Origin: Agrococcus pavilionensis RW1
GTDB taxonomy: Bacteria > Actinomycetota > Actinomycetes > Actinomycetales > Microbacteriaceae
Length of the DNA: 64,000 bases
Direction: 5' to 3'
NCBI RefSeq assembly: GCF_000400485.1
Contig: NZ_ASHR01000004.1
Coordinates: 1-64,000, forward strand
The translations under genes were made by a program, and so were the position numbers. The notes under the pieces are model-generated. The model searched no databases. It had not been told where the DNA came from and was given only the letters and a program-made list of their open reading frames with translations. Below, in pieces: positions 1 to 64,000 of the stretch. How positions within the stretch are numbered: the first letter of the stretch is position 1; each line of letters begins with the position of its first letter.

Positions 1-468
1 GTCGGGGATGCGGCCGAGCTTCTTCACGTCCATGTGGACCAGCTCGCCCGGCCGCTGGCGCTCGTAGCGGATCGCGGTCTGCTTCGAGGTGCGGATCAGC
101 TCCCCGGTCATCGGATCCAGCGCCGCCAGCGCCGGCGCGCCTCGACGGGCGAGCACGCGCGAGACCGTGCGCGGCGAGACGCCGACGAGCTGCGCGATCG
201 CCTCCCGGCCCAGGCGCTCCTCGACCCGAAGCCGCACGATCTCCAGCTCCGTCTCCTCCGGTGTTCGCGTCGGCGACGAGCCGGGCCGGGAAGAGCGGTC
301 CTGGAGACCGTCGATGCCCTCGGCCTCGAACCGTTCGACCCAGCGGCCGACGCAGTTGCGCGAGCAGCCCATCGCGGCCGCGACGTGCGAGCGCGACCAG
401 CCCGCTTGCACGCGCAGCACCGCGATCTCCCTGCCCCGAGGCGTCAGACGAGCGTTAGCGTGGGACAC
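1..468 (-). CDS. IS481-family transposase, N-terminal part (cut by window edge)
   Basis: About 156 residues are visible from a GTG start at 468; the C-terminus lies beyond base 1. The N-terminal half is a helix-turn-helix typical of IS481/IS3-like transposases (AGWSRSHVAAAMGCSRNCVG, then a RWVERFEAEG segment). It is followed by a second helical region (REAIAQLVGVSPRTVSRVLARRG), a YERQRPGELVHMDVKKLGRI junction, and so the start of the DDE integrase core (the D of HMDVKKLG). The catalytic core is mostly off-window, so intactness cannot be judged. Role: cut-and-paste or copy-out transposition of its own element. It lies at the left edge of the accessory region with the defence-type genes. Family call is from motifs only. 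Confidence 0.85.
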   Translation of the reverse strand, partial: MSHANARLTPRGREIAVLRVQAGWSRSHVAAAMGCSRNCVGRWVERFEAEGIDGLQDRSSRPGSSPTRTPEETELEIVRLRVEERLGREAIAQLVGVSPRTVSRVLARRGAPALAALDPMTGELIRTSKQTAIRYERQRPGELVHMDVKKLGRIPD

Positions 469-527
469 GAGGACCTCCGTTGGTCGGTGAAGCGTTGAAC
501 AACTCCACTCAACCCGCGGAGGTCCTC
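469..527. repeat. 11-bp inverted repeat just upstream of the transposase
   Basis: GAGGACCTCCG at 469-479 is the exact reverse complement of CGGAGGTCCTC at 517-527, with a 37-base loop. It begins at the base next to the transposase start codon, so on the minus strand it forms the leader of that gene. It could be a hairpin that limits read-through into the transposase, or an internal part of the element end. The outer end of the element probably lies near 540-575 but I cannot fix it without a second copy. Confidence 0.6.
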
Positions 528-569
528 CTCACGCCACCACCCACTGCACCAAGGTCATGACCGGGTACA

Positions 570-1149
570 CCTAGCCGGGAGCGGTCGAGAGGGTGAGCGC
601 CGATTGGTCCGGAAGGTCGAGGCGCCATGATGTCGCCATGGCCTGGGACGAGGGGCGATATGGCACCTGAAGGAGCTCACAGTGCTCGGTCGCTGCGGCG
701 CCGCAGCCGCGCGCGAGCCGGGCCGATGACCGTCTTCACGGCACGCCGCTACAAGCAGCTGCCCGCGGTGCGCGAGATCGCCGACCGTCTCGCTGGGCCT
801 CCGGCCGGCCGAAATGGGGCTGCGGGAGACGCGGACGGTCGGGGCGACCTGCGTCGCGTTCGTGTTCCCGCTCTGTGACTCAACGATCGCGACGGACGTC
901 CTGATAGCGGGTTGTTCGGGTTGATGGGTCAAAGTCCCGTGGGCGACGTTACGCTTGCCGACTCAGCACGTGCGCAGTGTGTGCCATTGGAGAAGTAACT
1001 AAAGTGCCGCAACGAGCGTCGCTCCTGCCCGGACTTTCGATGAGTTCACGCGTGCTGGCACATGGTCTCCTCGGGGTGCGACGCGGAGGACCGCGGCTCG
1101 ATTCTCTTCGGGCAGCGACTGAATCGTCAGTGCGCTAGCCCGAGACTTG
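570..1149. other. gene-free stretch between IS end and nuclease gene
   Basis: No convincing gene. A short open frame around 727-880 gives the fragment GLRPAEMGLRETRTVGATC in one frame and looks like a decayed coding remnant, but I cannot assign it. The opposite-strand frame is arginine/proline rich and looks like a shadow. The right part (950-1149) holds the region after the nuclease stop; I see no strong hairpin in it. Confidence 0.4.
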
Positions 1150-2478
1150 TCATGGCTTCACAGGCGGTATGTGCACCGTGGCAATAAGGAGCCGAAGTTC
1201 CTTACCATCGCGTCGGTATCGATTGATCTTCCAACCTTGAACGGCCGAAGCCTCCTCGGCCTCGAAGCCCTGGACCGCCTTCAACACCGGCAGATGACGA
1301 CTATAGGCGGCAACCGCATTCTTCTGTCGGAAAAGCAGGAGCAGAACAGCCGCGGTATTAGCGGAGTTGAGGTAGCTGAAAAGTTGCGGGTCCAGCGCCT
1401 CACGAACGACTTTCGAGCCAGTGGCCCACTTCGTTTCGGCGATGAAGACGCGCGCCTCGCTCGACCCATCATCGAGGGCTTTTGCCCTCACTTGAATGTC
1501 GGTTTTGCCACGCCTCGAGAAGACCTCGCGGTCTGCTCCCGGGAGGGATGCGTGAAGCGTTGCGGCAAGGAGATCGCTCACACGCTCTTCATCAAGAGCG
1601 CTGAACGCCGCGGGATAGCGCTCGACTGCGTTGGCCCAAACCCGTATGGCTCGCTGAAGTTCCTCGAAGCTCGCTTCAGCCAGGCGGTCACGAAACAACG
1701 GAGTCGTGACACTGCGATTCGTATCTAAGTCGATCGGTTCGGCTGTTGGGGTCACCTCCGGCGCCTTGAGTTTCCACTTCTCAGGGAACGCGACGCCAGT
1801 GGTCACGCTGGAGAACGCGGCCAGTTTCCGGCGTCTGAATTCGAGTGCCTCTTGGGCCAGCTCCGGCAGCTTTACGTCAAAGTAATCGGCGGTTTCCGCT
1901 CGGATTGCATCAATTATGGGAAGCATGAGCGCTTCGCGGTCATCGTAGATCTTCTGTACCGAGAGCTTGCCGGCATGCACCCGCTCGAGTTCTTCATGCG
2001 TGAGGTCGATGGGCGTATAGAGCGCCCAGTCATCGTCTCCGTCAACCGGGCGTATGATCCACACCGCCTCACCCGCTGCCAAGTAAGGGTGCTCGGAGTC
2101 GCGGTCGATGACTGGTACGGAGCACTCCGACGGCCACCTGCTGAGCAAACCGGCCGCCCCGAGGATCTGGCGTCTGAACCAGAATCGAGTAAGCGCGGGC
2201 CTCGAGCCGTCGTCTTGTGCGGGGCCCCACAACTCGCCCTCTTGCACACTCCCGTGCCCGCCGCCCGCCAGTTCTGGAGGATCGGGGCGGATTGACGCCA
2301 AGAGAACGTGCAGCGAACCCTCAAAGCGCTTCAGGTCGACGAGAGTCTTGGTGGCGTGGATCGATGAGATCGCTAGTTGCCCGAACTGCGCCAACGTTGG
2401 GCCGAGCGGGCGATGGTCTGCGATGAACCGGGTGAACGGCGGATTCGCCAGCGCATCCGCTAGGAGGTCCGAGAGCAT
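1150..2478 (-). CDS. PD-(D/E)XK-like nuclease-domain protein of unknown family, putative defence effector
   Basis: 442 residues from the ATG at 2478; in-frame GTG starts at 2496 and 2535 would add up to 19 residues, and none has a clear Shine-Dalgarno. The N-terminal 270 residues are unrecognised. The C-terminal third has a restriction-endonuclease-like pattern: TDIQVR (Asp about 327), a turn, then VFIAETKW (Glu about 348, Lys about 350), a strand-Asp/strand-Glu-x-Lys arrangement seen in PD-(D/E)XK nucleases. A hydrophobic strand NTAAVLLLLF follows. It lies 222 bases downstream of the SIR2-like gene on the same strand, so they may be co-transcribed. Lower GC bias than the backbone (many A/T third positions) suggests transfer. 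Nuclease activity is inferred, not shown. Confidence 0.6.
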   Translation of the reverse strand: MLSDLLADALANPPFTRFIADHRPLGPTLAQFGQLAISSIHATKTLVDLKRFEGSLHVLLASIRPDPPELAGGGHGSVQEGELWGPAQDDGSRPALTRFWFRRQILGAAGLLSRWPSECSVPVIDRDSEHPYLAAGEAVWIIRPVDGDDDWALYTPIDLTHEELERVHAGKLSVQKIYDDREALMLPIIDAIRAETADYFDVKLPELAQEALEFRRRKLAAFSSVTTGVAFPEKWKLKAPEVTPTAEPIDLDTNRSVTTPLFRDRLAEASFEELQRAIRVWANAVERYPAAFSALDEERVSDLLAATLHASLPGADREVFSRRGKTDIQVRAKALDDGSSEARVFIAETKWATGSKVVREALDPQLFSYLNSANTAAVLLLLFRQKNAVAAYSRHLPVLKAVQGFEAEEASAVQGWKINRYRRDGKELRLLIATVHIPPVKP

Positions 2479-2700
2479 GGGATTACGAGTCCGCACAGGA
2501 CCAGTGTGCCCGAAGCATTTGGGAACCGAACCCACTCGTCAAGAACTCGACGCGTGAGGCGCTCGAAGCGGTACGTGCGCTGGCGGCATCAATGCGCGGG
2601 AAAGTCAAGCCCCGACGTGTGGGCGGCTCTGCGAGCAGCACTCGCGAGTGGGGCGCGAGACGTATGGGAGGGGGCACGCGACGCGGCAATCGAACGGCCG

Positions 2701-3882
2701 CTAGACAGAAGCATAGATGGCAGACAGGCCTTCGGCGGCACCGTAGCTCAGGATGGTCATCCTGAGGTGGTGGTTGCCGAGCGAAGCTGGGTCCGCATCA
2801 CCGGGGGCGAGTTGCGCGCTGAGCCTCTTCCACTCCAGCCCACCGATTCCGACCTCCAGGCCCGGATCGATCACGATCACGCGAGCGTTAGGAGCAGCCG
2901 CGACCCAATCGACGATGATGGCGTTGATGTGCGAGTCGCGGAAGGAGTAGCCCGCGACGACGAGCAGAGCGACATCGTTCAGCGCGGCTTCGAACGCCCG
3001 CAGGAGGGGCAGAGTCGGACCGTGCACCCGGACCTTATCCCCCTCACCGAAAATCTGAACTTGCGTCAGGTCGGTGCCGAGAGGAACCGCGTCTGGATTA
3101 GGTTCATCCAGGAGCGCGAAGCGGCCGAACGCGACGGGAGGCGTGTGAGGAAGCAACGGTGGCTGCAAAAGCCGCTTGTACCAGCCGATAGAGCCGTGGA
3201 GCTTGAGCAACGGGGTGCTGCTTCGATCAGGCTGGGGCCATTCTCTGCCACCGTCCCATGCCGCGGCGCCTGAGTCGAGGCGTTTTCCAGCTCGATCCGC
3301 TGCGCCCTCCAGCAGTCGGTCGTAGTTCAGCGTTGCGATCGTGCGGGGCGCATGGGCGGAGTCCAGCGGCGCCGCCAGATAGTCGCTGGCGGCGGGGTCG
3401 AGCGCGCTCAGGATCTCGTTGATATGTCTCAACGTCGCGCGCGCTAGCAAGTCGAGCGACATGGTTGCGGGCCTGTCGGACGGCAGGTGCGTGAGATCGA
3501 CCGAGAAGCGGTCCACCAGACCATGAAGCGCGTTGGCATCCCGCCCTGAGAGTAGAAGCAGTGTGCTGTAGAAGCGCTCGATGTCGATCGGTTTGCCCGT
3601 GCGGTCGCGGAGCGCGTCCCGAAGCCGCACGACAAAGGCGGGGGCGGCCGGGTCCCACCATCGCTCCACGTTGACTGCCTCAACAACCTTGTCGGTCAGG
3701 CCAACCGCGGTGGGCGCTCCGGCATCGACCGACGCGCCGGCTCCCATCAAGAGGAGATGGTCCGACGTCGCGAGCCAGTGTCTAGCCAATACGAGTTGGG
3801 CCGCAGTGGTCGGCACTGCGATCGACGGGGCGGTGGCGGATAGAAGGAGCGTCAGGTTGTGAAACGACGGCGAGATCGACAC
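2701..3882 (-). CDS. SIR2-like domain protein, probable NAD-consuming defence effector
   Basis: 393 residues from a GTG at 3882, chosen because AGGA lies 7 bases upstream. Residues 43-330 carry the bacterial SIR2-like signature: LLLMGAGASVDAG (glycine loop, 47-51), TIATLNYDRL (Asn186/Asp188), LLKLHGSIGW (His229, the usual catalytic histidine) and VVAGYSFRDSHIN (311-320). Family knowledge: such SIR2-like proteins in defence islands (Thoeris ThsA, DSR, others) hydrolyse NAD+ on infection. Only about 60 residues follow the SIR2 core, so there is no room for a SLOG domain as in ThsA and the trigger must be elsewhere. Neighbours are a nuclease-like gene downstream and a divergent TIR gene. NADase activity is inferred. 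Confidence 0.85.
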   Translation of the reverse strand: MSISPSFHNLTLLLSATAPSIAVPTTAAQLVLARHWLATSDHLLLMGAGASVDAGAPTAVGLTDKVVEAVNVERWWDPAAPAFVVRLRDALRDRTGKPIDIERFYSTLLLLSGRDANALHGLVDRFSVDLTHLPSDRPATMSLDLLARATLRHINEILSALDPAASDYLAAPLDSAHAPRTIATLNYDRLLEGAADRAGKRLDSGAAAWDGGREWPQPDRSSTPLLKLHGSIGWYKRLLQPPLLPHTPPVAFGRFALLDEPNPDAVPLGTDLTQVQIFGEGDKVRVHGPTLPLLRAFEAALNDVALLVVAGYSFRDSHINAIIVDWVAAAPNARVIVIDPGLEVGIGGLEWKRLSAQLAPGDADPASLGNHHLRMTILSYGAAEGLSAIYASV

Positions 3883-4069
3883 GTTTGCATCCTATGGTCG
3901 TCCATCTTCCAGAATCACTTCGATGTAGCCGGCTTGCCCGGGCATCCCCCGCCCGTGACTTTCGGAGTGAATCTGTACCGATGCCGGCGCTACGTAAGCG
4001 GCGGGGAGCTGTCGGATGTCGGGACGGCCCTTGAGTGTGGCGGCGCCCCAAGAGGGAAGCCGCTAGTGG

Positions 4070-4258
4070 ATGAGCTCGGTTGGCGAAACTCTACGATCAC
4101 GCGCTCATGCCCGCACGACTTCGACAGGCCGACCGCCGATCGACGAGTACTTCGACGATCGCTACCGGGACGAGCCGTTCGCTACCGAGGTAAAGTGTGT
4201 GACATTCCTCTTCGAAGCACACCAGACCCGCGAATGGCGGCGAGACTTCGGTCTGTGA
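4070..4258 (+). CDS. small hypothetical ORF or gene remnant
   Basis: 62 codons from an ATG without a Shine-Dalgarno. The last 40 residues (PIDEYFDDRYRDEPFATEVK and then CVTFLFEAHQTREWRRDFGL) have a natural-looking protein composition, while the first 20 are arginine/threonine rich. It may be the 3' end of a lost gene rather than an expressed small protein. The rest of 3883-4444 between the divergent SIR2 and TIR genes holds nothing else I can support. Confidence 0.35.
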   Translation: MSSVGETLRSRAHARTTSTGRPPIDEYFDDRYRDEPFATEVKCVTFLFEAHQTREWRRDFGL

Positions 4259-4444
4259 CTCTCCGCTCCCAAGACGCCGACCGTTGAGGGAACCACACTG
4301 GGCAGTGAAGACATGGACACGTCGGGTGCGCTACTTCCCGCTGATGGTCCGCCCTCTACTAGCGGCGATGTCTGCCATTTCGGCCCCGGCGCGGAGAGGA
4401 TCGGGCAAGGACTCTCGTTCGGCGCATGTTGTACCGGACCGCGG

Positions 4445-4450
4445 TAGGTT
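4445..4450 (+). promoter_or_regulatory. -10 hexamer TAGGTT for a leaderless TIR transcript
   Basis: TAGGTT ends exactly 6 bases before the GTG start at 4457 and no separate Shine-Dalgarno is needed, which is the usual spacing for leaderless actinobacterial genes. No clear -35 is visible. Confidence 0.5.
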
Positions 4451-4456
4451 GGAGCT

Positions 4457-4999
4457 GTGTCAGGCGATCACGTATTCATCTCGTACATCACCGAAGACTC
4501 TGATGTGATCGACGAATTGCAGGCAGCGCTCGAGGCAGCCGAGTTCATCGTCTGGCGCGATAAGGACAACCTGTGGCCTGGCGACGACTGGCAACGTGAG
4601 ATCCAGAACGCCATCCGTGGTGGCTCTTTCGTGTTCCTCGCGTGCTTCTCCTCCAATCTGGCGAAGCGGGAGAAGTCCTATCAATTCGAGGAGTTGATTC
4701 TCGCGGCGGAGGAGTATCGGCGACGTCCGCCGGGAGCGTCTTGGCTTATGACCGCGCGGCTTGATGAGTGTGAGGTTCCGGAAATCGACCTCGGCATGGG
4801 GCGAACGCTCGGCAGTTCTATCCACCGCGCCGACCTATTCGGACTGCAGAAGTACGCACAGATTAGCCGCCTCGTTTTGTGGCAATCCAGCGGGCCATGG
4901 GAAGTGCTCCGGCCCCGCCGCCCCCGTCAGTCTCACGGGCCGCTGCGGAGGCGGGACGTGCCGAGAATGACGTCGCGGAGCGCTTGCGCGGTCTACTGA
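4457..4999 (+). CDS. TIR-domain protein, N-terminal part (frame continues in the next entry)
   Basis: Residues 5-135 form a bacterial TIR domain: HVFISYITEDSDVIDEL, then FIVWRDKDNLWPGDDWQREI, SFVFLACFSSN, and SYQFEELILAAEE with Glu78/79 as candidate catalytic residue, then WLMTARLDECEVPEI. TIR domains of this type cleave NAD+ or make cyclic-ADP-ribose signals in defence. After RLV (about residue 140) the frame turns into low-quality sequence (LWQSSGPWEVLRPRRPRQ) up to the stop at 4999. In the -1 frame the protein continues naturally as VAIQRAMGS and beyond. One extra T in the TTTT run at 4875-4878 would restore a single protein of about 497 residues. Either a real lesion or a sequence error. 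Confidence 0.85.
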   Translation: MSGDHVFISYITEDSDVIDELQAALEAAEFIVWRDKDNLWPGDDWQREIQNAIRGGSFVFLACFSSNLAKREKSYQFEELILAAEEYRRRPPGASWLMTARLDECEVPEIDLGMGRTLGSSIHRADLFGLQKYAQISRLVLWQSSGPWEVLRPRRPRQSHGPLRRRDVPRMTSRSACAVY

Positions 5000-5949
5000 G
5001 GAACCCAGGGCGCATCATGGACTACGACGAGTACCTCGCGGAGTTGCGTGCGCCGATCCAAGACGCGCTCGGTCTGCGGGACGACTTTCCTCCGGACTTG
5101 ACGTCGAGTCGACGGCTGAGTCCCGAGTTCGTGCGGGAATGGGTCAGCCGGGTCCGGCGGTACGACGATCTCTTGGCCCCCGCGCTGGTCCCGATGAAGC
5201 TAATTTCGATGTACGGGTCTCGTCCCCACGAGCAAGAGCTCACCCGCACACTTCAGATGGTGGCGCATGAGTCGACGAAACGCACCGGCCTCGACATCCT
5301 CACCGCGCTTCGAGAGTATCCGGCGCTGCTTCTTACGTACACAGCGGCGCTCGGCGCGATCGCCAAACAGAATTACTCCATGCTGCGAGCGGTAACCGCG
5401 GACGTCCAGGTGGCACCTCTGGGGTCGGAGAGCATGCCGTTCATTCTTACAAGCGGGAGCCAGAGCGTGGTGGGACTTGACCAGTGGCAGGCCCTCGGCA
5501 CCGTGCTGTGTAATGAGGATCAAGGCGAACAGCAGACGGATGCGGAAATTGAGATGCTGCTGACCGGTCGGCGGGGCCGCCGACGCACGTCGATCTCCGA
5601 CCACCTCTTCACTGTTCTTGCGCCTCTGTTCCGGCAGCAGTTCGCGAGTGATCACGACTACGCCGACGCCTTCGATCGCGCGGAAGTATTGCTAGACGCG
5701 GTGTCCGAAGATGCTCGGGCGCAAGGTGAACGGTTCTATGGGCCGCACGGGGGCTATGGCCGCTACACCTGGAGGCATCGGGACACGGCGAAAGGGCCGG
5801 AGGCAGAGATGCTCGCTGAGGCGCAGGGCCAGGGCGCTGGATGGACGCCGCTGTTAGGTGGTTTGTTCGGCGGAGTGCCCGAACGCTCCGTCCGGGCGTT
5901 GGAAGAGGTAGCGAGCCTCGCTACCCGGATTCGCTCCCCCCGGTGGTAA
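4879..5949 (+). CDS. unrecognised domain, probable C-terminal part of the TIR protein
   Basis: 356 residues if read from GTG 4879, but there is no Shine-Dalgarno there and the frame has a stop at 4864, so an independent start is doubtful. It most likely continues the TIR gene after the frame break. Contents: a proline/alanine linker (residues 8-35), then a mostly helical region containing DYDEYLAELRAPIQ, ALREYPALLLTYTAALGAIA and LDQWQALGTVLC, a basic patch TGRRGRRRTS, and a glycine-rich segment GPHGGYGRY near residue 290. No family recognised. By position behind a TIR effector it could be the infection sensor or an oligomerisation domain; that is inference from domain order only. Confidence 0.65.
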   Translation: MAIQRAMGSAPAPPPPSVSRAAAEAGRAENDVAERLRGLLRNPGRIMDYDEYLAELRAPIQDALGLRDDFPPDLTSSRRLSPEFVREWVSRVRRYDDLLAPALVPMKLISMYGSRPHEQELTRTLQMVAHESTKRTGLDILTALREYPALLLTYTAALGAIAKQNYSMLRAVTADVQVAPLGSESMPFILTSGSQSVVGLDQWQALGTVLCNEDQGEQQTDAEIEMLLTGRRGRRRTSISDHLFTVLAPLFRQQFASDHDYADAFDRAEVLLDAVSEDARAQGERFYGPHGGYGRYTWRHRDTAKGPEAEMLAEAQGQGAGWTPLLGGLFGGVPERSVRALEEVASLATRIRSPRW

Positions 5950-6177
5950 AGCTCAGCTGGACTGTCGCCGATAGTGGGCAGTCAGGTCGCGCCAACGGCC
6001 AACCCGCCGGCGCAACGGTTCATCGCACCCGTGCCCCGTCCTGAATACGCGCCAACGGTCGGAGTGTCCAAGAACGTGTCCACATTGAGCGGGATCGGAC
6101 GGGATCGTGTAGGCATGCGGGAGGACAAACGGGCCCGAAATGGGCGGAAAGCAGCGGAAAATGGCGGTCGAACAGTC

Positions 6178-6215
6178 GGCAGGGGGTCGGGGGTTCGAGT
6201 CCCCCAGATCCACCA
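6178..6215 (+). tRNA. tRNA 3'-end fragment (T arm, acceptor strand, CCA); likely attachment-site half
   Basis: T arm GGGGG-TTCGAGT-CCCCC at 6189-6205, then AGATCC and ACCA to 6215. No matching 5' acceptor strand (GGATCT-like) or D arm exists upstream, so this is not a complete tRNA gene. The segment between the T stem and ACCA is 6 rather than 7 bases, so it may also be slightly decayed. Such fragments are what site-specific integration into a tRNA 3' end leaves behind. Identity of the parent tRNA (or tmRNA) is not determinable here. Confidence 0.7.
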
Positions 6216-6223
6216 ATGTGATG
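6201..6223 (+). repeat. direct repeat copy 1 (att-like, tRNA 3' end plus flank)
   Basis: A 23-bp sequence beginning CCCCCAGATCCACCAATGTG is repeated exactly at 6499-6521. It covers the 3' end of the tRNA fragment including ACCA plus eight flanking bases. The two copies bracket the miniature IS481 derivative. Confidence 0.85.
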
Positions 6224-6238
6224 TCTCAGGACATCGTG

Positions 6239-6274
6239 AACGACTGAACCCCCGCTTGCGGGGGTTCAGTCGTT
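6239..6274. terminator. strong hairpin at the IS end
   Basis: A 15-bp perfect stem (AACGACTGAACCCCC / GGGGGTTCAGTCGTT) with a GCTTGC loop. It contains the stop codon of the transposase tail and could terminate transcription in both directions, insulating the TIR gene from what follows. Confidence 0.65.
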
Positions 6275-6397
6275 TCTGGGTTGGTAGCTCTTGTCGGGGT
6301 TGAGGGTGTAGTCGCCGAGGACTTCGCCGTCGTGGGCGATGACGGTGGCGTGGCCGGCGACGGTGACGGCCTTGATCAGCAGCTCGTTCTCGCTCAC
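6266..6397 (-). pseudogene. IS481-type transposase, last 43 codons only
   Basis: Translates to a typical IS481 C-terminus: ENELLIKAVTVAGHATVIAH, then DGEVLGDYTLNPDKSYQ and a stop at 6266. The N-terminal 250-300 residues are missing. The tail differs from what can be compared with the transposase at 1-468, whose C-terminus is outside the window. Confidence 0.75.
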
Positions 6398-6451
6398 CGT
6401 TCACGATGTCCCGAGACATCCCGAGACATCCCGAGACGGGCCAGTCGGCCG

Positions 6452-6489
6452 TTCACGATGTCCCGAGACATGCGTTCACGATGTCCTGA
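6452..6489. repeat. two extra copies of the IS481 terminal repeat
   Basis: TTCACGATGTCCCGAGACA recurs at 6452-6470, identical to the right end at 6400-6418, and a shorter copy TTCACGATGTCCTGA is at 6475-6489. Between 6411 and 6440 the unit CCCGAGACAT is also reiterated. These look like scars of repeated insertion or recombination at the same IS end. Confidence 0.7.
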
Positions 6490-6498
6490 AACCAGACA

Positions 6499-6521
6499 CC
6501 CCCAGATCCACCAATGTGATG
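6499..6521 (+). repeat. direct repeat copy 2 (att-like)
   Basis: Exact copy of 6201-6223, but here only the five C residues of the T stem remain upstream of the acceptor strand. The sequence that follows leads into backbone genes, so this copy may keep the original downstream flank of the tRNA gene. Confidence 0.85.
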
Positions 6522-6541
6522 AGTCGAGACACAGGTCACGA

Positions 6542-6578
6542 CGAGAGAGCCTCTGGCCATCGGCCGGGGGCTCTCTCG
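6542..6578. terminator. hairpin CGAGAGAGCC / GGCTCTCTCG
   Basis: Ten-base-pair stem with a 17-base loop that itself contains GGCC pairs, following the second att-like repeat. It has no T tract. It is plausibly the original terminator of the tRNA gene that served as integration site. Confidence 0.5.
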
Positions 6579-6735
6579 CGGAGCGGCTGTCGATCGCGAT
6601 GACTGCGTGATGCTCAGCGTCGCCGACGGGGGCGCTGCCAACGCCGAGTGCCGCCGAGCGACCGCGGCCGTCGGCCTCGCGGGGCAGCGCGCAGGCCCCT
6701 GCGCGTGCCGGTCGCTCAGGCGCCATGTCAGGATG

Positions 6736-6829
6736 GAGGCAGGCGCGGGGCATCCGCGCCTACGGGATGCGACGACGTGCATCCGTCGCCTCGATGAGCG
6801 CGATGTCCCGAGCGCTGCGATCCGCAGCG
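6736..6829 (+). promoter_or_regulatory. structured leader upstream of the adenosylhomocysteinase-like gene
   Basis: GAGGC (6736-6740) pairs with GCCTC (6788-6792) and encloses two hairpins: AGGCGCGG/CCGCGCCT (6741-6748/6754-6761) and GGATGC/GCATCC (6765-6770/6779-6784), forming a three-way junction. A third hairpin CGCTGCG/CGCAGCG (6813-6819/6823-6829) abuts the Shine-Dalgarno GGAAGAG at 6829-6835. The layout suggests control of translation. It does not match the known SAH riboswitch core as I remember it. In GC-rich DNA such pairings also arise by chance. Confidence 0.4.
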
Positions 6830-6842
6830 GAAGAGTCCCATC

Positions 6843-8018
6843 ATGATCGACACAGTTGAGCAGCTCGCTGCCGAGGGCGCTGCCCGCATCGAATGGATCC
6901 GCTCGCGCATGCCGCTGCTGGCGGCGCTGCGCGAGGAGTTCGCCGAGACCCGGCCTCTGGCCGGCCGCACGATCGGTGTCTCCCTGCACCTCGACCCGAA
7001 GACCGCTGTGTTGATCGAGACGCTCGCCACTGGCGGGGCGCGGCTCGTCGGCACCGGCAACCACGGGTCGACGCAGGACGACATCGTCGCCGCGCTGCAG
7101 GCATCCGGCCTGCACCTCTTCGGGCGCCGCGATGACACGCTCGAAGACCACCGCGCGAACCTCCGCCGCACCCTCGAGGCGCGACCCGACGTGCTGCTCG
7201 ACAACGGCGCGGACCTCGCGCTCGGCACGGTCGAGCACGGCTTCGCGCACGAGGTCATCGGCGGCACCGAGGAGACCACGTCGGGCGGCTTCCGGCTGCG
7301 CGAGGAGGGCACCGACGTGCCGTTCCCCGTGATCGTGATCAACGACTCGCGCATCAAGGCGATCGGCGAGAATCGGCACGCCGTCGGGCAGAGCGCCGTC
7401 GAGTCGCTCATGCGCATCACCAACCTGCAGCTGCCGGGGAGTCGCTTCGTCGTGATCGGCTACGGCTGGTGCGGCCGCGGCGTGGCGCAATACCTCGCGG
7501 CGCTGGGCGGCAAGGTCGGCGTCGTCGAGCGCGACCCCGTGACCGCGCTCGAGGCCGCCTTCGACGGGCACCGCGTCGGCTCCCTCGAGGAGCTGCTGCC
7601 CTGGGCTGAAGTGGTCGTGACCGCCACCGGACGTCCGGACGCGCTGCCGGCCGCTGCGCTGCCGATGCTCGCGGATGGCGCAGTGCTCGCGAACATCGGC
7701 CACTTCCCGTGGGAGATCGACGTGGATGCGCTGCGCGAGGGCGCCACGACCCGACAGGTCGCGCCGGCGATCGAGCGCATCGAGCGCGACGGCCGCCACG
7801 TCGTGCTGCTCGCGGAGGGGCGCATGTTCAACCTCGCCGGGCCGGGGCCCAAGGGCAACTCCATCCAGTCGATGGATCTCGGCTTCTTCCTGCAGGCGCG
7901 CTCGCTCGAGCGAGTGGCGACCGACCGCGGGCTAGCGGCCGGCCCGCAGGGCGTGCCGGTCGACATCGAGCACGGCGTCGCGCGGGCGATGCTCGCGTCG
8001 ATGGGCGCCGTGCGCTGA
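6843..8018 (+). CDS. S-adenosylhomocysteine hydrolase-like protein with variant active site
   Basis: 391 residues, shorter than the usual 430-490. Start ATG 6843 has GGAAGAG 7 bases upstream. Substrate-domain motif SLHLDPKTAVLIETLATGG and STQDD resemble the canonical LHM..TAVL..TL and STQD. The NAD-binding core is VVIGYGWCGRGVA. Differences: the canonical NDS..K...DN segment reads NDSRIKAIGEN (Glu in place of the catalytic-region Asp), TTGN reads ATGR, and GHFDNEID reads GHFPWEID. The family cleaves SAH to adenosine and homocysteine in the methyl cycle; the substitutions mean this may be a divergent paralogue with another nucleoside-thioether substrate. A structured leader precedes it. Confidence 0.8.
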   Translation: MIDTVEQLAAEGAARIEWIRSRMPLLAALREEFAETRPLAGRTIGVSLHLDPKTAVLIETLATGGARLVGTGNHGSTQDDIVAALQASGLHLFGRRDDTLEDHRANLRRTLEARPDVLLDNGADLALGTVEHGFAHEVIGGTEETTSGGFRLREEGTDVPFPVIVINDSRIKAIGENRHAVGQSAVESLMRITNLQLPGSRFVVIGYGWCGRGVAQYLAALGGKVGVVERDPVTALEAAFDGHRVGSLEELLPWAEVVVTATGRPDALPAAALPMLADGAVLANIGHFPWEIDVDALREGATTRQVAPAIERIERDGRHVVLLAEGRMFNLAGPGPKGNSIQSMDLGFFLQARSLERVATDRGLAAGPQGVPVDIEHGVARAMLASMGAVR

Positions 8019-8044
8019 GCGCGCCGACGCTGCACTCGGCGCGC
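8019..8044. terminator. hairpin between convergent genes
   Basis: GCGCGCCGA/TCGGCGCGC, nine base pairs with an eight-base loop, starting at the base after the stop codon of the plus-strand gene and facing the converging stress-protein gene. It can serve both. Confidence 0.6.
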
Positions 8045-8098
8045 AGTTCGCGGACCTGCCCCGAGGCGCGGCGAGGGTGCCGTTCGCTGTGAGGAGCG

Positions 8099-8986
8099 TC
8101 AGGGCTCCGCGGCGCCCGGCTCGGTCGGCTCGATCTGCCCGGCCTCCCCGGTGGTCGGCACGACCGCGACCGGGCACGGCATGTTCATCAGGAGATCGTG
8201 GCTGACCGAGCCGAGCAGGAGTCCGGCGAGCCTGCCGCGGCCGTGCGTGCCGACCACCGCGAGCCGCGCGCCTTCCGCGCGCTGCGCGAGGACGACGGAT
8301 GCGCGGCCGTACTCGAGCACCGCCTCGACCGGGAGGTCCGGGTGTGCCGCGTGGACGCGTGCCACCTCGGCGTCGAGCACGGCCCGCTCGCTCGACTCGA
8401 ACGCCTCGATGGGGGACTCCATCGCCTCCCACGCGCCGCTGACGAGCGGAGGCACGTCCCAGGCACGGACCGCGACGAGCGTGTCGTCCTCGCGCTCGGC
8501 CTCGCGAGCCGCGAACGCCATGGCCGCGGCGCCGGTCTCGTCGTCGACGCCGACGATCACTCGCTCGCCGCCCGGCTGCCAGTCGACGGGCACGACGACG
8601 AGCGGGCAGTGCGTCCTCGCCGCGACGGCGAGCGGCAGCGTGCCGTAGATGAGCCCGACCGCCCCGCGGGTCTTGTGGGAGCCGATCACGAGCAGGTCCG
8701 CTCGACGCGAGGCCGCCTCGAGTCCGGGCAGCCGGCGCGCGTGCTGCACGGTCGTCGAGACCTCGGCGGAGACGCCGCTGAACCTGATCCGCTTGCCGGC
8801 CTCATCGACGATGCGCTCGTGCTCGAGCAGCATCGGATCCGTGTTGACCTGTGGGATCCAGTCGATGTCGACCACCGTGGTGACCTCGACATGCATGGCG
8901 ACGCTCCGCGCTCGGTCGACCACCCAGTCGAGCGCGGCTGCGCTCGCGGTGCCGCCATCGACTGCGACCACGACGTTGTAGGGCAT
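8099..8986 (-). CDS. universal stress protein, two UspA domains
   Basis: 295 residues from ATG 8986 (MPYNVVVAVDGG). Two tandem Usp folds, each ending in the ATP-binding pattern: GSHKTRGAVGLIYGT...CPLVVVP in domain 1 and GTHGRGRLAGLLLGS...CPVAVVP in domain 2. Such tandem Usp proteins bind ATP and are induced by stress or hypoxia in actinobacteria; the precise target is unknown. It lies downstream of the GH15 gene on the same strand with a gap of about 100 bases. Confidence 0.9.
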   Translation of the reverse strand: MPYNVVVAVDGGTASAAALDWVVDRARSVAMHVEVTTVVDIDWIPQVNTDPMLLEHERIVDEAGKRIRFSGVSAEVSTTVQHARRLPGLEAASRRADLLVIGSHKTRGAVGLIYGTLPLAVAARTHCPLVVVPVDWQPGGERVIVGVDDETGAAAMAFAAREAEREDDTLVAVRAWDVPPLVSGAWEAMESPIEAFESSERAVLDAEVARVHAAHPDLPVEAVLEYGRASVVLAQRAEGARLAVVGTHGRGRLAGLLLGSVSHDLLMNMPCPVAVVPTTGEAGQIEPTEPGAAEP

Positions 8987-9087
8987 CGGCGCACTCCTCG
9001 CTCCCGGGTCGGACAGCTCCATCCTGCAACGGGAGGGCCGCGCCGCGAAAGGTCGCGTGCGGCATCCGCACTGCCGAGAGTCGCCCG

Positions 9088-10905
9088 TCAGTCGCCGCCC
9101 GCGGTCGCCCGCAGCGCATCCGCCGCCCTGATGAGCGCGAGGTGGCTGAATGCCTGCGGGAAGTTGCCGATCAGGCGCTTCGCATCCGGGTCGTACTCCT
9201 CGCTCATGAGCCCGAGGTCGTTCGCGTAGCCGACGAGCTGCGCCATGAGCCGCTCGGCGTCGTCGCGGCGGCCGGTGTGGGCGTACTGCTCGACGAGCCA
9301 GAAGTTGCACAGCAGGAAGGGGTGCTCGTCGCCCTTGAGCCCGTCCATGCCGGCCTCGGTGCGGTAGCGGAGGATGAGTCCGTGCTCGTCCATGAGGTCG
9401 CGCTCGATGCGCGCGACGGTGCCGAGCATCCGTGGGTCGTCGTACGCACAGAAGCCGAAGTGGGGCAGCTGCAGCAGTGACGCATCCACCTCGTCGCCGC
9501 CGTAGACCTGCGTGAAGCTGTCGAGCTCTGCATCGAAGCCGCGGTCGTCGATCTCGTCACGCAGCCGCTCGCGCAGCTCGCGCCAGCGCTCGACCGGCCC
9601 GTCGAGGCCGTCCTCCTCGATCGCGCGCACGCCGCAGTCGAACCCGGCCCACAGCATCGCCCGGCCGTGCGTGAACCAGTGGAGGTCGCCGCGCATCTCC
9701 CAGATGCCGTGGTCCTGCCGATCGAGGTTCGCCTCCGCGTAGTCGAGCAGACCCTTCTGCATCGCCCAGCTGTAGGCATCCTCCTCCTCGCCCGCGGCGC
9801 GAAGCTGCGAGAGCGCCACCATCACCTCGCCGACGACGTCGGCCTGGAACTGGCTCGCCGCGCCGTTGCCGACCCGCACGGGCCGGGAGCCCTCGTAGCC
9901 GGCGAGGTGGTCGAGCTCGGTCTCGCGCAGGTCGCGCTCGCCCGCGAGCCCGTACATGATGCGCACGTCGTCGATGTCGCCGCCGATCGCGCGCAGCAGC
10001 CAGTCGCGCCACTGCCGCGCCCCGTGCGTGAGGCCGTGGTCGACGACCGCCTCGATCGCGAACGCCGCGTCGCGCAGCCAGGTGTAGCGGTAGTCCCAGT
10101 TGCGCTCGCCGCCGAGCTCCTCGGGCAGGGATGCGGTGGGTGCGGCGACGATGCCGCCCGTCTGCGAGTGCGTGAGGGCGCGGAGCACGAGCAGCGACCG
10201 GCGCACGAGATCGGCGTGCTCGCCCTCAACTGCGATGTCCTTCGACCAGTCGGCCCAGAACGCGACCGCCTCGTCGAGCGCGCGCTGCGGCTCGGCCGGC
10301 TCGGGCGGATCCTCGTGCGAGCGGAACCACGAGAGGTGCCAGTCCTGGGTCTCACCTGCGGCGAGCTCGAAGGTGCCCTCGAGCCGCGAGCAGCGCTCGC
10401 CGCCGGGCACCGCATCCGCTTCGCCGTCGGTGCGGCTCAGCAGCGGACCGCTCACCAGCAGCCCGTCGGGGCCGGCGATCGAGACCAGCGCCTCGGCCCC
10501 CAGGTGCTCGATGCGGCGCGTCCACGGCGTCGCTCTCGCGTAGTCGAAGCGGATGCGCAGGTCGTGCTCGACCGTCACCGTGCCCTCGATGCACTCGACG
10601 TGCCGCACGAGGTCGGCGTGGTCGCTGCTCGGCGGCAGGAAGTCGGTGACCCGTGCGACGCCGGTGGGCGAGCGCCAGGTCGTCTCGAGCACGAAGGTGT
10701 CGGGCAGGTAGCGGCGTTCGAGCACCTCGCCGTCGGGCACGTGCAGCAGCCACCGGCCGTCGTCCTCATCGCCCAGCAGCGCGGTGAAGAACGCGGCGGA
10801 GTCGTGCCGCGGCAGGCACAGCCAGTCGATGCTGCCGTTCCGCGAGACCAGCGGGCCGGTGCGGAGATCCGACAGCAGCGCGTAGTCCTCGAGGTGGGTG
10901 CTCAT
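9088..10905 (-). CDS. GH15 glycoside hydrolase (glucoamylase/trehalase type)
   Basis: 605 residues, usual length for cytoplasmic GH15 proteins, no signal peptide. N-terminal beta domain begins DYALLSDLRTGPLVSRNGSI, then the (alpha/alpha)6 barrel with ERNWDYRYTWLRDAAF and GIWEMRGDLHWFTHGRAMLW, where the Glu of GIWE is the expected general acid, and FWLVEQYA near the C-terminus for the second acidic residue. In actinobacteria this group includes trehalases and glucoamylases; the exact substrate cannot be read. Other genes for alpha-glucan or trehalose turnover lie at 14.2-18.9 kb. Confidence 0.9.
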   Translation of the reverse strand: MSTHLEDYALLSDLRTGPLVSRNGSIDWLCLPRHDSAAFFTALLGDEDDGRWLLHVPDGEVLERRYLPDTFVLETTWRSPTGVARVTDFLPPSSDHADLVRHVECIEGTVTVEHDLRIRFDYARATPWTRRIEHLGAEALVSIAGPDGLLVSGPLLSRTDGEADAVPGGERCSRLEGTFELAAGETQDWHLSWFRSHEDPPEPAEPQRALDEAVAFWADWSKDIAVEGEHADLVRRSLLVLRALTHSQTGGIVAAPTASLPEELGGERNWDYRYTWLRDAAFAIEAVVDHGLTHGARQWRDWLLRAIGGDIDDVRIMYGLAGERDLRETELDHLAGYEGSRPVRVGNGAASQFQADVVGEVMVALSQLRAAGEEEDAYSWAMQKGLLDYAEANLDRQDHGIWEMRGDLHWFTHGRAMLWAGFDCGVRAIEEDGLDGPVERWRELRERLRDEIDDRGFDAELDSFTQVYGGDEVDASLLQLPHFGFCAYDDPRMLGTVARIERDLMDEHGLILRYRTEAGMDGLKGDEHPFLLCNFWLVEQYAHTGRRDDAERLMAQLVGYANDLGLMSEEYDPDAKRLIGNFPQAFSHLALIRAADALRATAGGD

Positions 10906-10923
10906 CGTCGCTCTCGGCCGCGG

Positions 10924-11769
10924 TCAGTGCTGCAGGAAGCGCAGCAGGGCGGCGTTGAACTCGGATGCGTGGCTCACGTTGAGCCCGTGCGGTGCACCTG
11001 CGATGAGCTCGAGCTCGCTGCCGGGGATCGCCTCGAGCGTGCGCGCGCCGGAGCCTTCGAACGGCACGATGCCGTCGGCGTCGCCGTGCAGCACGAGCGT
11101 CGGCACGGTCACCTTCGTGATGTCCTCGCGGAAGTCGGCGAGCCCGAACGACTGCATCGCCTCGAGCATCGCGAGCTTGTCGGCCTGCAGCCCGAGCGAG
11201 ATCGCCCGTTGCCGCTGCGGCTCGCTCACGAGCACGTCGTCATCGGCGTTCGGGGAGAAGAACTGCTTCGTGAAGTCGTCGAGGAAGGCTTCGCGATCGG
11301 CGGTCAGCTGCGCCGTCATCTCGCCCGCCTTCGCGGCCGTGAGCGGCCCCTCGGGATTGTCGGGCGTCTGCATCATGCGCGGCGGCACGGCGGCGGCGAA
11401 GACGACGCTGCGCAGCCGCTCCTCGCCGTGGCGGGCGATGTAGCGGGCCACCTCGCCGCCACCCATCGAGAAGCCGACGAGCGTCGCGTCGCGCAGGTCG
11501 AGCGCGTCGAGCAGTCCGGCGAGGTCGTCGGCGAGCGTGTCGTAGTCGTAGCCGGTCTTCGGCTTGTCGCTCTGCCCGAAGCCGCGGCGGTCGTAGGTGA
11601 TGACGCGGTAGCCGGCATCGACGAGTGCGGGCACCTGCGCCTCCCACGACGCGCCCGAGAGGGGCCAGCCATGGATGAGCACGATCGGTCGGCCCGTGCC
11701 GTGCTCCTCGACGTGGACGTGCACGTCCTTGAGCCCGAGCATCCGCTTGTTCACGCTGATCTCTGCCAT
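10924..11769 (-). CDS. alpha/beta hydrolase, non-heme chloroperoxidase-like
   Basis: 281 residues from ATG 11769 (MAEISVNKRML), with upstream AGGAGG. Nucleophile elbow GFSMGGGEVARY, acid in VLHGDADGIVPFEG, histidine in AGAPHGLNVSH, and the oxyanion motif HGWPLSGASWE. This set is typical of cofactor-free haloperoxidase/esterase-like hydrolases. It ends 18 bases before the GH15 start on the same strand, so the two may be co-transcribed, with the stress-protein gene third. Confidence 0.88.
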   Translation of the reverse strand: MAEISVNKRMLGLKDVHVHVEEHGTGRPIVLIHGWPLSGASWEAQVPALVDAGYRVITYDRRGFGQSDKPKTGYDYDTLADDLAGLLDALDLRDATLVGFSMGGGEVARYIARHGEERLRSVVFAAAVPPRMMQTPDNPEGPLTAAKAGEMTAQLTADREAFLDDFTKQFFSPNADDDVLVSEPQRQRAISLGLQADKLAMLEAMQSFGLADFREDITKVTVPTLVLHGDADGIVPFEGSGARTLEAIPGSELELIAGAPHGLNVSHASEFNAALLRFLQH

Positions 11770-11864
11770 GCTGTCCTCCTCGTTGCCGAAGTCGACAGTG
11801 TGACGGCGCGGCATGGGTCGGCACTGGACGTCGGCCGGATGCGCGGTGTGCGGCGGTCGCACGC

Positions 11865-11922
11865 CTGATATCGAGATCTTATAAGCCAGTAGGTGATCGC
11901 TGGTTGATATCAGCCGTACACT
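11865..11922 (+). promoter_or_regulatory. inverted-repeat operator and leaderless promoter of the SatD operon
   Basis: CTGATATC (11865-11872) and GATATCAG (11906-11913) form an exact 8-bp inverted repeat, enclosing a second pair CCAG/CTGG. A -10-like TACACT (11917-11922) ends 7 bases before the ATG at 11930. The repeat would place a bound regulator across the -35 region, and the same region drives the divergent hydrolase gene. Confidence 0.5.
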
Positions 11923-11929
11923 TATCGGC

Positions 11930-12565
11930 ATGGGACGGAACGCAGTGGCCGTGATCGCCGACATCATCGGCTCGCGCGAGCTGCCCGACCGGCAGGCCGG
12001 GCAGGAGGAGGTGCTGCGCGCCTTCGCTCGCGCTGAGGAGCACGCCGGCGCCGAGGTGCCCGCGTATGCGGCGGTGGGCGACGAGTTCCAGGCCGTCTAC
12101 GAGAGCGCGGAGCGAGCCGTGCTCTCGACGACGATCGTGGCGCTCTCGCTGCCAGAAGGGCTCGAGCTGCGCTTCGGCATCGGCGCGGGGGAGGACCGCA
12201 TCGTCGACGCGAGCGGCAGCGTGCCGATCAGGGACGGCAGCGCCTGGTGGCGTGCCCGGGAGGCGATCGACCACGTCAAGCAAGCGCAGCGCTCGGGGCG
12301 CAGCCGCGCCACGAGCGCGTTCCTGCATGACGGCGGCGCCGAGGAGAGGGCCATCCGAGGTCTCCTGCTGCTGCGCGACCACATCGTCGGCGACATGCGG
12401 CCGCGCGACAAGCGGATCGCGCTCGCCGGACTGGAGGAGGTGCCCCAAGCGCGCACCGCCGAGGCCGAGGGCATCCGCCAGTCGGCGGTCTCGCAGAGCT
12501 GGCACCGGTCTGGCGCCGCAGCGGTCGTCGAGATGCTGCGTCAGCTCGAGGGAGGCAGGTCGTGA
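11930..12565 (+). CDS. satD: SatD family protein
   Basis: 211 residues from ATG 11930, apparently leaderless. The N-terminus VIADIIGSRELPDRQAGQEEV is the SatD signature, followed by AYAAVGDEFQAVY, RFGIGAGE and a DGSAWWRAREAIDH block. SatD-type proteins are named after a streptococcal acid-tolerance locus; the biochemical role is unknown, although the fold resembles nucleotide-cyclase or GGDEF-like domains. It overlaps the next membrane-protein gene by GTGA, so the two are translationally coupled. Regulation may involve the inverted repeat upstream. Confidence 0.8.
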   Translation: MGRNAVAVIADIIGSRELPDRQAGQEEVLRAFARAEEHAGAEVPAYAAVGDEFQAVYESAERAVLSTTIVALSLPEGLELRFGIGAGEDRIVDASGSVPIRDGSAWWRAREAIDHVKQAQRSGRSRATSAFLHDGGAEERAIRGLLLLRDHIVGDMRPRDKRIALAGLEEVPQARTAEAEGIRQSAVSQSWHRSGAAAVVEMLRQLEGGRS

Positions 12566-13407
12566 CCGCGGCAGCGATCATGATCGTGATGGGTCTCGGC
12601 CATCTCGCGCTGAGCGCGGGATCGCTCGCGAGCGGCCATCGGAGCGCCGATGCGCGTCCGCGAGCGAGCCGCATCGCACTGCGCGGCGCCGACCTCATCT
12701 GGGCAGGAGCCGGCTGGATGATCGCGATCGCCGCGCTCATCCTCGCGACGGGTCTGGCGTGGATGGCTGCCGTCGTCGCGCTGGTCGTCTCGACCGTGGC
12801 GACCGTGCTGCTCGCTGCTCGAGCGCGCCTCGCCGCGATCTCGGGCTTCGTGCTGACCGCTGCCGCGATCGCGCTCGCGGTGCTGCTCGACGGCTCCGCG
12901 GTGGACGCGGACGCGCCACTCGCTCGCGCGCTCGCCGGCAGCGCCCAAGCCGACGCCCTCGCGCCGAGCGCCGTCGTCGTCGCGATCGCAGCACTGGTCT
13001 TCCTCGGGCCGACGAGCAATGCGCTCGTGCGCGCGGTGGTCGCCGCTGCCCGCCGGACGGACGAGCCGAGCGACCCGCCGCCCAGCCCGAGCACCGCGTG
13101 GCGCGTGCTGCGCCGCGACAAGGAGATCGCGGTGGTGCGCAAGGCCGAGCCCGCGACGACCGTGAGCGGCTTCCGGGGCGGGCGCATCGTGGGCCCGCTC
13201 GAGCGCGTGCTCGTGTTCGCATCGCTGCTCGCGGGGATGCCGGTCGTCATCGCCGGGCTCGTCGCGGCGAAGGGCGTCGTGCGCTTCCCGGAGATCTCGG
13301 CCGACCGCTCGGGCGGCACGAAGGCGGAGGAGTTCCTCGTCGGCACGCTGTGCAGCTTCCTGCTCGCGAGCCTCGCGGTGCTGACGGTCGTCGCTCGGCC
13401 GCAGTAG
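12562..13407 (+). CDS. multi-pass membrane protein paired with SatD
   Basis: 281 residues from GTG 12562, overlapping satD by four bases. About six hydrophobic segments are visible: residues 1-20, 45-65, 68-85, 90-110, a segment before PTSNALVRAVVAAARR, and one near the C-terminus (LCSFLLASLAVLTVVA). No enzymatic motif seen. Tight coupling to a SatD-family gene is the only clue to function. In the streptococcal case the SatD partner is also a membrane protein. Confidence 0.7.
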   Translation: MTAAAIMIVMGLGHLALSAGSLASGHRSADARPRASRIALRGADLIWAGAGWMIAIAALILATGLAWMAAVVALVVSTVATVLLAARARLAAISGFVLTAAAIALAVLLDGSAVDADAPLARALAGSAQADALAPSAVVVAIAALVFLGPTSNALVRAVVAAARRTDEPSDPPPSPSTAWRVLRRDKEIAVVRKAEPATTVSGFRGGRIVGPLERVLVFASLLAGMPVVIAGLVAAKGVVRFPEISADRSGGTKAEEFLVGTLCSFLLASLAVLTVVARPQ

Positions 13408-13462
13408 CCGCGAGTCAGCCGTCGAGGGCGGCGCAGGGCGGCGCCGCGCCTAGAATCGACGC

Positions 13463-13927
13463 GTGGCGCACGACGAGCTGCCCGTGCAGGAGCGGGACGA
13501 CCTGGCGCTCGAGCGCCAGGTGTGCTTCGCGCTGTCGGTGGCATCCCGCAGCGTCGTCGGCGCCTACCGGCCCGTGCTCGAGCCGCTCGGCCTCTCGCAC
13601 CCGCAATACCTCGTGATGCTCGCGCTCTGGGGCTCGCGCTCGCTCTCGCTGCGCCAGCTGGCCGAGCAGCTGCGCCTCGAGCCGGCGACGCTCTCGCCGC
13701 TCGTCAAGCGGCTCGAAGCCGCGGGGCTCGTCGCTCGCGCGAGGCGCGCCGACGACGTGCGCACGCTCGACATCACGCTCACCGAGCGCGGAGCGCAGCT
13801 GCGCGAGCAGGCGCTCGCCGTGCCGGAGGAGATGATGCAGCGCCTCGGGCTCGACCGCGAGGAGCTCGAGCAGCTGCACCGCCTCATGACGCGGCTCATC
13901 GCCGCGGTCGACGACGCTGAGGCCTGA
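13463..13927 (+). CDS. MarR-family regulator of the OhrR (organic hydroperoxide) type
   Basis: 154 residues from GTG 13463, with TAGAAT (13451-13456) exactly 6 bases upstream and no Shine-Dalgarno, so leaderless. The N-terminal helix LERQVCFALSVASRSVV has the conserved Cys of OhrR sensors (usual motif CFALYAASR). The winged helix is visible as LSLRQLAEQLRLEPATLSPLVKRLE, followed by the DDVRTLDITLTERG wing. OhrR proteins repress ohr and release DNA when the Cys is oxidised. No ohr peroxidase gene lies next to it here, so its target is elsewhere or different. Confidence 0.85.
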   Translation: MAHDELPVQERDDLALERQVCFALSVASRSVVGAYRPVLEPLGLSHPQYLVMLALWGSRSLSLRQLAEQLRLEPATLSPLVKRLEAAGLVARARRADDVRTLDITLTERGAQLREQALAVPEEMMQRLGLDREELEQLHRLMTRLIAAVDDAEA

Positions 13928-13941
13928 CGCCCGACGCCTGC

Positions 13942-14112
13942 TCAGGCGTTCGCGAGCACTACGAAGGCGATGACCGCAGCGGTCGTGCCGACGACCGTGA
14001 CGGCCGCCGCGCAGTAGCCGACGACGCGCCAGGCCATGATGTCGCCGCGCGTGAAGCTCTGCGGGTCGCGGTCGTGGGGCCAGCCCTGGGTGGTGGCGGT
14101 CGGCTCTTGCAT
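13942..14112 (-). CDS. small single-pass membrane protein
   Basis: 56 residues from ATG 14112 (MQEPTATTQGW), with GAGGAGA about 12 bases upstream. A soluble, polar N-terminal half (WPHDRDPQSFTRGDIMAWR) is followed by a single helix (VVGYCAAAVTVVGTTAAVIA) and ends almost immediately. Convergent with the OhrR-like gene. A near-palindrome lies upstream at 14134-14168. Function unknown. Confidence 0.6.
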   Translation of the reverse strand: MQEPTATTQGWPHDRDPQSFTRGDIMAWRVVGYCAAAVTVVGTTAAVIAFVVLANA

Positions 14113-14133
14113 GATCGGACCGGTCTCCTCGGA

Positions 14134-14168
14134 TCGCCGAATACTTAGCGCACTAAGCATATCGGCGA
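14134..14168. promoter_or_regulatory. near-palindromic operator candidate
   Basis: Outer arms TCGCCGA (14134-14140) and TCGGCGA (14162-14168) enclose CTTAG-CGCA-CTAAG (14144-14157). The CTTAG/CTAAG core resembles MarR- or TetR-type operators. It sits directly upstream of the small membrane gene and about 210 bases from the end of the OhrR-like gene, so that regulator is one candidate ligand. Confidence 0.5.
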
Positions 14169-14205
14169 TCCGGCCGTCGCCGGACCGAGCCGCGCGAGCG
14201 GCGGC

Positions 14206-16428
14206 TCAGTCCTCCTGCCCGACGGGCTCGAGCGTCAGGAACAGCCCGCCGTAGGGTGGCAGCCTCACGCTGAAGCTCTGGAGGTCGTCGACGTGGCCGA
14301 TGCCCTCGCCGGTCGCGGCATCGATCACCGCGTGCTGGGTCGGCAGCGCCTCGGAGTGCACCGTGCCGTCGACGCCCTCGCCCGAGAAGTTCAGCACCGT
14401 CACCTGGATCGGCGCGTCATCGGCGTCGGGCTTGCCGTCGTCGAGCCGGTGCACGAGGACGAGCATCGCGGGGTGCGCGACGTGCGGCACGTCGAGCTGC
14501 GTCGCGGTCGCGACGCCGTGGTCGCGGCGGATCTGCAGCACCTCGGCGAGCCGGTTCACGAACGATCCCGGCTCCTCGATCTGCGAGGGGAGCGAGCCGT
14601 AGAGCGAGCGGCCGCGCGGCATGCCTGCCGACGACGTCATCGCGTCGGGCGCGGCGTCGATCAGGTCGTGCGCGCCGCGCTCGATCCAGCGCGTGTCGCC
14701 CGTGTCGATGAGGTCGCGCACGTCGTCGGCGGGGAGCGTGAGCATGCCCGTGAGGTCCCAGCCCGAGAGCGCGAAGACGCCCGGCTGCCACGCGTTGTAC
14801 TTCGCGAGCAGGATGTGCGCGTCGCGGATCGCGGGCACCGCCTCCTCGGTGATGTCGTCGAGCGTCGCGAAGCCCTGCGTCGCCGCGATGAGCGAGGCGC
14901 TCGTGCACGCGATGCCGTTCTGCGTGAAGACGCGGTTGTAGTCGGCCTGCTCGGTCAGCGTCTCGGTGAGCTCGGCGCGGATGAGCTCGGCGAGCTCGCC
15001 GCCGGTGATCTCCTTGTGCCGGAAGGGGTAGACCTCGTCGCGGTGCCGCGTCGCCCAGTGCACGAGCTCGTAGGTGAGCTCGTCGTGGTTCTGCAGGCCG
15101 TGCACGAGCCCGACCGGCTCGACGCCGAGCTCGAGCGACGACATGAGCGTGAGCCGCAGGAACTCGGTGTCGCCGGTCGCGAGCGCGTGGTGGTAGCCGG
15201 GCCGGCTGACGAAGTCGTAGGAGAGGTCGGCGCCGACCGCGCTCGTGTCGCGGATGTCCTCGATCGTGAGGTTGAGCTCCTGGAACGTGAAGCCGCCCAC
15301 CTTCCGCACCATGCCGGCGATGATGTGGTTTGCGGCGTGGGAGAGCGGATGCCCCTCCGACCAGGCGGGCAGGCCCTCCGCGCTCTTCTCGACCCCGAGG
15401 AAGCCGTTCGCGTCGAGGCGCAGCGCGCTCGTGCCGAGGTCGCCGAGCGAGTGGAGCGCGTCGCCGATCACGAGCCGCATGCCCGCGAAGGTCGGGTCGA
15501 GCCAGTTGATCGACGGCTGCCCCTGCTTGAAGTAGTGGAGGTAGACCCAGCGGCGCTCGACGCCGTCGACGCCGAGCACCGGCGGGGTCGCGCTCCAGTT
15601 CGTCTCCTTCACGCCGGGCATGTAGAAGATGACGCGCTGCAGCTCGCCGATGATGTAGCCGCGGTCGCTCAGCTCGCGCTCGGCGGTCGCGTCCAGGTTC
15701 GCCGCGTCGCGGCCTTCCGGCACCTCGGGCAGCAGGTGCCAGTCCTCCGGCGGGATCTCGACCATGTGGTAGATCCCGGGGTAGTCCTTGAACGCCATCT
15801 CGGCGAGCCGGAAGTCGGCGCCCTTGCCCGTGTGGCCGGGCACGATGTCGTCGATGATCGAGCCGCTGTGCTCCTCAGCCACGTCGGAGAGCCGACGGAA
15901 CGCATCCTCGTCGCCGAAGGCGGGATCGATCTGCGTGCTGATGCGGTCGAAGTGGCCGTCGACGCTCGGCGTCTCCATCCAGTCGGTGATGCCGCCGGCG
16001 CGCTTCACGGGGCCCGTGTGCAGGCCGTTGATGCCGATGTGCTCGAACGCCGCCCAGAGCGCCTCCTCGCCGAGCGCGTCGAGGAACGACTGGCCCGGCC
16101 GGGTGATGAGCGAGATCGGGTAGGCGGTGAACCACACGTCGGCGACGCCGATCGCGCGCCGCGCGTCGGGGCGGGCGTAGGGGTTGCGCCACATCGACGG
16201 CTGGCCCGAGAGCTGCCGGCTGAGCACGTCGGCGTCCTTGAGCATCGACTGGCGCACGAGCCACTCGACGTAGGAGGGGTTGGATGCGTTCGCGGTGCGC
16301 GGGTCGGTGCGGAACCGCCGCACGCTGCCGCTGCGGAACTGGTCGCGCGGGCGCAGGCGGCGGGGACGAGCGGGGTATCGCTGCTCGTCGTAGGTGATCT
16401 CGGTGCCGTGCTCGTCGGGCTCATCCAC
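14206..16428 (-). CDS. GH13 trehalose synthase / maltose glucosyltransferase-like enzyme
   Basis: 740 residues. Catalytic GH13 features are in order: [13 protein letters not shown] (nucleophile Asp), [14 protein letters not shown] (acid/base Glu) and [15 protein letters not shown] (third Asp). The early part has [20 protein letters not shown] and [20 protein letters not shown], which differ from classical TreS but fit the longer trehalose-synthase-like subgroup. A beta-sandwich C-terminal domain follows ([18 protein letters not shown]). The expected reaction is isomerisation of maltose and trehalose, or related transglycosylation. Stands alone on the minus strand; substrate is inferred. Confidence 0.75.
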
Positions 16429-16481
16429 GCCTGCATGTCTATCACTCTCGGTTGGGCGTGCCGTCCTGCCAGGATCGAGGC

Positions 16482-17519
16482 ATGCGTGCCCTCCTGATCG
16501 ACGCCGTCCGCTCGACTCCCGCCGTGCGCGACGTGCCGTCGCCGGTCGCTCCTGCGCGAGGCGTCGTGGTCGAGGTGCACGCGACGGGCCTGTGCCGCAG
16601 CGACTGGCACGCGTGGGCCGGCCACGACGACATCGCCTTCCCGCACGTGCCGGGCCACGAGCTCGCGGGCATCGTCGCCGAGGTGGGCGAGGGCGTCGAG
16701 CGGTGGCGCGTCGGCGACCGCGTGACGGTGCCGTTCGTGTGCGGCTGCGGGCGCTGCGAATGGTGCCTCGCGGGCGACGCGCAGGTGTGCCCGGCGCAGC
16801 AGCAGCCGGGCTTCACCCACTGGGGTTCCTTCGCCGAGCGCGTCGCGCTGCACGCTGCCGACGCGAACCTCGTCCGGGTCCCCGACGGCGTCGACGCCGC
16901 GACGGCGGCGGCGCTCGGCTGCCGCTTCGCGACCGCCTACCGCGCACTCGTCGCGCGTGCCCGCGTGCGGTCGGGGGAGTGGGTCGCGGTCGTCGGTGCC
17001 GGCGGCGTGGGCCTCAGCGCCGTCATGATCGCCCGCGCGCTCGGCGCCCGCGTCGTGGCGGTCGACCGCAACCCGGCGGCGCTCGAGCTCGCCGCCTCGC
17101 TCGGCGCCGAGGCGACCGTGCTCGCCGACGGGCGCGACGTGCCGACCGAGGTCGCGGCGATCACGGACGGCGGCGCGCACGTGGCGGTCGACGCTGTCGG
17201 GAGCGAGCAGACGGCGTCGGATGCGGTGCTGGGCCTGCGTCGTCGCGGCCGCCACGTGCAGATCGGCCTCCTGCCGCCCGTCGACGGGCACCCCCGAGTG
17301 CCGATGGACCGCGTGATCGCGTGGGAGCTCGACGTGCTCGGCAGCCACGGCATGGCGGCGGCCGACTACCCGGGCATGCTCGCCCTCATCGAGCGCGGCG
17401 TGCTCGAGCCGCAGCGGCTCATCGAGCGCACGGTCTCGCTCGAGGAGGCCGCGACCGTCCTGCCCGGCTTCGACCGCTCGAGCGCGGCCGGCGTGACGAT
17501 GATCGACCCGCGCCGCTGA
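16482..17519 (+). CDS. zinc-dependent alcohol dehydrogenase
   Basis: 345 residues from ATG 16482; CAGGAT ends 6 bases upstream, suggesting a leaderless transcript. Zinc ligands: Cys in [12 protein letters not shown], the GHE of PGHELAGIV, and the structural-zinc loop [17 protein letters not shown] with four cysteines. Rossmann motif [20 protein letters not shown]. Medium-chain dehydrogenase family; acts on an alcohol/aldehyde pair with NAD(P). Substrate unknown. It lies between two divergently placed GH13 genes. Confidence 0.88.
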
Positions 17520-17527
17520 GCGACTCG

Positions 17528-18880
17528 CTAGGAGAGCACTGCCCAGCCGCGCGCACCGAGTCGCACGACGCCGTCGGCGAGCTCGGCGACGCCCGCCTCG
17601 ACGCTCGAGGCGTCGGCGGCCGGCAGCTCGACAGGCTCGTCGGCGAGGTTGAGCGCGGTGATGACGCGGTCGGCGTCGGTCGCCGTGCGCAGCACGATCG
17701 CTTCGTTGGCGAGGTGCACGACATCCGTCTGCGCGCGGTGCAGCCACGCGTGGCGACGGCGGAGGGCGAGCAGCGACGCGTGCACGCCGTACGCGTCGGC
17801 GGCTGCCGGCTCGAGCGCGTCGGGCGACGGCGGCTCCGCGGGAAACTCCGGCCGCACGGCGTCGTCGCCGCCGAGCCGCTCCTCTTTGCGCGCCTCGAAG
17901 CCCAGCTCGTCGCCCGCGTAGACGGAGGGGGTGCCGGCGACGGTCGCGAGCACGGCCATCGCATGCGGCACGAGCTCCGGACCGACCGCGGTCGCGATGC
18001 GCGTCACGTCGTGGTTGCCGATGAACGTCGAGGGCACGAAGTCGCGCACGAGGGCGTTGTGGCGCTCGATCGCGTGCGCGAGCTCGAAGCAGTTGCGATC
18101 GGCGAGGCCGTGCCAGATGCCCTGCCACAGCTCGTACTGCGTCAACGAGTCCAACGTCGACTCGCGCACGATCGCCGCGGCGTCGCCGTGGATGACCTCC
18201 CCGGTGAAGTAGGCGTCGGGGAACCGCTCTCGCACGCGCGGCAGCACTCGCGCCCAGAACGCGGGCGGCACGGCGTATGCCGCGTCGAGCCGCCAGCCGT
18301 CGATGCCGCGCTGGAGCCAGTGGGTCATGACGTCGACGACGAGGTCGGCCACCGCATCCGCGTCGTGGTCGAGCGCGACGAGCTGGTCGTGGCCCTCGAA
18401 CACGTCGGCGGGGACCGGCTCGCCGGGCGACCAGCTGTCCCAGTGGACGCGGAAGAGCCCGGCGGTCTCAGCCGCCCGCCCCTGCTCCTCGAGTGCGAGG
18501 AAGGCGGGATGCGCTCGGCCGACGTGATTGAAGACGCCGTCGAGCAGCACGCGGATGCCGCGCTCGCGGCACGCGGCGACGAGCCGGTCGAAGTCGCCCT
18601 CGTCGCCGAGCCGCGGATCGATGCGGAAGTGGTCGATCGTGTCGTAGCCGTGCGTCGCGGAGGCGAAGACCGGCCCGAGCTGCAGGCCGTTGAGCCCGAG
18701 CGCGACGAGGTGGTCGAGCCACGCCTCGAGGTGGCCGAGCCGATGCTCGACCGCGGTCTCGGCCGGCGGCGCGTCGGGGCGGATGGGCGCGCCGACGAAG
18801 CCGAGCGGGTAGACGTGCCACCACATGACGTGCTGGACCCAGTCGGGCTCGGCGTGCGGTCGCGGTGCAGGATCGGTCAC
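17528..18880 (-). CDS. GH13 alpha-amylase-family glycosidase
   Basis: 450 residues from GTG 18880 (TDPAPRPHAEPDWVQHV). GH13 regions: LLDGVFNHVG (region I), GWRLDAAYAVP (nucleophile Asp), YFTGEVIHGD (acid/base Glu), FIGNHDVTRIAT (third Asp). No signal peptide, so cytoplasmic. The compact (alpha/beta)8 barrel and short C-terminal domain fit a small maltogenic or trehalose-related glycosidase. It stops 9 bases after the convergent alcohol dehydrogenase. Confidence 0.88.
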   Translation of the reverse strand: MTDPAPRPHAEPDWVQHVMWWHVYPLGFVGAPIRPDAPPAETAVEHRLGHLEAWLDHLVALGLNGLQLGPVFASATHGYDTIDHFRIDPRLGDEGDFDRLVAACRERGIRVLLDGVFNHVGRAHPAFLALEEQGRAAETAGLFRVHWDSWSPGEPVPADVFEGHDQLVALDHDADAVADLVVDVMTHWLQRGIDGWRLDAAYAVPPAFWARVLPRVRERFPDAYFTGEVIHGDAAAIVRESTLDSLTQYELWQGIWHGLADRNCFELAHAIERHNALVRDFVPSTFIGNHDVTRIATAVGPELVPHAMAVLATVAGTPSVYAGDELGFEARKEERLGGDDAVRPEFPAEPPSPDALEPAAADAYGVHASLLALRRRHAWLHRAQTDVVHLANEAIVLRTATDADRVITALNLADEPVELPAADASSVEAGVAELADGVVRLGARGWAVLS

Positions 18881-18906
18881 CGCTCCATCCTGCACCGAAC
18901 CCGATG

Positions 18907-19620
18907 TCAAGCCTCTCCGAGCAGCGACAGGCCCGCCGCGACCGCGAAGCCGACGACCGTCGCGAGGCCCGCGAGCGACTTCGCCTTCTCGCGCGCCTCG
19001 GGGATCATCGCGTCGATGAGCATGACGAGCAGCGCGCCGGCCGCGATGCCGTCGATCGTGCCGACGACCGCCGGGGATGCAGCGTCGGCGACCAGTCGGC
19101 CGGCGACGGCCGCGAGCGCGCAGACGACCGCGACGGCGGTCCAGAGCCCGAGCGCGAAGCGCCTCGAGCGACCGTCGCGCAGCATGTCGGCGGATGCGCC
19201 GATCGACTCGGGCAGGTTGGAGACGAAGATCGAGACGAGCAACGCCACGCTCACGCCGCCGCCGGCCGCGAGGCCGATGCCGAGCACCGCTTGCTCGGGG
19301 ATGCCGTCGAGCAGCGCGCCGACCGCGAGCGGGAAGCCCGCGGCCCCGCCGCCGCGCCGGCCCGACCACCGCTCGACGGCGCGGTCGGCGGCGAAGTAGG
19401 CGAGCGCGCCGACGGCGAGGCCGATGCCGACCCCGACCGGGCCGCCCTCCTCGACGCCGGCCTCAGCGAGCTCGAACGCGACCGAGGCGATGAGCGCTCC
19501 GGCACCGAAGGCGAGCACGACGCCGACCGTGCGATCCGACCACGGCCGGGCGACCGCGAGCAGCGCGCCCACGAGCAGCGAGCCGGCGGCGATCCCGCCC
19601 CACAGCAGTGCCTCGAGCAT
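18907..19620 (-). CDS. ZIP-family metal transporter
   Basis: 237 residues from ATG 19620, chosen because GGGAGA lies 6-10 bases upstream; an ATG at 19632 is also possible. About eight hydrophobic segments. The two central helices carry LLDGIPEQAVLGIGLAAGGG and SIFVSNLPESIGASADML, the conserved metal-site helices of the ZIP family (P-E-x pairs). Probably imports or exports Zn2+ or another divalent cation across the cytoplasmic membrane. Follows the SMP-30 gene after 40 bases on the same strand. Confidence 0.82.
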   Translation of the reverse strand: MLEALLWGGIAAGSLLVGALLAVARPWSDRTVGVVLAFGAGALIASVAFELAEAGVEEGGPVGVGIGLAVGALAYFAADRAVERWSGRRGGGAAGFPLAVGALLDGIPEQAVLGIGLAAGGGVSVALLVSIFVSNLPESIGASADMLRDGRSRRFALGLWTAVAVVCALAAVAGRLVADAASPAVVGTIDGIAAGALLVMLIDAMIPEAREKAKSLAGLATVVGFAVAAGLSLLGEA

Positions 19621-19660
19621 CGCTTCTCCCATCGGAGGCCAGACCTGCGCGATGCGCTCG

Positions 19661-20506
19661 TCAGCCCGCGAACTCCCGCACCGGCAGACCGGTGACGCCG
19701 GGGTCGACGGCGAAGAGCGCACCGGCGGTCGGCTCCTCGTCATCGGGGAGGCCCTCGCGCGACGTGGTGATGAAGAGCCGGTCCAGGCGCTCGCCGCCGA
19801 ACGCGCACGCGGTCACCTTCGTCACGCCGGGCACCTCGACGCGGCCGTCGAGCGTGCCGTCGGGACGGAACCGCAGCACCGCGCCCTGGTTCACGGCCGC
19901 GACCCACACGCATCCGTCGGCATCGACCGTGAGCCCGTCGGGGTGGCCGTCGTCGGGGAGCGAGGCGAGCTCGCGCCGGTTCGTGAGCCCCGTCTCGCGC
20001 GCGTAGTCGAAGACGGCGACCGCGCCCGTCGGGGTGTCGTCGTAGTAGGCGAGCGAGCCGTCGGGGCTCCACTCGAGGCCGTTCGAGACCGTCACGCCGC
20101 TCAGCACCGTGCTCGTCGAGCCGTCGGGGTCGAGGCGGTAGAGGGATGCGGCGCCGGGCGACTGGTCGTAGGCCATCGAGCCGCAGTAGAAGCGGCCGTC
20201 GGGGTCGCAGCCGCCCTCGTTCATGCGGATGTCGCTCGACGACCAGAGCTCGGGGAGGCGGTGGAGCGTGCCGTCGAGATCCTCGAGCGCGAAGCCGCGC
20301 TCGATGCCGATCACCGCCCCGCCGCCGCGCCGCGGCCGCACGCACGCGACGATCGAGTCGACGTGCCGCCGCTCGATGCCGGTCTCGGTGAGGGTCAGGA
20401 TGTCGCCGGCGAGCATGTCGAGCCAGCGCAGCCCGCCCCACCACTCCGACCAGACGGGCCCTTCGCCGTGGTAGGCGATCGGGTCGGTGATCTGCTCGGC
20501 GCGCAT
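19661..20506 (-). CDS. SMP-30/gluconolactonase/LRE family protein
   Basis: 281 residues; six-bladed propeller. Metal-binding residues are visible: Glu in AYHGEGPVWSEW, Asn in RMNEGGCDPDGRFYCGSMAY, Asn in VSNGLEWSPDG and Asp in GHPDGLTVDADGCVW. The family hydrolyses sugar lactones with a bound divalent cation. Followed 40 bases later by the ZIP transporter. The upstream neighbour is the frameshifted methyltransferase (73 bases). Substrate unknown. Confidence 0.9.
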   Translation of the reverse strand: MRAEQITDPIAYHGEGPVWSEWWGGLRWLDMLAGDILTLTETGIERRHVDSIVACVRPRRGGGAVIGIERGFALEDLDGTLHRLPELWSSSDIRMNEGGCDPDGRFYCGSMAYDQSPGAASLYRLDPDGSTSTVLSGVTVSNGLEWSPDGSLAYYDDTPTGAVAVFDYARETGLTNRRELASLPDDGHPDGLTVDADGCVWVAAVNQGAVLRFRPDGTLDGRVEVPGVTKVTACAFGGERLDRLFITTSREGLPDDEEPTAGALFAVDPGVTGLPVREFAG

Positions 20507-20578
20507 CGGCTCTCCTTCGCTCGGGACTGGGGCCAGCCAAGCGCGCCGACCTGGGAACCGCGGGGGAGCGACGCGCGC

Positions 20579-21206
20579 TCAGCGCTTGAGCGCCGCGATG
20601 CGCTCGATCGTGCCCGCCTTCCGCCGCTCCGCCTCGACGACCGCGAATCCGGCTGCCTCGACGAGCGGCCGCTGGCGGCGGGTGAAGTGCTCGCCCGCAA
20701 CGCGGATCGTCAGCTGCTCGACCAGCCGCTGCGCCGCCCGCAGCGGCCACGCGGTGCTCGCGACGTGATCGAGCAGCAGCAGTGTGCCGCCGGGCGCGAG
20801 CACGCGGTGCATCTCGGCGATCGCGGCCTCGGGGCGGGGGATGCTGCACAGGCCGAGCGCGCAGACGGCGGTGTCGAACGACGCGTCGGGGAACGGCAGC
20901 CGCTCCGCGTCGCCCTCGACGAGCTCGACGGCGCGGCCCAGCCGTGCCGCGCGCCGACGCGCCTCGGCGAGCATGCGCGGGCTCAGGTCGATGCCGGTGA
21001 CGGATGCGTCGAGCGGGTAGTGCGGGAGGTTCGCCCCCCGTGCCGACGGCGACGTCGAGCACGCGGCCGTGCGCCCTCGCGCCGAGCCACTCGTGGCCGC
21101 CCGCGAACCAGCACCGCTCGAGCGGGCGCATACCGCGGTCGTAGCGGGGCGCGGCCTCATCCCACAACCGGCGCTGCCGCGCCGTCGCATCCTCGCGCCT
21201 CGCCAT
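20579..21206 (-). pseudogene. class I SAM-dependent methyltransferase, frameshifted
   Basis: From ATG 21206 (MARREDATARQRRLWDEAA; GGAGG 7 bases upstream) the frame runs through motif I as VLDVAVGTG and then turns to nonsense. In the adjacent frame the protein continues as GANLPHYPLDASVTGIDLSP, then RLPFPDASFDTAVCALGLCS and HRVLAPGGTLLLLDHVAS to a stop at 20579. The switch falls in a run of six C at 21034-21039 (plus strand); five would give a continuous 208-residue ubiE-like enzyme. So one extra base in a homopolymer, real or artefactual, inactivates it as written. Confidence 0.85.
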
Positions 21207-21399
21207 CGCCATCCCTCCTCACCGGCGATGCTCGTCGCCCGCGATGGGCTCGTCAAGACGGCAGCCGCACCACCGGTCGAGCCTTCGGGAATAGTTCGGA
21301 TTTGAAGTGGTTGCATTGACCGTGCGGGATCGGATCTCGCTCGACAGCAGCTCGAAGCGCCGCACGACGCGGCGCCGATCACCCTCAAGGAGACGATTC

Positions 21400-21975
21400 A
21401 TGTCGAAGATCGCCATCATCACCGGCAGCACCCGCCCCGGCCGCATCAACCGCGGCGTCGCGGACTGGGTCCTCGAGCTCGCGCAGCAGCGCGGCGACGC
21501 GGAGTACGAGCTGGTCGACATCGCCGACTACGACCTGCCGCTCTACGACGAGCCGCTGCCGGCTGCGTATCAGCAGTACTCGAAGGACCACACCAAGCGC
21601 TGGGCGGCGAAGATCGCCGAGTTCGACGGCTACGTCTTCGTCACGGGCGAGTACAACCACTCCGTGACTCCGGCGCTCGCCAACGCGATCTCCTTCCTCA
21701 ACGCCGAGTGGAACGACAAGGCCGCCGGCATCGTCGGCTACGGCTCCGCCATGGGCGTCCGCGCGATCGAGCACCTCCGCGGCATCCTCTCGGAGCTCCA
21801 GGTCGCACACGTGCAGAAGACGGGCATGTTCTCGCTCTTCACCGACTTCGAGAACTTCTCCACCTTCAAGCCGACCGAGCTGCAGGCCGAGTCCGTGCCG
21901 CCGATGCTCGACCAGCTCATCGTCTGGACGAAGGCGATGGAGTCGGTGCGCGAGGGCGCGCTCGTCGACGCCTGA
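21400..21975 (+). CDS. NADPH-dependent FMN reductase family protein
   Basis: 191 residues from ATG 21400 with CAAGGAG upstream. Flavodoxin-like fold: N-terminal IAIITGSTRPGRINRGVADW (phosphate-binding loop), YVFVTGEYNHSVTPALANAI (flavin loop) and GIVGYGSAMGVRAIEHLRG. Typical of chromate/quinone-type NAD(P)H:FMN reductases. A terminator hairpin follows at once, so it is monocistronic. Confidence 0.9.
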   Translation: MSKIAIITGSTRPGRINRGVADWVLELAQQRGDAEYELVDIADYDLPLYDEPLPAAYQQYSKDHTKRWAAKIAEFDGYVFVTGEYNHSVTPALANAISFLNAEWNDKAAGIVGYGSAMGVRAIEHLRGILSELQVAHVQKTGMFSLFTDFENFSTFKPTELQAESVPPMLDQLIVWTKAMESVREGALVDA

Positions 21976-21990
21976 CGCATCCAGCACGAG

Positions 21991-22016
21991 GCGGGCCTCC
22001 CGGTCGGGAGGCCCGC
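21991..22016 (+). terminator. Rho-independent-like hairpin
   Basis: GCGGGCCTCCC/GGGAGGCCCGC, an 11-bp perfect stem with a GGTC loop, 15 bases after the FMN reductase stop and followed by TTCGTC. May also serve the convergent putP gene. Confidence 0.75.
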
Positions 22017-22126
22017 TTCGTCGCGTCACGCGGACCTACGCGGACCCAATCCGGTGGGGCGGATCCCGCATCTCGGGTCCGCGCCGTCGGAACGGATCCG
22101 CGGGAAGCGGTCGGGTCGCCGTGGCG

Positions 22127-23686
22127 TCAAGGGAGGACGTTGTGATCGGCCGCGGCCGCCGGGCTCACGTCGGCCGGCTCGTTGCGCTTGATCGCGACGA
22201 TGCGGCCCGTGCGGGTGAACTCCTCCTGCACGTCGTCGTCGTGGCGCTGCGTCGCGAGGCTCACGAGCATCGCGACGAGCAGGTTGAGCGCGAAGCCGGG
22301 CACGATCTCGTAGAGCGTGAAGACGGCGATGTCGGTCGCCTGCTCGATCGCGTCCCAGATGAACACGGTCGCGGCGCCGACGATCATGCCGGCGAGCGCG
22401 CCCCAGTTCGTCAGGCGGCGCCAGAACAGGCTCAGCAGCACGATCGGGCCGAACGCGGCGCCGAATCCCGCCCACGCGAATCCGACGAGGCCGAGGATCG
22501 TGTCGGACGGGCTGATCGCGAGCACCGCGGCGATCGTGGCGACCGCGAGCACGCACGCGCGGCCGAGCAGCACGAGCGTGCGCTGCGAGGGCTGACGCTT
22601 CACGAAGACCTGGAAGAGGTCCTCGACGAGCGCCGAGGAGCAGACGATGAGCTGGCTCGAGAGCGTCGACATGATCGCCGCGAGCACCGCCGCGAGCACG
22701 AGGCCCGCGACGAAGGGGTGCAGCAGCGCTTGCGACATCGCGAGCACGACCGTCTCGGGGTTGTCGAGGCCGACGCCCGACTGCTGCACGTAGGCGATGC
22801 CGATGAAGCCGGAGATGACGGCGCCGACGAGCGAGATGATCATCCAGGAGATGCCGATGCGGCGCGCGGGACGGGCGTCGGGCACCGACTTGAGCGCCAT
22901 GAAGCGCACGATGATGTGCGGCTGGCCGACGTAGCCGAGCCCCCACGCGAGCGAGGAGACGATGCCGAGCACCGCGAGGCCGTCGAGGTCGGCGGGGATG
23001 AGGCCCTGCAGCTCGGCGCCGGAGTCGGCGATTCCCTCCTGCACGCCCGCGAGCCCGCCGACCGTGAAGAACGCGATGACGGGGATGATGATGAGCGCGA
23101 GGAACATCATGAGGCCCTGCACGACGTCGGTGAGCGATGCGCCGAGGAAGCCGCCGAAGAGCGTGTAGAGGAGCGTGACGCCGCTCACGAGCAGCATGCC
23201 CCAGACGTACTCGGCGCCGAACGACGACTCGAAGAAGACGCCGCCGGCCACCATGCCGGAGGAGACGTAGAACGTGAAGAACACGAGGATGATGAGGCCC
23301 GACACGATGCGGAGCGAGCGGGAGCGGTCGCGCAGCCGGTTCTCGAAGAAGCTCGGGATCGTGATGGAGTTCTTCGCCACCTCGGTGTAGGCGCGCAGTC
23401 GCGGTGCGACGAACTTCCAGTTGAGGTAGGCGCCGATCGTCAGGCCGATCGCGATCCACGCCTCGATGAGCCCTGCCGCGTAGATCGCGCCGGGGAGGCC
23501 CATGAGCAGCCAGCCCGACATGTCGGACGCGCCTGCCGAGAGCGCCGCGGTGACGGGGCTCAGCTCGCGGCCCGCGAGCATGTAGTCCTCGTGGCTCTTC
23601 GTCTTCCGCGCGGCGTAGACGCCGATGGCGATCATCGCGGCGAAGTAGAGCCCGATGGCGAGCAGCTGGAAGGTCACGTCAGACAT
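22127..23686 (-). CDS. putP: sodium/proline symporter
   Basis: 519 residues with about 13 hydrophobic helices. Characteristic SSS-family motifs: KTKSHEDYMLAGRELSPVTA near the start, SAGASDMSGWLLMGLPGAIY, YVGQPHIIVRFMALKSVPDA and LAAIMSTLSSQLIVCSSALV. These are close to PutP consensus, so Na+-coupled L-proline uptake is the best call; related solutes are possible. Divergent from the PadR gene with about 130 bases between. Confidence 0.92.
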   Translation of the reverse strand: MSDVTFQLLAIGLYFAAMIAIGVYAARKTKSHEDYMLAGRELSPVTAALSAGASDMSGWLLMGLPGAIYAAGLIEAWIAIGLTIGAYLNWKFVAPRLRAYTEVAKNSITIPSFFENRLRDRSRSLRIVSGLIILVFFTFYVSSGMVAGGVFFESSFGAEYVWGMLLVSGVTLLYTLFGGFLGASLTDVVQGLMMFLALIIIPVIAFFTVGGLAGVQEGIADSGAELQGLIPADLDGLAVLGIVSSLAWGLGYVGQPHIIVRFMALKSVPDARPARRIGISWMIISLVGAVISGFIGIAYVQQSGVGLDNPETVVLAMSQALLHPFVAGLVLAAVLAAIMSTLSSQLIVCSSALVEDLFQVFVKRQPSQRTLVLLGRACVLAVATIAAVLAISPSDTILGLVGFAWAGFGAAFGPIVLLSLFWRRLTNWGALAGMIVGAATVFIWDAIEQATDIAVFTLYEIVPGFALNLLVAMLVSLATQRHDDDVQEEFTRTGRIVAIKRNEPADVSPAAAADHNVLP

Positions 23687-23769
23687 CGTCGTCTCCCTCT
23701 GTCGGTGCGGTGATCAGCCTATCCGGACACCGTTCCCACGGTGTCCACCCTCTTCCGCTCGGCGTCTCG

Positions 23770-23791
23770 GCGATATATCGTTGGCTATCGC
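23770..23791. promoter_or_regulatory. inverted repeat upstream of the PadR gene, candidate operator
   Basis: GCGATA (23770-23775) and TATCGC (23786-23791) are exact inverted arms spaced by 10 bases and overlap an AT-rich CGATATATCG that could hold the -10. It lies 25 bases before the PadR start codon, a natural site for autoregulation. Confidence 0.5.
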
Positions 23792-23815
23792 TCACGCGAC
23801 GACGAGGAGGTCATC

Positions 23816-24436
23816 GTGCACGGTGCAAGGGGCGGCTACGGGCCGCCGAGAGACGGCTACGGGCACGGCCGGGACGGCTTCGGGCCCGGTCGGGACGGCT
23901 ACGGCCCACGGGGGTTCGGGTTCGGCCCGCCCGGGGCGGGCATGTGGGAGGCGATGGAGCAGCTGCGCTCGGCCTTCGAGAAGCGCGGGGGACCGACGCG
24001 CATGGGGCGCGGCGACGTGCGGGCAGCGGTCATCGCGCTGCTCGCCGAGCGGCCGATGCACGGCTACCAGATCATCCGCGAGATCGAGGAGCGCAGCGGC
24101 GGCGCGTGGCGCCCGAGCGCCGGCTCCGTCTACCCGACGCTGCAGCTGCTCGCCGACGAGGGCCTCATCGCGGCCGAGGAGGCGAACGGGCGGAAGACCT
24201 ACTCGCTCACGGAGGCGGGGCGCGCGGAGGCCGACGAGGCCGCCGACCGGCCGGCCCCGTGGCTCGCGACCGAGCGCGGGCCCGGCGGTCACGGCGCGCT
24301 CCCGCGCGCGGGCATGGATCTCGCGCAAGCGGCCGCCCAGGTGCATCGCTCCGGCAGCCCCGAGCAGGTGCAGCGAGCGGTGGAGGTGCTCGACGAAGCA
24401 CGGCGTAGGCTCTACGCCATCCTCGCCCAGGACTGA
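23816..24436 (+). CDS. PadR-family transcriptional regulator with a glycine-rich N-terminal extension
   Basis: 206 residues from GTG 23816; GAGGAGG is 5 bases upstream. Residues 1-50 are a low-complexity array of GRDGYG/GRDGFG units. The winged helix follows (RAAVIALLAERPMHGYQIIR, then WRPSAGSVYPTLQLLADEGL and ANGRKTYSLTEAGR), a clear PadR domain. The C-terminal helix (VQRAVEVLDEARRRLYAIL) is the dimerisation element. The next gene, an AarF-type kinase, starts 36 bases later and is likely in the same operon. Confidence 0.9.
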   Translation: MHGARGGYGPPRDGYGHGRDGFGPGRDGYGPRGFGFGPPGAGMWEAMEQLRSAFEKRGGPTRMGRGDVRAAVIALLAERPMHGYQIIREIEERSGGAWRPSAGSVYPTLQLLADEGLIAAEEANGRKTYSLTEAGRAEADEAADRPAPWLATERGPGGHGALPRAGMDLAQAAAQVHRSGSPEQVQRAVEVLDEARRRLYAILAQD

Positions 24437-24471
24437 CCCGGATCCCGCCGCGGCGGGCGCAAGGAGTGGCC

Positions 24472-26172
24472 ATGCCCGACGCCGGCAGTACGCGAGCGCG
24501 CTACCGGCGCATCCTGCGCTTCGCCGCCCGGCACCTCTCGGTCATGTGGTGGTTCGAGCTGCTGCTGCCGCGCCTCGGCCTCGGCGCGCTCGCCACCCGG
24601 GGCCGCAGCGCGCGGCTGCGGCGGCTCGCCCGCCGCTTCCACGTGCTCGCCGTCGACCTCGGCGGGCTCATGATCAAGGTGGGCCAGTTCATGTCGTCGC
24701 GCCTCGACGTGCTCCCGCCGGAGATCACGCGCGAGCTCGAGGGTCTGCAGGACGAGGCGCCCGCCGTGCCGTTCGAGGCGATCCGGGCGCTCGCCGAGGC
24801 GGAGCTCGGGATGCCGCTCGAGCGCGCACTCGCGTGGGTCGAGCCCGAGCCGCTCGCGGCAGCCTCGCTCGGCCAGGCGCACCGGGCGCGCCTCACCGAG
24901 GCCGACGCATCCGCCACCGGCATCGACGCCGCGATCGTCAAGGTGCAGCGGCCCGGCATCGACGCGATCGTCGACGTCGATCTCGCGGCGCTCCGCCGCA
25001 TCGCGCGGTGGCTCAGCCGCGTGCGCGTCGTCGCGACCCGCGTCGACGTGCCCGCGCTCATCGAGGAGTTCGCGATCACGAGCCTCGAGGAGATCGACTA
25101 CCTGCACGAGGCCGCGAGCGCCGAGCGCTTCGCCGAGTCGTTCGCGGGCGACGCGCGCGTCGGCGTGCCCGACGTCGTGTGGGAGCGGTCGAGTCGCCGC
25201 GTGCTCGTGCTCCGCGATGTCGCGGCGATCAAGATCAACGACCGCGAGGCGCTCCTCGCCGCGGGCATCGATCCCGCCGAGGTCGCCGCGACCTTCGCCG
25301 CGGTCATGTTCGACCAGCTCTTCTCGCACGGCTTCTTCCACGCCGATCCGCACCCCGGCAACCTCTTCGTGACCCCGACGGGGCAGGATGCGTCGGGACC
25401 CGGTGGGGCGAACCGGGCATGGCGCATCACCTTCGTCGACTTCGGGATGATGGGGGAGGTGCCGCCCGGCACGCGCGCGGGGCTGCGGCGCATGCTCATC
25501 GCGGCCGCCGGCCGCGACGGCCGAGGGCTCGTCGAAGCGATGCAGGACCTCGGCGCGCTGCTGCCGACCGCCGACGCCGACGAGCTCGAGCGGGCGATGT
25601 CGCACGCGTTCGCGCGCTTCGGGGGCATGGGGTTCGCCGAGCTGCGCGAGGTCGACCCGCGGGAGTTCCGCGACTTCGCGATCGAGTTCGGCGACCTGCT
25701 GCGCACGATGCCGTTCCAGCTGCCCGAGGACTTCCTGCTCATCGTGCGCGCGATGTCGCTCACCTCGGGCATGTGCTCGTCGCTCGACCCGGGCTTCAAC
25801 CTGTGGGATGCGGTGGAGCCCTACGCCGCGCGGCTGCTGCGCGAGCAGCGGGGCGGGCTCGTGCGCTCGATCGCGCAGGAGGGGCTCGACGCGGCCGCGG
25901 TCGCGGCGCGGCTGCCCGGCCGCATCGACCGCGTGGTCACGCGGCTCGAGGAGGGGCGGCTCGCCGTCGCCGCTCCCGCGCTCGAGCGGCGGATCGCGCG
26001 CGTCGAGCGGACGCTCCGGCGGCTCGTCTCGGCGATCCTCTTCGCGGGCCTGCTCGTGGCCGGCGCGGTGCTGCTGCCGCAGGACGGCGTGCTCGGCACG
26101 GCGCTCATGCTGCTCTCGGCGCTGCCGCTCGCGCACGTCGTCGTGTCGAGCCTCGTCAGTCGTCGACTGTGA
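24472..26172 (+). CDS. ABC1/AarF/UbiB-type atypical protein kinase
   Basis: 566 residues from ATG 24472; AAGGAG lies 5 bases upstream, better than the GTG at 24466. Kinase-like core features: VDLGGLMIKVGQFMSSR (the KxGQ motif), AAASLGQAHRARL (alanine-rich loop), AAIVKVQRPGI (Lys), FFHADPHPGNLF (catalytic loop) and FVDFGMMGEV (DFG). Two transmembrane helices close the C-terminus (ILFAGLLVAGAVLL). UbiB-type proteins act as ATPases in quinone or lipid metabolism. Coupled to a PadR regulator, which is unusual. Confidence 0.9.
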   Translation: MPDAGSTRARYRRILRFAARHLSVMWWFELLLPRLGLGALATRGRSARLRRLARRFHVLAVDLGGLMIKVGQFMSSRLDVLPPEITRELEGLQDEAPAVPFEAIRALAEAELGMPLERALAWVEPEPLAAASLGQAHRARLTEADASATGIDAAIVKVQRPGIDAIVDVDLAALRRIARWLSRVRVVATRVDVPALIEEFAITSLEEIDYLHEAASAERFAESFAGDARVGVPDVVWERSSRRVLVLRDVAAIKINDREALLAAGIDPAEVAATFAAVMFDQLFSHGFFHADPHPGNLFVTPTGQDASGPGGANRAWRITFVDFGMMGEVPPGTRAGLRRMLIAAAGRDGRGLVEAMQDLGALLPTADADELERAMSHAFARFGGMGFAELREVDPREFRDFAIEFGDLLRTMPFQLPEDFLLIVRAMSLTSGMCSSLDPGFNLWDAVEPYAARLLREQRGGLVRSIAQEGLDAAAVAARLPGRIDRVVTRLEEGRLAVAAPALERRIARVERTLRRLVSAILFAGLLVAGAVLLPQDGVLGTALMLLSALPLAHVVVSSLVSRRL

Positions 26173-26252
26173 CGAAGCGTGACCGGCACGGCTACCGGGC
26201 CACTCGGCCGCGCGGATAGCGTGCCGAGCACCCGACCCGGAGGAGAACCGCC

Positions 26253-27482
26253 ATGACTCGCATCGACGTCACCCACGCCGGCAGCCTGCCGCGCACGCCC
26301 GAGCTCATCGCCGCGAACGCCGCACGGACGTTCGCCGACGACGGCCTGACGCTCCAGCGCACCCCCGAGTTCGAGACGCTGCTCGCCGACGCCGTCGCCG
26401 ACCTCGTCCGCCGCCAGCGCGACCTCGGCATCACGATCGTCGGCGACGGCGAGTACGGCAAGGCGATGTCGAGCTCGCTCGACTACGCCGCTTGGTGGAC
26501 GTACGTGTTCCAGCGCGTCGAGGGGCTCGAGATCACGGGCGAGGACATCTTCACCGAGCCGCCGCAGCGCTCGGCGCCCGGTGACGTGCGCCTCACGTCG
26601 TTCCCCGACCGGCGCGACTGGGTGCGCTTCGCCGATGCCTACCTCGACCCCGAGCACCCGGTGCTCGAGCAGAGCCCGGCGACGGCGTTCCCCGCCACGA
26701 CCGGCCCCCTCCGGTACACGGGCCAGGAGGCGCTCGCGACCGACATCGCGAACCTCCGTCGCGGCGTCGCGTCGACCGGGGCCGAGCAGGGGTTCCTGAC
26801 GGCCCTGTCGCCCGGCTCGGCGGCGCGCATCGCGAACCGCCACTACGCGAGCGAGGAGGAGCACATCTGGGCCTGGGCCGAAGTGCTGCGCGAGGAGTAC
26901 ACCGCCATCACCCAAGCCGGCTTCATCGTGCAGATCGACGACCCGTCGCTCGCCGAGAACTGGGATCAGATCAGCCCCGAGCCGTCGCTCGAGGACTACC
27001 TCGCCTTCACGCGCATCCGCGTCGAGGCGCTCAACCACGCCATCCGCGGCCTGCCAGAGGAGCTCGTGCGCCTGCACTTGTGCTGGGGCTCCTGGCACGG
27101 CCCGCACACGACCGACATCCCGTTCGCCGACATCGCCGAGCTCGTGCTCGAGGTGAACGCCGGCAGCTATTCCTTCGAGGCCGCCAACGCCCGCCACGAG
27201 CACGAGTGGCGCGTGTGGGAGCACGTCGAGCTGCCGGCGCACAAGCGCATCGCGCCCGGCGTCGTCGGTCACGCGACCAACGTCGTCGAGCACCCCGAGC
27301 TCGTCGCCGACCGCATCGAGCGATTCGCTCGCATCGTCGGGCCCGAGCGGGTCATCGCGTCGACCGACTGCGGTCTCGGGGGCCGCATCCACCCGTCGAT
27401 CGCGGCGGCGAAGCTCGAGTCGCTCGGGCAGGGCGCGCGTCTCGCGGAGCAGCGGCTCGGGGCAGCCGTCACGATCGTCTGA
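26253..27482 (+). CDS. cobalamin-independent methionine synthase-like (MetE C-terminal domain family)
   Basis: 409 residues, preceded by GGAGGAGAA. Contains only the zinc-binding catalytic barrel: THAGSLPRTPELI at the N-terminus, HLCWGSWHGPHTTD (His and Cys ligands), NAGSYSFEAANARHEHEW, and STDCGLGGRIHPSIAAAKL (Cys ligand). Single-domain MetE-like proteins use alternative methyl donors or act as thiol transferases (epoxyalkane:CoM transferase is a relative). It has a sulfur chemistry theme in common with the divergent block that begins at 27577 but is on the opposite strand. Confidence 0.85.
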   Translation: MTRIDVTHAGSLPRTPELIAANAARTFADDGLTLQRTPEFETLLADAVADLVRRQRDLGITIVGDGEYGKAMSSSLDYAAWWTYVFQRVEGLEITGEDIFTEPPQRSAPGDVRLTSFPDRRDWVRFADAYLDPEHPVLEQSPATAFPATTGPLRYTGQEALATDIANLRRGVASTGAEQGFLTALSPGSAARIANRHYASEEEHIWAWAEVLREEYTAITQAGFIVQIDDPSLAENWDQISPEPSLEDYLAFTRIRVEALNHAIRGLPEELVRLHLCWGSWHGPHTTDIPFADIAELVLEVNAGSYSFEAANARHEHEWRVWEHVELPAHKRIAPGVVGHATNVVEHPELVADRIERFARIVGPERVIASTDCGLGGRIHPSIAAAKLESLGQGARLAEQRLGAAVTIV

Positions 27483-27493
27483 GGGATCGCGCG

Positions 27494-27522
27494 GGGGCGG
27501 CGGCCGTAGCGGTCGCCGCCCC
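27494..27522. terminator. hairpin between convergent genes
   Basis: GGGGCGGCG/CGCCGCCCC, nine base pairs, with an inner CCG/CGG pair in the loop. It follows the methionine-synthase-like gene by 11 bases and precedes the end of the convergent VOC gene. Confidence 0.65.
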
Positions 27523-27576
27523 ATCGTGCGCTCCCGCGCGTACGATCGATCCCCCTGGTGAGTCGTGCGGTCGGCG

Positions 27577-28236
27577 TCAGCGCAGCACGACGGAGCGCCC
27601 GTCGAGCGCGATCTCGACCTCGAGGCCGTCGGTCGCGGCGGGCACGAGCTCGAGCTCGTCGTCGCCGGAGCCGACCGCGACGCCCAGGGCTCGCAGGCGG
27701 CGCCCCTCGGACTCGACGTCGGTCGTGCGCCGCCGCAGCGCGACGAGCTCGAGCAGCGGCAGGTCGGCGAGGCCCGGGTGCGCGGTCGCGCCCCAGTCGA
27801 TGAGGAACGGCGGTCGGCGCTCGTCCTCGGGGCGAGCGAGCCGCCACGCGAGCTCGCCGCCGTCGGGCGTGCGCCGCGAGAGCGGCTCGATGCCCCGGAG
27901 TCCGACGCCGGCGGTGCGCGCTCGCGCGACGGTCGCGTCGAGGTCGTCGGGGCGGATGGCCCAGCTCGCCACGGCGGGTGCGCTCAACCGGTCGAGACCG
28001 AACGTCGAGATCTCCGATGCCGAGCGGCCCGCCGCGGCATCCGGGCCGATCACCTCGAGGTACTGCCGCACGCGCTCGCCGCGGCGCGTGAAGGCGATGA
28101 GCGCGTTGGCCGTGCCGGTCGGGTGCGCGCCCCCCGGCGAGGCGCGCACGCCCGTGGCCCGCTCGACCGCGGCGATCGCCTCGGCGAGGTCGGGACCGGC
28201 GAGCACGACGTGATCGAGCAGCGCTGGCACGCCCAT
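27577..28236 (-). CDS. VOC-family protein (glyoxalase_3-like)
   Basis: 219 residues from ATG 28236, whose A is shared with the upstream gene's TGA stop (TGATG), so translation is coupled. Begins LLDHVVLAGPDLAEAIAAVE, the usual first strand-helix of a vicinal-oxygen-chelate fold, and later has RPPFLIDWGATAHPGLADL. Last gene of the eight-gene transporter operon. Possible metal-dependent role in substrate conversion; unproven. Confidence 0.8.
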   Translation of the reverse strand: MGVPALLDHVVLAGPDLAEAIAAVERATGVRASPGGAHPTGTANALIAFTRRGERVRQYLEVIGPDAAAGRSASEISTFGLDRLSAPAVASWAIRPDDLDATVARARTAGVGLRGIEPLSRRTPDGGELAWRLARPEDERRPPFLIDWGATAHPGLADLPLLELVALRRRTTDVESEGRRLRALGVAVGSGDDELELVPAATDGLEVEIALDGRSVVLR

Positions 28237-28898
28237 CAGCCCGCCCCCGTGCCCGCGGCCGACGACGATGCAGCGGTCGGTCCCTCCGCGGTCGCGGGCG
28301 CACCGACGACCTCGGGCTCGCCGAGCGAGAGCATGAGGCGGTTCGCCCAGTTGAAGAACGCCGCACCGCTGAGCTGGTCGACGATGCCCGCGTCGTCGAT
28401 GCCGGCCGAGCGGAGGCGCTCGACGTGCCCGCCGTCGAAGGCCGACGGCGTCGCCGTGAGCGCCGCCGACGCATCCGCGATCGCATCCCAGCGGTCGTCG
28501 ACCCGCGCGCCGATGCCCTCGTCGAGCAGCCGCTGCACGTCGCTCTCGCGGCCCGAGAGGCGTGATGCGGCGCGCGCGTGCACCGACGCGCAGAAGACGC
28601 AGCCGTTGACGCGCGACACGGCGGCGGCCGCGAGCTCGCGCTCCCAGCGGGGCAGCCCGCCCTGCTCGTTGCCGAAGATGTCGAGGTCGGTGAGCGTGCG
28701 CGCGCGGAGCGCCGCTGGGTCGCGCGCGAGCAGCCGGAAGTAGGGGCTCGACGAGCGCGACGCCTCGATGAGCGCCTCTCGCTGCACGGCGGTCAGCTCG
28801 TCCTCGGGCACCGGCGGCGCCCACGGCACCCAGCCGAGCGGGCCCTGCGTGAAGCGGTCGGGACGCCGCAGCGTCGGGTGGTCGATGATCTCGGTCAT
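28236..28898 (-). CDS. AhpD-fold alkylhydroperoxidase domain protein (Avi_7169-like)
   Basis: 220 residues; ATG overlaps the preceding stop by ATGA. Contains the AhpD redox site ERELAAAAVSRVNGCVFCAS with CxxC and a following His (VHARAAS). Matches the type of alkylhydroperoxidase-domain protein that accompanies the KPN_01854/KPN_01858 transporter set. Likely a thiol-dependent peroxidase or oxidoreductase acting on the transported compound. Confidence 0.85.
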   Translation of the reverse strand: MTEIIDHPTLRRPDRFTQGPLGWVPWAPPVPEDELTAVQREALIEASRSSSPYFRLLARDPAALRARTLTDLDIFGNEQGGLPRWERELAAAAVSRVNGCVFCASVHARAASRLSGRESDVQRLLDEGIGARVDDRWDAIADASAALTATPSAFDGGHVERLRSAGIDDAGIVDQLSGAAFFNWANRLMLSLGEPEVVGAPATAEGPTAASSSAAGTGAG

Positions 28899-29554
28899 GC
28901 GCGGATCTCCTGGAGGGTGGTCGAGGCTGGGTCGGCGGCATCGGGGGCAGGCGCTGCAGCCCCGTGGGCGGCGAGCACCCGGAGGCCGTGCACGAGCCGC
29001 AGCTGGAACGCGAGGAACGCGACCAGCTGGCTGAGCGAGACCACTGCGTCGGCGCTCCAGCCGGCGGCTTCGAGCGCCCGCAGCGCCTCGGGCCGCGCAT
29101 CGCGGGGGTGCAGCGTCAGCAGGTGCGCGTGCTCGAGCGCGGCGGCGAGCGGAGCGCCGAGCGCGGCTCGGTCGAGCGCGGCCAGCGGGCCCGCGACGCT
29201 CTCGCCGTGCAGCGCGGGTTCGCGGTAGCCGCCGTAGGGGCCGGTTGCGCGCGCGGAGTCGGCCGCGCGGGCCACGGCGTCGACGAGGGCGGGCTCGGCC
29301 TCGTCGGCCAGCAGCTCGAGGTAGAACGCCGAGGCACGGGAGCGCTCGGTCGACGCGTCGTGCAGCAGCGCCACGAACGCGGCCACGGCATAGCGGTCGA
29401 CGAGCCGCAGCTGGCCCGGCTCGTCGGGCTCGAGCAGCGCGAGGAAGCTGCGCTGCGCGTGCTCGCGCGCGTCGGGCCGCTGGAGACGGATGCGGGCGAG
29501 CGGTGATCCTGGCCGGATCCCCGCGAGGTGGTCGATGACGTCGTCATGCGACAT
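28895..29554 (-). CDS. CMD-domain protein without CxxC (Avi_7170-like)
   Basis: 219 residues; start ATG 29554 has AGGAGGATCGCC before it. Carboxymuconolactone-decarboxylase-like helical protein (RYAVAAFVALLHDASTERSR, AAGWSADAVVSLSQLVAFLA) but lacking the CxxC of its neighbour. Together they could form a hetero-oligomeric pair. Overlaps the monooxygenase stop by 11 bases. Confidence 0.8.
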   Translation of the reverse strand: MSHDDVIDHLAGIRPGSPLARIRLQRPDAREHAQRSFLALLEPDEPGQLRLVDRYAVAAFVALLHDASTERSRASAFYLELLADEAEPALVDAVARAADSARATGPYGGYREPALHGESVAGPLAALDRAALGAPLAAALEHAHLLTLHPRDARPEALRALEAAGWSADAVVSLSQLVAFLAFQLRLVHGLRVLAAHGAAAPAPDAADPASTTLQEIRA

Positions 29555-30614
29555 GGCGATCCTCCTGGGGGGCGTCGTGGGTGAGGGTGGAGCGGTCGAG
29601 GTCGGCGCGGTCCGCGCGACCGACCCGCCAGCCGAGCGCCGGCGCGACCTCGGTCGCGAACAGCTCGAGCGAGCGGGCGGTGAGCTCGGAGCGGGGGTCG
29701 ACGGAGTGCACCTGGATCGACACCGCCGTCGCGCTCGCGGCGGCGGTGTCGGCCGAGAGCGACTCGGCGACCTCGTCGGGCGTGCCGAGGTGGGTCTCGC
29801 TGCGCTCGAGCAGCTCGTCGAGGCTCAGCGAGCCGGGCGTGACGCCGTGCAGCTGCTGCAGCTGGCGGGTGAGGCCGGCCTCTGCGTGCGCGCGCACCGC
29901 GGCGCGCTCCGCGGCGTCGACCACGACGACCGAGCGAGAGGCGAGGATGCGCGGGGCGGCTCCCGCAGGCAGCGCGTCGAGGTAGGCGTCGACGACGGGG
30001 CGCTGCACGTCCCAGACGCGCGGCGGGAGCTCGGCGCCGGCGAGCCCGGCTGGCGGGGGCTGGACGCGGGAGAGCATGAGGCCGTCGCCGTGGGCGCCGA
30101 TGAGGCTCGCGCCCTCGGCCGAGAACGTCGCTTGCCACAGCCGGCCGGCGAGGGTCTCCGCGCTCGGCTGCAGGGCGACGTCGGCGGTGCCGTCGAGCAG
30201 GGAGCGCACGCGCACGAGCTTCGCGTCGTAGATCGCCCGCCGGTGGGCGGGGTCCTCGCCGAACGCGCTGAGCGTCGCGGGGCTGCCGCCGGTGCCGAGG
30301 CCGAGCTCGAGCCGTCCGCCTGAGAGCGCGTCGAGCACGGCCGCGTCCTCCGCGGCGCGCGTCGGCTGCTCGTGGGCGAGCGTCAGGATGGCGGTGCCGA
30401 GCCGGATGCTGCTCGTGCGCGCCGCAGCTGCGGCGAGCAGTACGAACGGCGACGGCAGGCCGCCCTCGGCGCGGTCGAAGTGGTGCTGCGCCACCCACGC
30501 GCTCGCGAAGCCGAGCCGCTCCGCGAGCGCGATGTGCTCGAGCGCGATCGCGTACCGCGCGGGCGTGTCGGCGTCGTCGAGGACGCGGGTGAAGAAGCCG
30601 ATCGTGGGAGCCAT
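29544..30614 (-). CDS. FMN-dependent luciferase-like monooxygenase (KPN_01858-like)
   Basis: 356 residues from ATG 30614, coupled by TGATG to the ABC ATPase. LLM fold: TIGFFTRVLDD, ALEHIALAERLGFASAWVAQ, HHFDRAEGGLPSPFVLLAAA, RIRLGTAILTL-type strand (SIRLGTAILTLAHEQP) and LSGGRLELGLGTGG. Uses reduced FMN and O2, commonly to open C-S or C-N bonds. It sits between the transporter and two AhpD-like genes, which argues for a catabolic step on the imported solute. Confidence 0.88.
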   Translation of the reverse strand: MAPTIGFFTRVLDDADTPARYAIALEHIALAERLGFASAWVAQHHFDRAEGGLPSPFVLLAAAAARTSSIRLGTAILTLAHEQPTRAAEDAAVLDALSGGRLELGLGTGGSPATLSAFGEDPAHRRAIYDAKLVRVRSLLDGTADVALQPSAETLAGRLWQATFSAEGASLIGAHGDGLMLSRVQPPPAGLAGAELPPRVWDVQRPVVDAYLDALPAGAAPRILASRSVVVVDAAERAAVRAHAEAGLTRQLQQLHGVTPGSLSLDELLERSETHLGTPDEVAESLSADTAAASATAVSIQVHSVDPRSELTARSLELFATEVAPALGWRVGRADRADLDRSTLTHDAPQEDRHVA

Positions 30615-32275
30615 CAGGCCACCTCCAGGGGTGTCGGGTCGATGCCGGCCGCGCTCGAGGTCCGCAGCCAGTCGGGGGAGGGCACGGCGTCGAGCAGCGC
30701 CCGGGTGTAGCCGTGTCGGGGCCGCAGGAGCACCTGCTCGGCGGTGCCGGTCTCGACCGCCCGCCCCTGGCGCAGCACCGTGACGGTGTCGGCGATGCGG
30801 CGCACGACCGCGAGATCGTGGGTGATGAAGAGGTAGGTGAGGCCGAGCTCGCCCTGCAGCCGCTCGAGCAGCGCCAGGATCTGCGCCTGCACGGTGACGT
30901 CGAGCGCCGACACCGCCTCGTCGAGCACGACGACCGCGGGCTCGATGATGAGCGCGCGCGCGATCGCGACGCGCTGCCGCTGACCGCCCGACAGCTCTCG
31001 CGGGAGCCGGTCGCCGGCGTCGGGCGGCAGCGCCACGTGCGCGATCGCCGCAGACACGCGGCTCGCGAGCTCCCGGCGGTCGAGGCGGCGGCCATCGGGC
31101 GCGCCGAGGTTCTGCAGCGGTTCGCCGATGGACTGCGCGACGGTGCGGCGCGGGTCGAGCGAGGCGAACGGGTTCTGCGAGACGAGCTGCACCACGCGGC
31201 GCAAGGACCGGTCCCGACGCGCGGCGACCACGTCGCGGTCCCCGATGCGGATGCCTCCGGCACTCGGCGCGTGGAAGCCTGCGACCGCGCGCCCGATCGT
31301 CGTCTTGCCCGAGCCCGACTCGCCGACGAGCGCATGGGTCGTGCCGCGCTCGATGCCGAAGCCGACGTCGTCGACGGCGCGGTGCGCATCCGCCCCTCGC
31401 CCGTACTCGTGCGCGAGCCGCTCGACGACGACGAAGGGCTCTGCGGGCGGGCGGGGTGCCCGCGGCGACTCGTCGGCGAGCGCGGGCGCGTCGGCGAGCA
31501 GCGTCGCGGTGTAGCGGCTCGCGGGCTGCTCGAGCACCGCGCGCGTCGGTCCGGCCTCCTCGAGCCGCCCGCCGCGCAGCACCGCGATCGCGTCGGCACG
31601 CTCGGCGGCGACCGCGAGGTCGTGCGTGATGAGCAGCACGCTCGAGCCGAGCTCGCCGCGCAGGTCGTCGAGCAGATCGAGGATGCGCCGCTGCACGGTC
31701 ACGTCGAGCGCGCTCGTCGGCTCGTCGGCGATGATGAGCTCGGGCTCGAGCGCGATCGCCGCGGCGATGAGCGCGCGCTGGCGCATGCCGCCGGAGAGCT
31801 CGTGCGGGTGCTGCCGGGCCCGACGCTCGGGATCGTCGAGGCCGACGCGGTCGAGCAGCTCGACGACGCGTCGGCGGATCGCCTCGGGCCTGCCCCAGCG
31901 ATGGATCCGCAAGGGCGCGGCGACCGAGGCGCCGATGGTCTGCACGGGGTTGAGGGAGGTGCCCGGGTCCTGCGGGACGAGCGCGACGCGGCGGCCGCGG
32001 ATGTCCTCGAGCGCGCGCCCCTCGAGGCGAGCGAGGTCGATCGGGCCGCCCGCGAGGCGCAGGGCGATCGAGCCGCGATCGATGCGGCCGCCCTCGGGCA
32101 GCAGGCCGACGATCGATTGCGCGGTCGTGCTCTTGCCCGAGCCGGATTCGCCGACGAGCGCGAGCACCTCTCCTCGGCCGAGCTCGAGGCTGAGCCCTTC
32201 GAGCGCGGTGCGACGCTCCCGGCGGGCGCGATACGAGACGGCGAGGTCATCGATGGTGAGCAGGGGCTCGGTCAT
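30614..32275 (-). CDS. ABC transporter, fused double ATPase (oligopeptide/nickel type)
   Basis: 553 residues; ATG overlaps the permease stop (ATGA). Two complete nucleotide-binding domains: Walker A GESGSGKSTT, signature LSGGMRQRALIAAA and Walker B LIIADEPTSALD in the first; GESGSGKTT, LSGGQRQRVAIARA and VVVLDEAVSALD in the second (Ala replaces the usual Pro-Thr). Both have the Q-loop (VALVPQDPG, VQLVSQNPF). Equivalent to DppD-DppF fused; energises the two permeases. Confidence 0.92.
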   Translation of the reverse strand: MTEPLLTIDDLAVSYRARRERRTALEGLSLELGRGEVLALVGESGSGKSTTAQSIVGLLPEGGRIDRGSIALRLAGGPIDLARLEGRALEDIRGRRVALVPQDPGTSLNPVQTIGASVAAPLRIHRWGRPEAIRRRVVELLDRVGLDDPERRARQHPHELSGGMRQRALIAAAIALEPELIIADEPTSALDVTVQRRILDLLDDLRGELGSSVLLITHDLAVAAERADAIAVLRGGRLEEAGPTRAVLEQPASRYTATLLADAPALADESPRAPRPPAEPFVVVERLAHEYGRGADAHRAVDDVGFGIERGTTHALVGESGSGKTTIGRAVAGFHAPSAGGIRIGDRDVVAARRDRSLRRVVQLVSQNPFASLDPRRTVAQSIGEPLQNLGAPDGRRLDRRELASRVSAAIAHVALPPDAGDRLPRELSGGQRQRVAIARALIIEPAVVVLDEAVSALDVTVQAQILALLERLQGELGLTYLFITHDLAVVRRIADTVTVLRQGRAVETGTAEQVLLRPRHGYTRALLDAVPSPDWLRTSSAAGIDPTPLEVA

Positions 32276-33117
32276 GCGGAACTCTCCCTGATGGCTGCGG
32301 CGATGCGGTTGGCGGCGAGCACGACGGCGGCGACGACGAGCCCGGGCAGCGTCGTGAGCCACCAGGCGGTCGCGACGTAGTCGCGGCTCTCGGCGATGAG
32401 CAGGCCCCACTCCGGGATGGGCGGCGGAGCGCCGTAGCCGAGGAACCCGAGGGTCGAGATCTGCAGGATGGCGCTGCCGAACTGCAGCGCGGCGAGGGCG
32501 ACGACGGCGCCGAGCGAGTTGGGCAGCACGTGCCGCCGCAGCACCGCGAGGAACGTGCCGCCCGAGCCGAACGCCGCCTCGACGTAGTCGGTGCGGCGCA
32601 CCCGCACGACCTGCGAGCGGGCGAGTCGCGCGAACACCGCGATCGACGTGATGCCGACGGCGATCGCGGCGTTCGTGACGCCGAAGCCGAGCAGCACGAT
32701 GACGCTGAGCGCGAGCAGGAGTCCGGGGATCGCGAGCAGCACGTCGACGACGCGCATGAGCGCCTCCTCGACGAAGCCGCCGCTCGAGCCGGCGAGCACG
32801 CCGATCGCGGTGCCGGCGATGAGCCCCACGAGCACCGCGAGCGCCGCGCCGGCGAGGGAGTTGCCGGCTCCGAAGACGACGCGCGCGAGCAGGTCGCGGC
32901 CGGTCGCGTCGGTGCCGAACGGATGCGCGGGGCTCGGCGGCTGCAGCGCCTCGGCCGCGACGCCCGCGAGCGGGTCGTGAGCGGTGAAGAGCCCCGGCAC
33001 GAAGGCCCACGCGAGCGCGATCGCGAGGATGCCGATCGCGAGCACGAGCGTCGCGCGGGGGCGCGGACGGGCCCTGCCCACGCGCGGGCTCGGGAGCGCG
33101 CCGATCACAGCGCTCAT
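32272..33117 (-). CDS. ABC transporter permease (DppC/NikC type)
   Basis: 281 residues from ATG 33117, overlapping both neighbours by ATGA. An N-terminal helix, the PFGTDATGRDLLARVVFGAG motif after the first helix, and the EAA loop (YVEAAFGSGGTFLAVLRRHV) that docks on the ATPase. About six helices. Confidence 0.9.
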   Translation of the reverse strand: MSAVIGALPSPRVGRARPRPRATLVLAIGILAIALAWAFVPGLFTAHDPLAGVAAEALQPPSPAHPFGTDATGRDLLARVVFGAGNSLAGAALAVLVGLIAGTAIGVLAGSSGGFVEEALMRVVDVLLAIPGLLLALSVIVLLGFGVTNAAIAVGITSIAVFARLARSQVVRVRRTDYVEAAFGSGGTFLAVLRRHVLPNSLGAVVALAALQFGSAILQISTLGFLGYGAPPPIPEWGLLIAESRDYVATAWWLTTLPGLVVAAVVLAANRIAAAIRESSA

Positions 33118-34049
33118 GCGTGCACCGCTCGGCGCAGCCGCGGGTCGATCGCCGGGGCGGCGAGGTCGACGGCGAGGTTGATGAGCACGAAGCCGATCGC
33201 CGAGATGACGACGACCGCTTGCAGCACGGGGATGTCGCGGTTCGCGACCGCCTCCTGGGTGAGCCGGCCGACGCCGGTGCGCGCGAAGACCGTCTCGGTG
33301 ACGACCGCCCCGGCGACGAGCTCGCCGAACAGGACGCCGGCGATCGTGAGCGTCGGCAGCGCCGCGTTGCGGGCGACCTCGCGCCCGAGCAGCCACCGCG
33401 TGCCGGCTCCGCGTGCGCGCGCGACGGCGATGAACGGCTCGGCGACCGTGTCGTCGATCGCGCGGATGAGCACTTGCGCGAGCGGCGCGGCGATGGGCAC
33501 CGCGATCGTGAGCACCGGCAGCACGAGCGCCTGGGCGGGGCTCGCGTTGATGACGGGGATGAGCCCGAGCTGGAAGGAGAGCACCTGCAGCAGCACGATG
33601 CCGAGCCAGAAGACCGGGATCGAGACGAACAGGGGCGGCAGCGAGCGGAACGCGCGGCGCAGCCACTCGGCTCGGCCGAAGGTCGCGACCGCGGCGATCG
33701 CGACCGCGAGCGCGACCGCGGCGAGGAAGCCGAGCGCGGCGAGCGTGAGCGTCGACGGCAGCGCGGCCGCGAGCAGCGTCTCGACCGCCGCGCCGCTCTG
33801 CAGCGACGTGCCGAGGTCGCCGGTGAGGAAGCCGGTGGCGGAGGCCCACAGCTGCTCCCACACCGGCCGGTCGGTGCCGTAGACCGTGCGGAGCTCGTCG
33901 AGCTGCGCGTCGGTGAGGCCGAGCTCGGGGCTCGCGTACCGGGCGACGATCGCGTCGCCCGGCAGCGCCTGCAGGAGGAGGAACGCGACGACGAACGTCG
34001 CGATCACCACGAGCCCGGCCTGTGCGGTGCGTCGGAGGGCGTACGGCAT
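33114..34049 (-). CDS. ABC transporter permease (DppB/NikB type)
   Basis: 311 residues. N-terminal helix, LRTVYGTDRPVWEQLWASAT loop, and EAA loop IAVARARGAGTRWLLGREVA. Six helices. Starts 4 bases after the binding-protein stop, so the operon order is SBP-permease-permease-ATPase. Confidence 0.9.
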   Translation of the reverse strand: MPYALRRTAQAGLVVIATFVVAFLLLQALPGDAIVARYASPELGLTDAQLDELRTVYGTDRPVWEQLWASATGFLTGDLGTSLQSGAAVETLLAAALPSTLTLAALGFLAAVALAVAIAAVATFGRAEWLRRAFRSLPPLFVSIPVFWLGIVLLQVLSFQLGLIPVINASPAQALVLPVLTIAVPIAAPLAQVLIRAIDDTVAEPFIAVARARGAGTRWLLGREVARNAALPTLTIAGVLFGELVAGAVVTETVFARTGVGRLTQEAVANRDIPVLQAVVVISAIGFVLINLAVDLAAPAIDPRLRRAVHA

Positions 34050-34053
34050 CGGC

Positions 34054-35706
34054 TCAGCCCTCGAGCGAGACGTCCGAGAAGTCGGGGCGCCCGACCGACT
34101 CGGTCGCGAAGCCGTCGACGCCCGGCCGCACGCCGTAGACCTGCGGCTCCTCGAAGAACGGCAGCACGTAGGCCTGCTCCGTGAGGTGCGCCTGCACGGC
34201 TGCGGATGCCGCGGCGCGCCCCTCGGTCGTCGGCTCCGATGCGACGCGCTGCAGCAGCGCCTCGAGCTCTGCGTCGATCGGCGCGCCGCTCTCGTCGTCG
34301 TTCTGCAGGGTGTTGCGGTTGGCGATCGAGAACTGGCTCTTGATGACGTCGAAGTCGGCTCGCCCGACCATCGAGTGGTAGATCTGGATCTGGTCGATGT
34401 CGGCGGACGCCGCGGTCTGCGCCGCCTGGTCGCCCTGGAAGAGCTCGAGCTCGACGCCGATCTCGCGCAGTTGCTGCGCGATGAGGGTGATGACGTCGCG
34501 GGAGCGCGGCTGGGGGAGCGCCTCGTTCACGACCAGGCGCAGCCGCTCCCCATCCCGCGTGCGGATGCCGTCGGCGCCGACCTGCCACCCGGCCTCGTCG
34601 AGCAGGCGGTTGGCGAGCGCCGGGTCGTGCGCGTACGCGTCGGCCTGCTCGGCGTACCCGAGCGCCGTGCGGCTGAGCGACGAGGTCGCGAGCGGGTAGC
34701 CCTCGGAGAAGATCGACGAGACGAGCTCCTCGCGGTCGATGCCGGCGATGAGCGCCCGCCGCACCGCGATGTCGGCGAGCAGCGGGTGGCCGAAGCGGAA
34801 GCTCAAGCCGTTGTTGACGCCGTTCGTCTGCGCCGCGACGATCTCGAGACCCGCGGCGGCGACCTGCGCCTCGTGCTGCGGCTCGACCTGCCGCGCGATG
34901 TCGGCCTGGCCGGCGACGAGCGAGCCGATGCGCACGCTGTCCTCGGGGGCGATCACGATGTCGACGGCGTCGAGGTGCGGGCGCCCCTGCACGGCCGCCG
35001 ACGGCGGCGCCCACGCGTAGTCCTCGCGCGCGGCGAGGCGGATCGAGGTGCCGACCTGCTCGGACTCGACCGCGAACGGGCCCGCGCCGATGATCTCGGC
35101 CGCGTTCCCCGGGCCGAAGCCCTCCGAGTCCCGCTCGAGCGTCGCATCCGCCAGCAGTCCGGAGTTGATCGTCGACACCGCTTGCGCGAACCCGGGGGCG
35201 GGGGCGCTGAAGTGGAAGCGCACGGTGTCGTCGTCGACGACCTCGCCGCGCTCGTAGTTGTTGATCGCCTCCGAGACGATGAGCGCCCGCGAGGGGTCGC
35301 CGAGGCCGAACAGGTCGAAGTTGGCGACCACGTTCTCGGCCGTGACGGGGGTGCCGTCGGAGTAGGTGACGTCGGTGCGCAGGTCGAAGGTGTACTCGGT
35401 CGCGTCCTCGTTCACCTCGGGCAGCGCTGCGGCGACCCAGGGCTCGAGCTCGAGCGTCGCGGGGTCCTGGTGCAGCAGGCGAGCGGTCACGTTGTTGACG
35501 AGCGCGCCGTTGGGGTAGAAGCCGGCCGCCGGCGGGTAGAGCGAGGTGTACGCCTGGTGCTCGAGATAGGTCAGCGTGCCGCCCGTCGCGGCGCCGCCGT
35601 CGGATGCATCGGGCGAGGCGGCGCTCGCGGAGCACGCGCTGAGTGCGATGGCGGACGCGGTGGTGACGGCGACGACGGCGCCGGCGCGGGAGCGGGTGCG
35701 GATCAC
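34054..35706 (-). CDS. ABC transporter lipoprotein solute-binding protein (family 5, KPN_01854-like)
   Basis: 550 residues from GTG 35706, chosen for GGAGG 6 bases upstream. Signal peptide with lipobox AIALSACS (Cys25), then GGTLTYLEHQAYTSLYPPAA, a family-5 peptide/nickel-binding start, and YTFDLRTDVTYSDGTPVTAE, the family signature. Anchored outside the membrane; captures the solute. The set of this protein with a luciferase-like monooxygenase and paired AhpD-fold proteins matches the KPN_01854/Avi_7169 cluster type known from TIGRFAM models; the solute there is not established. Confidence 0.88.
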   Translation of the reverse strand: MIRTRSRAGAVVAVTTASAIALSACSASAASPDASDGGAATGGTLTYLEHQAYTSLYPPAAGFYPNGALVNNVTARLLHQDPATLELEPWVAAALPEVNEDATEYTFDLRTDVTYSDGTPVTAENVVANFDLFGLGDPSRALIVSEAINNYERGEVVDDDTVRFHFSAPAPGFAQAVSTINSGLLADATLERDSEGFGPGNAAEIIGAGPFAVESEQVGTSIRLAAREDYAWAPPSAAVQGRPHLDAVDIVIAPEDSVRIGSLVAGQADIARQVEPQHEAQVAAAGLEIVAAQTNGVNNGLSFRFGHPLLADIAVRRALIAGIDREELVSSIFSEGYPLATSSLSRTALGYAEQADAYAHDPALANRLLDEAGWQVGADGIRTRDGERLRLVVNEALPQPRSRDVITLIAQQLREIGVELELFQGDQAAQTAASADIDQIQIYHSMVGRADFDVIKSQFSIANRNTLQNDDESGAPIDAELEALLQRVASEPTTEGRAAASAAVQAHLTEQAYVLPFFEEPQVYGVRPGVDGFATESVGRPDFSDVSLEG

Positions 35707-35796
35707 GGATGACCTCCATAAGCGGTGCTTGGGTGTGATCAAAGTAGAGCCGATCACCGCTCCCGACGCACGGCGCGACGACACACGCCGTCACAA
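35707..35796 (-). promoter_or_regulatory. promoter/operator region of the transporter operon
   Basis: 90-base gap, the largest in the 10-gene minus-strand block. It holds an inverted repeat AGCGGTG (35721-35727) / CACCGCT (35755-35761), with a second pair TGATC/GATCA inside it. Position upstream of the binding-protein gene suggests regulated transcription at this point. No regulator gene is adjacent. Confidence 0.4.
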
Positions 35797-37080
35797 TCAG
35801 GGCTCGAGCCCCCCGAGCGCCTGCTGCAGATCCGCGACGATGTCGTCCGCGCGCTCGATGCCGACCGAGATCCGCACGAGCCCCGGGGTGATGCCGAGCG
35901 CGAGCCGCTCGTGCTCCTCGAGCTTCCCGTGGATGGTGCTGCCCGTGTGGATCGCGAGCGAGCGCACGTCGCCGATGTGCGTCATCTGGCTCACGAGCCG
36001 GAGCCGGTCGAGGAACGCGCGCGCGGCGTCGCGCCCGCCGTGGAGCTCGATCGAGACGATCGAGCCGGCCCCGCGGGGGAGCATCCGCTGCGCGACGTCG
36101 GCGCGCGCATCGCCCACCGCGCCCGGGTAGTGCACGCGCGCGACGGCGGGATGCGGCTCGAGCGCGGCGAGCACCGCGTGCGCGTTCGCGACGTGCCGCT
36201 CCATGCGCAGCGACAGCGTCTCGATGCCGTGGAGCAGCAGGAACGCGCTCGTGGGCGGGAACGTCGGACCGTGCTCGAGCACCGTCACGGCGCGCAGGTG
36301 AGCGCCATAGGCGGAGCCCCCGAATCGCGCCGCGAAGGAGGGCGCACCGTGCGGTCGCGGCTCGTGCAGGTGCGGGAAGCGCTCGGGCGACCAGGCGAAG
36401 CCGTCGCCCCAGACGATCGCGCCGCCGATGACGGAGCCGTGGCCGCCGAGCCACTTCGAGGTCGAGTGGATGACCACGGCCGCGCCATGCTCGAGGGGGC
36501 GGCACAAGTAGGGGGTCGCGACGGTGTTGTCGACGACGAGCGGCACCCCGGTGCGCGCGGCGACGCGACCGAGGAGCGCGAGGTCGGCCACTTCGCCGAG
36601 CGGGTTCGCGATCGACTCGGCGTAGATCGCGCGGGTGGTCGGCCGCACGGCCGCGACCCAGCGCTCCTCATCGGCGTCGATCGGCAGCGCCTCGAACTCG
36701 AGCCCCGCGCGAGCGAGCGAGCCGCGCACCATCTCGCGCGTCCCCTCGTAGAGCCGATCGGTCGTCAGCACGTGGTCACCCGCGCGGGCGAGCGCCTGCA
36801 GCGCCGCGGCGATCGCTGCTTGGCCGCTCGCGACGAGCACGCCGTCGACGCCGCCCTCGAGGTCGGCGATGCGCCGTGCCGCGACGACGTTCGTGGGGTT
36901 GTCGTTGCGCGAGTACGCGCGCTGCGCGCTCTGGCCGGCGAAGCGGAGGGCGCCGTCGTCGAAGCTCTCGAACACGTAGCCCGCGCTCTGGTAGATCGGC
37001 GTGACCCGCGCGCCGGCCTCGCTGTCGATCACCGCGCCGGCGTGCACCTGCCTGGTCTCGAAGCCCCAGCCCGCGCTCAT
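35797..37080 (-). CDS. O-acetylhomoserine sulfhydrylase-like (Cys/Met metabolism PLP enzyme)
   Basis: 427 residues from ATG 37080, overlapping the upstream gene by ATGA. Motifs: FETRQVHAGAVIDSEAGARV, YSRNDNPTNVVAARRIADLE, VVDNTVATPYLCRPLEHGA and HSTSKWLGGHG with the PLP lysine. The length and the long N-terminal part fit MetY (direct sulfhydrylation) rather than cystathionine gamma-synthase. Followed after 90 bases by the organosulfur-type transporter operon. Exact thiol substrate not readable. Confidence 0.85.
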   Translation of the reverse strand: MSAGWGFETRQVHAGAVIDSEAGARVTPIYQSAGYVFESFDDGALRFAGQSAQRAYSRNDNPTNVVAARRIADLEGGVDGVLVASGQAAIAAALQALARAGDHVLTTDRLYEGTREMVRGSLARAGLEFEALPIDADEERWVAAVRPTTRAIYAESIANPLGEVADLALLGRVAARTGVPLVVDNTVATPYLCRPLEHGAAVVIHSTSKWLGGHGSVIGGAIVWGDGFAWSPERFPHLHEPRPHGAPSFAARFGGSAYGAHLRAVTVLEHGPTFPPTSAFLLLHGIETLSLRMERHVANAHAVLAALEPHPAVARVHYPGAVGDARADVAQRMLPRGAGSIVSIELHGGRDAARAFLDRLRLVSQMTHIGDVRSLAIHTGSTIHGKLEEHERLALGITPGLVRISVGIERADDIVADLQQALGGLEP

Positions 37081-38258
37081 CGCGCGCGCACCGCGGCGAC
37101 CGGCCGCACCGCTGCCGCGATGCGGTCGACGGCCTCTTCGAGCACCGGCGCGGGGGTCGCGAAGACGAGCCGCACGTGGTCGTCGAAGCCCGAGCCGCAC
37201 AGCGCGCCGTCGGTGAGGGTCACGCTCGCGCGCTCGCGGAGTGCTGCTGCCGGCGAGCCCGGCAGGCCGAGCGCGCTGACGTCGAGCCACGCGAGGTACG
37301 TCGCCTCCGGAGGGCTCCAGCGCACCTCGGGCAACCGCTCGGCGAGCAGCTGCGCGAGGAGGTCGCGATTGCGCTGCAGGTAGGCGTTCGCCTCCGCGAG
37401 CCACGCCGAGCCGTCGCGGTAGGCGGCCGTCGAGGCGATGACGCCGAGCGTCGACGCGCCGTGCGCGACGGCGAACCCGAAGCGGCGGTAGCGCTCCTCG
37501 TCGGCGTCGTTCGAGGTGATGAGCTGAGCCGCCTTGAGCCCGGCGATGTTCCACGCCTTCGACGCGCTCGTGCCCGTGATCGTGTGCGCCGCGGCCGCGG
37601 CGCACACGGATGCGTAGGGCACGTGCGCGCGCCCGTCGTAGCGGATGGGCGCGTGGATCTCGTCGGCGAACACGCGCCCGCCGTGACGCTCGACGATGCG
37701 CGCGATCGCCTCGAGCTCGTCGCGCGGGACGACGGTGCCGGTCGGGTTGTGCGGGTTGCAGAGCACGAGCGTTCCGGCGCCGGCGGCGAACGCGCGATCG
37801 ATCCCCTCGAGGTCATGGCGCCAGCGGCCGCGATCGACGACGCCGGGCACCTGGAGCACCTCGCGGCCGAGCGTCGCGAGGTAGGTGTGGAACGGCATGT
37901 ACGAGGGCGTCGGCACGATGACGGGGGAACCCTCCGCGGAGTACTCGGTCACGGCGACGCCGAGCGCCGCCATGACGTCGGAGACCGCGTGCACGCGCTC
38001 GGGGTCGACCCTCCAACCGTGCTCGCGCGCCTGGAACGCCGCCGTCGCCTCGCCGAGCTCCGCTGCCGTCGCCGGCGCGAGGTAGCCGAGCACGTCGTCG
38101 CGCACCGCGCGCTCGAGCGCGGCGCGCACGGGCGGCGCCGTGCCGAAGTCCATCTCCGCCACCCACGCGCCGATCGTGCCCGGGTGCAGGCTCCACTTGC
38201 GGCTCGAGGGCCGCTCGAGCGCCGCCCTGCTGATCCCGTCCCATGCCTGCGCGCCCAT
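37077..38258 (-). CDS. MalY/PatB-family aminotransferase (cystathionine beta-lyase-like C-S lyase)
   Basis: 393 residues from ATG 38258 with AGGAGG 5 bases upstream. Fold-type I PLP enzyme: WVAEMDFGTAPPVRAAL (PatB signature AEMDF), VLCNPHNPTGTVV, VFADEIHAPIRYDG and TSASKAWNIAGLKAAQ with the PLP lysine. PatB/MalY proteins cleave C-S bonds of cystathionine and cysteine S-conjugates to a thiol, pyruvate and ammonia. A released thiol could be used by the MetY-like enzyme encoded next. Confidence 0.88.
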   Translation of the reverse strand: MGAQAWDGISRAALERPSSRKWSLHPGTIGAWVAEMDFGTAPPVRAALERAVRDDVLGYLAPATAAELGEATAAFQAREHGWRVDPERVHAVSDVMAALGVAVTEYSAEGSPVIVPTPSYMPFHTYLATLGREVLQVPGVVDRGRWRHDLEGIDRAFAAGAGTLVLCNPHNPTGTVVPRDELEAIARIVERHGGRVFADEIHAPIRYDGRAHVPYASVCAAAAAHTITGTSASKAWNIAGLKAAQLITSNDADEERYRRFGFAVAHGASTLGVIASTAAYRDGSAWLAEANAYLQRNRDLLAQLLAERLPEVRWSPPEATYLAWLDVSALGLPGSPAAALRERASVTLTDGALCGSGFDDHVRLVFATPAPVLEEAVDRIAAAVRPVAAVRAR

Positions 38259-38413
38259 CGCCGCCTCCTCCGTGCCGAATGGACGCCACCCTCGCAGTGG
38301 CCGAGCCGCGCCGACCACTCCGCCGAGTAACACGGCGAAACGCACTCGTCGATCGCTCGCTCGATCCCGGCGGGCAGCACCCCGAGGTGAACGGGCGGCA
38401 GCGCCGGACGCCG

Positions 38414-38667
38414 TCAGACGCGCGTGTCGCCGTCGTCGTCCGCGTCGTCGGAGGATGCCGGGGCAGCTCGCGCGGCGCGACCGTCGCGGGCGGGATGCGC
38501 GGCGTGAGCACCGAGGCCGCGTCGGTGGCGATCCCGTAGTGGAACATCGTCCACACGACCGACTCGCCCGCGGCCGCCGTCGTCATGCCCTCGCCCGACG
38601 GCGGGTCGAGGTAGTCGGCTGCTCTTCGCCGCGCAGGGTCGTCGCTCGACCTCCCGCGGTACGCCAC
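38414..38667 (-). pseudogene. small hypothetical protein, apparently frameshifted
   Basis: From GTG 38667 the frame gives YLDPPSGEGMTTAAAGESVV and WTMFHYGIATDAASVLTPRI, which looks like real protein, then continues into low-quality sequence overlapping the next gene. In the neighbouring frame the end reads ASSDDADDDGDTRV and stops at 38414, a natural acidic tail. The switch point would be the four-G run at 38460-38463 (plus strand); one more base joins the frames into 84 residues. Function unknown. I see nothing else in 38259-38682. Confidence 0.35.
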
Positions 38668-38682
38668 TCGCGGCGGGCCCGA

Positions 38683-39222
38683 TCACCCGTCGGCCGCCGA
38701 TCCGTCGGCGCCGCTGCGCGCCGACTCGCGCCGCACCGCCCACGCGAGGATCCAGAGCGCCACGACGACGACGCCGCTGAGCATCGACGCCCACAGTCCG
38801 GCCGTCGGCGAGACGACCACTTCGAAGATGAAGCTCGTCACCGCCACGACGAGCAGCGACACGAAGACGAGCGTGATGATGAGCAGCACGTTGCCGAAGC
38901 GGACGATCTGCTCCTTCATGCGCTGCCGGAAGTGCAGGCGGTGCACGAGCACGGGAGTGAGCCCGAGCAGCGTCGCGAGCCCGGCGAGCGCGACGAGCAC
39001 GAGGTAGTGCTGCACCTCGGTGGCGTCGAGGTCGCGGAAGCCCGACTGGAACGCGACCGCGAGGAGGAAGCCGGAGATGAGCTGCGTGCCGGTCATGACG
39101 ACGCGCAGCTCCTGCAGGATGTCGGCGAAGTTGCGGTCGGCGCGCTCCTCGCGCGTCTCATCGCGCCCGCGCCGGCCGTCTCTCGCGGGGGCGTCAGCGC
39201 CACCGTCCTCCATGATCGGCAT
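38683..39222 (-). CDS. DUF6328-like four-helix membrane protein
   Basis: 179 residues from ATG 39222 (ATG 39213 also possible). Charged N-terminus, then RNFADILQELRVVMTGTQLI, a family-like opening, and four hydrophobic helices (GFLLAVAFQ, YLVLVALAGLATLLG, LLIITLVFVSLLVVAV, ASMLSGVVVVALWILAW). Function unknown. Monocistronic as far as visible. Confidence 0.65.
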   Translation of the reverse strand: MPIMEDGGADAPARDGRRGRDETREERADRNFADILQELRVVMTGTQLISGFLLAVAFQSGFRDLDATEVQHYLVLVALAGLATLLGLTPVLVHRLHFRQRMKEQIVRFGNVLLIITLVFVSLLVVAVTSFIFEVVVSPTAGLWASMLSGVVVVALWILAWAVRRESARSGADGSAADG

Positions 39223-39240
39223 CCTGCCACCGGCTATGCG

Positions 39241-39498
39241 TCAGTGGTTGCGGAGCCTGTCGATGAGCTCGGCCTTCTTGAGCTTCGACGTGCCCTCGAT
39301 GCCGAGCTCCTTCGCGCGGTCGCGCAGCTCGTCGACGGTGCGGTCCTCGTAGCGCTCCGCGTCGCCGCCGCGCTCGCCGAGCTTCTCGCGCCCGTCGCGC
39401 GCCGCCGCATTGGCGATCCTGGCCGCCTTCTCGGATGAGTTCCCCTCGTCCTTGAGCTTCCGGTAGAGCTCCTCGTCCTTGATGCTCGGGTTCGGCAT
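39241..39498 (-). CDS. Rho N-terminal-like (SAP-type) small protein
   Basis: 85 residues from ATG 39498, with GGAGG 5 bases upstream. N-terminal IKDEELYRKLKDEGNSSEKA plus AARIANAAARDG, then a C-terminal Rho_N motif TVDELRDRAKELGIEGTSKL, KKAELIDRLR. Such small proteins are common in actinobacteria and plasmids and probably bind nucleic acid. The next gene downstream on this strand starts 19 bases after its stop. Confidence 0.85.
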   Translation of the reverse strand: MPNPSIKDEELYRKLKDEGNSSEKAARIANAAARDGREKLGERGGDAERYEDRTVDELRDRAKELGIEGTSKLKKAELIDRLRNH

Positions 39499-39553
39499 CC
39501 GATCCTCCTCGCCTCCGCGCCCGACGGATCCGGGCGCCCGGTGGGCGGCGATG

Positions 39554-40492
39554 CTACGCCGGTCGGCTGGAAGCGCCTCGGGAGGGGAGCGCGAGCAGCG
39601 CGATGCCCGCCGCGACGATCGCGAGCCCCGTCCAGCCCACGGCGCTCGGCCGCTCGCCCACGACGAGCACCGCGAGCAGCGTCGCGACGACGGGCTCGGC
39701 GAGCGCGAGCGTCGTCGCGCTCGAGGAGGTGAGCGCTCGCAGCGCGTAGCCGAAGAGCAGGTAGGCGAGCGCCATCGGCACCAGGGCGAGGTAGGCGATC
39801 GTCGCGAGCCCCGCGGGCGCGGCGAGCGGGCCGAGCCCGACGATCGCGAGCCAGCCGAGGCACGCGGCGCCGCCGACGAGGAAGAGCGCGCCCATCGCGC
39901 CGCTCGCCGGCTCGCCGTGACCGATGATGCGCGCCCCCGCGAAGGCGTAGAGCGCGTAGCCGAAGCCGGCAGCGAGCGCGAGACCGACCCCCGAGAGCGC
40001 GGCCTGCGCATCCGCCGCCTCGACGCCGCCGTGCCCGCCGATCGCGAGCAGCACGATGCCGACGAGCGCGAGCGCGGTCGCGAGGCTCCAGCGGCGGTCG
40101 GGCCGGCGGCGGTCGATGGCCCACTCGAGCAGCGCCGCGAAGATCGGTCCGGAGCCGAGCGCCACGACGTTGCCCACCGCGACCCCGGCGAGCGCCATCG
40201 ACGGGTAGTAGGCGGTCGGGTAGAGCACGACGCCGGCGGCGCCCGCGAGCACCCAGCCGAGGTGCGCGCGCTGCCGCAGCACGCCGAGCACGCGGCGCGC
40301 CGAGACGAGCGCGAGCACGACGCCGCCGATGCCGAAGGTCGCGAGGCCGATCGCGAGCGGCGACGAGCCGGCCGGCGCGAAGTGCGCGACCGTGCCGGTC
40401 GTGCCCCACAGCACCGCGGCGAGCAGCACGGCGATCGCGTGCGATGCGCCCGGCACGCCGATCGCACGCGGCGGGGCGACGGGGGCGGGCAC
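39554..40492 (-). CDS. EamA/DMT-family transporter
   Basis: 312 residues, ten hydrophobic helices in two EamA repeats: LLAAVLWGTTGTVAHFAPAG at the start of repeat 1 and GYALYAFAGARIIG at repeat 2. LALAEPVVATLLAVLVVGER is the usual final pair of helices. Exports or imports an amino acid or metabolite; substrate unknown. Confidence 0.9.
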   Translation of the reverse strand: MPAPVAPPRAIGVPGASHAIAVLLAAVLWGTTGTVAHFAPAGSSPLAIGLATFGIGGVVLALVSARRVLGVLRQRAHLGWVLAGAAGVVLYPTAYYPSMALAGVAVGNVVALGSGPIFAALLEWAIDRRRPDRRWSLATALALVGIVLLAIGGHGGVEAADAQAALSGVGLALAAGFGYALYAFAGARIIGHGEPASGAMGALFLVGGAACLGWLAIVGLGPLAAPAGLATIAYLALVPMALAYLLFGYALRALTSSSATTLALAEPVVATLLAVLVVGERPSAVGWTGLAIVAAGIALLALPSRGASSRPA

Positions 40493-40539
40493 GCTCGATC
40501 CTAAGCACGAGCGGCGTCGCGGCGTGCGAGCATGGCCGC

Positions 40540-41316
40540 ATGGGCAACCGCATCTCCGAGCTGCTCGCCGGCGCGGGCCTCATGCTGCGCGGCTTCGGCA
40601 CCTGGGCGCGCGACCCGCGGCTCATGCTGCTCGGCGCCGTGCCCGCGCTCATCGTCGGCACGCTCATGCTCGCCGTCGTGGTCGTCGTGAGCTTCCAGGT
40701 GGGCGGATGGGCGACGTGGCTCACGCCGTTCGCCGACGGCTGGGACCCGGGCTGGGCGGGCGCGCTGCGCGTCGCGCTCGCGCTCGGGCTCATGGTCGGC
40801 GTGGTCGTGCTGTGCGTGCTGACGTTCGCCGCCATCACGCTGGCCGTCGGCGACCCCTTCTACGAGCGCATCTCGCGCGCGGTCGACGAGCGCCTCGGCG
40901 GCGCCGGGGAGCCGCCCGAGCTCGGGTTCTGGCGCTCGGCCGCGAAGGGCGTGCGCGACGCGGTCAAGCTCATCGCCATGGCGGTCGGCACGGCCGCCGT
41001 CGTGTTCGTCATCGGGCTCGTGCCGCTCGTCGGCACGGTGCTCGGCCTCGTCGTCGGCGCGCTGCTCGGCGGCCGGGCGCTCGCGCGCGAGCTCACGGGC
41101 TACGCGGGCGATGCGCGCGGGCTGAGCCTCGACGAGCGCCGCGCCCTGCTCGCCGCCCATCGGTGGCGCTCGACCGGCTTCGGCATGGTCGCCTACGTGC
41201 TGCTGCTCGTGCCGGTCGTCGCGGTCGTCGCGACCCCCGTCGCGGTCGTCGGCGCGACCCTGCTCCTGCGCGACCTGCGCGGCGAGCCGACGACCGCGCC
41301 CGCTCCCTCGTCGTAG
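40540..41316 (+). CDS. EI24-domain (CysZ-like) membrane protein
   Basis: 258 residues from ATG 40540. Begins with GLMLRGFGTWARDPRLMLLG and has DPFYERISRAVDERLG after helix 2, both typical of the EI24/CysZ family, and about four to five helices. CysZ transports sulfate; in actinobacteria the EI24 members are uncharacterised. It is the first gene of a plus-strand run with the FemAB genes (30 bases to the next). Confidence 0.82.
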   Translation: MGNRISELLAGAGLMLRGFGTWARDPRLMLLGAVPALIVGTLMLAVVVVVSFQVGGWATWLTPFADGWDPGWAGALRVALALGLMVGVVVLCVLTFAAITLAVGDPFYERISRAVDERLGGAGEPPELGFWRSAAKGVRDAVKLIAMAVGTAAVVFVIGLVPLVGTVLGLVVGALLGGRALARELTGYAGDARGLSLDERRALLAAHRWRSTGFGMVAYVLLLVPVVAVVATPVAVVGATLLLRDLRGEPTTAPAPSS

Positions 41317-41345
41317 GCTGGGGGATCCCCCGACCGAGAGGTTCC

Positions 41346-42434
41346 ATGCCCGCTGCAGCTTCCGTGCGCCGCGCGACCCCCGGCGAGATCGCCGACTGGG
41401 ATGCGCTCATCGAGGCGAACCCGGACGGCGGGCACATGGTGCAGTCGAGCGCGTTCGCCGCGACGAAGCGCTTCGACGGGCTCGAGCCCGTGCACCTCGT
41501 GATCGACGCCCCGCTGCCCGCGGGCACCGCGAGCGGGGCGTCGACCGAGCGCATCCACGCCCTCGCGCTCGAGGGCAAGGTGTCGCTCGGCCGCTACTGG
41601 TACCTGCCGATGGGACCGACCGCGACCGACATGGCGCCCGTCGTCGCGGCGCTGCGCGAGTTCGCGAAGTCCGAGCCGGGACTGCTCGTCGTGAAGGTCG
41701 AGCCGCACCTCGAGCGCAGCCCCGAGCGCATCAACGAGCTCGTCGCGCTCGGCCTCGAGCAGAGCCGCGACATGCAGGTCATGACGCACACGGTCGTGCT
41801 CGACCTCTCGCAGGGCGAGGAGGCGCTCTTCGCGTCGTTCTCGCAGATGATCCGGCGGCAGGTGCGCGGTGCGGTCAAGAAGGGCTACCGCGTCGAGCGG
41901 CCCGAGCCGACGCAGGAGACCTTCGACCGCATGCACGCGATGATGCTCACCGTCGCGGGCGGCAAGGGCATGGCGGGCATGCGCGAGCGCGCCTACTACG
42001 ACCGCTTCTGGAGCGAGTTCGCGAAAGCGGGCACCGGCCGCTTCTACTTCGGCTACGACGACGACTCCGACGACCCGCAAGCGGGCATCTTCGTCACGAC
42101 CGCCGGGCGCACGGCGGTCTACAAGGACGGCGGCTCCCGCCCCGACCGCAAGATCAACGGCGGCTCGGCGCTGCTGCTGTGGACGGCGATGCAGGACGCG
42201 ATCGCCGAGGGCAAGCTCGCCTTCGACCTCGCGGGCACGCCGCCGCCCGACCGCGCCGACGACCCGACGCATCCGTTCCACGGCCTCGCGCAGTTCAAGC
42301 TGCGCTTCGGGCCGATCTCGAGCTTCCTGCCGTCGTTCGACCTCGTGCTCCATCCCGTGCGCCACCGGCTGTGGGAGCAGGTCGTGCGGCGCATCGAGTG
42401 GCGCATCAAGAAGGGCCCGGACACGCTGCGATGA
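41346..42434 (+). CDS. FemAB/FemX-type peptidoglycan aminoacyltransferase, copy 1
   Basis: 362 residues from ATG 41346. GNAT-like FemAB fold: IADWDALIEANPDGGHMVQS at the start, RYWYLPMGPTATDM, VVLDLSQGEEALFASFSQMI RRQ region, and GTPPPDRADDPTHPFHGLAQ, FKLRFG near the C-terminus. The family transfers amino acids from aminoacyl-tRNA to lipid-linked peptidoglycan precursors to build interpeptide bridges. First of three tandem paralogues joined by ATGA overlap or short gap. Confidence 0.9.
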   Translation: MPAAASVRRATPGEIADWDALIEANPDGGHMVQSSAFAATKRFDGLEPVHLVIDAPLPAGTASGASTERIHALALEGKVSLGRYWYLPMGPTATDMAPVVAALREFAKSEPGLLVVKVEPHLERSPERINELVALGLEQSRDMQVMTHTVVLDLSQGEEALFASFSQMIRRQVRGAVKKGYRVERPEPTQETFDRMHAMMLTVAGGKGMAGMRERAYYDRFWSEFAKAGTGRFYFGYDDDSDDPQAGIFVTTAGRTAVYKDGGSRPDRKINGGSALLLWTAMQDAIAEGKLAFDLAGTPPPDRADDPTHPFHGLAQFKLRFGPISSFLPSFDLVLHPVRHRLWEQVVRRIEWRIKKGPDTLR

Positions 42435-43483
42435 CCGACATGCGACTGCGACGGGCGACCGAGGCCGAGCTGCGCGACTGGGACGAGCTCGTGCTCTCGA
42501 ACCCCGACGGCGGCCAGTTCACCCAGACGCTCGCGTTCGCCGAGCTCAAGCGCTGGGACGGCTTCGAGACCCACCACCTCGTCTTCGACGCCGAGCGGCC
42601 CGTGTACGCGCTCGCGCTCGAGCGGAACGCCTGGATCGGCCGCTTCTGGTACTTCCCGTGCGCGCCCTTCCACCCCGACATGGCCGCGGTCGTGCGCGCC
42701 GTGCGCGCGTTCGTCGAGCGCGAGCACCCGCGGCTCATCTCGGTCAAGCTCGAGCCGAGGCTCCCGCGCGACGCGGCGTCGCTCTCGATGCTCGCGGATG
42801 CCGGACTCGCGCAGGCGGAGGACGTGCAGCTCCACACGCACACCGTGATCATCGACCTCGAGCGCACCGAGGAGGAGATCTTCGCGTCGTTCTCGAAGAC
42901 GGCGCGGAAGCTCATCCGCCGCGCGGAGCGCGACGGCTTCACGGTCGAGCGCGTCGAGGGCGACGAGGCGCTCTTCGAGCTCGCGTGGCAGCGCATGCAG
43001 ACGATCCGCGGCGGGCAGGGGCTCGAGGGCATGCGCGGCGAGGACTACTACAAGACGATCTGGCGCGCCTTCACGAAGCGCGGGCAAGCGGACTGGTGGC
43101 TCGGCCGCGACGGCGGCGACGGGCCGCAGACCGTGACGTTCACGATCCCGTTCGGCCGCATCGCGATCGACAAGGACGAGGGCTCGCGGCCCGATCGCCT
43201 GATCGAGGGCGGCGCGCACCTCGGCCGCTGGACGCGCGTCAAGCACTACCGCGAGCAGGGCTTCGCGGGGCTCGACATGATGGGCGCGCCGCCGACCTGG
43301 GCGAAGGACGACCCCGAGCACTGGATGGCGGGGCTCAGCCGCTTCAAGCAGCAGTTCGGCGAGGTCGTCGACTTCGCGCCGAGCCACGACCTCGTGCTGC
43401 GGCCGGGTGCGCAGCAGGTGTGGCGGAAGTACGTGCGGCCGGTCGAGTGGCGAGTGAAGAAGCGGTACACGGGTGTCTGGTGA
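42431..43483 (+). CDS. FemAB/FemX-type peptidoglycan aminoacyltransferase, copy 2
   Basis: 350 residues, start overlapping the stop of copy 1 (ATGA). LRDWDELVLSNPDGGQFTQT, RFWYFPCAPFHPDMAAVVRA, IFASFSKTARKLIRRAERDG and DMMGAPPTWAKDDPEHWMAG follow the pattern of copy 1. Divergence between copies in the substrate-facing loops suggests each adds a different residue or acts at a different step. Confidence 0.9.
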   Translation: MTDMRLRRATEAELRDWDELVLSNPDGGQFTQTLAFAELKRWDGFETHHLVFDAERPVYALALERNAWIGRFWYFPCAPFHPDMAAVVRAVRAFVEREHPRLISVKLEPRLPRDAASLSMLADAGLAQAEDVQLHTHTVIIDLERTEEEIFASFSKTARKLIRRAERDGFTVERVEGDEALFELAWQRMQTIRGGQGLEGMRGEDYYKTIWRAFTKRGQADWWLGRDGGDGPQTVTFTIPFGRIAIDKDEGSRPDRLIEGGAHLGRWTRVKHYREQGFAGLDMMGAPPTWAKDDPEHWMAGLSRFKQQFGEVVDFAPSHDLVLRPGAQQVWRKYVRPVEWRVKKRYTGVW

Positions 43484-43511
43484 GGCAGCGGGAGACGGGG
43501 GAGTGGTGAGC

Positions 43512-44579
43512 ATGCGGCGATCGGGCTTCGCGCTCCGCGATGCGACCGCGGCGGAGATCGCCGAGTGGGACGCGCTCGTCCTGACGAACCCCGACGGCGG
43601 GCAGTGGACGCAGTCGAGCGCCTACGCGACCGTCAAGCGCACCGAGCGCCTGCACCCGCGGCACCTCGTGCTCGAGGGGCCCGAGACGGTCTACGCGCTC
43701 GCGCTCGAGCACCGCTCGCTCGCCGGCAGGTTCTGGTACTTCGCGACGGGGCCCGGCGCCTCCTTCGAGCACTTCGGCGCGATCGCCGACGCCATCCGCG
43801 CAGCACGCGACGGCGCGGCGAAGGGCGTCTACGCCGTCAAGGTCGAGCCGTTCGAGGTCGACACCCCCGAGCGCCGCCGAGCGCTCGCGGCCGCCGGCTA
43901 CCGCGCGGCGAACCCCGTGCAGCAGAACACCTACACGGTGCTCGTCGACCTCACGCGGCCGGTCGACGAGATCTTCGCCGGCTTCAAGAAGAGCCTGCGC
44001 AACCACATCCGCTACGCCGAGCGCAACGGCTACCGGGTCGAGAAGGTCGAGCCGGGCGAGGAGACGTACCGCACGATGTACGCGCTCATGCAGACCGTCT
44101 CGGGCGGCAAGGGCGTCGAGGGCATGAAGCCCTACGAGTACTACCGCACCCTGTGGGGCGCCGCCGTCGCGCAGGGGAGCGGCCACTTCTGGTTCGGGTA
44201 CGACGGCGCGCACGACGGGCCCCAGGCATCCGCCTTCATGATCCGCTTCGGTCGCTACGCCCTCGCGAAGGACGGCGGCTCGGTGCCCGACCGCGCGATC
44301 CGCGGCGGCGCGCACCTCATCCGCTGGAGAGCGATGCAGTGGTTCAAGGAGCAGGGCGCGGAGGTCTACGACGCCTACGCGACCCCGCCGTCGTGGCAGG
44401 CGGACGACACCTCGCACCGCCTGCACGGACCGGGCGTCTTCAAGCGCGTCTTCGGACCGATCGTCGACCACCTGCCGACGCACGACCTCGTGCTCGACGC
44501 GCGCCGCTACCGCCTCTTCCTGCGCCTGCTGCTGCCGATCGAGCGCCGGGTGCGGCGCCGCCCGTGGGGCATCTGGTAG
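43512..44579 (+). CDS. FemAB/FemX-type peptidoglycan aminoacyltransferase, copy 3
   Basis: 355 residues from ATG 43512 with GGGGAG 8 bases upstream. IAEWDALVLTNPDGGQWTQS, IFAGFKKSLRNHIRYAERNG, GSGHFWFGYDGAHDGPQASA and VYDAYATPPSWQADDTSHRL correspond to copies 1 and 2. Completes the tandem set. Expression is probably as one mRNA with copies 1 and 2. Confidence 0.9.
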   Translation: MRRSGFALRDATAAEIAEWDALVLTNPDGGQWTQSSAYATVKRTERLHPRHLVLEGPETVYALALEHRSLAGRFWYFATGPGASFEHFGAIADAIRAARDGAAKGVYAVKVEPFEVDTPERRRALAAAGYRAANPVQQNTYTVLVDLTRPVDEIFAGFKKSLRNHIRYAERNGYRVEKVEPGEETYRTMYALMQTVSGGKGVEGMKPYEYYRTLWGAAVAQGSGHFWFGYDGAHDGPQASAFMIRFGRYALAKDGGSVPDRAIRGGAHLIRWRAMQWFKEQGAEVYDAYATPPSWQADDTSHRLHGPGVFKRVFGPIVDHLPTHDLVLDARRYRLFLRLLLPIERRVRRRPWGIW

Positions 44580-44594
44580 CGCGAGCGGCTCGGC

Positions 44595-45059
44595 TCAGCT
44601 GACCTCGCGGCCGCAGATGGCGTCGAGGCTCGTGCCGAGCAGCTCGGCCGAGCGGCGGTACTTCCGCAGCATCTTCTCGCGCGTCGCGGCGTCGGGCATC
44701 GCGTCGAGCCGCCACTGCTGCGCGTTGTCGCGGAGGTCGGCGCGCTTGACCTCGAGCGCGAGCTCGTCCTCGAGGATGCGCGCCATCCACTCGCGCATCG
44801 GCTCGTCGTCGCGCCGCGTCATCGCGTCGATCGCGCGCATGATGTGGGGCGGGAACCGCTCCCCGACGAGCTCCTGCACGGTGATCGACCCCCACTCGAG
44901 CACGTCGTGGAGGATCGCGACCGTGCGCGCCTCGTCGCCCTCGACGTCGAGCATCACGCGCATCGCGTGGGCGACGTAGGGCTCGCCCTGACGGTCGGTG
45001 CGACCGTCGTAGGCGCGCGCGGCGACCGAGATCGCGTGCAGCAGGTCACCGTCCACCAT
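44595..45059 (-). CDS. HD-domain protein (small RelA/SpoT-hydrolase-like)
   Basis: 154 residues. HD motif: EPYVAHAMRVMLDVEG, AILHDVLEWGSITVQELVG (His-Asp pair) and KRADLRDNAQQWRLDAMPDA (final Asp). Resembles single-domain alarmone hydrolases and related HD phosphohydrolases. No synthetase domain is present. Convergent with the FemAB run, divergent from the next gene. Confidence 0.82.
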   Translation of the reverse strand: MVDGDLLHAISVAARAYDGRTDRQGEPYVAHAMRVMLDVEGDEARTVAILHDVLEWGSITVQELVGERFPPHIMRAIDAMTRRDDEPMREWMARILEDELALEVKRADLRDNAQQWRLDAMPDAATREKMLRKYRRSAELLGTSLDAICGREVS

Positions 45060-45093
45060 GCCTCCGAGGGTATCCGGCGGCTATCCTGATCGC

Positions 45094-45609
45094 ATGTCAC
45101 GCGTCGCCGACCCCGCAGAGCTCGCTCGCCTGCTGCGAGGCACGTGGGCGATCCGCGCGACGACCTTCCCGTACTGGACGCACGCGCAGCGCAAGAACCC
45201 GCGGGTGACGTTCGAGCTCGTGCAGAGCTCGCCGCTCCAGCTGCGCGAGGTCTACGAGTACCACCGGCCCGACAAGGGCGACCGCGAGGTGATCGCCGAG
45301 GCGCTCTGGGCCGGCCGGCACTTCTCGTGGCGCATGCTCGGCCGCTCCCGGCTGCTCTCGAGCGCCTACGTCGTCTCGGACACGCCCGCGACGCCCGACA
45401 TCGTCGCGATCCACTACGGCAAGTCGTCGCTGCTCGGGCAGAGCGCGGTCTCGATCCTCGCGCGCGCCCACCTCGACCCTGACGCGGTGCGCCGCGCGGT
45501 CGCGATCGACACGCACTCGTTCGAGCTCACCGCCGAGGAGTTCTGGCGCCTCCAGTGGTTGACGCCCTACGCGCCCTCGGCGCCCGCCTCGAGCGACTCC
45601 CGCGCCTGA
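45094..45609 (+). CDS. conserved-looking hypothetical protein
   Basis: 171 residues from ATG 45094; TATCCT ends 6 bases upstream (leaderless). Composition suggests a beta-rich domain: WAIRATTFPYWTHAQRKNPR, VTFELVQSSPLQLREVYEYH, FSWRMLGRSRLLSSAYVVSD, HYGKSSLLGQSAVSILA. A lipocalin- or START-like barrel is possible, but I do not recognise the family. Its 3' end overlaps the convergent FUSC gene by 43 bases. Confidence 0.65.
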   Translation: MSRVADPAELARLLRGTWAIRATTFPYWTHAQRKNPRVTFELVQSSPLQLREVYEYHRPDKGDREVIAEALWAGRHFSWRMLGRSRLLSSAYVVSDTPATPDIVAIHYGKSSLLGQSAVSILARAHLDPDAVRRAVAIDTHSFELTAEEFWRLQWLTPYAPSAPASSDSRA

Positions 45610-46619
45610 CGCACGTCCTCGAGCAGCGCGCCGATCAGCACCCAGTGGCGCGGGTGCGGCCGGGGCACGGCGATGGGTGCGGTGAAGCCCGGCCCCTCGA
45701 TCGCGGGCAGGGTCGTCGTGCGCCCGTCCTCGAGCGCCTGCCGGTCGACGAGCACGCGCACCTCGCGGGCGATGCGGCGGGACTCGCGGGCGATGCGGCG
45801 CACGCTCGCGTCGTCGACGAGGGATGCGTCGAAGCGGTCGACGATCGTGCGCGACATCCCGATCGCGCGGTTGACGAGCACCGTGAGGGTCAGCAGCAGC
45901 CGCTCGTCGCGCTCGATGCGGTCGCTGAGCCGCCTCGCCCGGGGGTTCAGGCGCGTCGACTCCTCGAGCGCGTCCATGGCCGCGCGCGTGCGCTTGATGC
46001 CGGCGCGCAGCTCGCGCGCCTCGGCGAGCAGCGCCTCGCCGCGATCGGCGTCAGCCGCGGTGAGGGCGCCGGCGATCCGCTCGAAGGCGTCCGCGACGCT
46101 GTGGGCGAGCTCCCGCATGGAGCGCTCCGCCGGCTCGTGGTGCACGGGCGCGACGACGACGAGGTTGATGACGAGCGCGACGACGGCGCCGATGATCGTC
46201 TCGACGACGCGCTCGAAGCCGAAGAGCGGCCCGGTGCCGGCGCCGAGCGCGAGCAGCACCATGGCGCTGATCGGCAGCTGGTTCGCGGCCATCGGCGCGA
46301 GCCGCAGGAGGCGCGCGAGCACGACCCCGATGAGCGTGACCGAGAGCACGACGAGGCCCGTGGTCGGGAGCACGAGCGTCGCGAGCCACGCGAGCAGCAC
46401 GCCGCCGATGACGCCGACCGAGCGCCCGATGCCCTTGCCGAGCGACTGGTTGACGCTCGGCGCGACGACGAGCAGCGCGGCGATCGCGGCGAAGATCGGC
46501 AGCTCCATGCCGAGCAGCAGCCGGCTGGCAGCCCAGGCGATGATGATCGCGACGGCGACCTTGAGCACCTGCAGCCACGAGTCCTGCTCGCCGGTCGTGA
46601 ACCGCTCGAGCCACCGCAT
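45567..46619 (-). CDS. FUSC-family (aromatic acid exporter-like) membrane protein
   Basis: 350 residues. Six N-terminal helices with the FUSC-type sequence WLQVLKVAVAIIIAWAASRL, IAALLVVAPSVNQSLGKGIG and RSVGVIGGVLLAWLATLVLP, then a long helical cytoplasmic domain from about residue 165 (HHEPAERSMRELAHSVADAF and onward). Likely an efflux component or membrane-domain protein. No partner gene adjacent. Confidence 0.85.
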   Translation of the reverse strand: MRWLERFTTGEQDSWLQVLKVAVAIIIAWAASRLLLGMELPIFAAIAALLVVAPSVNQSLGKGIGRSVGVIGGVLLAWLATLVLPTTGLVVLSVTLIGVVLARLLRLAPMAANQLPISAMVLLALGAGTGPLFGFERVVETIIGAVVALVINLVVVAPVHHEPAERSMRELAHSVADAFERIAGALTAADADRGEALLAEARELRAGIKRTRAAMDALEESTRLNPRARRLSDRIERDERLLLTLTVLVNRAIGMSRTIVDRFDASLVDDASVRRIARESRRIAREVRVLVDRQALEDGRTTTLPAIEGPGFTAPIAVPRPHPRHWVLIGALLEDVRQARESLEAGAEGA

Positions 46620-46669
46620 GGCTCCACGATACGCATCTCTCGGCGCACGCCAGGCCGTCGGGGTGTTGG

Positions 46670-47860
46670 ATGGGGCTCATGCTCGACAACCCCGCCGGAG
46701 TGCTCTCGAGGCTCGTCGCCGAGAGCGGCAGGGAGCTCGTCGACTTCCAGCAGAAGGACGTCGAGCCGGTCAGCGAGGGCTTCGTCGTCGGCTACGCGTG
46801 CGGCGTCCGCACGCGCGAGGATGCGATCGAGCGGCTGACGATCTACGTCAACACCTCGCCGAGCGCGCCCGTCGACGAGCACACCGTCGAGCTGCTCGAC
46901 GCCGCGGGCCGCCGGCTCACCGCGTGGGTCTACCCGCAGGATCCCTCGCTGCCCTCGCTGCCCGCCGTCTCGTATCCCGAGGCCGCGGGCGTCGTGCTCG
47001 CGAAGTTCGGCATCGCGGCGGAGGGCGCGACGCTGCGGATGGAGGCGTACCGGCCCGGCAAGCGCGCGGTGCTGCAGGTCGCGACCGCGACCGAGCGCTG
47101 GTTCGCGAAGGTCGTGCACCCTTCGCTCGCCGCCACGATCCACGACCTGCACGAGCGCTTCCGCGCCGCGGGCGTGCCCGTGCCCCGATCGATCGGCTTC
47201 TCCGACGCCGGGCTCGTGCTGCTCGGCGAGCTGCCCGGGGTGCCGGCGATCGACGTGTTCGAGCGCATCGATCGCGCCCGCTTCGCCCGCGGCCTCGACG
47301 AGCTCACGCAGCACATCGCGCGGGTGCCGGTGACGGTCGGCGCGCGCGAGTCGCTCGCGCGGCGCGTCGACTGGTACGCCGAGCGCATGGAGGAGACGGC
47401 GCCGGTGTTCGCGCGCCAGACCTCCCGGCTCGCCGCGATCGTCGCCGAGCGCTACGCCGCCACGAGCGTCCCCCGTCCCGTCACGATCCACGGCGACCTG
47501 CACCTCGGTCAGATCTTCGTGGCCGAGGACGACCCGTCGCGCATCACGGGCATCCTCGACATCGACACGGCGGGCCTCGGCGACCCCGCGGACGACCGCG
47601 GCGCGCTCTTCGGGCACGTCGTCGTGTCGTCGGTCGAGCGGGAGTCCGGCACGCCCGCGGTGGCCGCGCTCGCCGCCTTCGCCGACGAGCTGCAGGCGGG
47701 CTGGCACGGCGACGAGCGCGTGACGGCGATCGCCGCGACGCACCTGCTCGGGCACGCGCTCGCCAACGCGGGGCGCGGCGACGACCGCGGCGCGGCCGCG
47801 GCGCAGCGGCTGCTCGAGCGCGCCGCGTCCGTGCTCGGCGCGGCGCCCGCCTCCCTCTAG
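46670..47860 (+). CDS. aminoglycoside-phosphotransferase-fold kinase
   Basis: 396 residues from ATG 46670; ATG 46679 is an alternative. APH fold: VTIHGDLHLGQIFV (catalytic Asp), RITGILDIDTAGLGDPADDR (metal-binding Asp), and an N-terminal lobe containing RWFAKVVHPSL (Lys). Typical APH-family proteins phosphorylate small molecules such as sugars or amino compounds; nothing indicates the substrate. Overlaps the convergent monooxygenase gene by four bases (CTAG). Confidence 0.82.
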   Translation: MGLMLDNPAGVLSRLVAESGRELVDFQQKDVEPVSEGFVVGYACGVRTREDAIERLTIYVNTSPSAPVDEHTVELLDAAGRRLTAWVYPQDPSLPSLPAVSYPEAAGVVLAKFGIAAEGATLRMEAYRPGKRAVLQVATATERWFAKVVHPSLAATIHDLHERFRAAGVPVPRSIGFSDAGLVLLGELPGVPAIDVFERIDRARFARGLDELTQHIARVPVTVGARESLARRVDWYAERMEETAPVFARQTSRLAAIVAERYAATSVPRPVTIHGDLHLGQIFVAEDDPSRITGILDIDTAGLGDPADDRGALFGHVVVSSVERESGTPAVAALAAFADELQAGWHGDERVTAIAATHLLGHALANAGRGDDRGAAAAQRLLERAASVLGAAPASL

Positions 47861-48894
47861 CCGCCGAGCAGCGCGCGCACGCGAGGCACGACCTCGGTGC
47901 CGAGCAGCTCGATCGAGCGGAGGTTGTCCTCGTGCGACGTGCCGGAGTCGTACTTGAGGTCGAAGCGCTCGACGCCGAGCGTCTCGACCGCCCAGACGAT
48001 CTTCTGCGCGACCGTCTCGGGGCTCCCGACGAAGATCGCCCCGTGCTCGGCCGCGCTCGCGTCGAACTCGCGCTCGGTGGCATCGCCCCAGCCGCGCTCG
48101 CGCCCGATGCGGTTGCGGTAGACCATCCACTGGGGCATGAGGATGCGCTTCGCCTCCGCGTCCGTCTCGGCGATGAGCCCGGGAGAGTGCATGCCCACGC
48201 GACCGCCCGAGTGCCCGAACTGCTCCATCGCGCGGCGGTACAGCCCCGAGAACGGCGCGAACTGCGCGGGGCTGCCGCCGATGATCGCGAGCATCATGTC
48301 GAAGCCGTGGCGCGCGGTGCGGATGACCGAGTCGGGGGTGCCGCCGACCCCGACCCAGACGGGGATGCGCCCGCCGTGCTCGGCCGCGTGCGAGCGCGGG
48401 TGCACGCGCTGGTCGGTGAGCGAGGAGCGCAGCCGGCCCGACCACGTGACGGGCTCCTCCTTCACGAGCTCCGCGAGCAGCTCGAGCCGCTCGTCGAAGA
48501 GCGCCTCGTAGTCCTCGAGCCGGTACCCGAACAGCGGGAACGACTCCACGAACGAGCCCCGGCCGACGATCATCTCGGCGCGGCCGCTCGAGATGCCGTC
48601 GAGGGTCGAGAACTGCTCGAACACGCGCACGGGATCGTTGGAGGAGAGCACCGTGACCGCGGTGCCGAGGCGGATGCGCTCGGTCACGCTCGAGAGCGCG
48701 CCCAGCACGATCTCGGGCGCGCTCGCCGCGAAGTCGGCGCGGTGGTGCTCGCCGACGCCGAAGAACGACAGGCCCGCGCGATCGGCGGCGATGCCCTCCG
48801 CGACGACGTCGCGGAGGACGCGGGAATGGGGGAGCGGCACACCGCCCTCCTCCGGGACGGCGGCGAACGTGTGGACTCCGAACTCGAGGGGCAT
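47857..48894 (-). CDS. luciferase-like FMN monooxygenase
   Basis: 345 residues from ATG 48894 (MPLEFGVHTF). LLM motifs: GLSFFGVGEHHRADFAASAP, RIRLGTAVTVLSSNDPVRVF, SSGRAEMIVGRGSFVESFPL, VWVGVGGTPDSVIRTARHGF. A 17-bp hairpin at 48905-48944 lies just 11 bases upstream of the start codon, so it must be transcribed by terminator read-through from the qcr operon or from a promoter inside that hairpin region; otherwise the true start is downstream. Confidence 0.88.
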   Translation of the reverse strand: MPLEFGVHTFAAVPEEGGVPLPHSRVLRDVVAEGIAADRAGLSFFGVGEHHRADFAASAPEIVLGALSSVTERIRLGTAVTVLSSNDPVRVFEQFSTLDGISSGRAEMIVGRGSFVESFPLFGYRLEDYEALFDERLELLAELVKEEPVTWSGRLRSSLTDQRVHPRSHAAEHGGRIPVWVGVGGTPDSVIRTARHGFDMMLAIIGGSPAQFAPFSGLYRRAMEQFGHSGGRVGMHSPGLIAETDAEAKRILMPQWMVYRNRIGRERGWGDATEREFDASAAEHGAIFVGSPETVAQKIVWAVETLGVERFDLKYDSGTSHEDNLRSIELLGTEVVPRVRALLGG

Positions 48895-48904
48895 GCCCTG
48901 GACA

Positions 48905-48944
48905 ACGACGGAGGGCCCGGGAATCATCCCGGGCCCTCCGTCGT
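48905..48944. terminator. 17-bp hairpin terminator of the qcr operon
   Basis: ACGACGGAGGGCCCGGG and CCCGGGCCCTCCGTCGT pair perfectly over 17 bp with an AATCAT loop. On the minus strand it lies 13 bases after the qcrB stop and 11 bases before the flavin monooxygenase start. Confidence 0.85.
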
Positions 48945-48956
48945 GATCGCGTCGAC

Positions 48957-50549
48957 CTAGTGGTCGTCGTGCTGCTTCGCGACCTCGAGCTCGCGCGGCG
49001 TCACGGGGCTCACGCGGTCCTCGAAGAACCAGCGCGTGAGCGCTGCCCGGAGGTGCGTTGCCGGCGTGATCTTGCCCTTCGCGTTCGGGCGCACCATGAC
49101 CGGCGCGTACGACTCGTAGGCCTTGAGCTTCCACGCCTCGTACTCGTCGAGGGGCTGGTGCACCTCGACGAACTCGCCGCCGGGCCGGCGCACGATGCGG
49201 CCGCTCTCGTAGCCGTGCAGCAGGATCTCGCGATCCTTCTTCTGCAGGCCGATCGCGATGCGCTTCGTGAGCCAGTACACGATGACCGTGCCGACGATGA
49301 GCATCGCCTGCAGCGCGTAGGTGACGTGGAACACGTTGAGGCGGAAGTGCGTCGCGATGAGGTCGGACGAGGCCGCGGCCCACATGATCGCGTAGAACCA
49401 GACGCCGGCGGCGCCGATCGCCGTGCGCGTCGGGTTGTTGCGGGGACGCTCGGCGATGTGGTGCTCGCGCTTGTCGCCCGTGATCCACTGCTCGATGAAC
49501 GGGTAGACCATCGCGAGCACGATGAACAGGCCCAGCACCGCGATCGGGATGAGGATGTTCCACGACACCGTCCAGCCGAGGATCTCCGACTCCCAGCCCG
49601 GCATGAGGCGCAGGGCGCCGTCGGCGAAGCCGATGTACCAGTCGGGCTGCGTGCCTGCCGAGACGGGTGACGGGTCGTACGGCCCGTACTCCCACAGCGG
49701 CAGGATCGTGAAGGTCGAGGCGATCGCGACGAGCGCGCCGAACACGATGAAGAAGAACGACCCGGCCTTCGCCGCGAACAGCGGCATGATCGGCGCGCCC
49801 ACGACGTTGTCGTTGGTCTTGCCGGGGCCGGCGAACTGCGTGTGCTTGTTGATGACCATCAGGACGAGGTGGATGCCGATGAAGGCGATCACGAGCGCCG
49901 GCAGCAGCATGATGTGCAGCACGAAGAGCCTCGGCACGATGTCGTCGCCCGGGAACACCCCTCCGAAGAGCAGGTACGAGATCCAGGTGCCGACGATCGG
50001 GATGCCCTTGACCATGCCGTTGATGATCGCGAGGCCGTTGCCCGAGAGCAGGTCGTCGGGGAGCGAGTAGCCGGTGAAGCCCTCGGCGAGCGCGAGGATG
50101 AACAGGATGAAGCCGACGACCCAGTTGATCTCGCGGGGCTTGCGGAACGCGCCGGTGAAGAACACGCGGAGCATGTGCAGGCCGATCGCGGCGATGAACA
50201 GCAGCGCCGACCAGTGGTGCAGCTGGCGCATGAGCAGGCCGCCGCGGATGTCGAACGAGATGTCGAGCGCCGAGGCGTAGGCCGCCGACATCGCGAGGCC
50301 CTTGAGCGGCGCGTAGGAGCCGTCGTAGAACACCTCGGTCATCGAGGGCTCGAAGAAGAACGTCAGGAAGGTGCCCGAGAGCAGGATCGCGACGAACGAG
50401 TACAGGATGATCTCGCCGAGCATGAACGACCAGTGGTCGGGGAAGACCTTCCGGCCGAGCGTCGCGACGAGGGTCGACATGCTCGTGCGCTCGTCGAGGT
50501 AGTTCGACGCCTTCGCGGTCAGGCTGGGGCGCGCGGTGGTCGCGGTCAT
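48957..50549 (-). CDS. qcrB: cytochrome bc1 complex cytochrome b subunit
   Basis: 530 residues. Heme-binding helices with RQLHHWSALLFIAAIGLHML and FVLHIMLLPALVIAFIGIHL (His pairs), the quinol-site helix region KPREINWVVGFILFILALAE, and an actinobacterial C-terminal extension of about 120 residues ending QHDDH. Eight or nine helices. Passes electrons from menaquinol to the Rieske protein in the bc1-aa3 supercomplex. Starts four bases inside the end of qcrA (ATGA overlap). Confidence 0.95.
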   Translation of the reverse strand: MTATTARPSLTAKASNYLDERTSMSTLVATLGRKVFPDHWSFMLGEIILYSFVAILLSGTFLTFFFEPSMTEVFYDGSYAPLKGLAMSAAYASALDISFDIRGGLLMRQLHHWSALLFIAAIGLHMLRVFFTGAFRKPREINWVVGFILFILALAEGFTGYSLPDDLLSGNGLAIINGMVKGIPIVGTWISYLLFGGVFPGDDIVPRLFVLHIMLLPALVIAFIGIHLVLMVINKHTQFAGPGKTNDNVVGAPIMPLFAAKAGSFFFIVFGALVAIASTFTILPLWEYGPYDPSPVSAGTQPDWYIGFADGALRLMPGWESEILGWTVSWNILIPIAVLGLFIVLAMVYPFIEQWITGDKREHHIAERPRNNPTRTAIGAAGVWFYAIMWAAASSDLIATHFRLNVFHVTYALQAMLIVGTVIVYWLTKRIAIGLQKKDREILLHGYESGRIVRRPGGEFVEVHQPLDEYEAWKLKAYESYAPVMVRPNAKGKITPATHLRAALTRWFFEDRVSPVTPRELEVAKQHDDH

Positions 50550-51658
50550 GCGCGGGTCTCCGTCTCAGCGGCCGACACCGGCACGTGGTCGGGGTCGATG
50601 TGGTTCAGTCGCTCCCAGAACGACGGGCCGATGGGCTCGGTGAAGTCGCGCTGGGCGATGAGGTAGCCCTCGGCGTCGACCGTGATCGGCAGCTGCGGGA
50701 GCGGCCGCTTCGCGGGCCCGAAGACGACCTTCGCGTGCTCGGTGACGTCGAACGTCGACTGGTGGCACGGGCACAGGAGGTGGTGCGTCTGCTGCTCGTA
50801 GAGCGCCACGGGGCAGCCGACGTGCGTGCAGATCTTGGAGTAGGCGACGATGCCGTCGTACGACCAGCCCTCACGCCCGGGGGCCTCCTTGAGGCGGTCG
50901 ACGGGGAGCCGCATGAGCAGCACCGCCGCGAGCGCCTTCTGGTCGAGATAGCCCTCGTCGTGGCCGAGGTCCTTGAGCGACTCCGGGATGACGTGGAACG
51001 CTGAGCCGATCGTGACGTCGTCCGCTCGGATCGGGGTGCCGGTCGGGTCGAGCGCGAGGCGCTCGCCCTCTGTCCACATCGTGTGCGCGATCGAGTCCAC
51101 GGCGTCCGCAGCGGGGGCGAGATCGCGGAACAGCACGATCGCGGGCAGCGGCATGATCGCGACAGCGCCGATGAGCGTGTTGCGGATGAGCGTGCGGCGC
51201 GAGAAGCCCGACTCCTGGTCGCCGAGCTCGAAGATCTCGACGGCGCGGGCGCGGCTCTTCTCAGAGCCACGCGAGAGGTGGCGCTCCTCGACGACCTCGT
51301 GGCTGCTCATGAGCTGGCGCGCCCAGTGCATGCCGCCGATGCCGACCCCGAGGAGCGCGAGCGCGATCGCGAGGCCGAGGAAGAGGTTGTTCGCGCGGAC
51401 GCTCCCCATGTTGCCCGGCTCGATGGGCACCGCGATGTACGCGACGATCGCGAGCACCGACCCGAGCATCGAGAGCAGGAACCACGCGACGACCTGCCGC
51501 TCGGCGCGGCGCTCCTTCGCGGGGTGGAGGTCGGTCTGGCGCGGACGATGCGGCGGCAGCCCGGGATTCGAGAACCCGTCCGACTGCTCGATCGCCGCGC
51601 CCCGGTCGTAGGCGACGATGCTCTGCTCGCTGGGAGCCGACTGGTCTTCAGCCGACAT
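50546..51658 (-). CDS. qcrA: cytochrome bc1 complex Rieske iron-sulfur subunit
   Basis: 370 residues from ATG 51658, preferred over ATG 51682 because GAGG lies 6 bases upstream. Three N-terminal transmembrane helices (QVVAWFLLSMLGSVLAIVAY, NNLFLGLAIALALLGVGIGG, LIRNTLIGAVAIMPLPAIVL), as in other actinobacteria. Cluster ligands in KICTHVGCPVALY and LLCPCHQSTFDV. Receives electrons from menaquinol and passes them to QcrC. Confidence 0.95.
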   Translation of the reverse strand: MSAEDQSAPSEQSIVAYDRGAAIEQSDGFSNPGLPPHRPRQTDLHPAKERRAERQVVAWFLLSMLGSVLAIVAYIAVPIEPGNMGSVRANNLFLGLAIALALLGVGIGGMHWARQLMSSHEVVEERHLSRGSEKSRARAVEIFELGDQESGFSRRTLIRNTLIGAVAIMPLPAIVLFRDLAPAADAVDSIAHTMWTEGERLALDPTGTPIRADDVTIGSAFHVIPESLKDLGHDEGYLDQKALAAVLLMRLPVDRLKEAPGREGWSYDGIVAYSKICTHVGCPVALYEQQTHHLLCPCHQSTFDVTEHAKVVFGPAKRPLPQLPITVDAEGYLIAQRDFTEPIGPSFWERLNHIDPDHVPVSAAETETRA

Positions 51659-51685
51659 GCTCTTCCTCTCGTTGTCGTCCATGGA

Positions 51686-52501
51686 TCAGTTCGGTCTCGA
51701 GGTGAGCCACACCGAGACGGCGACGATGCCGCCGAGGCCGAAGATCCAGATGAACAGGCCCTCCGACACCGGGCCGAGGCTGCCGAGGTCGAAGCCGCCG
51801 ACCGACGGGTTCTCGTCCAGGTAGGCGAGGTACGCGATGATCTCGCGCTTCTCCTCCGGGCTGATGTTCGCGTCGTTGAAGACGGGCATGTTCTGCGGAC
51901 CGGTGAGCATCGCCTCGTAGACGTGCACCGGCTCGATGTCGCGCAGGGCCGGCGCCCACTTGCCCTCGGTGAGCGCGCCGCCGGCGCCAGCGACGTTGTG
52001 GCACATCGCGCAGTTGATGCGGAAGAGCGCGCCGCCCCGGGCGATGCCCTCGTCGTCGACCTGGCTGGCGTCGAGCCACTCGTCGTCGGGCACGCCGGGT
52101 CCGGGCGCGAGGGCGGCGATGTACGCCGACATCGCGTCGGTCTGCTCCTGCGTGAACTGCGGGTCGCGCTTCTCCGCCTGCGGGCCCTGGAAGGCCATCG
52201 GCATGCGGCCGGTCATGACCTGGAAGTCGACGGAGGCGGCGCCCACGCCGATGAGGCTCGGCCCGTTCTCGGTGCCCTGGGCCTGGAGGCCGTGGCACGA
52301 GGCGCAGTTCGCGCGGAAGAGCAGCTCGCCGTCCTCGGCGGTCAGCTGCTGCGCGTACGGCGCGCTGGAGGGCTCGGCACTCGCGACGCTGCCCACCGCG
52401 ACTGAGGCGCCGCCGGCCACGACGAGCCCGATCATGAGCAGGGCGGCGCTGGCGAGCGGGTGCCTGCGTCCGGTCTTCTTGCGTGCTGTCAAGGTCCTCA
52501 C
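51686..52501 (-). CDS. qcrC: cytochrome bc1 complex diheme cytochrome c subunit
   Basis: 271 residues from GTG 52501 (a TTG at 52492 is also possible). Signal-anchor ASAALLMIGLVVAGGASVAV, two c-type heme sites FRANCASCHGLQ and FRINCAMCHNVA with distal methionines in GRMPMAFQGP and PQNMPVFNDA, and a C-terminal helix GLFIWIFGLGGIVAVSVWL. The two-heme form is the actinobacterial arrangement that passes electrons directly to oxidase. Confidence 0.95.
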   Translation of the reverse strand: MRTLTARKKTGRRHPLASAALLMIGLVVAGGASVAVGSVASAEPSSAPYAQQLTAEDGELLFRANCASCHGLQAQGTENGPSLIGVGAASVDFQVMTGRMPMAFQGPQAEKRDPQFTQEQTDAMSAYIAALAPGPGVPDDEWLDASQVDDEGIARGGALFRINCAMCHNVAGAGGALTEGKWAPALRDIEPVHVYEAMLTGPQNMPVFNDANISPEEKREIIAYLAYLDENPSVGGFDLGSLGPVSEGLFIWIFGLGGIVAVSVWLTSRPN

Positions 52502-52508
52502 CCAACCG

Positions 52509-53144
52509 TTACTTGAGCCAGTAGATGACGAGGTACAGGCCGATCCAGACCACGTCGACGAAGTGCCAGTAGTAGGAGATGACGTGCGCGCTCGTCGCCT
52601 CCTTGTGCCCGAAGCGCTTGACCGCATAGGCGCGGCCGATCACGAAGAGGAAGGCGAAGAGCCCGGCGGTCACGTGCAGGCCGTGGAAGCCGGTCGTGAG
52701 GTAGAACGCCGACGCGTAGGAGTTCGCCTGGATCGCGATGCCTTCCTGCACGAGCACCACGTACTCGTAGACCTGCAGCATGATGAAGATCGCGCCCATG
52801 GCGTAGGTCAGGTAGAACCACTCGACCATGCCCCACTTCGAGAACTGCAGCGCTCGACCGGTGCGGAAGACCTGGTGGTGCTCGGCGGCGTTCGCACCCG
52901 CCTGGCACGTGAAGCTCGAGAGCAGCAGGATCGTCGTGTTGATCGTGGCGAAGAGCACGTTGAGCTTCTCGGCCTCGGTCGCGAACAGGTCGCCCGACAT
53001 GGATCGGAGCGTGAAGTAGATCGCGAAGAGGCCGGCGAAGAACATGACTTCGCTGCCCAGCCAGACGATGGTGCCGACCGCCACGGTGTTCGGCCGGCGG
53101 ATCATCGGCGCTGAGGGCGACGAGGAGAGCGCAGTAGTGGACAC
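52509..53144 (-). CDS. ctaE: cytochrome c oxidase subunit III
   Basis: 211 residues from GTG 53144, preferred over ATG 53153 because AGGA is then 8 bases upstream. Five helices. RRPNTVAVGTIVWLGSEVMF, FFAGLFAIYFTLRS, FSKWGMVEWFYLTYAMGAIF, TTGFHGLHVTAGLFAFLFVI and SYYWHFVDVVWIGLYLVIYW are the typical subunit-III features. First gene of the ctaE-qcrC-qcrA-qcrB operon, divergent from trpD. Confidence 0.95.
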   Translation of the reverse strand: MSTTALSSSPSAPMIRRPNTVAVGTIVWLGSEVMFFAGLFAIYFTLRSMSGDLFATEAEKLNVLFATINTTILLLSSFTCQAGANAAEHHQVFRTGRALQFSKWGMVEWFYLTYAMGAIFIMLQVYEYVVLVQEGIAIQANSYASAFYLTTGFHGLHVTAGLFAFLFVIGRAYAVKRFGHKEATSAHVISYYWHFVDVVWIGLYLVIYWLK

Positions 53145-53210
53145 GAAGCCCATCCTAGTGACAGTTCTACGGGCCGTAGTGACCCGACGGGCCACTCGAC
53201 CGCAAAAAGA

Positions 53211-53216
53211 TAGGCT
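53211..53216 (+). promoter_or_regulatory. -10 hexamer TAGGCT of leaderless trpD
   Basis: TAGGCT ends 6 bases before the trpD ATG at 53223. The AAAAAGA just upstream is the most A-rich run of the intergenic region. No Shine-Dalgarno is present. Confidence 0.6.
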
Positions 53217-53222
53217 CGAGCC

Positions 53223-54278
53223 ATGGATCGCCTCTTGACCTGGCCATGCGTGCTCGAGACCCTGCTCGAGGGCGACGACCTGGCGATCCGGCAGGCCGAG
53301 TGGGCGATGGCCGAGGTGGTCGCCGGGCGCGCCTCCGAGGCGCAGATCGCGGGCTTCCTCATCGCCCTGCGGGCGAAGGGGGTCGTGGCGGAGGAGCTCG
53401 TCGGCTTCCGCGACGCGGTGCTCGAGGCAGCGGTGCCGCTGCCCGGCGACACGCGGGTCGTCGACATCGTCGGCACGGGCGGCGATCGCCAGCACACCGT
53501 CAACATCTCGACGACCGCGAGCATCGTCGTCGCCGCCTCGGGCGTGCCGGTGCTCAAGCACGGCAATCGCGCCGTCTCCTCGTCCTCGGGCGCGTCGGAC
53601 GTGCTCGAGGCGCTCGGGCTCGTGCCCGCCGACGACGACCCCGCCGCCGTGCGGCGCATCCTCGAGCGCGCCGGGATCTCGTTCGCGTGGGCGACGCGCT
53701 TCCACCCCGGGTTCCGGCACGCGGGACCGGTGCGCGCCGCGCTCGGGGTGCCGACCGTCTTCAACTACCTCGGCCCGCTCGTCAACCCGGCGCGGCCGGA
53801 GGTCTCGCTCGTGGGCGTCGCCGACAAGCACATCATCGAGCAGTTCGTCGGCGTGTTCGCGACCCGCGGCGCGACCGCGCTCGTCGTGCGCGGCGAGGAC
53901 GGCCTCGACGAGCTCACGACGACCGGCCACTCCGAGCTCTGGGAGGTCGCGCGCGGCGACGTCGTCGAGCACGACATCGACCCGCGCGAGCTCGGCATCC
54001 GCCGCGCGTCGCTCGACGACCTGCGCGGCGGCTCCGCGGAGCACAACGCCGACGTGCTGCGCCGCACGCTCGCGGGGGAGCCGGGGCCGGTGCGCGACAT
54101 CGTGCTGCTCAACGCGGCTGCCGCGCTCGTCGCGTGGCGGCTCGACGGCGATCCGCGGCAGAAGGACCGCCCGCTCGTCGAGCGCATGCGGGAGGAGCTC
54201 GAGGTCGCCGGCACCGCGATCGACTCCGGGGCCGCGACGCGCACGCTCGATGCGTGGCGCGCCGCCGCTGCGGCATGA
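53223..54278 (+). CDS. trpD: anthranilate phosphoribosyltransferase
   Basis: 351 residues. Motifs DIVGTGGDRQHTVNISTTAS (PRPP loop), KHGNRAVSSSSGASDVLEAL (anthranilate site) and FNYLGPLVNPARPEVSLVG. Second step of tryptophan synthesis: anthranilate plus PRPP to phosphoribosylanthranilate. Located away from other trp genes and divergent from ctaE, as is usual in related actinobacteria. Apparently a leaderless mRNA. Confidence 0.95.
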   Translation: MDRLLTWPCVLETLLEGDDLAIRQAEWAMAEVVAGRASEAQIAGFLIALRAKGVVAEELVGFRDAVLEAAVPLPGDTRVVDIVGTGGDRQHTVNISTTASIVVAASGVPVLKHGNRAVSSSSGASDVLEALGLVPADDDPAAVRRILERAGISFAWATRFHPGFRHAGPVRAALGVPTVFNYLGPLVNPARPEVSLVGVADKHIIEQFVGVFATRGATALVVRGEDGLDELTTTGHSELWEVARGDVVEHDIDPRELGIRRASLDDLRGGSAEHNADVLRRTLAGEPGPVRDIVLLNAAAALVAWRLDGDPRQKDRPLVERMREELEVAGTAIDSGAATRTLDAWRAAAAA

Positions 54279-54285
54279 TGCCGAG

Positions 54286-55230
54286 GTGAGCAGCCGGACC
54301 ATCGAGCGCGCCGACCGCCAGTCGACGTGGTCGCGCGCCGAGGTGTGGCACTCGTGGCCGCTCGCGTGGGCCGACCGCACCTCGCGATCGCTGCTGCTCG
54401 TCGCGCTCGCCGTCGCCGGGCTGCTGTCGTGCTACGGCCTCACGCTGCTGCTGCACCGACCGCCCGACCTCGCCCCGTCGCTCACCCTGCGCGGCATCGG
54501 CGCGCTCCTGCTCGTGCTCGCGGCGATCGTCGCGCCGGCCTCGCGGAGCTACCGCTTCGGCGCCTTCTACTGCATCGTGCTCTTCGCGTGCACGCAAGCG
54601 GCCGTGCTGCTGCTGCAGTCGACGCCGCTCATCGGCGCCTCGACCTACGGCGCGCTCGACGCGATCAACTTCGTCTCCTTCGGCACGCTCGTGGTCGCGT
54701 GGATGCTCGTGCGGATGCGGCACCCGCTCACGATCCTCGTCGTCGTGACGGGCTACGCGATGGCAGGCGCCGCCTTCTTCGCCCGCGCGCTCCCCGCCGT
54801 CCGCGCACGGCTGTTCGACAACCCGTGGCAGGAGGAGGGGACAGCGATCGACGAGCTGATCGGTCGCAGCGCCGCGCTGCTGCTCGTGCTGAGCCTCGTG
54901 CTGCTCGCGTGGTGGCTCGACGGGTGGATGCGGGCGCTCCTCCCGGTCGCGAACGTCGCCGAGCCGCACGGCTCGGGCCGCGCGCATCGCACGGGCGAGC
55001 GCCCGCGCGTGCGGGTCGCGGTCGTCGCGATGCTCTGCTGCCTCGACCTGCTCGCGCTCGCCGTCGCGATCTCCGCGAAGCAGCCGACCTCGCGCGGTCG
55101 GCTCTCGGAGGCGGATGACTGGTGGTGCTCGGTCGTGATCGCCGTCTCGACCGCGCGGACGGCGATGGTGGTCATCGCGATCGCGGCCGCCGTCATCTGG
55201 CTCTCCGACCCCGTGCAGCGCGCGGTCTGA
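54286..55230 (+). CDS. seven-or-more-helix membrane protein of unknown function
   Basis: 314 residues from GTG 54286, 7 bases after the trpD stop, so in an operon with it. Helices: SLLLVALAVAGLLSCYGLTL, LLLVLAAIVAPAS, FYCIVLFACTQAAVLLLQST, INFVSFGTLVVAWMLVRM, LTILVVVTGYAMAGAAFFAR, LLLVLSLVLLAWWLD, MLCCLDLLALAVAISA and AMVVIAIAAAVIWL. No motif recognised. Confidence 0.75.
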   Translation: MSSRTIERADRQSTWSRAEVWHSWPLAWADRTSRSLLLVALAVAGLLSCYGLTLLLHRPPDLAPSLTLRGIGALLLVLAAIVAPASRSYRFGAFYCIVLFACTQAAVLLLQSTPLIGASTYGALDAINFVSFGTLVVAWMLVRMRHPLTILVVVTGYAMAGAAFFARALPAVRARLFDNPWQEEGTAIDELIGRSAALLLVLSLVLLAWWLDGWMRALLPVANVAEPHGSGRAHRTGERPRVRVAVVAMLCCLDLLALAVAISAKQPTSRGRLSEADDWWCSVVIAVSTARTAMVVIAIAAAVIWLSDPVQRAV

Positions 55231-55239
55231 GGGAACGCG

Positions 55240-55268
55240 GAAGGGGGCCGCTCGCGGCGGCCCCCTTC
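55240..55268. terminator. bidirectional hairpin between convergent genes
   Basis: GAAGGGGGCCGC/GCGGCCCCCTTC, 12 base pairs with a TCGCG loop, 9 bases after the membrane-protein stop and 19 before the glpK stop on the other strand. Confidence 0.8.
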
Positions 55269-55287
55269 GCACCCTGAGGTGCAGCGA

Positions 55288-56799
55288 TCACTCGACGTCC
55301 TCGTCGACCCAGTCGAGCGTCTTCTGCACCGCCTTCTTCCAGTTGCGGTACGTGCGGTCGCGCGCCTCCTGATCCATCTGCGGCTCCCAGCGCCGGTCCT
55401 CCTGCCAGTTCTGGCGCAGCTCGTCGAGCGAGCCCCAGAAGCCGACCGCGAGGCCCGCGGCGTAGGCCGCGCCGAGCGCGGTCGTCTCGGCGACGACGGG
55501 TCGCACGACCGGCACGCGCAGCAGGTCGGCCTGGAACTGCATGAGCGTGTCGTTCGCGATCATGCCGCCGTCGACCTTGAGCTCCGTGAGGTCGACGCCC
55601 GAGTCGGCGTTGACCGCGTCGACGACCTCTGCGGTCTGGAACGCCGTCGCCTCGAGCGCCGCTCGGGCGATGTGGCCCTTGTTGACGTAGCGCGTGAGCC
55701 CCACGAGCGCACCGCGCGCATCCGACCGCCAGTACGGCGCGAACAGGCCCGAGAACGCCGGCACGAAGTAGGCGCCGCCGTTGTCGTCGACGCTCTTCGC
55801 GAGCTCCTCGACCGCGGGGGCGTTCGGGATGATCCCGAGGTTGTCGCGCAGCCACTGGATGAGCGAGCCCGTGACGGCGATCGAGCCCTCGAGCGCGTAG
55901 TGGGTCGGCTGGTCGCCGATCTTGTAGCCGACGGTCGTGATGAGCCCGTTCTTCGAGTGGACGATCTCCTCGCCCGTGTTGAAGATGAGGAAGTTGCCGG
56001 TGCCGTAGGTGTTCTTCGCCTCGCCGGTGTCGAACGCCGCCTGGCCGAACGTCGCCGCCTGCTGGTCGCCGAGGATGCCCGTGATGGGCGTCTCGCGCAG
56101 GAGCGACTCCGACGCCGCGATGCCGAACTCGCCCGACGACGGCCGGATCTCGGGGAGCATCGAGCGCGGCACGCCGAAGTCGGCGAGGATCTCGTCGTCC
56201 CACTCGAGCGACTCGAGGTCCATGAAGAGCGTGCGGGAGGCGTTCGTGACGTCGGTCGCGTGCACGCCGCCGTTGACGCCGCCCGTGAGGTTCCACAGCA
56301 CCCACGAGTCGGTCGTGCCGAAGAGCAGGTCGCCGGCCTCGGCGGCCTCGCGCGCGCCCTCGACGTTCTCGAGGATCCAGACGATCTTCGTCCCCGAGAA
56401 GTAGGTCGCGAGCGGCAGGCCGACCTTCTTCTTGTAGCGGTCGGTGTCGCCGTCGGCGAGCCGGTCGACGATCTTCTGCGTGCGGGTGTCCTGCCAGACG
56501 ATCGCGTTGTAGACGGGCTCGCCGGTGGTCTTGTTCCACACCACGGAGGTCTCGCGCTGGTTGGTGATGCCGATCGCCTTGACGTTGTGGCGGGTGACGT
56601 TCGCCTTCGAGAGCGCTTGGCCGATCACCTCGCGCGTGTTGTTCCAGATCTCCATCGGGTCGTGCTCGACCCAGCCGGCGTGGGGGAAGATCTGCTCGTG
56701 CTCGAGCTGTCCGGTCGAGACGATGCTGCCGGCGTGGTCGAAGAGGATGGCTCGCGTCGAGGTCGTGCCTTGGTCGATCGCGATGACGTAGTCGGTCAT
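55288..56799 (-). CDS. glpK: glycerol kinase
   Basis: 503 residues, standard length. N-terminal [58 protein letters not shown], and [36 protein letters not shown]-dependent phosphorylation of glycerol to sn-glycerol 3-phosphate. Downstream of glpF (74 bases) on the same strand. Confidence 0.96.
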
Positions 56800-56873
56800 C
56801 TGTGCTCCTTGGTTCGGTTGCGGATGCGGTGGGGGAGACGGCGGAGGGGGACCCGACGGTCCCCCTCCGGCGC

Positions 56874-57656
56874 TCAGGCGGCGAAGCCGGCGACGCCGGC
56901 GATCATCGTGGGTGCGAGCAGACCGGCGAGCACGCCGCCGACGATCGGGCCCACGATCGGGATCCACGAGTAGCCCCAGTCGCTCGAGCCCTTGCCCTTG
57001 ATGGGCAGCACCGCGTGGGCGATGCGCGGACCGAGGTCGCGCGCCGGGTTGATCGCGTAGCCGGTGGGGCCACCGAGCGACGCGCCGATGCCGACGACGA
57101 GGAGCGCGACCGGGAGCGCGCCGAGCGACGCGAGGCCGGCCGGCACCGACGCATCCGCGTCGCCGTTCTGCGCCCCGAACGCGATGACGACGAAGACGAG
57201 CACGAAGGTGCCGATGATCTCGGTGATGAGGTTCCAGCCGGTCGAGCGCAGCGCGGGGCCGGTCGAGAAGGTGCCGAGCTTGGCGCCCGGGTCCTCCTCG
57301 ACGTCGAAGTGCTGCTTGTAGGCGAGCCAGCACAGCACCGCGCCGAGGAACGCGCCGAGGAACTGCGCGCCGAGGTAGATCGGCAGCAGCGCCCAGTCGT
57401 AGTCGGCGCCGGTCGCGAGGTCCTGCGCGAGCAGGCCGAGCGTGACGGCGGGGTTGATGTGGGCGCCGGAGTAGATCGACACGATGACGCCCGCGAAGAC
57501 CGCGAGACCCCAGCCGAAGTTGATCATGAGGAAGCCGCCGCCGAAGCCCTTCGTGCCCTTGAGCACGACGTTCGCGACGACCCCGCAGCCGAGCAGCACG
57601 AGCATCGCCGTGCCGACGAGCTCAGAGAGGAATACCAGGCCGGGGTTCAGATCCAC
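56874..57656 (-). CDS. glpF: glycerol uptake facilitator (MIP family)
   Basis: 260 residues from GTG 57656 with AGGGA upstream. Six helices and the two pore boxes: [13 protein letters not shown] (first NPA) and [14 protein letters not shown] (second NPA). The Arg-Asp after the second NPA marks a glycerol facilitator rather than an aquaporin. Passive glycerol entry feeds GlpK and, after oxidation, DhaKLM encoded on the other side. Confidence 0.93.
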
Positions 57657-57840
57657 AGGTCCCTGCTTTCTCTTCCACGGGCGTCCTTGCCCGTACCGCT
57701 CCCTCGAGCGGTGGCCACACTCTAACCGCGCACCGCCCGATTTTGCGGAACCGGTTGCGATTTCCTCAGATCCATCGCGGGATCAGCATCCTGGGCGTAC
57801 GGTGTGAGCCACCGACACCCCGAGGGAGAGGACCGACGTC
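57657..57840. promoter_or_regulatory. divergent glpF/dhaK control region
   Basis: 184 bases serve both directions. On the glpF side two tandem hairpins in the leader are ACGGGC/GCCCGT (about 57676-57695) and ACCGCTC/GAGCGGT (about 57696-57715). In the middle AACCGGTT (57749-57756) is a palindromic centre of the kind bound by LacI/GlpR-type repressors. No regulator gene lies nearby. Confidence 0.45.
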
Positions 57841-58841
<1,001 letters not shown>

Positions 58842-58845
<4 letters not shown>

Positions 58846-59462
58846 CGCTCGACGGCGCGTGGACGCGGCGCTGGGTCGAGGCGGTCGCGGCCGAGGTCTC
58901 GCGCCGCAAGGCCGAGCTCACCGCGCTCGACCGCGCGATCGGCGACGCCGACCACGGCGAGAACCTCGACCGCGGCTTCCAGGCGGTGCTCGGCAAGCTC
59001 GACGCGCTCGACGACGGCGCGACGCCCGCCGCTGTGCTCCGGCTCGTCGCGACGACGCTCATCTCGACCGTCGGCGGCGCGGCGGGGCCGCTCTACGGCA
59101 CGGCGTTCCTCAAGGCGTCGATGGCGGCTGGCGATCGCGACGAGCTCGACGCGCCCGCGCTCGTCGAGGTGCTCACGGCGGCGCGCGACGGCATCGTCGC
59201 GCGCGGCAAGGCGGAGTCGGGCGACAAGACGATGGTGGATGCGTGGACGCCGGCGGTCGAGGCGGCGTCGGCGGCCGGCGACGACGTGCGCGCGGCGCTC
59301 GCCGCTGCGGCGGCGGCCGCCGCGGAGGGCGCGGTCGCGACGGAGCCGCTCGTCGCCCACAAGGGCCGGGCCTCCTACCTCGGCGAGCGGGCCGTGGGCC
59401 ACCGCGACCCGGGCGCGGAGTCGACCGCGCTCATCCTCGCCGCGGCGGCGGAGACGACGTGA
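58842..59462 (+). CDS. dhaL: dihydroxyacetone kinase ADP-binding subunit L
   Basis: 206 residues; GTG overlaps the dhaK stop (GTGA). [20 protein letters not shown] provides the two Asp-rich Mg-ADP motifs, [18 protein letters not shown] the phosphate loop, and [16 protein letters not shown] the third. Keeps ADP bound and is rephosphorylated by DhaM. Confidence 0.95.
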
Positions 59463-60145
59463 CCGTCGGGCTCGCGATCGTCTCGCACTCGGTTCGCATC
59501 GCCGAGGGGGTCGTCGAGCTCGCGGCCCAGATGGCGCCGAGCGTCGCGATCGTCGCGGCCGGCGGCACCGACGACGGCGGCCTCGGCACGAGCTTCGACC
59601 GCGTGCAGGCCGCGATCGCCGAGGCCGACTCGGGCGACGGCGTCGTCGTGCTGTGCGACCTCGGCTCGGCGGTGCTGACCGCCCAGACCGCCCTCGACTT
59701 CGCCGAGGCGCCCGAGCGCATCCGCATCGCCGACGCGCCCCTCGTCGAGGGCGCGGTCGCCGCCGCCGTCGCCGCCGAGGGCGGCGCGGGCCTCGAGCAG
59801 GTCGTGGCGGCCGCCGAGTCGGGGCTGCAGGGGGCGGCGCGACCGGAGCCGACCGCCGGCGAGGGCGCGGTCGTCGAGCCGGAGGACGGCGCGGCGGTGC
59901 TCGAGCTCGAGCTCGAGAACGAGCACGGGCTGCACGCGAGGCCCGCGGCGCTGCTCGTGCGCGCCGCGAGCGGCTTCGAGGCGGAGGTGACGGTGAACGG
60001 CGTCGACGCTTCGAGCCTGCTGCGCGTGCTCGCGCTCGGCCTCGACCGCGGTGCGACCGCGCGCTTCGAGGCGACGGGACCGCAGGCCGACGAGGCGATC
60101 GCGGCGATCCGCGAGCTCGCCGAGAGCGGGTTCGGCGAGGGCTAG
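59459..60145 (+). CDS. dhaM: dihydroxyacetone kinase phosphotransfer subunit M, EIIA-HPr fusion
   Basis: 228 residues, GTG overlapping the dhaL stop (GTGA). EIIA(Man)-like domain at 1-125: LAIVSHSVRIAEGVVELAAQ with His10 as phosphorylation site, and the VVVLCDLGSAVLTAQTALDF switch. After a linker of about 20 residues, an HPr domain at 147-228: ENEHGLHARPAALLVRAASG (phospho-His159). No EI domain, so PEP-derived phosphate must come from a separate EI. This links DHA phosphorylation to the PTS. Confidence 0.93.
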   Translation: MTVGLAIVSHSVRIAEGVVELAAQMAPSVAIVAAGGTDDGGLGTSFDRVQAAIAEADSGDGVVVLCDLGSAVLTAQTALDFAEAPERIRIADAPLVEGAVAAAVAAEGGAGLEQVVAAAESGLQGAARPEPTAGEGAVVEPEDGAAVLELELENEHGLHARPAALLVRAASGFEAEVTVNGVDASSLLRVLALGLDRGATARFEATGPQADEAIAAIRELAESGFGEG

Positions 60146-60148
60146 CGG

Positions 60149-60430
60149 CTACGCGCGGTGCGCGGCGAACTCGTCGAGCGCCGCGCGCGCGACGACGAAC
60201 GAGCACTGCGGCCGGATGCGCTTGCCCTCGGCGATCGTCGCGCGGAGCGCCTCGTCGACGAGCCGGGAGCCGATGCCGCGCCCGCCGAAGGACGGGTCGA
60301 CCTCGGTGTGCGGGAAGGCGCGCACGTCGTCGGCGTCGCGGTAGTCGGCGATGCCGGCGAGCGCGCCGTCGACGCGCGCCTCGAAGCGCTGCGCCGCGGG
60401 GTTGTCGACGATCTCGATCTGCTCGCTCAT
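60149..60430 (-). CDS. small GNAT-family N-acetyltransferase (YidJ/COG2388-like)
   Basis: 93 residues from ATG 60430. DGALAGIADYRDADDVRAFP and HTEVDPSFGGRGIGSRLVDE, the latter being the acetyl-CoA phosphate loop (GxGIGxxL), typical of the short stand-alone GNATs. Acceptor unknown. Convergent with dhaM by a 3-base gap. Confidence 0.88.
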   Translation of the reverse strand: MSEQIEIVDNPAAQRFEARVDGALAGIADYRDADDVRAFPHTEVDPSFGGRGIGSRLVDEALRATIAEGKRIRPQCSFVVARAALDEFAAHRA

Positions 60431-60494
60431 GCCCGCGAGCCTAGCCACGCGCGCTGTGAGCCCCGTGGGCGGGAGCGTGCGGCATGCTGGAGCC

Positions 60495-61388
60495 ATGCAG
60501 CTCGATCCGCGACGCATCCTGATCTTCCGCACCGTCGCGCGCGAGGGGTCCGTCTCCGGCGGCGCCAGGGTGCTCGGGTGGACGCAGCCTGCCGTGAGCC
60601 AGCACATCCGGCTGCTCGAGGAGGAGGTCGGCCAAGCGCTGCTCCTGCGCTCCTCGACCGGGGTGACGCTCACCGAGGCGGGGGAGCGGCTGCTGCGCCA
60701 CGCCGACGGCATCGCCGGGCTGCTCGGCTCGGCCGAGGCCGAGCTCGCGTCGCTCGCCGAGGGCGCCGGGAGCGTCACGATCGCGGCGTTCCCCTCCGCG
60801 CTCGCCGACTTCGTGCCGCGCTCGATCGCCGCAGCGCGGCTCGCCGTGCCGGGGCTCACCGCGCGCGTCATCGAGCTCGAGCCGCCCGAGGCGATCGACG
60901 CGGTGCTCGCAGGCGACGCCGACGTCGCGGTCGCCTTCGAGTACGACGAGCTCCACGACGACGTGCAGCTCGCGCGCATCGAGCTCGGGCCCGATCCCTC
61001 GCGCATCGTGCTGCCCGCATCGCACGAGCTCGCGAGCGGCGCCCCGGTCGACATCGCGTCGCTCGCCGGCGCCGAGTGGGTCGGCGGCTGCGAGCGGTGC
61101 CGCTCCCACCTCGAGGCGCTCGCGACCGAGGCGGGCTTCGCCCCGCGCATCCACTTCGAGACCGACGACTTCGTCGCCGCGCAGTCGTTCGTCGCCGCGA
61201 CGGGCTCCGTCACCCTGCTGCCCGACATGGCGCTGCGCGTGCTCACTCGCGACGACGTGGTCGTCGCGCCGCTCTCCGACGGCTCGGGCCGCACGGTGTC
61301 GCTGCGGCACCGGCACGGCGCCGAGCGGGTGCCGGCGGTGCTGACGGTGCTCGAGGCGATGCAGCGGCTCTGGGCCGAGGGCCGCTGA
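60495..61388 (+). CDS. LysR-family transcriptional regulator
   Basis: 297 residues from ATG 60495. N-terminal winged helix: ILIFRTVAREGSVSGGARVL, GWTQPAVSQHIRLLEEEVGQ, ALLLRSSTGVTLTEAGERLL. The effector-binding domain follows (SVTIAAFPSALADFVPRSIA) with two cysteines in GGCERCRSHLEAL. The divergent neighbour is the GNAT gene (64 bases), but no obvious target enzyme lies next to it. Confidence 0.93.
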   Translation: MQLDPRRILIFRTVAREGSVSGGARVLGWTQPAVSQHIRLLEEEVGQALLLRSSTGVTLTEAGERLLRHADGIAGLLGSAEAELASLAEGAGSVTIAAFPSALADFVPRSIAAARLAVPGLTARVIELEPPEAIDAVLAGDADVAVAFEYDELHDDVQLARIELGPDPSRIVLPASHELASGAPVDIASLAGAEWVGGCERCRSHLEALATEAGFAPRIHFETDDFVAAQSFVAATGSVTLLPDMALRVLTRDDVVVAPLSDGSGRTVSLRHRHGAERVPAVLTVLEAMQRLWAEGR

Positions 61389-61391
61389 GCG

Positions 61392-62099
61392 TCAGGCGCG
61401 GTCGGGCGCCGCGACCGCCCGGCCCAGGCCGAGCCGCTGCTGCAGGCTCACGGCGAGCAGGGCCTGGCCGAGCACGTACATGACGAGCACCGCGAAGGCG
61501 CGGAGCGCATCCGGGATCTCGATGAGGAAGAGGCCGATGCCGAGCACGAGCACGCTCGAGAGCAGCAGCAGGCCGCCGAGCAGGCCCGCGGTGTCGATCG
61601 CCGCGAAGGCGGCGACGGCGGCGATGAGGAGCGCGTAGAGCAGCACCGGGACCGCGAGCGGGCCGGCGCCGAGCGCGATGACGCCGCCGGAGATCGCGCC
61701 GACGAGGCCGTAGCCGATCGCCGCCCAGCCCCACGCGAGCGAGCGTCGGCGCGAGGGCCACAGGGCCGCGAGGAAGGCGACGGCGGCGAGCAGGAACATG
61801 CCGAGCAGCACGACCGTCTCACCGGTGACGGAGCCGAGCCCGTCGCCGAGCCAGCACAGCAGCACGGCCGCGACGTGGCAGGCGCCGGGAGCGCTCCGCC
61901 ACGCGCCGAGCACGAGCAGCGCGACCGCGATCGGCAGCGCGAGCAGCCACATGGTCAGGTCGCGAGCGAGCGTCAGCAGCGCCGGCTCGCCGACCTCGAG
62001 GTCGAGCAGCAGCGCCGCCACGAGGTTGATCGCGAGCGCCGTGCCGGAGACCGCGAACCCCGCGCGGAGGGCTCGGGGCAGCTGCGGCATGCCAGCCAT
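61392..62099 (-). CDS. YhhN-family lysoplasmalogenase-like membrane protein
   Basis: 235 residues with eight helices. AAVLLCWLGDGLGSVTGETV carries the paired Asp region, and VLVMYVLGQALLAVSLQQRL the terminal segment seen in YhhN proteins. The family includes lysoplasmalogenase (cleaves vinyl-ether lipids); the activity of bacterial members is mostly unproven. Ends 4 bases after the convergent LysR gene. Confidence 0.75.
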   Translation of the reverse strand: MAGMPQLPRALRAGFAVSGTALAINLVAALLLDLEVGEPALLTLARDLTMWLLALPIAVALLVLGAWRSAPGACHVAAVLLCWLGDGLGSVTGETVVLLGMFLLAAVAFLAALWPSRRRSLAWGWAAIGYGLVGAISGGVIALGAGPLAVPVLLYALLIAAVAAFAAIDTAGLLGGLLLLSSVLVLGIGLFLIEIPDALRAFAVLVMYVLGQALLAVSLQQRLGLGRAVAAPDRA

Positions 62100-62154
62100 G
62101 CAACCACGGGCCTCGCGCTCGGCCGCGCCCGCGAGCGCGTGTCGGGGACTCGGC

Positions 62155-62288
62155 TAGCATCGACTCGTCAGGCGCCCCGGCGCCGGTCACGACAAAGGCG
62201 ACCACGCGCTCCGCGCGCGACACACATGGATCCTCGACTCGAGGCTCCGTGCGTGCCGCGAGAGCCTCCGGACCCCCTGGAGTGCACC
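62155..62288 (+). promoter_or_regulatory. promoter and structured leader of the ThDP enzyme gene
   Basis: TAGCAT (62155-62160) is a -10 candidate, giving a leader of about 120 bases. In it CCTCG/CGAGG (62232-62236/62240-62244) and GAGGCTC/GAGCCTC (62241-62247/62262-62268) are mutually exclusive hairpins, and CTCC (62266-62269) can also pair with the Shine-Dalgarno GGAG (62279-62282). The arrangement could switch ribosome access, but no known ligand-binding motif is seen. An in-frame ATG at 62226 is a possible alternative start. Confidence 0.4.
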
Positions 62289-64000
62289 GTGCCCGACACC
62301 GCCCCCTCGACCGCCGACCGCGCCGCGACCGCGGTGACCACCGTCTCCGCCGCCATCGCCGCCGAGCTCGAGCGCCACGCATCCGTCGTGTTCGCGCTCA
62401 TGGGCAACGGCAACGCCTGGTTCCTCGACGCCGTCGTGCGCCGCGGCGCGATGGCCGTCACGACCGTGCGCCACGAGGCGGCGACCGTGGCCGCGGCCGA
62501 CGCGCACCACCGGGCGAGCGGCGCGCTCGCGATCGCGACGACGACCTACGGCCCCGGCTACACGAACGCCATCACGCCGCTCGCCGAGGCGGCGATCGCG
62601 CGCGTGCCGCTCGTGCTCGTCGTGGGCGACCAGCCGACGGCCGGGCCGCGGCCGTGGGACATCGACCAGCGCGCGGTCGCGACCGCGGTCGGCGCGCCGA
62701 CGATCGTCGCGACGCGCGCCGACGCCGCCGGTGCCGCGCGCCGGGCGGTCGAGACCGCGCTCGTCGAGCGGCGCCCGGTCGTGCTCGCCATCCCGTACGA
62801 CATCGCGCACCTCGAGGTCGAGGAGGCAGCGCTCGAGCCCGCCGCCGATGCCGTAGCCGAGCCCTTCCTCTCGATCGACGCCGAGCAGCTCGCGGGCGTC
62901 GCCGAGCAGCTGCTCGAGGCGCGGCGGCCGCTCGTGCTCGCGGGCCGCGGCGCCCACCTCGCCGGCGCAGCCGAGCCGCTGCGCGCCCTCGCCGCGGCGC
63001 TCGGCGCCCGCACCGCCTCGAGCGTGCTCGGCAGCGGCATCTTCGCCGACGACCACCGGCACCTCGGCATCTCGGGCGGCTTCGCGTCCGAGCGCGCGGC
63101 CGCGGCGATCGAGCGCGCCGACGTCGTGCTCGTCGTGGGAGCGAGCCTCAACCAGTTCCAGACGCGCTTCGGCGACGCCTTCGCGCCCGACGCGCGCATC
63201 GTGCAGGTCGACGTGCTCGAGGGCCCGACGAACCCGCGCGTCGACGAGCACGTGCGCGGCGACGCGCGGCTCGTCGCCGACGCGCTCGTCGCGCTCGTCG
63301 GCACGGAGGGCGCGGATGCGCACGGCGACGCGGGCTGGACGGAGGCCGGCTTCGGCGACGTCACGGGCGCGCAGCGGGACCGGGAGCCCGGCGACGCGAT
63401 CGCGCCCGACGGCCGGCTCGACCCGCGCAGCCTCTTCCACGCGCTCGAGCGCATCCTGCCCGAGGACCGCGTGATCGTCTCGGACGGCGGCCACTTCATC
63501 GGCTGGGCGCCCACCCACCTCTCGGTCGCCGACCCCGAGCGGCTGCTGCTCGTCGGCACCGCGTTCCAGACGATCGGCCTCGGCTTCCCGAGCGCGGTCG
63601 GCGCGGGCGTCGCGCGGCCCGAGTCGACGATCGTGCTCGTCTCGGGCGACGGCGGCGCGCTCATGGGGATCGCCGACCTCGACTCGGTCGTGCGCTCGGT
63701 GCGCCACGGCGTGATCGTGCTGGTGAACGACGCCGCCTACGGCGCCGAGATCCACCAGTACGCGGTGCGCGGCGTCGCCGAGGAGCCCATGCTCATCGAG
63801 CAGGTCGACTTCGCCGCGGTCGCGCGCGGCTTCGGCGCCGAGGGCGCGGTCATCGAGTCGCTCGACGACCTCCGCCACCTCGAGGCGTGGCTCGCGAGCG
63901 GTGCCGACGGCGTCTTCCTCGCCGACTGCCGCGTGAGCCGGGAGGTCGTCGCGCCCTACATGCTCGAGGTCGTCGAGGCCGCGAAGCGCGCGTCGCGCGG
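62289..64000 (+). CDS. thiamine-diphosphate-dependent enzyme (acetolactate synthase-like), cut by window edge
   Basis: About 570 residues visible from GTG 62289 (GGAG 6 bases upstream). N-terminal PYR domain with TTVRHEAATVAAADAHHRAS, where the Glu is the cofactor-activating residue; middle domain from about 200 (LSIDAEQLAGVAEQLLEARR); C-terminal PP domain with TIVLVSGDGGALMGIADLDS, VLVNDAAYGAEIHQYAV, the GDG...N motif for Mg and ThDP. Acetolactate-synthase-like decarboxylase or carboligase; the substrate is unclear and no small regulatory subunit is visible. The last codons fall beyond base 64000. Confidence 0.88.
   Translation, partial: MPDTAPSTADRAATAVTTVSAAIAAELERHASVVFALMGNGNAWFLDAVVRRGAMAVTTVRHEAATVAAADAHHRASGALAIATTTYGPGYTNAITPLAEAAIARVPLVLVVGDQPTAGPRPWDIDQRAVATAVGAPTIVATRADAAGAARRAVETALVERRPVVLAIPYDIAHLEVEEAALEPAADAVAEPFLSIDAEQLAGVAEQLLEARRPLVLAGRGAHLAGAAEPLRALAAALGARTASSVLGSGIFADDHRHLGISGGFASERAAAAIERADVVLVVGASLNQFQTRFGDAFAPDARIVQVDVLEGPTNPRVDEHVRGDARLVADALVALVGTEGADAHGDAGWTEAGFGDVTGAQRDREPGDAIAPDGRLDPRSLFHALERILPEDRVIVSDGGHFIGWAPTHLSVADPERLLLVGTAFQTIGLGFPSAVGAGVARPESTIVLVSGDGGALMGIADLDSVVRSVRHGVIVLVNDAAYGAEIHQYAVRGVAEEPMLIEQVDFAAVARGFGAEGAVIESLDDLRHLEAWLASGADGVFLADCRVSREVVAPYMLEVVEAAKRASR

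Follow-up and report, generated by a model that had tools for sequence, protein, structure and literature searches.

The window, the whole stretch of 64,000 nucleotides that was analysed, is the start of contig NZ_ASHR01000004.1 of Agrococcus pavilionensis RW1. The following features lie at its left end.

1..528, minus strand: transposase gene, N-terminal part, presumably of IS481 type, lying on the contig edge; contig C29 ends in a C-terminal part that is compatible with it
1150..2535, minus strand: PD-(D/E)XK-like protein, a divergent PDC-S54 relative (PADLOC PDC-S54, 8e-25; invariant D...ExK residues)
2701..3882, minus strand: SIR2 protein, 393 aa (Pfam SIR2_2, 7.7e-12; PADLOC Aga_SIR2, 4.6e-21)
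4457..4878, plus strand: TIR half of a frame-broken TIR-X gene (Pfam TIR_2, 1e-16)
4879..5949, plus strand: the rest of that gene, its X-domain half, in a different frame (PADLOC PDC-S65, C-terminal half, 5.6e-24)
6179..6216, plus strand: copied 3' end of tRNA-Ala(GGC), the attachment-site-like right end of an island (97% match to C29)

The SIR2 protein had been recognized in an earlier sequence-only reading from its motifs GAGAS, TLNYD, LHGS and GYSFRDSHIN, and the SIR2_2 match agrees with this call. Residues N186, D188 and H229 are invariant in seven aligned rows. SIR2_2 stands alone in Pfam at E <= 1; no second domain was found at this threshold, and no SLOG domain, as the same reading had stated. 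The protein probably depletes NAD once triggered. Its best PADLOC match, Aga_SIR2, and a relative in locus L044 that adjoins a prokaryotic Argonaute (pAgo_II, 3.4e-209) would fit an effector of an Argonaute pair whose partner was lost, but the L044 relative is only 23% identical, a relative on an Arthrobacter plasmid has no annotated pAgo adjoining, and the genome itself gave 0 Piwi matches in a search that did give a match in an Argonaute-bearing control genome. A lost pair is considered unlikely, and a pAgo partner was rejected because the genome gave no Piwi match.

The PD-(D/E)XK-like protein is encoded 3' of the SIR2 gene on the same strand. Its first possible start is a GTG, 165 bp from the SIR2 stop, and its likely start is the ATG at 2478 (residue 20), 222 bp from that stop. 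The two genes are thus loosely spaced, and the description of the gene group as compact was not upheld. The PDC-S54 match covers residues 214-457 only; the PDC-S54 members scanned (four of four) match the profile nearly end to end. Residues D346, E367, K369, Q384 and Y388 do not vary across 14 aligned rows, which agrees with the C-terminal D...ExK pattern noted in the sequence-only reading, nor do they vary across 45 rows of PDC-S54-like proteins, which were picked by an ECK pattern and in which E and K were therefore partly selected for. PD-(D/E)XK nucleases carry D...ExK on adjacent strands within an alpha-beta-beta-beta-alpha-beta order of elements. The AlphaFold model of the C-terminal part is usable and places elements at H316-330, E334-340, E343-350, E362-370, H374-388 and E395-402; the residues and the order of elements together correspond to the PD-(D/E)XK definition. 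Foldseek with this model returned nothing at E <= 0.001 in PDB or BFVD. The top PDB rows were nucleotidyltransferases with a TM of about 0.1, and one viral protein of 118 aa aligned at E 0.02 with a TM of 0.64 of its length. The best-scoring relative among 396 genomes of the order is 33% identical, and the phylum sample held none closer; the phylum count includes a match in genome G440 (E 3e-4, with stops) that is not relative-like. The protein probably cuts nucleic acid alone. An accessory role of PDC-S54 in type I restriction was rejected, as HsdS- or HsdR-like genes lie within four ORFs in only 9 of 80 loci, too seldom to make it a rule. The 80 loci come from 219 confirmed ones, and the 9 are the combined count for two gene clusters, from each of which one representative was confirmed with Pfam.

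The TIR domain noted earlier does start at 4457 on the plus strand, and the TIR_2 match (1e-16) provides the domain expected of a TIR NADase. The gene is not, as had been assumed, a single open frame. The TIR frame is open at 4457-4999, homology to relatives stops at about residue 141, and the frame changes near 4875. In two close relatives (496 and 499 aa) the gene runs in one frame; the TIR half is 84-87% identical to these intact proteins over 141 aa, and the X half 66-67% over 356 aa. A sequencing error could account for the frame change. The two halves might also be separate proteins by design, through a split gene or a programmed frameshift, given that both retain codon-position bias and that a possible GTG start for the X half is present at 4879. 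Against this, four more distant relatives (497-553 aa) share the single frame of the two closest ones, and no ribosome-binding site was seen by eye before 4879. A designed split is regarded as improbable.

The suspected tRNA-type junction is real. Positions 6179-6216 hold approximately the last 38 nt of tRNA-Ala(GGC), with a 97% match to C29:28124-28162, and ARAGORN found no complete tRNA gene within the window. The intact tRNA-Ala(GGC) is located on contig C29 (C29:28086-28161), where it is followed by a phage-type integrase (Phage_integrase, 1.7e-12) and then by a SIR2 protein of 981 aa (SIR2_2, 3.6e-19). The end of C29 (C29:35155-35258) overlaps window 1-104 by 104 bp in the same orientation, with 102/104 positions identical; the overlap falls inside the transposase gene, and the reading frames are compatible on both sides. 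The G+C content is low inside the island (0.635 in C29 28200-34000, 0.641 in window 1-6215) and higher outside (0.733 in C29 22000-28080, 0.729 in window 6841-64000). A duplicated tRNA 3' end, a tRNA-adjacent integrase and a foreign composition, the marks of a tRNA-integrated island, are all present, and the end of C29 and the start of the window probably form one low-GC island of about 13.2 kb at tRNA-Ala(GGC).

Two further observations concern this region. The overlap of the contigs is 98%, not 100%, which counts against joining them. A second partial tRNA-Ala copy is found on contig C49 and counts against the island reading.

The three genes had been proposed to form either one composite anti-phage system or independent modules side by side, with PADLOC-type profiles and co-occurrence elsewhere as the checks. 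PADLOC assigned the nuclease as a PDC-S54 relative and the SIR2 protein as Aga_SIR2-like, and the X half of the TIR gene matched the C-terminal half of PDC-S65. In the loci examined, no pair of the three genes was found together elsewhere. Within 80 of 219 confirmed PDC-S54 loci, a TIR profile built from close relatives matched in 0/80, and a SIR2 profile matched in 2/80 (E 4.8e-25 and 0.018), this profile being so narrow that a true SIR2-X protein scored only 0.018. That weak match is a SIR2-X gene beyond clpX; in the other locus, a gene judged by eye to be HerA-like and a transposase come after the SIR2 gene. The fetched stretches of four non-self TIR-X relatives held no relatives of the window nuclease or SIR2 protein, and intact TIR-X genes sit among other neighbours. 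One intact TIR-X gene is carried by a plasmid of Rhodococcus qingshengii. Several loci end at contig ends, including the G162, G069 and G032 stretches. Within these limited samples, the absence of recurrent adjacency among the three genes is supported.

The consecutive position, shared strand and low GC of the SIR2 and nuclease genes would suit a two-gene system of NADase plus nuclease from a rare lineage, with the TIR gene separate. The ETK subfamily with the divergent N-terminus is hardly sampled, to judge from its best relative in the order, and the PDC-S54 sample was picked by the ECK pattern. The window protein has ETK and falls outside this pattern; a subfamily near the window nuclease that is linked to SIR2 could for that reason have escaped the sample. 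A two-gene system of SIR2 and nuclease is nevertheless considered improbable, given the wide gap between the genes, the two SIR2-positive PDC-S54 loci, one of them weak, and the lack of any match like the window SIR2 near the nuclease relatives that were read: six non-self relatives in the order, eight of nine on plasmids (all but H9, Spiroplasma), one in a phage (a record of only 4.7 kb) and those fetched from the phylum. One composite system of all three genes, for which their co-location in one island speaks, is most improbable and was rejected, since the three genes fall into different families, no two of them recurred together in the samples read, intact TIR-X genes keep other company, and the TIR gene is disrupted next to open SIR2 and nuclease genes.

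The large domain of the TIR gene that the first reading could not name is X, a C-terminal domain of about 300 aa that is common to proteins with other effector heads. X is also fused to SIR2 (PADLOC PDC-S65), caspase (C14), Schlafen AlbA_2 and SEFIR/TIR heads, all confirmed with Pfam; its homology spans four main head types. The C-terminal half of PDC-S65 matches the window X half (5.6e-24), caspase-X (4.7e-46), AlbA-X (1.2e-18) and the TIR-X relative L162 (2.2e-20). Alignment with hhalign gave probabilities of 98.2-99.9 for 6/6 pairs of X classes. One AlbA-X and one TIR-X protein are 33% identical over 91% (7e-26), and in the midpoint-rooted X tree AlbA-X groups with that TIR-X inside the TIR plus AlbA group. 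Head changes in this tree equal the minimum for the number of head types, so repeated swapping receives no support from it. The best relative of X among solved structures has only E 0.41, and AlphaFold gave no confident model (pLDDT 35.6, alignment of two rows). With the queries tried, X was found in no phage, was confirmed in no entry of viral_contigs and matched 0/17 PHROGs rows.

Most likely, the members of the X family are immune receptors made of a single protein, which have the sensor in common and carry effectors that can be exchanged. In an intact TIR-X protein, the TIR NADase at the N-terminus would stay inactive until X, at the C-terminus, meets a signal of the invader; once triggered, the protein would cause NAD loss and the cell would stop, an abortive outcome. 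X would be the constant part, serving sensing and/or assembly, and the N-terminal effector (TIR, SIR2, SEFIR-type TIR, caspase or Schlafen AlbA_2) would be the part exchanged. Alternatively, the role of X could be limited to assembly or to inhibition of the head. The broader proposal, that NADase, protease and Schlafen-type heads are swapped onto X as the unchanging recognition module of a receptor family that is undescribed in the open-licence literature searched, is judged to be evenly balanced. That literature gave no match for PDC-S65 or for TIR/SIR2/caspase/Schlafen combinations, and none of the titles and abstract openings read dealt with X.

For the region as a whole, the favored explanation, which is thought likely but well short of certain, is the right half of an element of about 13.2 kb, integrated at tRNA-Ala(GGC), with several candidate anti-phage genes that are unrelated to one another; one of these is a receptor gene of the single-protein type with a broken frame. 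The sequence-only reading is partly confirmed by this outcome: its domain calls were right and its second option, independent modules, fits best, and one composite system is not supported. The apparent three-gene system becomes a mixed defence island.

The set was correctly said not to equal Thoeris. Thoeris (ThsA, SIR2-SLOG, plus ThsB, TIR) also has SIR2 and TIR domains close together, but in the window SLOG was not found, the genes are divergent, and the relatives carry TIR as a fusion with X. Among the 25 of 26 PADLOC matches listed for the window SIR2 there is no ThsA profile. The window TIR domain matches ThsB profiles (9.8e-4 and 0.016) and ThcB4 (0.0088) far below the cut-off, L162 matches ThsB (6.1e-6) and ThcB4 (3.3e-7) below it, and no Thoeris-type match on TIR reached the NCBIfam cut-off. 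Thoeris was rejected on the missing SLOG domain and ThsA match. In SIR2-pAgo pairs (Aga_SIR2) the SIR2 domain is similar in size to the window SIR2, but the window genome has no Piwi match. PDC-S54 shares with the window nuclease the C-terminal 240 residues and D...ExK...QxxxY; the window protein differs in having ETK instead of ECK, a divergent N-terminus and 17-27% identity to aligned members.

Effector-exchange conflict systems, as far as the accessible portions of PMC7159879 and PMC8195603 describe them, combine a constant part with varied effectors, as is seen with X, but X is not among the constant parts given there, which include EACC1 and EADs. In the same portion of PMC8195603, TIR and SIR2 are among 13 exchanged domains of one system; the terms 'Schlafen' and 'AlbA' are absent from the main texts of both papers. 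NLR or Avs receptors follow a comparable logic, with the difference that an NTPase domain was not found in the X family. The closest counterpart is PDC-S65, whose C-terminal half is the same X domain as in the window gene, with a SIR2 head there (SIR2_2 in the two full-length matches scanned, L164 and L189) and a TIR head (TIR_2) here. Should X be a shared sensor, a single trigger could be followed by several read-outs, namely NAD loss by way of two head types, proteolysis and, with the Schlafen-type head, nucleic-acid cutting, and the PADLOC candidate PDC-S65 would widen into a larger class.

The window lies at the start of contig C4 of the genome and carries the following features.

1-528, transposase gene, N-terminal part, the leftmost feature
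1150-2535, minus strand, P0001, nuclease-like protein
2701-3882, minus strand, P0002, SIR2 protein
4457-4999 and 4879-5949, plus strand, TIR gene in two pieces
6179-6216, tRNA 3' fragment of 38 bp

The sequence-only reading had described a SIR2 protein, a same-strand neighbour with a C-terminal D...ExK pattern, and a TIR gene with a large domain of its own; these assignments stood, except that the TIR gene is not one open frame. The final 240 residues of P0001 are covered by PDC-S54, a PADLOC phage defence candidate (8e-25). D346, E367, K369, Q384 and Y388 are unchanged in 14 of 14 aligned rows, and in 45 of 45 rows of a larger alignment, where the scan pattern partly selects for ExK. The AlphaFold model has a mean pLDDT of 69.5 and a pTM of 0.44, with many blocks of its C-terminal part above 80. 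Around these residues it shows the order alpha-beta-beta-beta-alpha-beta, which is that of a PD-(D/E)XK core. Foldseek searches of PDB and BFVD with the model gave no match at E <= 0.001, and the predicted fold is therefore based on the motif and the secondary structure. The top PDB rows were nucleotidyltransferases (TM near 0.1); one 118-aa viral protein was matched at E 0.02, with a TM of 0.64 of its length.

P0002 is a SIR2 protein by Pfam (SIR2_2, 7.7e-12). Its best PADLOC matches are Argonaute-associated SIR2 proteins (4.6e-21), and a search for Piwi as an Argonaute partner across the genome gave no match. No close relative was found in the phylum genomes, plasmids or further near genomes: 396 phylum genomes (own included) yielded seven non-self matches (best 32% over 310 residues), plasmids a single match (26%), and 98 further near genomes one weak, partial match.

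Residues 6-139 of the TIR gene product are TIR_2 (1e-16, Pfam). In two genomes of the same family the gene is intact, as a single frame of 496 and 499 aa; these copies are 84-87% identical to the window gene over the TIR part and 66-67% identical over the remainder. Because the frame shifts near 4875 in the alignment to these relatives, the gene is read as broken here, unless by sequence error. Its C-terminal half, P0004, matches PDC-S65, a second PADLOC candidate, in the C-terminal half of the profile alone; this region of about 300 aa is called X.

Whether the three genes form one composite anti-phage system or independent modules side by side, both of which had been suggested, was judged by their neighbourhoods elsewhere. 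A scan with a pattern (ECK) that does not match the ETK of P0001 itself gave 219 confirmed PDC-S54 loci, of which 80 were compared. The SIR2 profile, a narrow one, matched in two of the 80 (L128, 4.8e-25; L064, 0.018), the L064 match being a SIR2-X gene on the far side of clpX; the TIR profile, made from close relatives, matched in none, and several loci end at contig ends. P0001 itself has matches in 7 of 396 order genomes, own included. No P0002-like gene was seen in the stretches fetched around its six non-self order relatives, those of its phylum relatives that were covered, eight of nine plasmid relatives and one phage relative. Likewise, the stretches fetched around four non-self TIR-X relatives, two of them ending near a contig edge, held no relative of P0001 or P0002. 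TIR-X genes on plasmids are surrounded by other genes, and one of them has a further TIR gene at a distance of about 2.4 kb. The single-system proposal was thus rejected, and from the scarcity of SIR2 and TIR neighbours in the loci compared we conclude that the three genes are independent modules.

In 9 of these 80 loci (of 219 confirmed), genes resembling hsdS or hsdR are found no more than four ORFs from PDC-S54, and in L073 and L139 a PDC-S54-type gene comes directly after hsdR. In L139 the R subunit of this type I restriction system (8751-12242) ends in an SLFN_AlbA_2 domain, and the PDC-S54 relative comes immediately after it. At L128 (740-3577) the order is a SIR2 gene, a gene that looks HerA-like by eye, a transposase-like gene and the PDC-S54 gene.

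The same X region stands behind several heads, all of them assigned with Pfam: TIR_2 (L021, L022, L162, L163), SIR2_2 (L164, L165, L179, L184, L185, L186, L189), Peptidase_C14 (L161, Pseudoalteromonas piscicida), SLFN_AlbA_2 (L181, L182, L183; Mycobacterium and Mycolicibacterium plasmids) and TIR_2/SEFIR (L190). Searching 79 class genomes with an X-only profile retrieved two non-self proteins, L190 and L189. L166 and L168, from the PDC-S65 family search, match in the SIR2 part and lack a match to X, so by sequence the heads are found with other tails too. Pooled plasmid searches gave X in 31 different records (4 TIR, 1 caspase, 4 AlbA_2 type, 21 annotated SIR2, 1 hypothetical), many of them near-copies (8 Halobacterium), with domains checked in 9 of 31. 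X was not found in phages, viral_contigs or PHROGs with the queries tried. Its best solved relative has E 0.41, and AlphaFold gave no confident structure (pLDDT 35.6, 2 rows).

Single-class X-only profiles were searched against the X set and 2,516 ORFs from the 80 PDC-S54 loci. With the TIR-X profile, E-values were 1e-48 to 1e-47 for AlbA-X, 6e-33 for caspase-X and 3e-30 to 9e-12 for SIR2-X; AlbA-X to SIR2-X was the weakest direction (3e-11 to 2e-4, L186 missed). Hhalign between classes gave 98.2-99.9% in all six class pairs. A tree of 20 X domains, rooted at the midpoint, has AlbA-X as one clade (99/98) that joins the TIR-X protein L162 (100/99) within a TIR + AlbA group (98/96); head exchange between TIR-X and AlbA-X is therefore well supported. 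The placement is weak for caspase, SEFIR and some of the SIR2 proteins. The tree requires four head changes for five head labels, the minimum possible.

The tRNA-type junction noted earlier was borne out: 6179-6216 matches at 97% the end of tRNA-Ala(GGC) on contig C29 (28086-28161), where a phage-type integrase adjoins the tRNA. The final 104 bp of C29 agree with window 1-104 at 102 positions in the same orientation, inside the transposase and with compatible reading frames. Counted from the tRNA to the end of C29 and then over window 1-6216, the probable island comes to about 13.2 kb; GC is 0.635 (C29 28200-34000) and 0.641 (window 1-6215) inside, versus 0.733 and 0.729 outside. A 981-aa SIR2 protein near the integrase (C29:30468-33413; 8469-11414 of L192, a stretch of C29; SIR2_2 3.6e-19) probably belongs to the same island as the window genes. 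Its SIR2 part weakly matches ThsA, LmuA and Dsr profiles, and it carries an uncertain STAND hint (E 0.008, below cut-off). Other arrangements than C29 + C4 are possible, because the 3' end of tRNA-Ala has a further incomplete copy at C49:5364-5423 (90%). The same 15-kb contig has a 78% match to window 1-74 as well. The tRNA-Ala may be an integration hotspot. Window 6216-6540 contains short repeated pieces resembling the tRNA-fragment end and 'gtgatgtc...gacatcgtgaacg' motifs, related pieces of which occur elsewhere in the genome and genus; they are perhaps remnants of earlier insertions.

PDC-S65 is already known as a PADLOC candidate, and no description of TIR, caspase and AlbA_2 versions with a common X domain was found in the open-licence papers searched. 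Each intact protein of the TIR-X, SIR2-X, caspase-X and AlbA-X types would act as a single-protein receptor, in which X would be the constant part, for sensing or assembly, and the variable head the effector; sensing by X could then lead to NAD loss and cell arrest. Such receptors would follow the logic of other defence systems in which TIR and SIR2 act as effectors, as set out in PMC10952713, and the variable heads would follow that of effector exchange in conflict systems, as described in PMC7159879 and PMC8195603.
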